A model generated the notes under the pieces. That model searched no databases. It was not told the origin of the DNA and was given only the letters and a program-made list of their open reading frames with translations. Positions 1-33,974 of a stretch of 33,974 bases of DNA are shown here, in pieces; position 1 is the first letter of the stretch, and each line of letters starts with the position of its first letter. The stretch spans positions 1 to 33,974 of the forward strand of contig JAILHP010000053.1 in assembly GCA_024695705.1 (NCBI GenBank), written 5' to 3'. The translations under genes were made by a program, and so were the position numbers. The stretch comes from Prevotella sp. Lineage in GTDB: Bacteria; Bacteroidota; Bacteroidia; Bacteroidales; Bacteroidaceae.

Positions 1-36
1 ACTGGGAGCACTAACGATAATCATTTTTCCTTTCAT
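1..36 (-). CDS. gmk: Guanylate kinase, N-terminal fragment cut by window edge
   Basis: Reading the minus strand from an ATG at 36-34 gives MKGKMIIVSAPS, which is the start of the nucleotide-binding P-loop of guanylate kinase (normally continuing SAPSGSGKS). The gene runs off the left edge, so only 12 codons are visible and it is too short for the ORF track. It lies 43 bp downstream of yicC on the same strand, the usual yicC-gmk order, so the two are probably co-transcribed. Guanylate kinase phosphorylates GMP to GDP in the cytoplasm. The call rests on the short motif plus synteny. Confidence 0.82.
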   Translation of the reverse strand, partial: MKGKMIIVSAPS

Positions 37-42
37 CTCTCT

Positions 43-70
43 CAATTCGTGAAATTCGTGTATTTCGTTG
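43..70. repeat. Three copies of a 9-nt repeat in the yicC-gmk spacer
   Basis: The spacer between yicC and gmk contains three near-identical 9-mers (AATTCGTGA, AATTCGTGT, ATTTCGTTG). The repeat fills most of the 43-bp gap and stops just before the gmk start. It resembles the period-7/8 arrays elsewhere in the window in size and placement, but its period is 9. Confidence 0.6.
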
Positions 71-79
71 TCTAAAAAA

Positions 80-958
80 TCAAAGGGCATTCAGCACCTG
101 TTCTTTGATCTGCTCCAGTTCGTCCTTCATCTTCACCACAATGTTCTGCATTTCTGCCTGATTCGACTTCGAGCCGGTGGTGTTAATTTCACGTCCCATC
201 TCCTGAGCAATGAAGCCCAGTTTCTTGCCCTGTCCGCCAGCCGGATCCGCCATGGTCTCACGGAAGTAACGCAGATGGTTTGTCAGGCGCTGTTTCTCCT
301 CGCTGATGTCCAGCTTCTCGATGTAATAGATGAGTTCCTGCTCCAGACGGTTCTTGTCGTAGTCAGCCTCTGGAATCTGCTTCAGGCCATCGATGATGCG
401 GCCACGGATCTTCTCCACGCGCTGCTGCTCCCACGGCTCAATGTCGTGAAGTAGTTGTTCAATGTTGTCAATCTTCTCGCTGAACTTACGCTCTAAGGCA
501 GCACCCTCCTGACAGCGGAAATCGACCAATGCCGTAAGCGCCTCTGTCACAGCGCCGCGAACTACAGCCCACTCCTCATCACTCAACACTTCCGTCTCCG
601 TCTTTGTCAGCACGTCGGGCATACGTGTCAGCGTGTAGATCCAGTCTTGGGGTTCAGGAATGCCGGTCTTGGCGGCAATGTCTTTCAGCTGGTGATAGTA
701 GTTCTCCATAAGGGCACCGTTTATAGGCGTGGCATCCACTACGGTGTCTTTCTCTATCCAAATACTGAAATCGACTTTCCCTCGTAACAGGGCTTCGCTG
801 ACCATCTGACGTATCTCCATTTCCTTTTCACGGTAAAGGGGTGCAATACGTGTCTGGAGATCCAGCTGCTTTGAGTTCAGCGACTTCACTTCAACGTTGA
901 TTTTCTTGTCTTTGTAGGCCACGACAGCCTTGCCGTAGCCCGTCATTGATTGTATCAT
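80..958 (-). CDS. yicC: YicC/YloC family endoribonuclease
   Basis: The 292-residue protein begins MIQSMTGYGKA, the signature N terminus of the YicC/YloC family, and ends in the conserved C-terminal block (EMGREINTTGSKSN, then a helical tail). Family members are cytoplasmic RNases implicated in small-RNA and mRNA turnover; in many bacteria the gene sits beside gmk, as here. Length is normal for the family. A Bacteroidota-type -7 box lies 29 bp upstream of the start. The role in this organism is inferred from the family. Confidence 0.93.
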   Translation of the reverse strand: MIQSMTGYGKAVVAYKDKKINVEVKSLNSKQLDLQTRIAPLYREKEMEIRQMVSEALLRGKVDFSIWIEKDTVVDATPINGALMENYYHQLKDIAAKTGIPEPQDWIYTLTRMPDVLTKTETEVLSDEEWAVVRGAVTEALTALVDFRCQEGAALERKFSEKIDNIEQLLHDIEPWEQQRVEKIRGRIIDGLKQIPEADYDKNRLEQELIYYIEKLDISEEKQRLTNHLRYFRETMADPAGGQGKKLGFIAQEMGREINTTGSKSNQAEMQNIVVKMKDELEQIKEQVLNAL

Positions 959-986
959 GTTTTCTTTCTCTATTATAAATTAATGT

Positions 987-995
987 GCAAAGGTA
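987..995 (-). promoter_or_regulatory. Putative promoter -7 box of yicC-gmk
   Basis: On the minus strand this reads TACCTTTGC, a full match to the Bacteroidota TAnnTTTG -7 element, 29 bp from the yicC ATG. I see no clear TTTG -33 element at the expected distance. Confidence 0.7.
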
Positions 996-1065
996 GCATT
1001 TTCTTCGTGAAACTTCCCTCCCTTCGGACTTAAAAAACTATAAAAACTACTAGGCGAAAGCAAAC

Positions 1066-1093
1066 TTATCCCTTATCACTTGTCATTTTTTAC
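1066..1093 (+). repeat. Period-7 array upstream of the tsaB promoter
   Basis: Four adjacent heptamers (TTATCCC, TTATCAC, TTGTCAT, TTTTTAC) lead into a T-rich tract and the tsaB -7 box. The array covers the region where the -33 element should lie. The kduI promoter has the same arrangement. Confidence 0.6.
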
Positions 1094-1102
1094 TTTTTTT
1101 AT

Positions 1103-1111
1103 TACCTTTGC
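1103..1111 (+). promoter_or_regulatory. Putative promoter -7 box of the tsaB operon
   Basis: TACCTTTGC matches the Bacteroidota -7 consensus. A CTTG at 1079-1082 is 20 nt upstream and may act as the -33 element. The tsaB ATG is 29 nt downstream. Confidence 0.75.
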
Positions 1112-1139
1112 ACCCTAAATTAAGGACGACAAGAAAACA

Positions 1140-1829
1140 ATGGCTTGCATACTGCATATAGAGACGAGCACGAACGTGTGCTCCGTAGCCGTCAGCGAGA
1201 ACGGACAATGCATCTTTGACCAGGTGGAACGCGGCAGCATGAGCCACGCAGAGAAACTCGGCACGATGGTTGATGAGGCGCTGTCGTTTACGGACAACCA
1301 CGCCATTCCCTTTGATGCAGTAGCCGTGAGCTGCGGACCAGGCTCCTACACGGGTCTGCGCATCGGTGTGTCGATGGCCAAGGGCGTCTGCTACGGCCGT
1401 GACCTGAAACTCATCAGCATTCCCACGCTGGAGCTACTGTGCGTAGGACCACTTCTGGGTGAAAAGGTGGAAGAGGGTGCTTTACTCTGTCCCATGCTCG
1501 ATGCCCGTCGTATGGAGGTGTATGCCGCTTTATACAAACGTTCCTTGAAGCCTGTGCGTTCCGTAGGTGCTGACGTCGTCAGCGCCGATACCTACAAGGA
1601 ATGGCTGGACAAAGGCCATGTCTATTTCTTTGGCAACGGCGCTGCCAAGTGTATGGACGTCATCGCCCATCCCAACGCCCACCTGATTGAGGGCGTAGAG
1701 CCGCTGGCCAAGTGGATGATGCCGCTGGCCGAGCGCCGCTTCCTGCAGGAGCAGTTTGAGGACGTGGCCTATTTCGAGCCGTTCTATCTGAAAGATTTTG
1801 TAGCAAAAGCATCAAAGAAACTATTATGA
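1140..1829 (+). CDS. tsaB: tRNA threonylcarbamoyladenosine biosynthesis protein TsaB
   Basis: The 229-residue protein begins MACILHIETSTNVCSVAV, the ASKHA-fold phosphate-binding start of TsaB, and carries the family block SCGPGSYTGLRIG at about residues 62-74. TsaB is the inactive paralogue that pairs with TsaD (and TsaE) to make t6A37 on ANN-decoding tRNAs in the cytoplasm. Length fits the family. It has its own promoter and overlaps the next gene by 4 bp (ATGA), so translation is probably coupled. Confidence 0.93.
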   Translation: MACILHIETSTNVCSVAVSENGQCIFDQVERGSMSHAEKLGTMVDEALSFTDNHAIPFDAVAVSCGPGSYTGLRIGVSMAKGVCYGRDLKLISIPTLELLCVGPLLGEKVEEGALLCPMLDARRMEVYAALYKRSLKPVRSVGADVVSADTYKEWLDKGHVYFFGNGAAKCMDVIAHPNAHLIEGVEPLAKWMMPLAERRFLQEQFEDVAYFEPFYLKDFVAKASKKLL

Positions 1830-2431
1830 ACATAGAAGGATTAGACTACAACACCCAGCGCGAGAAGTTGATTATGTCGGAATACGGACGTGAGGTGCAG
1901 AAGATGGTGGACTACGCCGTATCGTTGCCCACAAAGGAAGAGCGCCAGCGTGCCGCCGAATCCATCATTTACCTGATGGAGAGCAAAAATCCACAGGTGC
2001 GTGAGAGTGCCAACTACCAGCAGACGCTGTGGGACCACCTGTACCTGATGAGTCGTCACGAGCTGGACATTGACTGGCCTTTCGACGTGAGTGAGGCGGA
2101 GAAGATTCATACCAAGCCCCAGCCCATGAAGCTCCAGAAGGGCAGCGAGCATCCCTATCCGCGGCACTACGGCCAGCTGATTAACGAACTGTTTAAGAAG
2201 CTCAAGACCATGCCCGAAGGTGAGGAGCGCGACGAGCTGGTACGCCTGACGGCCAACCAGATGAAACGTGACCTCATGACCTGGGGGCACGGCTCGATGG
2301 ACGATGAGAAGGTGGCCGACGACCTAGCCCGCTATACGGACGGTGTCATCCAGATAGACCTCAACGCTTTCCGCTTTGACCGTATGGACGCTTCGTTCAT
2401 GGGCGACAGCAAGCGCAAGCGCAAAAAGTAA
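1826..2431 (+). CDS. DUF4290 family protein
   Basis: This 201-residue soluble protein begins MNIEGLDYNTQREKLIMSEY and matches the Bacteroidota-specific DUF4290 family, whose function I do not know. It is charged and probably helical, with no signal peptide or membrane segment, and has a basic tail (SKRKRKK). It overlaps the tsaB stop by 4 bp and lies 86 bp before murA, an arrangement I associate with Bacteroidales genomes. The conserved link to murA and rimM hints at a housekeeping role, but that is inference. Confidence 0.9.
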   Translation: MNIEGLDYNTQREKLIMSEYGREVQKMVDYAVSLPTKEERQRAAESIIYLMESKNPQVRESANYQQTLWDHLYLMSRHELDIDWPFDVSEAEKIHTKPQPMKLQKGSEHPYPRHYGQLINELFKKLKTMPEGEERDELVRLTANQMKRDLMTWGHGSMDDEKVADDLARYTDGVIQIDLNAFRFDRMDASFMGDSKRKRKK

Positions 2432-2451
2432 ATCGGTAATCGTAAATCAGA
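2431..2451 (+). repeat. Period-7 array at the DUF4290-murA junction
   Basis: AATCGGT, AATCGTA and AATCAGA follow one another starting at the last base of the DUF4290 stop codon. A similar TAAATCG word occurs at the dxr-rseP junction. Confidence 0.5.
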
Positions 2452-2517
2452 ATCCGAGTTTGCTCGCCTGAATACCAATATAAATAGTAATTAGTGAAGA
2501 AATCGTAAATATCCAAG

Positions 2518-3855
2518 GTGTCAGCATTTATCATTGAGGGCGGTCATCCGCTGCAAGGAACCATTACCCCACAGGGCGCCAAGAACGAGGCCCTGCAGGT
2601 GATTTGTGCCACGTTGCTGACGTGTGAACCCGTCACCATCGAGAACATTCCCAACATCCGTGACGTCAACAACCTCATCCAGCTACTCAAGGACATCGGG
2701 GTGAAGGTTACCCACGAAGGGGCTGTTGGAGGGGCTTTTACCTTCCAGGCCGCTGACCTCAACATGGCTTATCTTGAGAGCGACGACTTCGTAAAGAAGT
2801 GTGCAGCCCTGCGTGGCAGCGTCCTGATGATTGGTCCGCTGCTTGCCCGCATGGGAAAGGCTGTCATTACAAAGCCTGGTGGTGACAAGATCGGCCGCCG
2901 CCGTCTGGACACCCACTTCTTGGGCTTCAAGGCTTTAGGGGCAAAGTTCCGCCACATTGAGGACCGCAACGTCTATGAGATAAAAGCCCCAAGCTCAAAC
3001 CTCAAAACTCAAAGCTCAAAGCTTAAAGGCGCCTACATGCTGCTCGACGAGGCTTCCGTAACGGGAACAGCCAACATCATTATGGCTGCTGTCTTTGCCG
3101 AGGGCACCACTACGATATACAATGCTGCCTGTGAGCCTTATGTCCAGCAGCTGTGCCGCATGCTCAACAACATGGGTGCCCAGATAGAAGGCATCGGCTC
3201 GAACCTGCTGACCATTCACGGCGTCCAGCAGCTGCACGGTACCACCCACCGCATCCTGCCTGACATGATTGAGGTGGGCTCGTTTATCGGCATGGCTGCT
3301 ATGGTAGGCGACGGCATCCGTATCAAGGACGTGGCATTGGAGCATCTCGGCATCATTCCCGATGCTTTCCGCCGCTTGGGCGTGAAGATTGACATAGAGG
3401 GAGACGACCTTATCATTCCTCGTCAGAAGCACTACGTGGTCGATTCGTTCATTGACGGCACCATCATGACATTGTCCGATGCCCCTTGGCCAGGTCTGAC
3501 ACCTGACCTGCTGTCGGTACTCATCGTGGTAGCCACCCAGGCACGCGGCTCTGTGCTCATTCATCAAAAAATGTTTGAGAGCCGACTGTTCTTTGTCGAT
3601 AAGCTCATTGACATGGGTGCCCAGATTATCCTGTGCGACCCTCACCGCGCCGTAGTTGTAGGCCACGACCGCAAGCTGACGCTCCGCGCCCAGCGCATGT
3701 CGAGCCCCGACATCCGTGCTGGCATCGCCCTGCTCATTGCTGCCATGAGTGCCAAGGGAACCAGTCGCATTGACAATATAGAACAGATAGATCGTGGCTA
3801 CGAGAACATTGAAGGACGCCTCAACGCGCTGGGAGCAAAGATTATCAGGGAATAA
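2518..3855 (+). CDS. murA: UDP-N-acetylglucosamine 1-carboxyvinyltransferase (MurA)
   Basis: MurA transfers enolpyruvate from PEP to UDP-GlcNAc, the first committed step of peptidoglycan synthesis. The 445-residue protein has the N-terminal GGHPLQGTITPQGAKNEAL block (K22-N23 pair) and the C-terminal DIRAGIALLIAA block. At the position of the usual catalytic Cys the loop reads KPGGDKIGRRRLD, with Asp (D123); Asp at this site is known to make MurA insensitive to fosfomycin. Residues about 158-169 (SSNLKTQSSKLK) are encoded by a heptamer array just before the conserved LKGA element. The start is a GTG at 2518. rimM follows with no spacer. Confidence 0.95.
   Translation: MSAFIIEGGHPLQGTITPQGAKNEALQVICATLLTCEPVTIENIPNIRDVNNLIQLLKDIGVKVTHEGAVGGAFTFQAADLNMAYLESDDFVKKCAALRGSVLMIGPLLARMGKAVITKPGGDKIGRRRLDTHFLGFKALGAKFRHIEDRNVYEIKAPSSNLKTQSSKLKGAYMLLDEASVTGTANIIMAAVFAEGTTTIYNAACEPYVQQLCRMLNNMGAQIEGIGSNLLTIHGVQQLHGTTHRILPDMIEVGSFIGMAAMVGDGIRIKDVALEHLGIIPDAFRRLGVKIDIEGDDLIIPRQKHYVVDSFIDGTIMTLSDAPWPGLTPDLLSVLIVVATQARGSVLIHQKMFESRLFFVDKLIDMGAQIILCDPHRAVVVGHDRKLTLRAQRMSSPDIRAGIALLIAAMSAKGTSRIDNIEQIDRGYENIEGRLNALGAKIIRE
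2991..3025 (+). repeat. Five heptamers inside the murA coding sequence
   Basis: AAGCTCA, AACCTCA, AAACTCA, AAGCTCA and AAGCTTA run consecutively in frame within murA. They encode a Ser/Lys-rich stretch in what is a variable loop of the family. The same AAGCTCA word occurs in the spacer before the sensor kinase and at the start of xerD. Confidence 0.9.
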
Positions 3856-4362
3856 ATGATCAGGAAGGAAGACTGCTACAAGATAGGCCGGCTGGGTAAG
3901 GCGCACGGCGTGAAGGGCGAAGTGACGTTCCAGCTGACGGACGATGTTTTCGACCGTACGGACTCCGAGTACCTGCTCGTGGAAGTTGACGGCATCCTGG
4001 TTCCTTTCTTCATGGAAGAGTATCGTTTCCGCAGCGATAGTGTGGCGCTGGTGAAGTTTTGCGACGTGGACACCCAGCAGCGGGCTTCTGAGCTGACCAA
4101 CTGCGACGTGTGGTTCCCCCATGCATTAACCCCCGCTGACGAAGCTCCTACCCTCTCCTGTCTTGTAGGCTTCAATATCATCGAAGTGCACAGCAACAGG
4201 TCGGTAGGCCGCATCGCCGCCATTGACGACTCGACCGCCAACCTGCTCTTTGAACTGGAAGACGGCACACTCATTCCTGCCAGCGATGACCTCATCGAGG
4301 ACCTCGACACAGAGGGCAGGAAGATTGTCATGAACATCCCTGAAGGTCTCTTGGCGCTATAG
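3856..4362 (+). CDS. rimM: 16S rRNA processing protein RimM
   Basis: The 168-residue protein opens with the RimM signature IGRLGKAHGVKGEVTF and has a C-terminal PRC-barrel region (LLFELEDGTLIPAS...IVMNIPEGLLAL). RimM binds ribosomal protein S19 and helps mature the 30S head. The ATG follows the murA stop directly, so it is almost certainly translated from the same mRNA. Confidence 0.94.
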   Translation: MIRKEDCYKIGRLGKAHGVKGEVTFQLTDDVFDRTDSEYLLVEVDGILVPFFMEEYRFRSDSVALVKFCDVDTQQRASELTNCDVWFPHALTPADEAPTLSCLVGFNIIEVHSNRSVGRIAAIDDSTANLLFELEDGTLIPASDDLIEDLDTEGRKIVMNIPEGLLAL

Positions 4363-4401
4363 CCAGAACAAGACTTGTGACATCAACAATTAGGAATAGA
4401 A

Positions 4402-5559
4402 ATGAAAAAGAAACAGATATGCATCCTCGGCTCTACGGGATCCATCGGCACACAGGCACTTGAGGTCATCGAAGAACACGCTGACCTGTACGAGGTGTAT
4501 GCCCTGACAGCCAACAACCGTGTTGAGCAGCTGGCCGAACAGGCCCGCAAGTTCCGCCCTGCTGCTGTGGTCATTGCCAATGAGCAGCACTACGGAAAAT
4601 TGAAAAAGCTGCTTGAAGACGTGCCTGAGGTGAAGGTATATGCAGGAGCACAGGCCCTGGACGAGATAGTAGAAGCTGGCCCCATCGACATGGTGCTCAC
4701 CGCTATGGTGGGCTTTGCAGGATTGTCGCCCACCATCCATGCCATCAAGGCACGCAAGGCCATTGCTCTGGCCAACAAGGAAACGCTGGTGGTTGCAGGC
4801 GAGCTGATCTGTCAATTGGCACAGCAATACCACGTGCCCATCCTGCCTGTCGATAGTGAGCACTCGGCCATCTTCCAAAGTCTGGTGGGCGAGGACCAGA
4901 ATCCTATCGAGAAGATACTCCTCACGGCTTCAGGCGGCCCGTTCCGTCAGATGAGTATGGAGCAGCTGCAGACCGTCACCAAGGCCGATGCCCTGCGTCA
5001 CCCCACGTGGGACATGGGTGCCAAGATTACCATTGACTCCGCCACGATGATGAACAAGGGCTTCGAGGTGATTGAGGCAAAATGGCTCTTTGGCGTCAGC
5101 GCCTCCCAGATACAGGTACTGGTGCATCCGCAGAGCATCGTTCACTCCGCCGTGCAGTTTACGGATGGTGCCGTCAAGGCACAGCTGGGCGTACCCGATA
5201 TGCGACTGCCCATCCAGTATGCCTTCTCGTTTCCCCTGCGTCTGCCGCTGAGCAGCGAACGACTCGACCTGTTCAAGACACCCTTGGAGTTTTTCGAGCC
5301 AGATCTCAAGAAGTTCCGCTGTCTGGCACTTGCCTTCGAAGCCATCGACCGTGGCGGCAACATGCCGTGCATCGTCAATGCTGCCAACGAGATAGTAAAC
5401 CGTGCCTTCCTCGAGGACCGCTGCTCGTTCCTGCAGATGAGCGAAGTGATTGAGCAGACCATGAACAAGGTCGCCTTCGACAAGAATCCAACTTACGAAA
5501 CTTACGTGGCCACCGATGCCGAAGCAAGGCGCGTGGCCTCCGAACTAATAAATCTGTAA
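4402..5559 (+). CDS. dxr: 1-deoxy-D-xylulose 5-phosphate reductoisomerase
   Basis: Dxr converts DXP to MEP using NADPH, the second step of the non-mevalonate isoprenoid pathway. The 385-residue protein shows the NADPH-binding GSTGSIGTQALEV near residue 8, ANKETLVVAGE, the metal/substrate motif PVDSEHSAIFQ, the SGGPFR loop and HPTWDMGAKITIDSATMMNKG. Length is normal. It lies 39 bp after rimM. Its product pathway supplies undecaprenyl precursors also needed by UppS further along. Confidence 0.97.
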   Translation: MKKKQICILGSTGSIGTQALEVIEEHADLYEVYALTANNRVEQLAEQARKFRPAAVVIANEQHYGKLKKLLEDVPEVKVYAGAQALDEIVEAGPIDMVLTAMVGFAGLSPTIHAIKARKAIALANKETLVVAGELICQLAQQYHVPILPVDSEHSAIFQSLVGEDQNPIEKILLTASGGPFRQMSMEQLQTVTKADALRHPTWDMGAKITIDSATMMNKGFEVIEAKWLFGVSASQIQVLVHPQSIVHSAVQFTDGAVKAQLGVPDMRLPIQYAFSFPLRLPLSSERLDLFKTPLEFFEPDLKKFRCLALAFEAIDRGGNMPCIVNAANEIVNRAFLEDRCSFLQMSEVIEQTMNKVAFDKNPTYETYVATDAEARRVASELINL

Positions 5560-5577
5560 ATCGTAAATTATAAAAAG
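5557..5577 (+). repeat. Period-7 array joining dxr stop to rseP start
   Basis: TAAATCG, TAAATTA and TAAAAAG run consecutively. The first unit begins with the dxr stop codon and the last abuts the rseP GTG start, so the whole intergenic spacer is array. Confidence 0.7.
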
Positions 5578-6975
5578 GTGGAAATATTTTTAATCAGAGT
5601 ATTACAGTTCATTCTGGCCATTTCGCTCCTCGTGCTGTTGCATGAGGCTGGCCATTTCTTCTTCGCCAAGCTTTTTGGCGTCCGCGTAGATAAGTTCTAC
5701 CTATTCTTCGACCCCAGCATCTGGAAGTGGAAGGGTAGCCTGTTTAAGTTCAAACCCAAGAACAGCGACACCACATACGGTGTAGGCTGGCTGCCGCTCG
5801 GCGGTTATTGCAAGATAGCCGGTATGATTGACGAGAGCTTCGACAAGGAGCAGATGAAGCAGCCCGAACAGCCGTGGGAGTTCCGTACGAAGCCAGCCTG
5901 GCAGCGTCTGCTCATCATGATAGGCGGCGTGCTCGTCAACTTCTTGCTGGCGCTGTTTATCTACTCCATGATTCTCTTCTGGTGGGGCGACAGCTACATC
6001 CCCACGCGTAACATGACCAATGGTTTCAAGTTCAACACCGAAGCAAAGGCATTGGGATTCCAGGATGGCGATATCCTGCTCAGCGCTGACGGCAAGGAGT
6101 TCAAGGAGTACAACGGTGACTTGTTCCGTGAGTTGTCGGAGGCCCATCAGGTCACCGTCCTGCGCAACGGCAAGCAACACATCATCCAGCTGCCCGGCGA
6201 CCTGAACCTGTTGGATATGCTCAAGGCGTCACCCCGATTCGCCGAGGTGCTTGTTCCCATGGGCATCGACAGCATCATCCCAGGCTCACCCGCAGAAAAG
6301 GCCGGACTGTTGGCTGGCGACAAGATTCTGTGTATCAACGACTCGGCAGTGGCCGACTTCAACGACTTCCTTTTCCAGCTGGAAGTCTTGAAAGACCGTC
6401 GGATGGCTGCTGAGACCAACGAGGAGAAGGAAGCATTGCGCAACGTCCGACTCATCGTGCAGCATGCTGAAAGCATCGACACGACGATGGCGAAGCTCAA
6501 TGCCGACGAAGAAGGTAACCTAACGCTGGGTGTGAGCTATGCCAAGGCCCTGTCAGCCTACGAACCCGTGACCATTGAGTATGGTTTCTTCGAGAGCTTC
6601 CCTGCCGGCATCAAGTACGGCTGTCATGTGCTGGCCGGCTATGTGGGCGACCTGAAATACATTTTCTCGTCAGAAGGCGCCAAGTCGCTGGGAGGCTTCG
6701 GAGCCATCGGCAGCCTGTTTCCTGCTACGTGGGACTGGCACCGCTTCTGGGAGATGACAGCCTTCCTCAGCATCATCCTCGCCTTCATGAACATCCTGCC
6801 CATTCCTGCACTGGACGGCGGACACGTGCTGTTCCTGCTTTACGAGATGATAACACGCCGCAAGCCCAGCGAGGATTTCCTCATCAAGGCAGAGTACGTG
6901 GGCTTCGGACTGCTCATCCTGCTCATGGTCGTAGCCAATCTCAATGATATCCTGCGCTGGTTAGGGTATATGTGA
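5578..6975 (+). CDS. rseP: Site-2 protease RseP, membrane zinc metalloprotease
   Basis: This 465-residue inner-membrane protease has HEAGH at residues 22-26 within the first transmembrane segment, PDZ-like sequence in the middle (PGSPAEKAGLLAGDKILCINDS) and the C-terminal NILPIPALDGGHVLF motif, whose Asp is the third zinc ligand. Members cleave membrane-anchored anti-sigma factors and remnant signal peptides. The GTG start at 5578 is chosen because the first membrane segment begins at once. It is the last gene of the tsaB-to-rseP run and is followed by a strong terminator. Confidence 0.95.
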   Translation: MEIFLIRVLQFILAISLLVLLHEAGHFFFAKLFGVRVDKFYLFFDPSIWKWKGSLFKFKPKNSDTTYGVGWLPLGGYCKIAGMIDESFDKEQMKQPEQPWEFRTKPAWQRLLIMIGGVLVNFLLALFIYSMILFWWGDSYIPTRNMTNGFKFNTEAKALGFQDGDILLSADGKEFKEYNGDLFRELSEAHQVTVLRNGKQHIIQLPGDLNLLDMLKASPRFAEVLVPMGIDSIIPGSPAEKAGLLAGDKILCINDSAVADFNDFLFQLEVLKDRRMAAETNEEKEALRNVRLIVQHAESIDTTMAKLNADEEGNLTLGVSYAKALSAYEPVTIEYGFFESFPAGIKYGCHVLAGYVGDLKYIFSSEGAKSLGGFGAIGSLFPATWDWHRFWEMTAFLSIILAFMNILPIPALDGGHVLFLLYEMITRRKPSEDFLIKAEYVGFGLLILLMVVANLNDILRWLGYM

Positions 6976-7017
6976 TGAAAGATAAAGAAATACGGATTCA
7001 TATATAATAATGTACGC

Positions 7018-7050
7018 GCGAGGCTCCCATTTTGGAGCCTCGCTGCTTTT
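7018..7050 (+). terminator. Rho-independent terminator after rseP
   Basis: A perfect 10-bp stem (GCGAGGCTCC with GGAGCCTCGC, loop CATTTT) is followed by a short T-rich tract. It closes the tsaB-rseP transcription unit. Confidence 0.9.
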
Positions 7051-7069
7051 ATTCTTTGCTTTGTCCTGA

Positions 7070-7102
7070 AAGTCGTCGAAAAAATCACAGGAAGTCGTCG
7101 AA
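7070..7102 (+). promoter_or_regulatory. Direct repeat, probable LytTR-type activator site
   Basis: AAGTCGTCGAA occurs perfectly at 7070-7080 and 7092-7102, 22 bp apart from start to start. The second copy ends 5 bp before a CTTG that is the candidate -33 element of the receptor-like gene. LytTR regulators are known to bind pairs of short direct repeats about two helical turns apart next to the promoter. A LytTR gene lies two genes downstream. The binding partner is inferred. Confidence 0.65.
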
Positions 7103-7107
7103 TGTTT

Positions 7108-7140
7108 CTTGGAGCGACTTGCTTTTTGCCATACCTTTGC
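7108..7140 (+). promoter_or_regulatory. Putative promoter of the outer-membrane beta-barrel gene
   Basis: CTTG at 7108-7111, a 20-nt spacer and TACCTTTGC at 7132-7140 fit the Bacteroidota promoter pattern. The imperfect -33 element suits an activated promoter. Confidence 0.75.
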
Positions 7141-7171
7141 AGCAGAAAACAATAAAAAGCAAACAAAGGAT

Positions 7172-9661
7172 ATGAAAACATTAAGAAACATTCTGGCAGT
7201 TCTGACCATCATGATGGCCCTGCCGACCACCGCACAGACAACAATCGTAAAGGGTATGGTGATTGACTCCCTGACACAGGAGAGCGTACCATACGCCACC
7301 GTACGCGTATTCAAAAAGAACAAGACCGACAAGCCCATAGCCATGTCGCTCACCGATATGGACGGCCGCTTCAACCAGGAAGTGAAGGGCGACGGACAGT
7401 TTACGCTGACCATCAACAGCGTAGGTTACAAGACCATCAACCACAACTTCACGGCCAACGGCAGCACCCTCGACCTAGGCAACATCCTGATGAGTGAGGA
7501 GCGTTCGTCTATCGGCCCCGTAGAGGTGGTGGCCCAGAAGCCTCTGGTGAAGATGGATACTGACAAGATGACCTATAACGTGGCCGAGGACGAGGACTCA
7601 AAGACCAACACCGTGCTCGACATGCTGCGCAAGGTACCCATGGTAACCGTTGATGGACAGGATAACATCACCGTTAACGGTCAGTCGAGTTTCAAGGTCT
7701 ATGTAGATGGCAAGCCCAATGCCATGTTCTCACAGAACGCCAACATGATATTCAAGAACATGCCCGCCTCTGCCGTGAAGAGTATCGAGGTCATCACCAA
7801 CCCGGGTGCTGCCTACGATGCAGAGGGTACCGGCGGTGTACTGAACATCGTAATGAATAAGACGCCCGAGGCTCAGGCCAGCCTCAACGGATATAATGCT
7901 ACGGTACGTGCCAACGTTGGTACACGTGGCTATGGCGGCGGTGCCTTCGCCAACGGTCAGCAGGGTAAGCTGTCGTTCAGCGCCAATGCCATGTACAGCT
8001 ACAACCATCCTGGCAGCAGCGACATCACCATGGAGCGCGAGCAGCTGGGCAATGCCGCCTCGTCGATGACGATGACCAGCAGCTCAGAGAACAAGATGCC
8101 ATTTGTGATGGGTTCGCTGAACATGGGCTACGAGCTCGACTCCATGAGTTCCATGAACCTCATGTTATCCGTCACCAGCATGAACGTGAAGAGCCCCTCC
8201 ACGTCAACTACCACAATGGGAGATGGTCTTTTCAGCTACACGCAGAATAATGACACGAAGACCGGCCGCACGTCGTTCACAGGAAGCCTTGACTACCAGC
8301 GTTTCTTCAACCGTGAGCGCACCAGCTCGATGGCTATCACCTACCAGCTGAGCACTGCCCCCACTCACTCCGAGACCTGGAGCAGCTTCGACATGGCCAA
8401 CAGCCTGCAGCCAACACCCTCAACCAGCTATGACCTCACCAACCGCTATTCCGACAACCACGAACATACCATTGAACATGTCCTGCAGACCGATTTCACC
8501 ACACCGCTGTCGTCGCTCAACAAGCTGAACTTCGGTGCCAAGCTCTCTGCCCGTCTCTCTGACTCCGACGCCAAGTACTACCTGAGCGACGTCTATAACG
8601 AGGGCATGAGCATGGACTACAGCCACAACAACACCATCGGCGCCGCTTACATGGAGTACGACGGACACTATGGTGACTTCGGCCTGAAGGCAGGACTGCG
8701 CTACGAGCACACCTGGCAGAACGTGGAGTACCGTCTGGGCAACACTAGCGACTTCGACACCAACTACGGCAACCTGATTCCCTCGGCCAGCCTGTCATAT
8801 ATGCTTGCTCCTACCAGCAACCTCGGCCTGACCTACAACATGCGCATCTCACGTCCGGGCATCTCGTACCTCAACCCCTACGTTGACCGCACGAACCCCA
8901 CCGCCCTGACATACGGTAACCCTGACCTCGACGTGGAGAAGTCGCACAACATCGGACTCGTATATAATATGTTCAGCACGAAGCTCATGGTGAATGCCCG
9001 ACTGACCTACTCGTTCTGCGACAACGGCATCGAACAGTTCAGCTTCTACAAGGACAACTTGCTGAACACCACCTACGGCAACACCGCAAAGCGTAACCTC
9101 ACCAGCCTCAGCCTCTACGGCTCATGGATGCCCTTCAAGACAACCCGTCTCTTCATGAACGGAAGCCTGAGCTACAGCGACCTAAGCAGCGACCAGCTGG
9201 GACTGAGCAACAACGGCTGGCAGGGCAACCTGATGGCAGGACTGCAGCAGACGCTGCCCGCCGACTTCAAGCTGAGCCTCTTCGCCATTACCTCTACCAA
9301 GAGCTACACGCTGCAGGGCTGGTCGTCAGGCTTCAACATGCTGACCGGTTCGCTCACAAAGTCGCTGCTCAACGACAAGCTGAACATCGGTGTACAGGGC
9401 ATGCTCGGACTCTCGAAGGGTGGATGTCTGGAGATTGAGAACTTCAGCCGCGGCGCCGACTTCACCAACCACATGCTCATCCGTGTTCCAATGAGCAGCG
9501 TTACGCTGACTGTCAGCTACACCTTCGGCAACTCAAAGAAGCAGCAGAAGATGTTCCAGAGCCGCGTACAAAGTGACTACATGGAGCACCAGAGCAACGA
9601 GGAGCGCATCAACAATGCCGGCGGTGAAGGAACAGGAACCGGAACTGGAATAGGAATGTAA
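7172..9661 (+). CDS. Outer-membrane beta-barrel family protein, TonB-receptor-like
   Basis: I place the start at the ATG 7172 (MKTLRNILAVLTIMMALPTT), because the ORF-track start lies inside the promoter. The 829-residue product has a signal peptide, a carboxypeptidase-regulatory-like domain (about residues 25-110), a plug-like region (about 120-230, with SVKSIEVITNPGAAYDAEGT) and a long aromatic-rich C-terminal barrel. This is the architecture of the Bacteroidota OMP_b-brl_3 group. The last barrel strand seems to be SSVTLTVSYTFG, followed by a charged tail ending in Gly/Thr repeats. The substrate is unknown. Upstream direct repeats and the downstream LytS/LytTR pair suggest regulation by that system. 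Confidence 0.88.
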   Translation: MKTLRNILAVLTIMMALPTTAQTTIVKGMVIDSLTQESVPYATVRVFKKNKTDKPIAMSLTDMDGRFNQEVKGDGQFTLTINSVGYKTINHNFTANGSTLDLGNILMSEERSSIGPVEVVAQKPLVKMDTDKMTYNVAEDEDSKTNTVLDMLRKVPMVTVDGQDNITVNGQSSFKVYVDGKPNAMFSQNANMIFKNMPASAVKSIEVITNPGAAYDAEGTGGVLNIVMNKTPEAQASLNGYNATVRANVGTRGYGGGAFANGQQGKLSFSANAMYSYNHPGSSDITMEREQLGNAASSMTMTSSSENKMPFVMGSLNMGYELDSMSSMNLMLSVTSMNVKSPSTSTTTMGDGLFSYTQNNDTKTGRTSFTGSLDYQRFFNRERTSSMAITYQLSTAPTHSETWSSFDMANSLQPTPSTSYDLTNRYSDNHEHTIEHVLQTDFTTPLSSLNKLNFGAKLSARLSDSDAKYYLSDVYNEGMSMDYSHNNTIGAAYMEYDGHYGDFGLKAGLRYEHTWQNVEYRLGNTSDFDTNYGNLIPSASLSYMLAPTSNLGLTYNMRISRPGISYLNPYVDRTNPTALTYGNPDLDVEKSHNIGLVYNMFSTKLMVNARLTYSFCDNGIEQFSFYKDNLLNTTYGNTAKRNLTSLSLYGSWMPFKTTRLFMNGSLSYSDLSSDQLGLSNNGWQGNLMAGLQQTLPADFKLSLFAITSTKSYTLQGWSSGFNMLTGSLTKSLLNDKLNIGVQGMLGLSKGGCLEIENFSRGADFTNHMLIRVPMSSVTLTVSYTFGNSKKQQKMFQSRVQSDYMEHQSNEERINNAGGEGTGTGTGIGM
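9629..9658 (+). repeat. Five hexamers at the 3' end of the beta-barrel gene
   Basis: GGAACA, GGAACC, GGAACT, GGAATA and GGAATG run in frame just before the stop and encode the tail GTGTGTGIGM. The period is 6, unlike the heptamer arrays, so copy-number change would not shift the frame. Confidence 0.85.
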
Positions 9662-9673
9662 GAGCATTGAACA

Positions 9674-9738
9674 TTGAGCTTTGAGCTTTGAATTTTATGA
9701 TTACCTGTTATGATTATTTAACAAAGCTCAAAGCTCAA
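9674..9738. repeat. Inverted pair of heptamer arrays, 17-bp perfect stem
   Basis: TTGAGCTTTGAGCTTTG at 9674-9690 is the exact reverse complement of 9722-9738, with a 31-nt loop. Both arms are arrays of the AAGCTCA heptamer in opposite orientation. The element fills most of the 105-bp spacer and ends 16 bp before the sensor kinase -7 box. It could act as a terminator or mRNA barrier, although no T tract follows. Confidence 0.85.
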
Positions 9739-9754
9739 AGTTCTAAGAAAAAAT

Positions 9755-9763
9755 TATCTTTGC
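9755..9763 (+). promoter_or_regulatory. Putative -7 box of the sensor kinase gene
   Basis: TATCTTTGC matches the Bacteroidota -7 element. It ends only 3 nt before the ATG at 9767, so the predicted transcript would have almost no leader. No clear -33 TTTG is present; the heptamer array occupies the region. Confidence 0.6.
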
Positions 9764-9766
9764 AGC

Positions 9767-10834
9767 ATGAAAATAAGTATTACAAGACAAAGTATCATAT
9801 TCTACGGACTGCAAGTGGCAGTATGGCTGGTGTTCCTGATGGTGCCAGCCATCTCCGCTTTCATTGCCACGCATAGCTGGTCGGGCTTCTTCGACGCCTT
9901 TAGCGTCAATGCCAGGATACACTGGGTGTCGGCCGCCATCTATTTTGTCAACACCCTCATCCTTGTGCCCTGGGGCTACTATAATAACCGCCGCTGGCTG
10001 TTCTGGGGAGGCAATGCCCTCATCTTGGGCTGGATGACTTACGTTTGGTTCCTGCGTTTCGACTCCCAGACATTCATGGAGCACGTGCCAGACCAACGAT
10101 TCAGCCATTATGCGCTGAGCAGCTATTATGCCTCGGCGCTGGTTGCCATCTTCATGAGTACTGCACTGGCTGGCATCGCCCTGTTGGTACACCATGTCTA
10201 TCGTGCCCAAGCCATCAAGCGTCAGTTGAAGGAGGAGCAGCAGAAACGTACGGAGGCGGAGCTGGAGTGGCTGAAGAACCAGCTGAACCCCCACTTCCTC
10301 TTCAATACGCTCAATAACATCTCGTCGCTCGTGCAGATTGATGCAGACAAGGCTCAGGATGCCATTGCCCAGCTCAGCGACCTGCTGCGCTACGCTATGT
10401 ACGAGACACGCCACGAGACCGTTCCCCTGCAAGGTGAGATGGAGTTTATGCGTAACTACGTGGAGCTAATGAAGCTGCGCCATAACGACAAGCTCAAGGT
10501 GACCACCGAGTGGCCCGACACTCCACCCTCCACACTTCACCTTCCACCTCTACTCTTCATCTCGCTCATCGAGAATGCCTTTAAGCATGGTGTCAGCAGT
10601 AACCGCGACTCAAGGATTGACATCAGCCTGACCGCCGACAACGACCAGATTACCTTTAGCTGCAACAACACCAACTACCCCAAGGACGAGCAGAACCGCA
10701 GCGGCTCAGGCATCGGCATCGAGAACACCCGTCGTCGCCTCGACCTCATGTACCCTGGCCGCTACACCTGGGACTACGGCGTGAACGATGACGGCACCGA
10801 GTATCACTCCTGCATAACAATAAATGGTAAATAA
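9767..10834 (+). CDS. LytS-type sensor histidine kinase
   Basis: The 355-residue protein has about four transmembrane segments in residues 1-150, a short coiled linker (KRQLKEEQQKRTEAELEWLK) and the His_kinase domain motif NQLNPHFLFNTLN with the phospho-acceptor His at residue 176. The ATP-binding N box reads SLIENAFKHGVS, and the C terminus has a GSGIGIENTRRRL G box. The stretch TPPSTLHLPPLLF before the N box is encoded by a heptamer array and includes the conserved PPLLF element. The regulator gene follows after 2 bp. No dedicated ligand domain is visible, so the signal is unknown. Confidence 0.93.
   Translation: MKISITRQSIIFYGLQVAVWLVFLMVPAISAFIATHSWSGFFDAFSVNARIHWVSAAIYFVNTLILVPWGYYNNRRWLFWGGNALILGWMTYVWFLRFDSQTFMEHVPDQRFSHYALSSYYASALVAIFMSTALAGIALLVHHVYRAQAIKRQLKEEQQKRTEAELEWLKNQLNPHFLFNTLNNISSLVQIDADKAQDAIAQLSDLLRYAMYETRHETVPLQGEMEFMRNYVELMKLRHNDKLKVTTEWPDTPPSTLHLPPLLFISLIENAFKHGVSSNRDSRIDISLTADNDQITFSCNNTNYPKDEQNRSGSGIGIENTRRRLDLMYPGRYTWDYGVNDDGTEYHSCITINGK
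10521..10555 (+). repeat. Period-7 array inside the sensor kinase gene
   Basis: CTCCACC, CTCCACA, CTTCACC, TTCCACC and TCTACTC run in frame. They encode the Pro/Leu-rich approach to the ATP-binding N box. The CxCCACC-like words resemble the CACTCAC arrays in rnpA. Confidence 0.75.
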
Positions 10835-10836
10835 TA

Positions 10837-11580
10837 ATGACTTGCATCATTGTTGACGACGAGCCGCTGGCTGTCAAACTCTTGGAATCGTTCGTAGCCC
10901 GCACCCCGCAGTTAGAACTCAAGGGTGCTTATACTGACAGCGTGGAAGCCATCGCCGCCCTGCGCGAGCAGCCTGTCGATCTTATATTCCTCGACATCCA
11001 GATGCCCGACATGGACGGTTTGGAGCTGGCTCACATGTTGCCCAAGGAAACCATGATTATCTTCACCACGGCCTTCAAGGAGTACGCCTTCGACAGCTAT
11101 GAGGTCAACACCGTTGATTTCCTCCTCAAGCCAGTACGCTATAACAAATTCCTGGCGGCTGTGGAGAAGGCAGAAGCAAGAAGCCCACAGCCTATCCCTC
11201 CGCCCTTCCCCAAGGAAAGGGAGATTCCCTCCCTTAGGGAGGGGATGGGGGTGGGCTTCTTCATCCGTGTCGATGGCGAGCTGCGTCAGTTGCAGTTTAA
11301 CGATATCCTTTATGTCAGCGGCATGAAGGACTACGTTATGTTCTACCTCAGCACGCAGCCCCGTCCGCTCATCACCCACATGACCATGAAGGCCGTGGAG
11401 GATATGCTGCCTGCCGACCGTTTTATGCGCGTACATCGTTCTTATATCGTGGCGCTCGACAAAATACGCAGCATCGACCGTAACGACTGCATCTACATTG
11501 GTGAGGAGATTATCCATGTCACCGAAGCCTTCCGTCAGCCATTCCAGGATTATGTTACCCGCCACTGCGTGGCGAAATGA
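10837..11580 (+). CDS. LytTR-family response regulator
   Basis: The 247-residue regulator has an N-terminal receiver domain (VDDEP acid pocket, phospho-acceptor D53 in IFLDIQMPDMDG, Lys in LLKPVR) and a C-terminal LytTR DNA-binding domain (about 142-245, with ILYVSGMKDYV and FMRVHRSYIV). It is the partner of the kinase just upstream. The linker (about residues 115-141, PIPPPFPKEREIPSLREGMG) is encoded by a palindromic REP-like insertion. The likely target is the direct repeat upstream of the beta-barrel gene. The stop codon lies in a heptamer array that continues to xerD. Confidence 0.93.
   Translation: MTCIIVDDEPLAVKLLESFVARTPQLELKGAYTDSVEAIAALREQPVDLIFLDIQMPDMDGLELAHMLPKETMIIFTTAFKEYAFDSYEVNTVDFLLKPVRYNKFLAAVEKAEARSPQPIPPPFPKEREIPSLREGMGVGFFIRVDGELRQLQFNDILYVSGMKDYVMFYLSTQPRPLITHMTMKAVEDMLPADRFMRVHRSYIVALDKIRSIDRNDCIYIGEEIIHVTEAFRQPFQDYVTRHCVAK
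11179..11260. repeat. REP-like palindromic element inside the LytTR gene
   Basis: Perfect 10-bp outer arms (AGAAGCCCAC with GTGGGCTTCT) enclose an inner hairpin CCCTCCC-TTA-GGGAGGG at 11227-11243 and a weaker one around 11203-11221, giving a potential three-way junction. The element is translated in frame as the interdomain linker. It is G/C-strand biased and unlike the flanking gene. Proline/glycine-coding palindromes of this kind recur in Bacteroidota genomes. Confidence 0.8.
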
Positions 11581-11625
11581 AGAATGAGAAAAGCTCAAAG
11601 CTCAATGATCAATGATCAAAGCTCC
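11574..11625 (+). repeat. Period-7 array bridging the LytTR stop and xerD start
   Basis: Seven consecutive heptamers (GAAATGA, AGAATGA, GAAAAGC, TCAAAGC, TCAATGA, TCAATGA, TCAAAGC) plus TCC begin in the last codons of the regulator, include its stop codon and end exactly at the ATG at 11626. If the upstream ATG at 11584 is used, the array encodes a 14-residue N-terminal extension of XerD. Confidence 0.85.
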
Positions 11626-12522
11626 ATGGTCAAGGCCTACGTCAGGTACTTGAAGCTGCAGCGGAACATGTCGGCCAACACGCTCGATGCCTATCAGCGT
11701 GACCTCGACAAACTGCTACTTTTCCTGAACCATGAGGGCAAAGACGTTGTCACCTTGGAGCTGGCCGACCTGCAGACTTTTGCCACCTCGCTCCACGATA
11801 TCGGCATCGGACCCCGTTCGCAGTGCCGCATACTGAGCGGCGTGCGTTCGTTCTTCCGTTTCCTGCAGCTTGACGGCTGGCGCGAGGATGACCCGTCGGA
11901 ACTTTTGGAATCGCCCGTGCTGGGCGAGCACCTGCCTGAAGTGCTTTCGACGGAAGAGGTTGACAGGCTGGAGGCCAGCATCGATGTCTCGAAACCTGAA
12001 GGCCATCGCAACCGCGCCATTATCGAAGTGCTGTTCTCTTGTGGCCTGCGTGTCAGCGAATTGGTCAATCTCAAGCTTTCCAACCTTTACACCGAGGAAC
12101 AGTATGTACGCATCTTCGGCAAAGGCTCGAAGGAGCGCCTAGTGCCCATTTCCGAGAAAGCCCTTCAGGAATTGAAAGACTGGTTTGCGTGCAGGAAGCA
12201 GTTGAAAATCAAGCCCGGCGAAGAGGACTATGTGTTCCTGAACCGTCGGGGAACCCACCTGACGCGCACCATGATTCTCATCATGATCAAGCAGCAGGCC
12301 GAGGAAGCAGGCATCCAGAAAACCATCTCGCCCCATACGCTGCGCCACTCCTTTGCCACGGCACTGCTCGAGGGCGGAGCCGACCTACGCGTCATCCAGG
12401 CGCTGCTGGGACACGAGTCCATCGGCACCACCGAGATATACACCCACATTGACATGAGCACACTGCGAGAGGAAATCATCAACCATCATCCAAGAAACAT
12501 GAAAAGCAAGTCAATTCAATAA
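11626..12522 (+). CDS. xerD: Site-specific tyrosine recombinase XerD
   Basis: XerD with XerC resolves chromosome dimers at dif. From the ATG at 11626 the protein has 298 residues, the normal length. It has an N-terminal SAM-like core-binding domain (YLKLQRNMSANTLDAYQRDL) and the catalytic set: Arg in CGLRVSELVNL, Lys in FGKGSKERLVPI, HTLRHSFATALLEGG, His in LLGHESIGTTEIYTH and the Tyr nucleophile in IYTHID. The ORF track begins at 11584, but the extra residues are repeat-derived, so I prefer 11626. It is 46 bp from the LytTR gene. No dif site was identified in the window. Confidence 0.93.
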   Translation: MVKAYVRYLKLQRNMSANTLDAYQRDLDKLLLFLNHEGKDVVTLELADLQTFATSLHDIGIGPRSQCRILSGVRSFFRFLQLDGWREDDPSELLESPVLGEHLPEVLSTEEVDRLEASIDVSKPEGHRNRAIIEVLFSCGLRVSELVNLKLSNLYTEEQYVRIFGKGSKERLVPISEKALQELKDWFACRKQLKIKPGEEDYVFLNRRGTHLTRTMILIMIKQQAEEAGIQKTISPHTLRHSFATALLEGGADLRVIQALLGHESIGTTEIYTHIDMSTLREEIINHHPRNMKSKSIQ

Positions 12523-12526
12523 AAAA

Positions 12527-12543
12527 TTATTGTTTTACGATAA
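12527..12543. promoter_or_regulatory. Operator-like dyad O1 upstream of the DUF2975 promoter
   Basis: TTATTGTTTTACGATAA is a near-palindrome and is almost the reverse complement of the second site at 12603-12619 (15 of 17 positions). It lies 40 bp upstream of the -7 box. The downstream XRE-type regulator is the obvious candidate to bind it; this is inferred. Confidence 0.65.
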
Positions 12544-12559
12544 ATTAACATTGTTTTCC

Positions 12560-12591
12560 ATTGCCGTTCAAAAAAAACTATTTATCTTTGC
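12560..12591 (+). promoter_or_regulatory. Putative promoter of the DUF2975-HTH operon
   Basis: ATTG at 12560-12563, a 19-nt spacer and TATCTTTGC at 12583-12591 match the Bacteroidota promoter. It lies between two similar dyads. Confidence 0.75.
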
Positions 12592-12602
12592 ACCGAAATT
12601 AA

Positions 12603-12619
12603 TTATCGTTTAACAATAA
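12603..12619. promoter_or_regulatory. Operator-like dyad O2 at the transcription start region
   Basis: TTATCGTTTAACAATAA has half-sites TTATCGTT and AACAATAA, a dyad with one mismatch. It lies 11 nt past the -7 box, 76 bp centre to centre from O1, and 5 bp before the ATG. A protein bound here should block transcription, consistent with autorepression. Confidence 0.65.
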
Positions 12620-12624
12620 ACTAT

Positions 12625-13101
12625 ATGAAAAGGAGATTGAATGTTCTGTGTATAGTAATGCTGTCGCTGTTGTTAATACAGGTGGTTCTGTCGTTCGCGT
12701 TCAGCATAGACGACATGATCAGCGGCTTCAGCGAAGGCTATAGGGACGGTCAGACACATTCGATGGGAAAAATCGAGGCGCTGTGTGCATTTCCTATCTG
12801 CATTGCCGTGATTTGTTTGTCCGTCCATTCGTTCGTGTCGTTCGTGAAATTCATCCTGAACGTCAACCGCGACCAAGTGTTTACTTTGAAGAACGTCTCC
12901 CTGTTGCGCAGCACCGGCTGGCGGTTGCTGATTGCTATGGTACTGTGTGTTCCTATGGAACTGATACTGATGGGCACGAAGCTGGAAACCGTCTTCGATG
13001 AATACGTCGATCCTATTATCTTCAGTGTGTTCTGTCTGATTATTGCCGAGGCATTCGCCATCGGCCTGAAGTTAAAGGAAGAACAAGACCTAACCATCTG
13101 A
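12625..13101 (+). CDS. DUF2975 family membrane protein
   Basis: This 158-residue protein has about four transmembrane segments (near residues 5-23, 50-72, 92-112 and 125-148), matching the DUF2975 family, related to Bacillus YoaS. The function is unknown. In many genomes it is paired with a small YozG-like XRE regulator, as here, with a 4-bp gap. A membrane partner that tunes the regulator is a plausible but unproved model. The promoter carries two operator-like dyads. Confidence 0.88.
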   Translation: MKRRLNVLCIVMLSLLLIQVVLSFAFSIDDMISGFSEGYRDGQTHSMGKIEALCAFPICIAVICLSVHSFVSFVKFILNVNRDQVFTLKNVSLLRSTGWRLLIAMVLCVPMELILMGTKLETVFDEYVDPIIFSVFCLIIAEAFAIGLKLKEEQDLTI

Positions 13102-13105
13102 GCTT

Positions 13106-13312
13106 ATGGGACAAATCATCGTAAACGTAGATGTGATGATGGCCAAGCGAAAGATGTCATCACAGGAACTGGCCGAGCGGATAGGCATCACGCAGGCTAA
13201 CCTCTCCATACTCAAGACGGGCAAAGCCAAGGCTATCCGTTTCTCCACGCTCGAGGCTATCTGTAAGTCCCTGGACTGTCAGCCTGGTGACATATTGGAA
13301 TATAAAGAATAA
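13106..13312 (+). CDS. YozG-like XRE/Cro-family transcriptional regulator
   Basis: The 68-residue protein is a single helix-turn-helix domain; ELAERIGITQANLSILKTGK is the HTH and AIRFSTLEAICKSLDCQPGD is the conserved C-terminal half seen in YozG-like regulators. It has no effector domain. It follows the DUF2975 gene by 4 bp and is very probably the repressor acting on the paired dyads upstream of the operon. Confidence 0.92.
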   Translation: MGQIIVNVDVMMAKRKMSSQELAERIGITQANLSILKTGKAKAIRFSTLEAICKSLDCQPGDILEYKE

Positions 13313-13373
13313 AAAAAACGCAACTTTTACGTAGTTTTTCCCGTCCAATGTACGTCTAATAATAAAAAATGTG

Positions 13374-13382
13374 TAACTTTGC
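13374..13382 (+). promoter_or_regulatory. Putative -7 box of the M16 peptidase gene
   Basis: TAACTTTGC fits the Bacteroidota -7 element, 45 nt upstream of the ATG. I see no good -33 TTTG. Confidence 0.65.
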
Positions 13383-13427
13383 GCGCCATTAATATATTAA
13401 ATTTCATATTTCAAACCAAATAAAAAA

Positions 13428-16244
13428 ATGAAACTAAGAAGATTTTTCGTTGCAGCTGCGCTGCTGATGGTCAGCACCGTAGCTATGGTGGCTCAGGAAA
13501 TGCCCGCCATCCCCGTGGATGAGGCAGTTCGTATCGGTAAGTTAGACAATGGCCTGACTTATTACATTCGCCACAACAACTGGCCCGAGAACCGGGCAGA
13601 GTTCTACATCGCCCAGAAGGTGGGCTCCCTGCAGGAGAACGATGACCAGCGCGGTCTGGCTCACTTCCTGGAGCACATGGCCTTCAACGGCTCCAAGCAC
13701 TTCAAGGGCAACGACCTGTTGCGCTGGTGCGAGAACATTGGTGTGAAGTTCGGTCGCGACCTGAACGCCTACACCTCTATCGATCAGACAGTGTATAACA
13801 TTTCCAACGTCCCCACGACACGTGAGTCTATCGTTGACTCCTGTCTGCTCATTCTCTACGACTGGGCCGACGGTCTGCTTCTGGAGCAGGAGGAGATTGA
13901 GAAGGAGCGTGGTGTCATCCACGAGGAGTGGCGTCTGCGTACCAGCGCCTCACAGCGTATGTTCGAGCGCTGCCTGCCTCAGCTCTATCCCAACTGTAAG
14001 TACGGCTACCGCATGCCTATCGGTCTGATGGAGATTATCGACAACTTCGAGCGTCCCTTCCTGCAGTCTTACTATGAGAAGTGGTACCGTCCCGACAACC
14101 AGGGCCTCATCATCGTCGGCGACGTCGATGTAGATAAGGTAGAGGCCAAGATCAAGGCTTTGTTCAGCGGCATCGTACTGCCCGAGAACCGCGCCCTGGT
14201 AGAGGACGTGCCCGTGCCCGACAACGATGAGCCTATCTACGTCATCGACAAGGACAAGGAGATGGAATACAACTACGTCATGATGATGTTCAAGCACGAG
14301 GTATTCCCCGACTCCCTGAAGGGCAGCATGGCCTATATGATGGCTGACTACATGAAGGATGCCGCCATCAGCATGCTCAATGACCGCCTGAAGGAGTTTG
14401 CCGAGAAGCCCGAGTGCCCCTACCTGCAGGCAAGCGCTGGCGACGGCCGTTACATCTACGCCAAGACCGAGGATGCCTTCGAGATGGACATGCTGCCGAA
14501 GGACGGCATGACCGAGGCCGCCATCAAGGCCGCCTTCATAGAGGCTCGCCGTGCTGCTGAGTTCGGCTTCACCGCTACGGAGTACAACCGCTTCAAGGCC
14601 AACTACCTCAGCTCGCTGGAGAAGCAGTACCTCAACAAGGACAAACGCTACAACGCAACGTTCGTCAACCAGTATGTACAGCACTTCCTGGCCAACGAGC
14701 CCATCCCCAGCATCGACTACACCTACGAGATCATGAAGCAGGTGGTTCCTGCCATTCCCGTTGACTATATCAACATGGTGATGAAGGAGCTGGTTCCCCC
14801 CACGAACAAGAACCTCGTGCTGCTCAACTTCAACACCGAGAAGGACGGTGCCGTCTATCCCACAGCCGAGACCTTCAAGAAGGCCATCGACGAGGCACGT
14901 GCCGAGACCATCGAGGCTTACGTGGATAACGTGAAGGACGAGCCGCTCATGGCCACCCAGCCCCAGCCCGGCAAGATTGTGAAGGAAGAGAAAAACGACA
15001 AGTTCGACTACACCAAGCTCACGCTCTCCAACGGTGCTACCGTTATACTGAAGCAGACAGACCTGAAGAAAGACCAGGTCATCCTCTCCGGTGAAGGCTT
15101 TGGCGGTTCTGCCCTCTATGGCGCTGCCGACTTCAGCAACCTCAAGATGTTCAACGACGTCATCGAGGCCAGCGGTCTGGGTAACTTCTCCCACACCGAG
15201 CTAGTGAAGGCTATGGCCGGTAAGATTGCCAGCCTGTCGCTGTCGCTGGGCACTAACCGTCAGCACGTCAGCGGCTCATCCACCCCGAAGGACGTTGAGT
15301 CCATGCTGCAGCTGCTCTACCTCACTTTCACCAACATCAACAAGGACCAGCAGTCGTTCGACAACCTCATGCAGACCACAGAGCTCGAGCTGAAGAACCG
15401 TCTGATGAATCCGGAGGTCGTCTTCTCTGACTCACTCCAGGCTACCGTTAGCTGCCATAATCCCCGCATGGCTCCGCTCACCGTCGAGGCCCTGAAGCAG
15501 GTCAACTACGACCGCATTCTGCAGATTGCCAAGGAGCGCACCACCAATGCCGCTGCCTACACGTTCACCATCATCGGCAATTACGACGAGGCCACCATCC
15601 GTCAGCTCATCGAGCAGTACATTGCCTCGCTGCCCGGCAACCAGAACGTAGTGAAGAGTCCCGATGTCAGCACCGACTTCACGGGCGTTGTCGTCAACAG
15701 CTTCAAGAACAAGGCAGAGACCCCGAAGGCCATCGCCGTCATCGCCACCTACAGCAAGCAGATGCCTTACACGCTCGAGAACGCTGTACGTGCCAGCATC
15801 GCCGGTCAGGTGCTCCAGATGATTTATCTGGACAAGATACGTGAGAAGGCTGGTGCTGCCTACACCGTAGCAGCCATCGCACAGGCCGACCGCGACGACT
15901 TCGGTCCCACGACGCAGATCATCGGCTACTGCCCCATGAAGCCTGAGAAGGGCGACGAGGCCGTACGCATCCTGCGCGAAGAGATGAACGTGCTGGCCAC
16001 TACCTGCGATGCCGACATGCTGAAGAAGGTTCAGGAGTACATGCTGAAGAACATCGACGATCAGGCCAAGACCAACGGCTACTGGGCAGGAGTCATCAGC
16101 GACTGGACCAAGTGGGGCATCGACATGCACACCGACTACAAGGCCGTCGTGCAGGCTCAGACTCCGCAGACCATCAGCGCCTTCATGAAGGAGCTCCTCG
16201 CTGCTGGCAACCGTGCAGAAGTGGTTATGATGCCTGCTGAGTAA
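13428..16244 (+). CDS. M16 (pitrilysin-like) zinc peptidase, secreted
   Basis: The 938-residue protein has a signal peptide (MKLRRFFVAAALLMVSTVAM, cleavage near VAQE) and the inverted zinc motif HFLEH at residues 79-83, with a downstream Glu in the ERGVIHEEWR block. The C-terminal half repeats the M16 fold without the zinc site and contains IREKAGAAYTV, the substrate-binding R/Y motif. This two-part arrangement of about 930 residues is common in Bacteroidota periplasmic M16 peptidases, which degrade peptides. It stands alone between its own promoter and terminator. Codon use is strongly biased to the GC-rich codons of well-expressed genes. Confidence 0.93.
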   Translation: MKLRRFFVAAALLMVSTVAMVAQEMPAIPVDEAVRIGKLDNGLTYYIRHNNWPENRAEFYIAQKVGSLQENDDQRGLAHFLEHMAFNGSKHFKGNDLLRWCENIGVKFGRDLNAYTSIDQTVYNISNVPTTRESIVDSCLLILYDWADGLLLEQEEIEKERGVIHEEWRLRTSASQRMFERCLPQLYPNCKYGYRMPIGLMEIIDNFERPFLQSYYEKWYRPDNQGLIIVGDVDVDKVEAKIKALFSGIVLPENRALVEDVPVPDNDEPIYVIDKDKEMEYNYVMMMFKHEVFPDSLKGSMAYMMADYMKDAAISMLNDRLKEFAEKPECPYLQASAGDGRYIYAKTEDAFEMDMLPKDGMTEAAIKAAFIEARRAAEFGFTATEYNRFKANYLSSLEKQYLNKDKRYNATFVNQYVQHFLANEPIPSIDYTYEIMKQVVPAIPVDYINMVMKELVPPTNKNLVLLNFNTEKDGAVYPTAETFKKAIDEARAETIEAYVDNVKDEPLMATQPQPGKIVKEEKNDKFDYTKLTLSNGATVILKQTDLKKDQVILSGEGFGGSALYGAADFSNLKMFNDVIEASGLGNFSHTELVKAMAGKIASLSLSLGTNRQHVSGSSTPKDVESMLQLLYLTFTNINKDQQSFDNLMQTTELELKNRLMNPEVVFSDSLQATVSCHNPRMAPLTVEALKQVNYDRILQIAKERTTNAAAYTFTIIGNYDEATIRQLIEQYIASLPGNQNVVKSPDVSTDFTGVVVNSFKNKAETPKAIAVIATYSKQMPYTLENAVRASIAGQVLQMIYLDKIREKAGAAYTVAAIAQADRDDFGPTTQIIGYCPMKPEKGDEAVRILREEMNVLATTCDADMLKKVQEYMLKNIDDQAKTNGYWAGVISDWTKWGIDMHTDYKAVVQAQTPQTISAFMKELLAAGNRAEVVMMPAE

Positions 16245-16265
16245 ATTCTTTCTGGAAAAATCAAT

Positions 16266-16304
16266 AAAACGGCCTGTTTCTTAAGAAACGGGCTGTTTTT
16301 CTTT
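16266..16304 (+). terminator. Rho-independent terminator after the M16 gene
   Basis: AAAACGGCCTGTTTC pairs with GAAACGGGCTGTTTT across a TTAA loop, a 15-bp stem with two G-U pairs, followed by TTTTTCTTT. The T tract runs into the -33 element of the metK promoter. Confidence 0.92.
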
Positions 16305-16333
16305 GTATTTTACTCACTTATTCGTACCTTTGC
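16302..16333 (+). promoter_or_regulatory. Consensus promoter of metK
   Basis: TTTG at 16302-16305, a 19-nt spacer and TACCTTTGC at 16325-16333 form one of the two best Bacteroidota promoters in the window. The -33 element overlaps the upstream terminator tail. Confidence 0.87.
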
Positions 16334-16352
16334 AGCCGCAAAAGAAAAATTG

Positions 16353-16381
16353 TAAATAGTAAATCCGTAAATAGTAAATAA
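16353..16381 (+). repeat. Period-7 array in the metK leader
   Basis: TAAATAG, TAAATCCG, TAAATAG and TAAATAA (one unit is 8 nt) lie in the leader and end 5 nt before the metK ATG. Confidence 0.75.
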
Positions 16382-16386
16382 AGCAG

Positions 16387-17655
16387 ATGTCATATTTCTT
16401 TTCATCAGAATCAGTATCTGAAGGTCATCCCGACAAGGTGGCCGACCAGATTAGCGACGCCATTCTCGACCAGTTCCTGGCTTACGACGAGCATGCCCGT
16501 GTGGCCTGCGAATCCTTTGTCACCACTGGTCAGGTAGTCATCATGGGCGAGGTGCGCAGCGAGGTGTACATCGACCTACAGACCATTGCCCGCAACACCA
16601 TCAAGAAAATTGGCTACACCAAGGCGGAATACCAGTTCGACGGCAATTCCTGCGGTATCCTTACCGCCATTCACGAGCAGAGTGAGGACATCAACCGAGG
16701 CGTGGATCGCGAAGAGGATGAAAACCAGGGAGCCGGCGACCAGGGCATGATGTTCGGCTACGCCACGAACGAGACGGAGAACCTGATGCCCGTCAGCCTC
16801 GACTTGGCCCACCTCATCATGCACACCTTGGCAGATATCCGTAAGGAGGGTAAGGTGATGACCTACCTGCGTCCGGATGCCAAGAGCCAGGTAACCATCC
16901 AGTACAGCGACGATGGTGTACCTGAGCGTATCGATACCATCGTTGTCTCCACCCAGCACGACGAGTTTGACACGGACGACGATCGGATGCTGCAGCACAT
17001 CAAGGACGATGTCCTGAACATCCTCATTCCGCGTGTCAAGCAGCAGATACATTCAGAGAAGGTGCTGGCGCTGTTTGGCGATGACATCAAGTACTACGTC
17101 AACCCCACCGGCAAGTTCGTCATCGGCGGACCTCATGGCGATACCGGCTTGACAGGTCGCAAGATTATCGTCGACACCTATGGCGGCAAGGGAGCACACG
17201 GCGGCGGAGCTTTCTCAGGCAAAGACTCTTCGAAAGTGGACCGCTCGGCAGCCTATGCAGCCCGTCACATTGCCAAGAACATGGTGGCAGCAGGAGTCAG
17301 CGACGAGATGCTGGTACAGATTAGCTATGCTATTGGTGTGGCAGAGCCCATGAACATCTATGTCAACACCTATGGTCGCAGCCATGTCAACATGACCGAC
17401 GGAGAGATTGCCGACCGCATCGGAAAGCTCTTCGACCTGCGGCCGAAGGCCATTGAGCGTACGCTGAAGCTGCGGCAGCCCATGTATGTGGAGACGGCAG
17501 CCTATGGCCACATGGGACGCAGGAACGAGGTTGTCAAAAAGACGTTCACCAGCAGTTACCACGAGACGAAGACCATTGACGTGGAGCTGTTCACCTGGGA
17601 GAAGCTGGACCGTATTGACGATATCAAGGCAGCCTTCGGCCTGAACAACAACTGA
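16387..17655 (+). CDS. metK: S-adenosylmethionine synthetase
   Basis: MetK makes SAM from methionine and ATP. The 422-residue protein begins [20 protein letters not shown] with the catalytic GHPDK. It has [12 protein letters not shown] (hexapeptide and loop), [14 protein letters not shown] and the P-loop-like [15 protein letters not shown]. Length is typical of Bacteroidota MetK. No SAM riboswitch is apparent in the short leader, which consists largely of a heptamer array. Confidence 0.97.
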
Positions 17656-17656
17656 T

Positions 17657-18685
17657 ATGCCGCAGGATTCCATCACGCATGTAGAGCAGCCCGTTGAAGC
17701 GGTTACTGCGCGGGTTGGCGACTCCGTCGTCCACTCAAGCAAGCCTCGTACACCCTATCAGGTGTTGCGCACGCTGCCGCGTGATGCTACCCCTGCCCAG
17801 CAGGACTCCGCCATACAGGCTACTTTCCAACCGGCAGAGATACGTTACAGCAGCCAGCCTGACACACTCCACCTTCCTGGTCACGGCAAGGGCGTGAAGC
17901 TGACCGATATCGATATCCCCATCTATTACGAAAAGACGTTCTTTACCCAGAGCCTTCAGCAGGCAGGCAAGGTTTCGACCATCTACGGCATGCCAGGAGA
18001 CCCTGTGCCCTATACCCTGCACAACGACAACGTGATGACTTCTCTGCTGCTGGCGTCCTTTGTGGTGACGCTGATTCTGCTGGCCAACATCCGCTCGTTT
18101 GTCGTCCATCAGGTTAAGACCTTCTTCTACATCCCGCGTACAGACAACACATTCATGCCGGAAACCAGCGGTGAGCTGCGCTGTCAGTTCTTCCTGGTTG
18201 CCCAGACGTGTCTGCTGCTGTCGATATTGGCTTACTTCTTCACTCAGCAGTTCATCGGCACCACCTTCATCCTGCGTTCCGACTACATGCTCATCGGCAT
18301 CTATTTTTCCATGTTTGTCGCGTACTTCCTGTTGCACGCCCTCCTGTACACGTGTGTCAACCTGGTGTTCTTCAACAGCAAGAAAAATGTGCAGTGGATC
18401 AAGACGCTACTCCTCATCACTTCAGTCGAAGGAGTGATACTTTTCCCCTTGGTTTTGCTGATGGTATATTTCGATTTATCGACAGAAAGTGTCATCTTCT
18501 ACTTTGCAATTATCCTTGTTTTGACGAAAATATTAACGTTTTACAAGTGTTTTATCATCTTTTTTCGTCGGATAGGCGGTTATTTACAAATTATTTTGTA
18601 CTTTTGTGCCCTCGAAATCGTGCCTTTAGCAGTAATTGGGATTGCCCTGGTACTAACTGGCAGTTATTTAAAGATAAATTATTAG
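17657..18685 (+). CDS. DUF4271 family integral membrane protein
   Basis: The 342-residue protein has a soluble N-terminal region of about 125 residues, then five or six membrane segments starting at VMTSLLLASFVVTLILLANI and including LLLSILAYFF, YFSMFVAYFLLHALLY, LLLITSVEGVILFPLVLL and the last IVPLAVIGIALVL. It fits DUF4271, a Bacteroidota family of unknown function usually found next to hemD, as here. The start follows the metK stop by 1 bp, and hemD follows by 4 bp, suggesting one operon. Confidence 0.88.
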   Translation: MPQDSITHVEQPVEAVTARVGDSVVHSSKPRTPYQVLRTLPRDATPAQQDSAIQATFQPAEIRYSSQPDTLHLPGHGKGVKLTDIDIPIYYEKTFFTQSLQQAGKVSTIYGMPGDPVPYTLHNDNVMTSLLLASFVVTLILLANIRSFVVHQVKTFFYIPRTDNTFMPETSGELRCQFFLVAQTCLLLSILAYFFTQQFIGTTFILRSDYMLIGIYFSMFVAYFLLHALLYTCVNLVFFNSKKNVQWIKTLLLITSVEGVILFPLVLLMVYFDLSTESVIFYFAIILVLTKILTFYKCFIIFFRRIGGYLQIILYFCALEIVPLAVIGIALVLTGSYLKINY

Positions 18686-18689
18686 GACA

Positions 18690-19442
18690 ATGATTAAGAA
18701 GATTCTGGTATCACAGCCGAAACCCTCGAGTGAGAAATCGCCCTACTACGACATTGCATCGCGTTTCAATGTTGAAATGATCTTCCGCCCCTTTATCAAG
18801 GTGGAAGGATTAACGGCCAAGGAATTCCGTCAACAGAAAATCAACATCCTTGACCACACGGCCATCGTCTTTACGTCGCGTCATGCTATTGACCATTTCT
18901 TTACATTGGCAAAGGAGCTTCGCGTTGCGATACCTGAAGACATGAAGTACTTTTGTGTCACAGAGACCATATCCCTATACATCCAGAAGTATGTGCAGTA
19001 CCGTAAGCGCAAGGTATTCTTCGGAGAGACGGGAAAAATTGACGACCTGCTGCCCCAGATGGTCAAGCACAAGCAGGAGAAGTACCTCGTGCCCATGAGC
19101 GACGTTGCCAACAACAGCATCAAGGAGTTGCTCGACTCCAAGAAGCTGCGCCACGAGGAGTGTGTCATGTATCGCACGGTCAGCAACGATTTTACCCCTG
19201 AGGAGGTCAAGACGTTCGACTATGACATGCTCGTGTTCTTCAGCCCTGCTGGAGTAGAGTCGCTGATGAAGAACTTCCCTGGCTTCAACCAGGATAAGAT
19301 TGCCATTGCTACATTCGGACCGGCTACGGCAAAAGCCGTGAAAGACGCTGGCCTGCGTCTCGATCTGGAAGCACCGTCTGAGAAATATCCCTCTATGACG
19401 GGTGCCCTTCAACACTATCTGCTCGAACACGAAGAAGACTGA
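18690..19442 (+). CDS. hemD: Uroporphyrinogen-III synthase (HemD family)
   Basis: The 250-residue protein matches the Bacteroidota form of HemD: MIKKILVSQPKPS start, TAIVFTSRHAIDHFF at about 52-66, SDVANNSIKELL in the middle and LVFFSPAGVESLMKNF followed by IATFGPATAKAVKDAG near the C terminus. HemD cyclises hydroxymethylbilane to uroporphyrinogen III in tetrapyrrole synthesis. No other heme gene is nearby; the hemD-rnpA-yidD order is positional rather than functional. The stop codon overlaps the heptamer array at the rnpA start. Confidence 0.9.
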   Translation: MIKKILVSQPKPSSEKSPYYDIASRFNVEMIFRPFIKVEGLTAKEFRQQKINILDHTAIVFTSRHAIDHFFTLAKELRVAIPEDMKYFCVTETISLYIQKYVQYRKRKVFFGETGKIDDLLPQMVKHKQEKYLVPMSDVANNSIKELLDSKKLRHEECVMYRTVSNDFTPEEVKTFDYDMLVFFSPAGVESLMKNFPGFNQDKIAIATFGPATAKAVKDAGLRLDLEAPSEKYPSMTGALQHYLLEHEED

Positions 19443-19482
19443 TGACGGATGACCGCTCACCACTCACCAGTCTCCAGTCAAC
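19441..19482 (+). repeat. Period-7 array spanning the hemD stop and rnpA start
   Basis: GATGACG, GATGACC, GCTCACC, ACTCACC, AGTCTCC and AGTCAAC follow each other. The array starts within the hemD stop codon and contains the rnpA ATG at 19449, so it encodes the first ten or so residues of RnpA. Confidence 0.75.
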
Positions 19483-19856
19483 ATTCCCTCGGCAGGCAAG
19501 AGCGCATCAAGAGTCGCAAGCTGGTTGAGGAGCTCTTCTCAGGGGGCAATAGCCACTCTGTCGTGGCCTATCCGCTGAGAGCAGTGTGGAAAGAAGGTGG
19601 TTTGGAGGGAACTCAGATTCTGGTCAGCGTGTCCAAGCGTCATTTCAAGCGGGCTGTGAAGCGTAACAGAGTCAAGCGGCAGCTGCGCGAGGCCTACCGG
19701 CTCAACAAGCAAATCCTGCTGGATGCCCTCACTCCACTCACCACTCACCACTCGTTACACATCGCCTTTATCTGGCAGGCTGACGAGCTCTACCCCACCT
19801 CCGTGGTTGAGGACCGCATGAAAACCCTGTTGTACCGCATAGCCGAGAAGATATGA
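19449..19856 (+). CDS. rnpA: Ribonuclease P protein component
   Basis: The 135-residue basic protein helps RNase P RNA bind precursor tRNA. It shows the RnpA signature [21 protein letters not shown], carried in [20 protein letters not shown] at about residues 58-77. The N terminus ([10 protein letters not shown]) and the loop between residues about 93 and 103 ([11 protein letters not shown]) are both encoded by heptamer arrays and are absent from usual RnpA. The start at 19449 is the only in-frame ATG before the conserved [13 protein letters not shown]. The stop overlaps yidD by 4 bp. It is not next to rpmH, as is normal in Bacteroidota. Confidence 0.93.
19728..19755 (+). repeat. Period-7 array inside rnpA
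   Basis: CTCACTC, CACTCAC, CACTCAC and CACTCGT run in frame. They encode a Thr/His-rich loop between the conserved arginine-rich helix and the last conserved region of RnpA. Confidence 0.85.
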
Positions 19857-20095
19857 GAAAACTGTTACACCGTTTGTCCCAGGCACTTTCCTGGCTATTG
19901 TGTCTGCCGATTATCTTCTACCAGACCTGCATTTCGCCCTATACGCCGCCAGCGTGCCGCTTCACGCCCACCTGTAGCGAATATGCCCGTCAGGCGCTGA
20001 AGAAGCACGGCCCCATCAAGGGACTCTGGCTCGCCGTCTGGCGCATCTTGCGATGCAACCCCTGGGGCGGCTCGGGATATGACCCAGTGCCGTAA
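19853..20095 (+). CDS. yidD: Membrane protein insertion efficiency factor YidD
   Basis: The 80-residue protein has the complete YidD pattern: an amphipathic N terminus, [33 protein letters not shown] and a C-terminal [14 protein letters not shown]. YidD assists YidC in inserting proteins at the inner membrane. The ATGA overlap with rnpA indicates translational coupling. Confidence 0.96.
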
Positions 20096-20100
20096 TTGAC

Positions 20101-20132
20101 GTGATAACGAAATAACGTAATAACGATATAAC
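20101..20132 (+). repeat. Period-8 array in the yidD-tyrS spacer
   Basis: GTGATAAC, GAAATAAC, GTAATAAC and GATATAAC run consecutively in the 52-bp spacer. The period is 8, not 7, but placement and size resemble the heptamer arrays. Confidence 0.8.
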
Positions 20133-20147
20133 GCAAAAGAATTAAAT

Positions 20148-21446
20148 ATGAAAAAGAACTTTGTTGAAGAACTCCGCTGGCGCGGAATGCTGGCACAGAT
20201 GATGCCAGGAACAGAAGAACTCCTGCAGAAGGAGATGGTGACAGCCTACCTGGGTACTGACCCCACGGCCGACTCCCTGCACATAGGCCACCTCTGTGGC
20301 ATCATGATGCTGCGTCACCTGCAGCGTTGCGGACACCGTCCCATCATTCTTGTGGGTGGTGCAACGGGTATGATTGGCGACCCCAGCGGCAAGAGTCAGG
20401 AGCGTAACCTGCTCAACGACGAAACGCTGCGTCACAATCAGGAGTGCATCAAACGTCAGGTGGCTAAGTTCCTGGACTTCGAGTCGAAGGAAGAGAATGC
20501 TGCCATTATGGTCAACAACTACGACTGGATGAAGGACTTTACGTTCCTGGACTTCGCCCGTGAGGTGGGTAAGCACATTACCGTCAACTACATGATGGCC
20601 AAGGAGAGCGTGCAGCAGCGCCTTAACGGTACAGCTCGCGACGGTCTCTCGTTCACGGAGTTCACCTATCAGCTGCTTCAGGGCTACGACTTCCTGTACC
20701 TCTACCAGCACTACGGCGTGAAGCTGCAGCTAGGCGGCAACGACCAGTGGGGCAACATGACCACTGGTACGGAACTCATCCGCCGTACCCTGGGCAATGA
20801 GGTAGAGACCTTCGCCCTCACCTGCCCGCTCATCACCAAGAGCGACGGCAAGAAGTTTGGTAAGACGGAGTCGGGCAACATCTGGCTTGATCCTGCCCGC
20901 ACCACGCCCTATAAGTTCTACCAGTTCTGGCTCAACGTCAGCGACGATGATGCCGAGCGTTACATCAAGATCTTCACTTCGTTGGAGAAGGACGTCATCG
21001 ATGCCCTCGTCGAGGAGCACAAGCAGGACCCTGGTCGTCGTGTGCTGCAGAAGCGCCTGGCCGAGGAGGTTACCGTGCTGGTACACTCGCAGGAAGCCCT
21101 CGACACCGCCATCGAAGCCAGCAGCATCCTCTTTGGAAAGTCCACCAAAGAAGGCCTGGAGAAGCTTGACGAGCAGACGTTCCTCGATGTCTTCGACGGT
21201 GTGCCCCAATTTGAAATCAACAAGGACCAGCTGGGTCAGCCCGCCATTGAGTTGTTTACCACCGTGGCTCCCGTCTTCCCCTCGAAGGGCGAGATGCGCA
21301 AGATGGTGCAGGGTGGCGGCGTCAGCCTGAACAAGGAGAAGCTGACCGACCAGAACCGTCCTGTCACTTCCGATGACCTCATCGACGGCAAGTACCTGCT
21401 GGCGCAGAAGGGTAAGAAGAATTATTACCTGCTGATTGTAAAATAA
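20148..21446 (+). CDS. tyrS: Tyrosyl-tRNA synthetase
   Basis: The 432-residue class I synthetase has the HIGH motif as HIGH at residues 45-48 ([10 protein letters not shown]), tyrosine-pocket sequences [12 protein letters not shown] and a KMSKS-equivalent KFGKT near residue 231, followed by a C-terminal S4 RNA-binding domain ([16 protein letters not shown]). It charges tRNA-Tyr. No T-box is expected in this phylum and none is seen. An 8-bp stem follows the stop. Confidence 0.97.
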
Positions 21447-21457
21447 TTACAAAAATA

Positions 21458-21490
21458 TTTGGTAGTGGCGTAAAAAACCACTACCTTTGC
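21458..21490 (+). promoter_or_regulatory. Promoter for tRNA-Gln overlapping the tyrS terminator stem
   Basis: TTTG at 21458-21461, a 20-nt spacer and TACCTTTGC at 21482-21490 fit the Bacteroidota promoter. Both elements overlap the arms of the hairpin at 21461-21485. Confidence 0.78.
21461..21485 (+). terminator. Stem-loop after tyrS, possible terminator
   Basis: GGTAGTGG and CCACTACC form a perfect 8-bp stem with a 9-nt A-rich loop, followed by only TTT. It could be a weak tyrS terminator or a regulatory dyad over the tRNA promoter. Confidence 0.55.
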
Positions 21491-21516
21491 ACCCGAATTC
21501 TTTGAATTCCTCTGCG

Positions 21517-21573
21517 AGGATGGGCTGCACCTCGGCAGAAAGCTCGCTTTCTGCACTCGGTTTGCACCATCCT
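21517..21573. repeat. Palindromic element 1 in the tRNA-Gln leader
   Basis: Outer arms AGGATGG and CCATCCT (7 bp) enclose a perfect inner hairpin GCAGAAAG-CTCG-CTTTCTGC at 21535-21554, flanked by CTCGG on both sides. It lies between the -7 box and the tRNA. It shares GGCTGC, CTCGG, AGAA/TTCT arms and TTGCAC with element 2 before kduI. Confidence 0.65.
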
Positions 21574-21596
21574 TGTCACCCGCTAACAAGCATGAT

Positions 21597-21667
21597 TGTC
21601 CAATGGTGTAATGGTAGCACAACAGGTTTTGGTTCTGTTTGTGGTGGTTCGAATCCGCCTTGGACAA
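21597..21667 (+). tRNA. tRNA-Gln (UUG anticodon)
   Basis: The 7-bp acceptor stem is TGTCCAA with TTGGACA. The anticodon stem ACAGG/TCTGT holds the loop TTTTGGT with anticodon TTG, and the T arm GGTGGTTCGAATCCGCC is intact. The discriminator base is A and CCA is not encoded (CAG follows). A terminator lies 8 bp downstream, and the predicted leader is about 100 nt with a palindromic element. Confidence 0.95.
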
Positions 21668-21674
21668 CAGAAAA

Positions 21675-21709
21675 GAGCGTAGCCTTCCGCAATCGGTTAC
21701 GCTCATTTT
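21675..21709 (+). terminator. Terminator after tRNA-Gln
   Basis: GAGCGTAGCC pairs with GGTTACGCTC (10 bp including one G-U, 10-nt loop) and is followed by ATTTTCTTT. Confidence 0.82.
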
Positions 21710-21710
21710 C

Positions 21711-21738
21711 TTTAATCTTTAATCTTTAATCTTTAATT
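21711..21738 (+). repeat. TTTAATC heptamers upstream of the kduI promoter
   Basis: Three perfect TTTAATC copies and one TTTAATT run up to a T-rich tract and the -7 box at 21746. The final TTTTTTTATTACCTTTGC is also present at the tsaB promoter. Confidence 0.9.
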
Positions 21739-21745
21739 TTTTTAT

Positions 21746-21754
21746 TACCTTTGC
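21746..21754 (+). promoter_or_regulatory. Putative -7 box of kduI-kduD
   Basis: TACCTTTGC matches the Bacteroidota -7 element. The -33 region is occupied by the TTTAATC array and has no TTTG. Confidence 0.7.
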
Positions 21755-21836
21755 CGCGTAAACGCGGCGAGGCTGCTTACGCTCGGAAGAACATGAGCGA
21801 GCTCAGTTCTTCTCTCGCTTACTCGCAGTCTTGCAC
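21753..21836. repeat. Palindromic element 2 in the kduI leader
   Basis: A small perfect hairpin GCCGCG-TAAA-CGCGGC (21753-21768) is followed by GAAGAAC...GTTCTTC (21786-21792 with 21106-type arm at 21806-21812) enclosing TGAGC/GCTCA. GCTTACGCTCG and GCTTACTCGC flank the hairpin. It ends at TTGCAC like element 1. It makes up most of the 113-nt predicted leader; no coding is apparent. Confidence 0.65.
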
Positions 21837-21867
21837 TCAAATCTGAAACAACAAAAAGAAAAAGACA

Positions 21868-22710
21868 ATGAAGACAAATTACGAAATCCGTTATGCTGCG
21901 CATCCTGAGGATGCCAAAAGCTATGACACACAGCGCATTCGTCGTGACTTCCTGATAGAAAAGGTGTTTGCTGCTGACGAGGTGAACATGGTGTATTCCA
22001 TGTACGACCGCATGGTGGTGGGTGGTGCTATGCCCGTGAACGAGGAACTGAAGCTGGAGGCCATCGACCCCCTGAAGGCTCACTTCTTTACCACTCGTCG
22101 TGAGATAGGCGTGTTCAACGTGGGCGGTGCCGGCTGCATCAAGGTGGGTGACGCTGTGTTTGAACTCGACTACAAGGAGGCATTATATATAGGCAGGGGT
22201 GACCGCGACGTGGTGTTCTGCTCGAAGGACAGCCAGAAGCCTGCTAAGTTCTACTTCAACTCCACGACAGCTCATGCCGAATATCCCTGCAAGAAGGTGA
22301 CAAAGCAGGATGCTGTGGTGGCTCACATGGGTTCGCTGGAGATGTCTAACGAACGTAATATCAATAAGATGCTGGTCAATCAGGTGCTGCCTACCTGTCA
22401 GCTGCAGATGGGTATGACGGAGTTGGCTACAGGCTCTGTATGGAACACCATGCCTGCCCACGTTCACAGTCGCCGCATGGAGGCTTATTTCTATTTCGAG
22501 GTACCCGAGGACCAGGCAGTCTGCCACTTCATGGGTGAGGTTAACGAAACACGTCACATCTGGATGCGTGGCGACCAGGCCGTCCTCTCTCCTGAATGGA
22601 GCATCCACTCTGCCGCTGCCACGCATAACTACACCTTCATCTGGGGCATGGGCGGTGAGAACCTCGATTATGGTGACCAGGACTTTTCACTCATTACGGA
22701 CTTGAAGTAG
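21868..22710 (+). CDS. kduI: 5-dehydro-4-deoxy-D-glucuronate isomerase (KduI)
   Basis: KduI isomerises 5-keto-4-deoxyuronate (DKI) to 3-deoxy-D-glycero-2,5-hexodiulosonate (DKII) during breakdown of unsaturated uronates from pectin or glycosaminoglycans. The 280-residue cupin protein begins MKTNYEIRYAAHPEDAKSYD and has the zinc-site region MPAHVHSRRMEAYFYFEV and the C-terminal WSIHSAAATHNYTFIWGMGG. Length is normal. KduD, the next enzyme, follows after 34 bp. Confidence 0.96.
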   Translation: MKTNYEIRYAAHPEDAKSYDTQRIRRDFLIEKVFAADEVNMVYSMYDRMVVGGAMPVNEELKLEAIDPLKAHFFTTRREIGVFNVGGAGCIKVGDAVFELDYKEALYIGRGDRDVVFCSKDSQKPAKFYFNSTTAHAEYPCKKVTKQDAVVAHMGSLEMSNERNINKMLVNQVLPTCQLQMGMTELATGSVWNTMPAHVHSRRMEAYFYFEVPEDQAVCHFMGEVNETRHIWMRGDQAVLSPEWSIHSAAATHNYTFIWGMGGENLDYGDQDFSLITDLK

Positions 22711-22713
22711 TTT

Positions 22714-22741
22714 GGAGTTAGGAATTAGGATTTAGGAGTTA
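22714..22741 (+). repeat. Period-7 array in the kduI-kduD spacer
   Basis: GGAGTTA, GGAATTA, GGATTTA and GGAGTTA run consecutively and end 3 nt before the kduD ATG. Each unit carries a GGA core, so the array offers several Shine-Dalgarno-like sequences. Confidence 0.88.
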
Positions 22742-22744
22742 ATT

Positions 22745-23539
22745 ATGATAAATTTGTTTTCCTTAGAGGGTAAGGTGGCTCTTGTTACGGGAGCAGCTTA
22801 CGGCATCGGATTCGCCATTGCTGAGGCTTTGGCAAAGGCAGGTGCAGAAATCGCGTTTAACTGTCGCGGACAGGAACACATGGACAAGGCACTTGCCGAA
22901 TACAAGGCCAAGGGCATCAAGGCTCATGGCTACCTCTGTGACGTCACCAATGAAGAAGACGTACAGAAGATGGTGGCTGACATCCGCAAGGAACTGGGCC
23001 ACATCGACATTCTGGTGAACAACGCAGGCATCATCAAGCGCATTCCCATGCACGAGATGAAGCGCGAGGAGTTCCAGCAGGTCATTGACATCGACCTTGT
23101 GGGCCCGTTTATCATGACCAAGGCCGTCATCCCTGAGATGATGGAGCGTCGTGAAGGTAAGATCATTAACATCTGCTCCATGATGTCTGAGCTGGGACGT
23201 GAGACCGTCAGCGCCTATGCCGCTGCCAAGGGCGGTCTGAAGATGCTGACTCGCAATATCTGCTCCGAGTACGGCGGCTACAACATCCAGTGCAACGCCA
23301 TCGGTCCTGGCTATATCGCCACGCCGCAGACAGCTCCCCTGCGTGAGCCGCAGGCAGACGGCAGCCGCCATCCGTTCGACTCGTTCATCTGTGCCAAGAC
23401 GCCTGCCGGACGCTGGCTCAATCCTGAGGAACTGGGCGGTCCTGCTGTGTTCCTGGCCTCTCATGCCTCCGACGCCGTCAATGGCCACGTGCTTTACGTG
23501 GATGGCGGCATCCTGGCCTATATCGGCAAGCAGCCGTAA
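22745..23539 (+). CDS. kduD: 2-dehydro-3-deoxy-D-gluconate 5-dehydrogenase (KduD)
   Basis: This 264-residue short-chain dehydrogenase reduces DKII to 2-keto-3-deoxygluconate. It has the nucleotide-binding TGAAYGIGFAIAEAL at about 16-30, NNAGI near residue 91, the catalytic Ser plus YAAAK (SMMSELGRETVSAYAAAKGG) and FLASHASDAVNGHVLYVDGG at the C terminus. Position directly behind kduI supports KduD over a generic reductase. No KDG kinase or aldolase gene is present in the window. Confidence 0.94.
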   Translation: MINLFSLEGKVALVTGAAYGIGFAIAEALAKAGAEIAFNCRGQEHMDKALAEYKAKGIKAHGYLCDVTNEEDVQKMVADIRKELGHIDILVNNAGIIKRIPMHEMKREEFQQVIDIDLVGPFIMTKAVIPEMMERREGKIINICSMMSELGRETVSAYAAAKGGLKMLTRNICSEYGGYNIQCNAIGPGYIATPQTAPLREPQADGSRHPFDSFICAKTPAGRWLNPEELGGPAVFLASHASDAVNGHVLYVDGGILAYIGKQP

Positions 23540-23799
23540 GTGGGAGGTGTTGACTCATTCCAGCCAAATCACATGGGGTCTATCCTCGTGTGTGCCTAGA
23601 AGTAAGCAGTCACGATGATACCCCAGGCACCCTTTGAAGATTGCCCGGTCCAAAGGTTTGAATTCTCTCGAAAATTCAAGGCTTAGCCCGGTCCTAAGTC
23701 CTTCGAACTCGGCACCTTCGAATGTGTGAGCCGTAAGCAACGCCGGCTATCATTTTGATAAGGATTTTATAAAACTAGCAATTACCCATTCTGCAGACA
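23540..23799. other. Non-coding 260-bp region upstream of adenine deaminase
   Basis: No convincing gene is visible. The sequence holds a direct repeat AGCCCGGTCC/TGCCCGGTCC about 50 bp apart, CCTTCGAA twice, and several short inverted repeats (TTGAATT with AATTCAA; GTGCCT with AGGCAC; TATCA-TTT-TGATA near 23750). A minus-strand ORF of 61 codons covers it but starts with TTG and lacks recognisable similarity. It may be a structured leader or small RNA, or remains of a lost gene. No clear TAnnTTTG promoter for the next gene was found. Confidence 0.4.
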
Positions 23800-25485
23800 A
23801 TGAAGACATATCAAGGACATATCGTTGATGTAGTTCGCCACGAGATATTCGATGGCGAGCTGGTGGTGGAAGATGGACGCATTACTCAGATAAAAAGTTG
23901 TGAGTTGCCAAAGGACGGAAAGCAATGGCCCTACCTGATGCCCGGTTTTATCGACAGCCATGTGCATATTGAGAGCAGCATGATGGCTCCCTGTGAGTTT
24001 GCCCGTGTGGCAGCCAGTCATGGCACCATCGGTGTGGTGGCCGACCCGCATGAGATAGGCAATGTGCTGGGTATCGAGGGCGTCAACTATATGATACAAT
24101 CTGGACGGCTGTCACCATTCAACTATTGCTTCGCTGCCCCCAGTTGTGTTCCGGCATGCGGTGGAGGCATCGAGACCAGCGGCGCCGTAATCGATGCTGC
24201 CGGTGTGGAAGAGTTGATGGCCCGTAATGACATCGGTGTGCTGGGCGAGATGATGAACTTCCCTGGTGTACTGGGCAACGACCCAGAGGTGATGCGTAAG
24301 ATACGGGCAGCACGGGCTCATGATAAGCCCGTGGACGGTCATGCCCCCGGTCTGGTAGGCAACGAGCGCCTGCGCTATGCCCTGACAGGCATCTCTACCG
24401 ACCATGAGTGTAGTACGCTTGAGGAGGGACATGCCTGTGTTTCGGCCGGTATGATGGTCATCATCCGTGAGGGAAGTGCAGCGAGGGATTTTGACAAGCT
24501 TAGTCCGTTGATTGCAGAGTCGCCCAACATGGTGATGTTCTGTACGGATGACTGTCATCCTGACGACTTGGTCCGTGGGCACATCAACCAACTGGTCAAG
24601 CGTGCCATTTCTGAAGGCTATGACTTTTGGAACATTCTCATGGCTGCCTGTATCAATGCTCAGCGTCACTACCGGTTGAGGTGGGGACTGCTGCAAGAGG
24701 GCGATGCAGCCAACTTCATTGTCGTTGACGCGCTCCATCCTCATTTCCGTGTCCTGAAGACGGTCATCAAAGGTATAGAGGTGTACGACTGTAATACGAC
24801 GTTTGGCTCTTTGCTGCCATCCATCCGCAACGAAGGCATCAACGGCACCTACGATTATCCCAACAAATTTGTTGCCAGTCCACTGACAGTCGATGACATC
24901 CACACCGAACTCAAGGTTTCTGAGACGGTCCATATCATGAGCGCTACCGATGGCAGCCTCTACACAGGCCATGAAAAGGTTAAGATTACTGGCAATCCTT
25001 TTGAGGACTCCAGATATCCATGGGCAGAGGTACAGAAAATTGTTGTGCTGAACCGTTACGAACTCAACGCCCGCCCTGTGGTGGGAATGGTGCGTGGTTT
25101 CCGTCTTACACACGGTGCCATTGCATGCTCTGTGGCACACGACTGTCATAATATCGTAGCCATTGGGTCGAGCGATGAATACCTGGTGAAAGCCATCAAT
25201 CGTATTATCGAGATGAAGGGCGGACAGGTAGCTATCTCTGATGATGAAATGGCCGACCTGGCATTGCCCATTGCGGGGTTGATGTCTCCGTTGAGTGGCT
25301 ATGAGGTGGCTTACCGAAGTTTACAACTGCGTGAGATGGCGCATAAGGCAGGATGTAAGATGAAGTCTCCGTTCATCACGATGGCATTCCTTTGTCTGCC
25401 TGTCATTCCCGAACTGAAGATTACCGACAAGTACCTCTGGGACAGTAAAAACATGAAGGTGATAGAAGATTCTACGGCCTTGTAG
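23800..25485 (+). CDS. ade: Adenine deaminase
   Basis: The 561-residue amidohydrolase converts adenine to hypoxanthine in purine salvage. It has the metal-binding PGFIDSHVHIESSMM near residue 50, GVVADPHEIGNV, VDGHAPGL near 185, STDHECSTLEEG and the Ade-specific C-terminal domain (GQVAISDDEMADLALPIAGLM, quoted in part: SDDEMADLALPIAGLM). Length matches bacterial Ade proteins. It stands alone after the 260-bp non-coding region; regulation could not be seen. Confidence 0.95.
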   Translation: MKTYQGHIVDVVRHEIFDGELVVEDGRITQIKSCELPKDGKQWPYLMPGFIDSHVHIESSMMAPCEFARVAASHGTIGVVADPHEIGNVLGIEGVNYMIQSGRLSPFNYCFAAPSCVPACGGGIETSGAVIDAAGVEELMARNDIGVLGEMMNFPGVLGNDPEVMRKIRAARAHDKPVDGHAPGLVGNERLRYALTGISTDHECSTLEEGHACVSAGMMVIIREGSAARDFDKLSPLIAESPNMVMFCTDDCHPDDLVRGHINQLVKRAISEGYDFWNILMAACINAQRHYRLRWGLLQEGDAANFIVVDALHPHFRVLKTVIKGIEVYDCNTTFGSLLPSIRNEGINGTYDYPNKFVASPLTVDDIHTELKVSETVHIMSATDGSLYTGHEKVKITGNPFEDSRYPWAEVQKIVVLNRYELNARPVVGMVRGFRLTHGAIACSVAHDCHNIVAIGSSDEYLVKAINRIIEMKGGQVAISDDEMADLALPIAGLMSPLSGYEVAYRSLQLREMAHKAGCKMKSPFITMAFLCLPVIPELKITDKYLWDSKNMKVIEDSTAL

Positions 25486-25529
25486 CCTGCTTCGTGACGG
25501 AGGGGAAAGGGAAAATAATCTGATAATTG

Positions 25530-25562
25530 TTTGGTGGTTCCGAAAACTTGTTGTAACTTTGC
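25530..25562 (+). promoter_or_regulatory. Promoter of the secreted hydrolase gene
   Basis: TTTG at 25530-25533, a 20-nt spacer and TAACTTTGC at 25554-25562 match the Bacteroidota consensus. The start codon is 28 nt downstream. Confidence 0.83.
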
Positions 25563-25590
25563 CAAACCAAGAAATCTTAATTTATTTAGA

Positions 25591-26649
25591 ATGATGAAAA
25601 AACTATTCATGACAGCGATGATGGTCGCTGCAAGCGTGGGGCTGATGAATGCCCAGACAATTCAGAGACAAGTAGTGGAAGAAGGCGGTACAGGACCGTT
25701 CAAGTCAGAAGTGGTGGGCGATGCTTCCTGTCCGGGCTTTACGGTGTATCGTCCGCAGAACCTGAAAGAGGTGGTGGCCCGTCAGGGTGCCCTGCCCGTC
25801 ATTGTCTATGCCAACGGAGCCTGTTTCAACAACAATGTGGAGATGCGCCTGTTGCTGAGCGAGGTGGCTTCCTACGGCTATGTGGCTGCTGCCATTGGCC
25901 CGTATGACGAGGCAGACGTGATGGCTCAGTGGCGTGGCGTGCTGAGGTCAGCCTATCCCGCCACCAAGGGTGACGTCATCATGGCGAACGGCGAGAAGAT
26001 TCTGCCCATGACGCCCGAGGAGCGGAAGGCTCAGCAAGAGGAGCAGGCCAGACAGCGCGAAGAGGCCGCCAAGAAAGCCAAAAAGAACAAGAAGCCACAG
26101 CCTCAAGTACCTTCTTTCAGCACCTATCCTAAAATGTTGCTGGAGGTGCTGGACTGGCTGACGGAGCAGAATGCCACAGCCGGCTCGGAGTACTATCATT
26201 GCCTGGCGCTCGACCATGTGGCAGCGATGGGACAGTCGTGCGGCGGTGCCCAGGTGCTGGGTGTGGCTTACGACCCGCGCATCAAGACCTGTATAATGCT
26301 GAACACCGGCATTGGCGACATGGAGATGATGGGTGCGACGAAGGAGTCGCTGAAAAACCTTCACCAGCCGATGTTCTACATGATTGGCGGCCCGGCAGAC
26401 ATTGCCTATACCAATGCACAGAAGGACTACGAGCGCATAGCCGACAACATTCCCGTGGTGATGCTGAACTCGAAGGACGGTCACAGCGGAACCTATTACG
26501 AGTCGCACGGCGGCAACTATGCCAAGGCCGTTGTGAAGTGGCTCGACTGGCAGTTGAAAGGCCAGGTAGGACAATCAGCCCTCTTCCTGGACGATGACTA
26601 TCTGAGGATGAAGTTCCCTGAGTGGCAGGGCGTTCGCAAGAATTTCTAA
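25591..26649 (+). CDS. Secreted alpha/beta hydrolase, dienelactone hydrolase/PETase-like fold
   Basis: The ORF-track start lies within the promoter, so I place the start at 25591 (MMKKLFMTAMMVAASVGLMNA, a signal peptide). The 352-residue protein has a YANGACFNN oxyanion-type loop, nucleophile elbow GQSCGGAQ and a C-terminal DGHSGTY that probably supplies the catalytic His. Between the first strands and the nucleophile lies a highly charged insert (ERKAQQEEQARQREEAAKKA..., about residues 143-172), probably a coiled helix. The substrate is unknown; an ester or acetylated-sugar role is only a guess. Confidence 0.78.
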   Translation: MMKKLFMTAMMVAASVGLMNAQTIQRQVVEEGGTGPFKSEVVGDASCPGFTVYRPQNLKEVVARQGALPVIVYANGACFNNNVEMRLLLSEVASYGYVAAAIGPYDEADVMAQWRGVLRSAYPATKGDVIMANGEKILPMTPEERKAQQEEQARQREEAAKKAKKNKKPQPQVPSFSTYPKMLLEVLDWLTEQNATAGSEYYHCLALDHVAAMGQSCGGAQVLGVAYDPRIKTCIMLNTGIGDMEMMGATKESLKNLHQPMFYMIGGPADIAYTNAQKDYERIADNIPVVMLNSKDGHSGTYYESHGGNYAKAVVKWLDWQLKGQVGQSALFLDDDYLRMKFPEWQGVRKNF

Positions 26650-26677
26650 TAACAAGAATATCTGATACCGGCATTGA

Positions 26678-26691
26678 TTGACGTAGGTCAA
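26678..26691. promoter_or_regulatory. CRP/FNR-like dyad upstream of the small-ORF promoter
   Basis: TTGAC-GTAG-GTCAA is a perfect dyad with the TTGA-N6-TCAA geometry of CRP/FNR-family sites. It lies 38 bp upstream of the -33 TTTG of the small-ORF promoter. The regulator is not in the window. Confidence 0.45.
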
Positions 26692-26728
26692 AGAAAAGGC
26701 TAACCTTAGACAAAAAGGGAGAAAAAAG

Positions 26729-26760
26729 TTTGCAGAAGCTGGGGAAACCTGTACTTTTGC
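26729..26760 (+). promoter_or_regulatory. Consensus promoter of the small-ORF locus
   Basis: TTTG at 26729-26732, a 19-nt spacer and TACTTTTGC at 26752-26760 match the Bacteroidota promoter. Nothing in the ORF track lies behind it before the terminator at 26957. Confidence 0.82.
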
Positions 26761-26773
26761 ACTCGTAATCGTG

Positions 26774-26827
26774 ATGATTATGGTTTTTTTGTTATTCATT
26801 AGGTTAGTAGTTAAAGATTTAAGGTAA
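26774..26827 (+). CDS. Putative 17-residue hydrophobic leader peptide
   Basis: An ATG 14 nt after the -7 box opens the frame MIMVFLLFIRLVVKDLR, hydrophobic with a basic end. It stops 5 nt before the next small ORF. A weak stem (CGTAATC/GATTATG, 26764-26782) with seven Ts overlaps it. It could be a leader peptide or chance; translation is not demonstrated. Confidence 0.35.
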   Translation: MIMVFLLFIRLVVKDLR

Positions 26828-26832
26828 AGATT

Positions 26833-26973
26833 ATGTTATTAGATTTTCAGACCATGGTGTTGCTGGGAACCGTTTCAGTTGTTACGATGTTGAGCGTTAT
26901 AACGCTGACAAATACAACAAGGGGCAACAGACAACGTACAGCAAGCCAGGAGAAAGGTGCGCGGAGTGAGTGA
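26833..26973 (+). CDS. Putative 46-residue single-span membrane protein
   Basis: This ORF is too short for the supplied track. It reads MLLDFQTMVLLGTVSVVTML and continues SVITLTNTTRGNRQRTASQE to a stop at 26973. Residues 8-27 are hydrophobic enough for one membrane span, and the remainder is a basic soluble tail. It has a consensus promoter upstream, and its stop lies in the loop of a strong terminator, so the transcript appears dedicated to this product. I do not recognise a family. Alternatives are a small regulatory RNA with an incidental ORF. Confidence 0.55.
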   Translation: MLLDFQTMVLLGTVSVVTMLSVITLTNTTRGNRQRTASQEKGARSE

Positions 26974-26996
26974 GTCATACCGCGCACTTTTGTTTT
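26957..26996 (+). terminator. Terminator of the small-ORF locus
   Basis: GTGCGCGG and CCGCGCAC form a perfect 8-bp GC-rich stem followed by TTTTGTTTT. The small ORF stop codon is in the loop. Confidence 0.87.
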
Positions 26997-27001
26997 GAAA
27001 T

Positions 27002-27036
27002 CTTCATTTTTCATTCTTTTTTCTTCATTCATTAAG
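27002..27036 (+). repeat. Period-7 array before the DUF6242 promoter
   Basis: CTTCATT, TTTCATT, CTTTTTT, CTTCATT and CATTAAG run consecutively between the terminator and the DUF6242 promoter. Confidence 0.7.
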
Positions 27037-27120
27037 TTAAAAGGTCAAAATAAATCAGCCCAAATCACGTATTTTCTTTAATTTTCATGGAAAAATAACC
27101 GCTTTTTGCGGAAATGTACG

Positions 27121-27129
27121 TAAATTTGC
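27121..27129 (+). promoter_or_regulatory. Putative -7 box of the DUF6242-to-ompH cluster
   Basis: TAAATTTGC fits TAnnTTTG and lies 26 nt before the DUF6242 ATG. No TTTG at the proper -33 distance was found. Confidence 0.62.
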
Positions 27130-27155
27130 AGCCAAATTTTAAACGAAAACGATTC

Positions 27156-28343
27156 ATGAAAAGATATTTCGGTCTGCTGACAGCTGCGCTTGCCACCCTA
27201 CTGCTGTGTGCTTCCTGCTTAGGCGGTGACGATGACAACTCTACGGTGACCTATAACGATGCGGCTATTACGGCCTTCACGTTAGGGACACTGGACCAAT
27301 TTCTTCACACAACCTCTTCTGAGGGTGAGGACTCCGTCTATACGGTACAAATTAACTGCTCCAGCTACAAGTTTACCATTGACCCTGAGGAAAAGCGCAT
27401 CTTCAACCCCGACTCGCTGCCCTTAGGTACTGACGTGGAGCATGTGCTCTGTTCGGTTTCTACCTACAACAGCGGCGGAATATTGTATGAAGGCATCAAC
27501 AACCCCGACTCTCTGATTTATTACGAGTCAACCGACTCCATTGACTTCTCGCAGCCCCGCAAGGTGCGTGTCTATGGCTATCATACCACGGAATATACCA
27601 CCTACACCATTCAGGTGAACGTCCACCAGCAGGAGGGCAGCGACTTTGTATGGTGCAAGATGGATGCCCTTTCAGAAAGCATCGAGGAGTATCTGGCCCA
27701 GCAGGCAGCCATGAAGGAGCAGGCCCTTGCAAAAGGACTGACATTTGTTGGCGAAAGCACGACGGAGCAGTATGCCCTGTCGGCTGATAACCAACTGAAG
27801 AAGTCGGCTGACTACGGCCTGACGTGGAGCGACGAGGTGTTGGACGAGAGTCCCCTGCTGCTACCTACGGAAGAGATGGCCTCTGTGTGCTATGGCTACA
27901 GCAACCTGAGCAAAGTGGATTATGTGCTGCTCATAGGCTGTCGCAACGCTGACACCTACCCCCAGGACGACGGTGCGCAGATATGGCATAAGATAGTGGA
28001 TTACACGGGCGTTCCCACCGCTCCCAAGTGGAGCTACATGGAAAGGGCCGAAAACAACACTACGATGTTCCTGCCGAAGATGCGGGAGCCGTCGCTGATC
28101 TATTACGACAGCCGCGTCCTTGCCATTGGTCTGGTAAGCGGTGAATTGAAGTGCTACGAGTCGGAAGACAACGGCATCACATGGTCAGTGAGCACGCACT
28201 TCTTCCTGCCTGTCAGGCTGGACAGCACCCAGCCCGTCAAGGTGCTGACTGACGACGACCATCACGTATGGGTCATCCAGCAGTCTACCGACCAAATATG
28301 GCGCGGACACCTGAACAGTGTAATGTGGGAGAACAACGCATGA
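27156..28343 (+). CDS. DUF6242 family lipoprotein
   Basis: I use the ATG at 27156, because the ORF-track start precedes the -7 box. The 395-residue protein has a lipoprotein signal (MKRYFGLLTAALATLLLCAS then C21) followed by GGDDDN, an acidic stretch that fits Bacteroidota surface lipoprotein export signals. The N-terminal part (YNDAAITAFTLGTL) and the later Trp/Tyr-rich repeats (SADYGLTWSDEV, SEDNGITWSVS) resemble DUF6242 with beta-propeller-like motifs. Function is unknown. It overlaps the next gene by 4 bp. Confidence 0.83.
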   Translation: MKRYFGLLTAALATLLLCASCLGGDDDNSTVTYNDAAITAFTLGTLDQFLHTTSSEGEDSVYTVQINCSSYKFTIDPEEKRIFNPDSLPLGTDVEHVLCSVSTYNSGGILYEGINNPDSLIYYESTDSIDFSQPRKVRVYGYHTTEYTTYTIQVNVHQQEGSDFVWCKMDALSESIEEYLAQQAAMKEQALAKGLTFVGESTTEQYALSADNQLKKSADYGLTWSDEVLDESPLLLPTEEMASVCYGYSNLSKVDYVLLIGCRNADTYPQDDGAQIWHKIVDYTGVPTAPKWSYMERAENNTTMFLPKMREPSLIYYDSRVLAIGLVSGELKCYESEDNGITWSVSTHFFLPVRLDSTQPVKVLTDDDHHVWVIQQSTDQIWRGHLNSVMWENNA

Positions 28344-29077
28344 TGAAGAACAGGACGATAGGTGAAGGATTGATGCTGGGCATGAAGAAAGAGCGAGTAT
28401 TACTGTGCGCAGCATTCTTCATTCTTCATTCTTCATTCTTCACCTTAAAGGCGCAGGACGCCCCCGAATATCGTCTGGAGGTAGGCGGTGGAGCCGGAGT
28501 GGTGACTTACTTAGGCGACTTTAACAGTAGCCTGACCGAGAATATGCAGCCCATGGGGTCGCTCATAGGGCGCTACAAGATGAATCCCCGCATGGGGCTG
28601 ATGCTCAACATCAGCTACGGAAAGCTGAAGGGTGACATCAAGAGTGCCAAGACGTGGTATCCTGACGCTGAGACGCTACCGCAGAGCTTCAGCAACACGC
28701 TTATTGATGCGGGCCTGAAGTTTGAATATAACTTCTGGCCATATGGCACAGGAAGAGAATACCGAGGGGCCAAGCCCCTGACGCCTTACTTCGGTCTGGG
28801 TATAGGAGGAACCTTCTCCAGCGGCAACTATTCGGCTGCCACCGTGAACTTCCCGCTTGCCCTGGGCATCAAATACAAAGTGGCTGAACGCCTGAACTTA
28901 GGGCTGGAATGGGCTATGCATTTCTCGCTGAGCGACAAGCTCGATGGAGTGAAAGACCCCTACGGCATCAAGAGCAGCGGCGCCTTCAAGAATACCGACT
29001 GCTACAGCACGCTGCAGGTTTCCGTGACCTACGACCTGTGGGCAAAGTGCAAGACGTGTCATAACGACAAGGACTAA
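28340..29077 (+). CDS. DUF6089 family outer-membrane beta-barrel protein
   Basis: The start at 28340 overlaps the DUF6242 stop (ATGA); an internal ATG at 28382 (MKKERVLL) is a good alternative giving a shorter signal peptide. The product of 245 residues has a signal peptide whose core FFILHSSFF is encoded by four perfect ATTCTTC heptamers, then a small barrel (YRLEVGGGAGVVTYLGDFN...) ending VSVTYDLWAKCKTC. DUF6089 proteins sit upstream of uppS-bamA in Bacteroidales. A role in envelope biogenesis is plausible from context only. Confidence 0.86.
   Translation: MMKNRTIGEGLMLGMKKERVLLCAAFFILHSSFFTLKAQDAPEYRLEVGGGAGVVTYLGDFNSSLTENMQPMGSLIGRYKMNPRMGLMLNISYGKLKGDIKSAKTWYPDAETLPQSFSNTLIDAGLKFEYNFWPYGTGREYRGAKPLTPYFGLGIGGTFSSGNYSAATVNFPLALGIKYKVAERLNLGLEWAMHFSLSDKLDGVKDPYGIKSSGAFKNTDCYSTLQVSVTYDLWAKCKTCHNDKD
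28414..28441 (+). repeat. Four perfect ATTCTTC heptamers in the DUF6089 signal peptide
   Basis: ATTCTTC is repeated four times without mismatch, in frame, encoding the hydrophobic core of the signal peptide. Gain or loss of one unit would shift the reading frame. Confidence 0.95.
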
Positions 29078-29098
29078 TAAGTGATAAGTGATAAGTGA
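29078..29098 (+). repeat. Three TAAGTGA heptamers before uppS
   Basis: Three perfect TAAGTGA copies start immediately after the DUF6089 stop codon and end 5 nt before the uppS ATG. Confidence 0.9.
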
Positions 29099-29103
29099 AA
29101 GCG

Positions 29104-29895
29104 ATGAATGAAGCATTGACAAATATTCCTCAGCATGTGGCCATCATCATGGACGGCAACGGACGCTGGGCCAAGGAACGGGGACAGGAACGCCGTTACG
29201 GACATCAGGCTGGTGTGGAAACTGTACGCCGCATCACGGAAGAGTGTGTGCGACTGGGTGTCAAGTATCTGACACTCTATGCCTTTTCGACCGAGAACTG
29301 GAACCGCCCCACTGACGAGGTGTCGGCCCTCATGGGACTTATCCTCTCTTCGCTGGAGGACGAGATCTTCATGAAGAACAACGTAAAGTTCACGGTAATC
29401 GGCAACATGAAACGTCTGCCTGACGACATTCAGGTAAGGCTACAGGAAACCATGGACCATACGGCAAAGAACGACCGCATGACGGTGGCTGTGGCGCTGA
29501 GCTACTCCAGCCGATGGGAGATTACCGAGGCTGTCAGACGGATTGTCACAGACGTTCACGATATGGAAGAACTGCCGCAGAACATCCTCAAGAACTGGAA
29601 AACGGGAGGCATCAGGGCAGAGGACATTACTGAAGAAACCATCAGCCAGTATCTCTGCACCAACTTCATGCCCGACCCCGACCTGCTCATCCGTACGGGT
29701 GGCGAAGTGCGCGTTTCCAACTTCTTGCTGTGGCAGATTGCCTATTCGGAGCTGTACTTCTGCGATACATATTGGCCTGACTTCACCGCTGACGACCTGC
29801 ACAAGGCCTTCGAGAGCTATCAGCGACGCCAGCGCCGCTACGGCAAGACGGGAGCGCAGGTGGAAGGCGAGGCACAGCCTCAAAATAACAAATGA
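29104..29895 (+). CDS. uppS: Undecaprenyl diphosphate synthase (isoprenyl transferase)
   Basis: UppS condenses isopentenyl diphosphate units to make the lipid carrier for peptidoglycan and O-antigen. The 263-residue protein has [14 protein letters not shown] (catalytic Asp), [13 protein letters not shown] and [20 protein letters not shown]. The ORF-track start is a GTG inside the TAAGTGA array, so I use the ATG at 29104. bamA follows after 3 bp. Confidence 0.95.
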
Positions 29896-29998
29896 GAAAT
29901 GACAAACAATAAACTCATGTGGAGAATAGCAATCAATAATAAATATGTAAGCAAATGGTGGATGATAACATTATCATTTATCATTTGTTATTTATCAT
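29890..29998. repeat. Heptamer arrays flanking the bamA start, inverted
   Basis: The junction array AAATGAG/AAATGAC (29890-29906) is nearly complementary to the array TTATCAT x2, TTGTTAT, TTATCAT (29971-29998 and the next two bases) in the bamA signal sequence: 15 Watson-Crick pairs, one G-U and one mismatch over 17 positions. Confidence 0.75.
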
Positions 29999-32634
29999 TT
30001 AGCGAAAGCGCCAACGCCCAGGACGTCATAGTGAAGCCCGACATCTCCTATGCCGGCACACCAAGACAGTGCGAAATCGGAGGCATTGCCGTTGATGGGA
30101 TTGAGGGCTATGACGACTTTGTGCTGACTAGCCTTTCCGGCCTGAGCGTCGGACAGCGCATCTCCGTTCCTGGAGTTGAAATCACGGAGGCCGTCAGCCG
30201 TTACTGGAAACATGGATTGTTCTCGAAAGTAAGTATCTCCGCCGACTCACTGGTGGGCAACAAGATCTACCTTCACTTCTCGCTGGGCGTACGTCCGCGT
30301 GTGAGTACCATTAACTATATCGGTGTGAAGAAGTCGGAGCGTGAGGACCTGGAGCAGAAGTTAGGCATGATGAAGGGAATGCCCCTTCACCCCAACGTGA
30401 CTGACCGTGCAAAGATTCTCGCCAAGCGCTATTTCGACGACAAGGGCTACAAGAATGCCGTCATAGAGATTCAGCAGCGCGACGACGTGACCAACAAGAA
30501 CATGGTGATTCTTGACGTGAACATTGACAAAAAGGAGAAGATAAAGGTTCGCAACATTGTGATTGACGGCAACCACTGGCTCTCTGACAAGCGCATCAAG
30601 GGTACACTGTTTACCAAGGGTGTGTTCAAGAAAACACACGAGGCTGGCAAGCTCTCCACGTTCCTGAAGTCAAAGAAGTTTACTGACGAACGCTATTCAA
30701 CAGATAAGAAGAACCTCATCGAGAAATACAACGAGCTGGGTTTCCGCGATGCCATCATCCTGGAAGACTCCGTGTGGAATGCTGACGAGAATCATGTCAA
30801 CGTCTTTGTCAAGGTGGACGAAGGCCAGCGCTATTATCTCCGCAACATTACCTGGGTGGGTAATACGGTCTATCCCACCGACTACCTCAACCAGATGCTC
30901 GGCATGAAGAAGGGTGACATCTACAACCAGACGCTCTTGAACAAGCGACTCAGAGAAGACGAGGATGCAGTGGGCAACCTGTACTGGAACACGGGTTACC
31001 TGTTCTACGACCTGGAACCCACTGAGGTCAACATTGTGGGAGACTCCATCGACCTGGAGATGCGTATCCGCGAGGGCATGCAGGCTCACATCAGCAATGT
31101 ACGCATCTTCGGTAACGACCGTCTCTACGAGGAAGTGGTGCGCCGTGAACTGCGTACTAAGCCTGGCGACCTCTTCTCGAAGGATGCCCTGCAGCGTTCT
31201 GCACGTGAGATAGCCTCCATGGGATTCTTTGATCCTGAGAAGGTGAGTCCCGATGTCAAGCCCAACTACGATGACGGCACCGTGGATATCAACTGGAACC
31301 TGGAGCAGAAGTCCAACGACCAGCTGGAGTTCTCACTCGGCTGGGGACAAACGGGTGTCATTGGCCGTGTGGGTATCAAGTTCAACAACTTCTCGCTGCG
31401 TAACCTCTTCGGCAAGAACAAGATGCACCGAGGTATACTGCCTGCTGGCGACGGTGAGCAGCTCTCCCTGTCAGCTCAGACCAATGGTAAGTACTACCAG
31501 TCGTACAGTGCCGGATACTCCACTAACTGGTTTGGTGGCAAACGCCCCAACTCGCTTAACGTCAGTGCCTTCTTCTCCAAACAGACGGACGTGAACAGCT
31601 CCTACTACAACTCGGCATGGATGAACAACCTCTCCAGCTACTATGGCGGTGTGGGCTACTACGGTAACAACCTCGTCAACTATGATGCCTATCTGGATGA
31701 CGACAAGTATATCCAGCTGTTTGGTGCCGCTGTTGGATGGGGTAAGCGACTGCGCTGGCCTGACGACTACTTCCAGCTGACCGCACAATTGGCGTTCCAG
31801 CGCTACATGCTGAGAGACTGGCGTTACTTCGTCATCAACAACGGTAACTGTAACAACCTCAACTTAGGCCTGACGCTGTCACGCGTGTCCACCGACAACC
31901 AGCTGTTCCCACGTAACGGTTCCGAGTTCATTGCCTCGCTGACCATCACGCCGCCCTGGTCGTCGTTCGACAAAAAAGACTATAAGAACCTGGCCAACAA
32001 TACCCTCTCTGCTACCTACGAACAGGAGCAGCAAGAGAAGTACAGGTGGATTGAATACCACAAGTGGAAGTTCAAGGGACGTACCTTCACCCCGTTGACC
32101 ACAGGACAGAAGTGTCTGGTACTCATGGCACGTGTGGAATTCGGACTCTTAGGCTCGTTCAACGAGTATAAGAAGTCGCCCTTCGAGACCTTCTACATGG
32201 GTGGTGACGGTATGAGCGGTTATTCCACCAGCTATGCTGAGGAAACCATCGGACTGCGTGGTTATGAGAATGGATCTATCTCACAGTCGGCAGCTTACAT
32301 GGCTATGAGAAAGGGCGAGACACCCTCGTCGTATAATGCCTATGCCTACGACCGCTTCACACTGGAACTGCGCTACCCGTTCATGCTGGGCAACACCACC
32401 ATCTACGGTCTGGGATTCGTGGAAGGCGGTAACGCTTGGACTGACGCCAAGAAGTTCAACCCCTTCGACATGAAGCGTTCGGCTGGCGTCGGTATCCGTA
32501 TCTTCCTGCCGATGGTCGGTCTGATGGGTATTGACTGGGCTTACGGTTTCGATAAGGTATGCACCAGCTATCAGGACGGCTCGATGAAGCGTGGCGGCAG
32601 CCAGTTCCACTTCATCCTCGGACAGGAGTTTTGA
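29899..32634 (+). CDS. bamA: Outer membrane protein assembly factor BamA
   Basis: BamA is the Omp85-family core of the beta-barrel assembly machine. The 911-residue protein has a signal sequence with core MITLSFIICYLSFSESANA, several POTRA domains in about residues 70-490 (for example GVRPRVSTINYIGVK, KVDEGQRYYLRNITWVGNTV) and a C-terminal barrel with the loop-6-type region GLRGYENGSI, ending FHFILGQEF with a terminal Phe. The start is uncertain: 29899, 29917 or 29962 are all possible; I list the first. It is followed by ompH genes, whose products are its periplasmic chaperones. Confidence 0.94.
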   Translation: MTNNKLMWRIAINNKYVSKWWMITLSFIICYLSFSESANAQDVIVKPDISYAGTPRQCEIGGIAVDGIEGYDDFVLTSLSGLSVGQRISVPGVEITEAVSRYWKHGLFSKVSISADSLVGNKIYLHFSLGVRPRVSTINYIGVKKSEREDLEQKLGMMKGMPLHPNVTDRAKILAKRYFDDKGYKNAVIEIQQRDDVTNKNMVILDVNIDKKEKIKVRNIVIDGNHWLSDKRIKGTLFTKGVFKKTHEAGKLSTFLKSKKFTDERYSTDKKNLIEKYNELGFRDAIILEDSVWNADENHVNVFVKVDEGQRYYLRNITWVGNTVYPTDYLNQMLGMKKGDIYNQTLLNKRLREDEDAVGNLYWNTGYLFYDLEPTEVNIVGDSIDLEMRIREGMQAHISNVRIFGNDRLYEEVVRRELRTKPGDLFSKDALQRSAREIASMGFFDPEKVSPDVKPNYDDGTVDINWNLEQKSNDQLEFSLGWGQTGVIGRVGIKFNNFSLRNLFGKNKMHRGILPAGDGEQLSLSAQTNGKYYQSYSAGYSTNWFGGKRPNSLNVSAFFSKQTDVNSSYYNSAWMNNLSSYYGGVGYYGNNLVNYDAYLDDDKYIQLFGAAVGWGKRLRWPDDYFQLTAQLAFQRYMLRDWRYFVINNGNCNNLNLGLTLSRVSTDNQLFPRNGSEFIASLTITPPWSSFDKKDYKNLANNTLSATYEQEQQEKYRWIEYHKWKFKGRTFTPLTTGQKCLVLMARVEFGLLGSFNEYKKSPFETFYMGGDGMSGYSTSYAEETIGLRGYENGSISQSAAYMAMRKGETPSSYNAYAYDRFTLELRYPFMLGNTTIYGLGFVEGGNAWTDAKKFNPFDMKRSAGVGIRIFLPMVGLMGIDWAYGFDKVCTSYQDGSMKRGGSQFHFILGQEF

Positions 32635-32669
32635 TAAAAGATAAATTTTAAAGATTAAATATTAAAAAT
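32635..32669 (+). repeat. Period-7 array after bamA
   Basis: TAAAAGA, TAAATTT, TAAAGAT, TAAATAT and TAAAAAT run consecutively from the base after the bamA stop. All begin with TAAA, like the dxr-rseP and metK arrays. Confidence 0.75.
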
Positions 32670-32722
32670 TATTTACGACCGGTAACTATTCAACGGGTGA
32701 AACGTCATAAAAGAAAAAAGAG

Positions 32723-33265
32723 ATGAGCAATATGAAAAAGATCTTGAAAGAAAATATGGTGAAGTGGGTTATACCCTTTTGCCTTTTTGCATTTTTGCCT
32801 TTAAGCGCCAGCGCACAGAAGTTTGCGCTACTTGACATGGACTATATCCTGAAGAGCATTCCTGCCTACGAGCGTGCCAATGAGCAGCTCAACCAGATGT
32901 CGAAGAAATGGCAGGCTGAGGTGGAAGCACTTCAGACAGAAGCCCAGACGCTCTACAAGAACTATCAGGACAACGTGGTGTTCCTCTCCAACGAGCAAAA
33001 GAAAGCCCGGCAGGAAGAAATTGTGGCCAAGGAGAAGCAGGCCGCCGAACTGAAAAAGACCTACTTCGGACCTGAAGGTGAACTGTTCAAAAAGCGCTCT
33101 GCCCTCATGGCTCCCATCCAGGAGGAGATCTACAACACAGTAGCCGATATTGCCGACCAGCACGGTTACCAGCTGGTTCTTGACCGTGCCAGCGACAGCG
33201 GCATCATCTTCGGCTCCCCAAAAATTGACATATCTGACGAAGTCCTTCAGAAGTTAGGATATTAA
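32723..33265 (+). CDS. OmpH/Skp family periplasmic chaperone, copy 1
   Basis: The 180-residue protein has a signal peptide (core VIPFCLFAFLPLSASAQ) and then QKFALLDMDYILKSIPAY, the OmpH/Skp start, followed by long charged coiled-coil helices (about residues 60-130) and a C-terminal LVLDRASDSGIIFGSPKIDIS (quoted in part: ASDSGIIFGSPKIDIS). Skp holds unfolded outer-membrane proteins for BamA. The signal core is encoded by a period-8 array. An alternative start at 32732 is equally plausible. Confidence 0.93.
   Translation: MSNMKKILKENMVKWVIPFCLFAFLPLSASAQKFALLDMDYILKSIPAYERANEQLNQMSKKWQAEVEALQTEAQTLYKNYQDNVVFLSNEQKKARQEEIVAKEKQAAELKKTYFGPEGELFKKRSALMAPIQEEIYNTVADIADQHGYQLVLDRASDSGIIFGSPKIDISDEVLQKLGY
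32775..32806 (+). repeat. Period-8 array in the ompH copy 1 signal peptide
   Basis: CCTTTTGC, CTTTTTGC, ATTTTTGC and CTTTAAGC run in frame and encode the hydrophobic core PFCLFAFLPLS. Confidence 0.8.
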
Positions 33266-33299
33266 TAAATAGTATTAACAATAAAAAGAAAAGAAGAAA

Positions 33300-33797
33300 A
33301 TGAAAAAGTTACTTTTAATGTTGTTGGTATTCGCACCAATGACCATGATGGCTCAGAAGTTCGGTCATGTAAATGCATCGGAAGTCATGCAGGCATTACC
33401 TGAGTTTGCCAAGGCCCGTACAGAAATTGAGACCTTACAGAAGCAGTATGAGGCAGACCTGAAGAGTATGCAGGACGAACTCCAGAAGAAGGCCGAGGCC
33501 TTTGATAAGGAGCAGGCAACGTTGCCTGACAACATCAAGCAGCGCCGTCAGCAGGAACTGGAAGAGATGTATCAGAAGATTCAGCAGAGCTATCAGGACA
33601 ACCAGCAGGCACTAGCTAAGGCACAGCAGGAGAAGCTGAGCGCCATCCAGACGAAGGTGCTCGAGGCTATCAAGCAGGTTGGTGAGGCCGGTGGCTATGT
33701 CTATATCATGGACATCGCAGCAGGCATCCCCTTCATCAGCTCTACCCTGAGCAAGGACGTTACAGCCGAGGTAAAGGCTAAGCTCGGACTGCACTAA
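33300..33797 (+). CDS. OmpH/Skp family periplasmic chaperone, copy 2
   Basis: The 165-residue protein has a cleavable signal (MKKLLLMLLVFAPMTMMAQ), KFGHVNASEVMQALPEFAKA, a Gln/Lys/Glu-rich coiled coil (about residues 40-115) and a C-terminal YIMDIAAGIPFISSTLSKDV. It is clearly a paralogue of copy 1, 34 bp upstream, and is of typical length. Its signal core is not repeat-encoded. The pair probably gives hetero- or homotrimeric chaperones feeding BamA. Confidence 0.94.
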   Translation: MKKLLLMLLVFAPMTMMAQKFGHVNASEVMQALPEFAKARTEIETLQKQYEADLKSMQDELQKKAEAFDKEQATLPDNIKQRRQQELEEMYQKIQQSYQDNQQALAKAQQEKLSAIQTKVLEAIKQVGEAGGYVYIMDIAAGIPFISSTLSKDVTAEVKAKLGLH

Positions 33798-33830
33798 TTG
33801 GCGGTCCTTCAGACGTAATTGATATATGTG

Positions 33831-33851
33831 AAATGATAAATGATAAAGAGT
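33831..33851 (+). repeat. Period-7 array abutting the third ompH start
   Basis: AAATGAT, AAATGAT and AAAGAGT run consecutively and end exactly at the ATG at 33852. The first 16 nt are perfectly complementary to 33900-33915 inside the gene. Confidence 0.85.
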
Positions 33852-33974
33852 ATGACCACAAGTATTAAACAATTAAAAAAAATAATGATGGTGATAGGCT
33901 TATCATTTATCATTTTTCATTTATCATGTAGCCACGCAGTGGCGCAGAGTTTCGGCTACCTGAGCTATGACCAG
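33852..33974 (+). CDS. Third OmpH/Skp-like chaperone, N-terminal fragment
   Basis: The frame is open to the window edge for 41 codons. It encodes a signal peptide (core VIGLSFIIFHLSCSHAVAQ) followed by SFGYLSYDQ, which matches the start of mature OmpH copies 1 and 2 (KFALLDMDY, KFGHVNASE). It is too short for the ORF track. The Cys in LSCSH could alternatively mark a lipoprotein, but the AVAQ-S cleavage site fits the paralogues better. Confidence 0.75.
   Translation, partial: MTTSIKQLKKIMMVIGLSFIIFHLSCSHAVAQSFGYLSYDQ
33900..33927 (+). repeat. TTATCAT heptamers in the third ompH signal peptide
   Basis: TTATCAT, TTATCAT, TTTTCAT and TTATCAT run in frame and encode LSFIIFHLSC. The same heptamer encodes the signal core of BamA (LSFIICYLSF). 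Confidence 0.9.

Follow-up and report, generated by a model that had tools for sequence, protein, structure and literature searches.

A conserved direct-repeat pair before a Prevotella outer-membrane barrel gene is a predicted operator of the LytTR regulator encoded downstream

The window, that is, the whole stretch of 33,974 nucleotides of Prevotella sp. DNA that was analysed, holds a gene for an outer-membrane barrel followed by genes for a LytS-type sensor kinase and a LytTR response regulator. The features that matter here all lie on the forward strand.

7018 to 7043, forward strand: intrinsic-terminator-like hairpin closing the preceding unit, that of an M50 protease (RseP-like)
7070 to 7080, forward strand: half-site 1, AAGTCGTCGAA, with core GTCGAA at 7075-7080
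7092 to 7102, forward strand: half-site 2, AAGTCGTCGAA, with core GTCGAA at 7097-7102
7109 to 7111, forward strand: -33 element TTG of a Bacteroidota-type promoter, 6 bp past the second repeat copy
7132 to 7139, forward strand: -7 element TACCTTTG, after a 20-bp spacer from the TTG
7172 to 9661, forward strand: outer-membrane barrel, 829 aa, putative target gene (CarboxypepD_reg-like, Plug and OMP_b-brl_3 / TonB_dep_Rec domains)
9669 to 9743, forward strand: strong hairpin in the barrel-kinase intergenic region, whose MFE is -35.8 kcal/mol (z -5.8)
9755 to 9762, forward strand: second -7-like box, TATCTTTG, 4 nt 5' of the kinase ATG
9767 to 10834, forward strand: LytS/YehU-type sensor histidine kinase (PF06580), 355 aa (E 9e-28)
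10837 to 11580, forward strand: response regulator with receiver and LytTR domains, 247 aa, proposed repeat binder (E 5e-20, 6e-17)
11521 to 11529, forward strand: codons of regulator residues T229-E230-A231, of which 229 and 231 vary with the base at position -2 of the site (T/A versus P/G)

The promoter and the gene order of beta-barrel, LytS and LytTR proposed by the initial annotation are both upheld by the window sequence and the domain matches. Because the terminator-like hairpin at 7018-7043 closes the protease unit, the barrel promoter opens a new one. The kinase and regulator form a LytS/LytTR two-component pair, with a PF06580-type histidine kinase adjoining a regulator that combines a receiver with a LytTR domain. 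The model of the latter DNA-binding domain has a pLDDT of 93.5, and its best structural matches are AgrA LytTR-DNA complexes. A tyrosine recombinase (XerD-like) gene, at 11584-12522 of the window, begins 3 nt past the regulator stop codon.

On the forward strand, AAGTCGTCGAA occurs at 7070-7080 and again at 7092-7102, with 0 mismatches and 22 bp from start to start, which matches in coordinates and spacing the perfect 11-nt repeat that the initial annotation had placed before the beta-barrel gene. This pair is the sole perfect 11-nt direct repeat with 21-23-bp spacing in the 34-kb window. When the whole window was subjected to dinucleotide shuffling, 8 of 200 shuffles contained such a repeat somewhere; when the 196-bp intergenic region was shuffled, just 5 of 20,000 trials yielded one, so the repeat in the barrel promoter goes beyond chance. 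The exact pair occurs once in the organism's own 2.18-Mb assembly (about 74% complete), where relaxed motif patterns returned no second promoter-placed copy, all of their matches being without a -7 box. An Rfam scan of the window detected tRNA only, and no RNA element at the repeat, which itself lies upstream of the expected transcript start.

Conservation was assessed in two ways. We searched 299 same-genus genomes for the repeat pair with at most 2 mismatches, and obtained matches in 19 genomes. All of these lay before the orthologous barrel, except copies of a dispersed element (G005, G145) and one match in G207 (L024/L051), which precedes a small secreted protein. Since this motif-first set was selected by the motif itself, we assembled a second, unbiased set by using the regulator alone as query, the motif playing no part. 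It comprised 80 same-genus loci outside the motif-first set, and orthologous regulators (at least 55% identity) separated cleanly from paralogs (at most 47%). Seven of the 80 loci were cut by contig ends, leaving 73 with an uncut upstream region, and the pair was present in 71 of them, 70 matching the strict core pattern and one, L122, departing from it by a single base. The pair is missing from two kinase-regulator loci, L159 (G217) and L161 (G143); both genomes have it instead in front of a barrel at another locus. Outside the genus, more distant orthologs that keep the pair are L226 (53%), L227 (50%, with ATTCGTCTA twice at 21 bp), L238 and L241 (both 48%); loci with 46% identity or less did not yield it. 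At the genome level, the motif occurs in 73 of the 87 genomes that have the regulator and in 35 of the other 212 (odds ratio 26, p 2e-28). The protein search missed several of these 35: G154 and G192 carry full barrel-kinase-regulator loci, and G018 a barrel and a kinase behind the pair. The reversed control pattern showed no association with the regulator (13/87 versus 38/212, p 0.6). The pair was detected in none of 20 paralogous LytTR loci and in none of 13 paralogous barrels, and a search before promoters of the paralogous LytTR loci for a 22-bp repeat of other sequence gave few promoter matches and nothing consistent. Thus the pair, which the initial annotation expected before orthologous barrels beside LytTR genes, is near universal there and absent from the paralogous loci and barrels.

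These data also bear on whether the repeat could be a product of chance or a fragment of a dispersed repeat element, as might be suspected from the intergenic 22-bp minisatellites containing GTCGAA in some other genomes of the genus. The pair is unique in its own genome, arises in only 5/20,000 intergenic shuffles and occupies a fixed promoter position in 87 loci; conservation refutes such an origin, to which we assign a practically negligible probability. The minisatellites, mostly intergenic, have units with GTCGAA (L323:1405-1524, L324:1250-1480, L325:1380-1560, L326:1400-1560), for example GGGTCGAAGCCCCGGGCTCCGT in 5.4 copies, and G020 has an 11-bp version; their 22-bp period is partly ascertainment, as the search pattern demanded it. 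The dispersed element, AAGTCGTCGAG...ACAAAGTCGTCGAC, has 17 copies in G145 and four in G005, none of them at LytTR loci; inverted copies of the same words adjoin at its loci (L015, L023, L026-L034, L052).

Alignment of 87 sites defined the anatomy of the pair. The core GTC(G/T)AA is invariant in both halves, the next base is mostly A, and the positions before the core are W, N, W and C/G. The repeat period is 22 in 81 sites and 21 in 6. In 85 of the 87 sites, also at period 21, 29 bp separate the second core from the -7 box; the half-site next to the promoter is thus fixed, and its distal partner can be displaced by one base. In addition, the T aligned with the -33 element is invariant in all 81 sites of 22-bp period. 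A transcription start about 7 nt past the -7 box would centre the pair near -60. If the site served repression, the bound regulator would block the barrel promoter until a signal removed it. The pair, however, lies wholly 5' of the -33 box, without overlap and in constant phase (29 bp, 85/87), a placement that is the arrangement at LytTR-activated promoters, and repression is accordingly given a low probability.

The base two before the core (position -2) is T or A, and the two halves agree in 84 of 87 sites, against a shuffle mean of 52. A tree-aware independent-pairs test of this agreement had too few informative pairs, and half-site covariation was thus left out as independent proof. A-type sites pair with regulators bearing N151, V207, P229 and G231, and T-type sites with Q151, L207, T229 and A231, all four residues falling within the LytTR domain. 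Since the A/T switch occurred once on the regulator tree, the covariation between site and residues amounts to one event; it is a strong lead. Three intermediates (L127, L136, L147) have a T-type first half-site and an A-type second one. We tentatively suggest that these residues might act as a LytTR DNA-specificity switch, N151/V207/P229/G231 directing the regulator to AACGTCGAA-type and Q151/L207/T229/A231 to TTCGTCGAA-like half-sites, a possibility somewhat short of even, which would keep two circuits apart in two-paralog genomes. Genomes holding both regulator paralogs include, for example, G044, G059, G081 and G262.

Might the pair be read by another transcription factor acting on the same operon, while the LytTR regulator works elsewhere? 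Its GTCGAA core differs from the textbook LytTR sequence, and the consensus half-site TTCGTCGAA comes near a 9-bp palindrome (TTCG-T-CGAA) that a helix-turn-helix dimer could read. Yet the conserved part is asymmetric, with GTCGAA invariant and the left arm variable, and the presence of the pair follows this regulator clade, not the paralogs. Moreover, the type of flanking base follows residues of the LytTR domain, and LytTR sites share the head-to-tail arrangement at 22 bp that precedes the -33 box here. We consider another reader very improbable, and the LytTR regulator the favoured one.

The association also holds in trans. In eight genomes (G017, G019, G084, G143, G163, G183, G217, G229), the barrel does not adjoin the kinase-regulator pair, and the site is kept. 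The repeat pair precedes whichever gene opens the operon, be it the barrel, a small secreted protein or the kinase, being directly 5' of the kinase gene in L144, L155 and L158. Some genomes have further putative targets, among them a predicted choloylglycine-hydrolase-family protein (L178) and, in L176 and L181, a secreted protein with a TonB_C domain. In L051, L186, L187 and L188, and in barrel-less operons, a secreted protein of about 120 aa replaces the barrel behind the same predicted operator; it has a YLEL-x(2)-DQ-like motif and no significant Pfam match. The "self-contained" circuit of the initial annotation thus fits the genome of the window, with one site found in an assembly about 74% complete, but not those relatives with extra targets.

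In the window, the second -7-like box just before the kinase start comes without a repeat pair, and the same holds for a TAnnTTTG box in 46 of 64 barrel-kinase loci, at a distance of mostly 11-16 nt. As the kinase-regulator pair has, there and in most relatives, its own repeat-free -7 box, the repeat is expected to act on the barrel, and the rest of the circuit need not depend on it. Of the sensor-regulator-receptor circuit first proposed, control of the barrel is retained, the site staying with the unlinked barrel. In the window, as in most relatives, this box stands a few nt 5' of the kinase ATG, which points to a kinase transcript with no leader or almost none. For the hairpin at 9669-9743, a terminator scan detected no T-run; it may attenuate or process read-through into the kinase.

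The locus could alternatively be one autoregulated operon under positive feedback, after the fashion of the S. mutans LRS operons, in which such repeats mediate positive feedback (PMC6193735), and the pair directly 5' of the kinase in L144, L155 and L158 would agree with this. Against it stand the repeat-free TAnnTTTG box just before the kinase start in 46/64 loci and, in the window, the very stable hairpin that parts barrel from kinase. Read-through may still occur. Because the kinase has a separate -7 box, we did not adopt the single-operon reading, which we judge unlikely while granting it some weight. Autoregulation appears not to be general, the kinase-regulator pair being usually under its own predicted promoter without the site, and only some lineages seem to feed back onto the regulator, whether through read-through or through a site 5' of the kinase. 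Most simply, a kinase-regulator unit expressed at a basal level would switch on a barrel unit.

Taken together, the observations support one reading: the site exists and is conserved, its placement relative to the promoter is fixed, it accompanies this regulator clade but not the paralogs, and it persists in trans. As the pair recurs with the regulator, keeps a fixed distance to the promoter and follows the relocated gene, it is very probably a LytTR landing site. We conclude, from sequence comparison, that it is very likely the operator of the LytTR regulator, through which the barrel would be activated. From this we infer binding by the regulator, the direction of its effect, its dependence on phosphorylation and the signal, as follows. 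The kinase-regulator pair would be produced at basal level, probably from its own -7 box just 5' of the kinase start, and a signal from the envelope or from outside the cell would prompt the sensor kinase to phosphorylate the regulator. Two LytTR domains of the regulator, encoded 3.7 kb downstream of the repeat pair, would then bind head-to-tail, one per GTCGAA half-site, on the same DNA face two helical turns apart. Centred some 60 bp ahead of the expected start of transcription and immediately 5' of the -33 box, the pair would bring the regulator into contact with RNA polymerase, and this contact would activate barrel transcription.

Bacteroidota have many LytS/LytTR pairs. Our literature search found no LytTR operator from Prevotella, and the repeat pair and regulator recur across dozens of related gut and rumen bacteria. 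The analysis provides a predicted operator, a promoter register, in-trans targets and candidate specificity residues for one large ortholog group, with the consequence that a few binding or reporter assays could test the whole family. It also ties a TonB-receptor-like outer-membrane protein to signalling through LytTR, a link that hints at sensing of the envelope or of nutrients.

A loose LytTR consensus is [TA][AC][CA]GTTN[AG][TG]. Only the GT and the purine position of the present half-site fit it, and a common consensus is said not to exist (PMC4847170). Published LytTR sites consist of two 9-11-nt repeats with 11-13-bp spacers and share no consensus (PMC4847170). The 11-nt repeats and 11-bp spacer of the window, and the period of 21-22 in 87 relatives, lie within this range, which bears out the LytTR-site geometry invoked by the initial annotation. 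By spacing and promoter placement, the present site hence belongs to a known kind. The S. mutans and Bacteroides LRS operons carry their repeats just 5' of their promoters, and the LRS-like operons of B. thetaiotaomicron have 11-nt direct repeats with an 11-bp spacer before a TATCTTTG-type promoter (PMC6193735). The Bacteroides thetaiotaomicron/ovatus operons (PMC6193735, Table 3) thus share repeat length, spacer and promoter type with the Prevotella site, but their repeats, TCCGGTATTCA / ACCGGAAATCA, are unrelated to it, and their regulators have transmembrane segments and NfeD/DUF2154-type membrane partners where Prevotella has a receiver-LytTR protein and a histidine kinase. By the same token, the Prevotella system is not of the S. 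mutans LRS type, in which a soluble receiver-less LytTR protein is paired with a membrane inhibitor. HaeR of P. gingivalis, a Bacteroidota two-component regulator of TonB receptors, was considered and set aside, the portion of text consulted giving no LytTR domain or direct repeats (PMC3764172). YpdA/YpdB of Escherichia coli likewise combines a LytS-type kinase and a LytTR regulator with one main target and tandem repeats (PMC4847170), but its site is GGCATTTCAT and its target, yhjX, is an inner-membrane transporter that does not adjoin the pair. AgrA/ComE-type operators (agr P2/P3), which LytTR domains read, have the same design, two direct repeats about two turns apart just 5' of the promoter, that of AgrA being centred near -60 (PMC4227749). 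By contrast with AgrA, the Prevotella site has a GTCGAA core, a Bacteroidota -33/-7 promoter, an outer-membrane barrel as target and, in most sites of the group, a period of 22 instead of 21, and in its regulator the residue matching AgrA N201 is an invariant R201, and AgrA R233 seems to correspond to T/P229.
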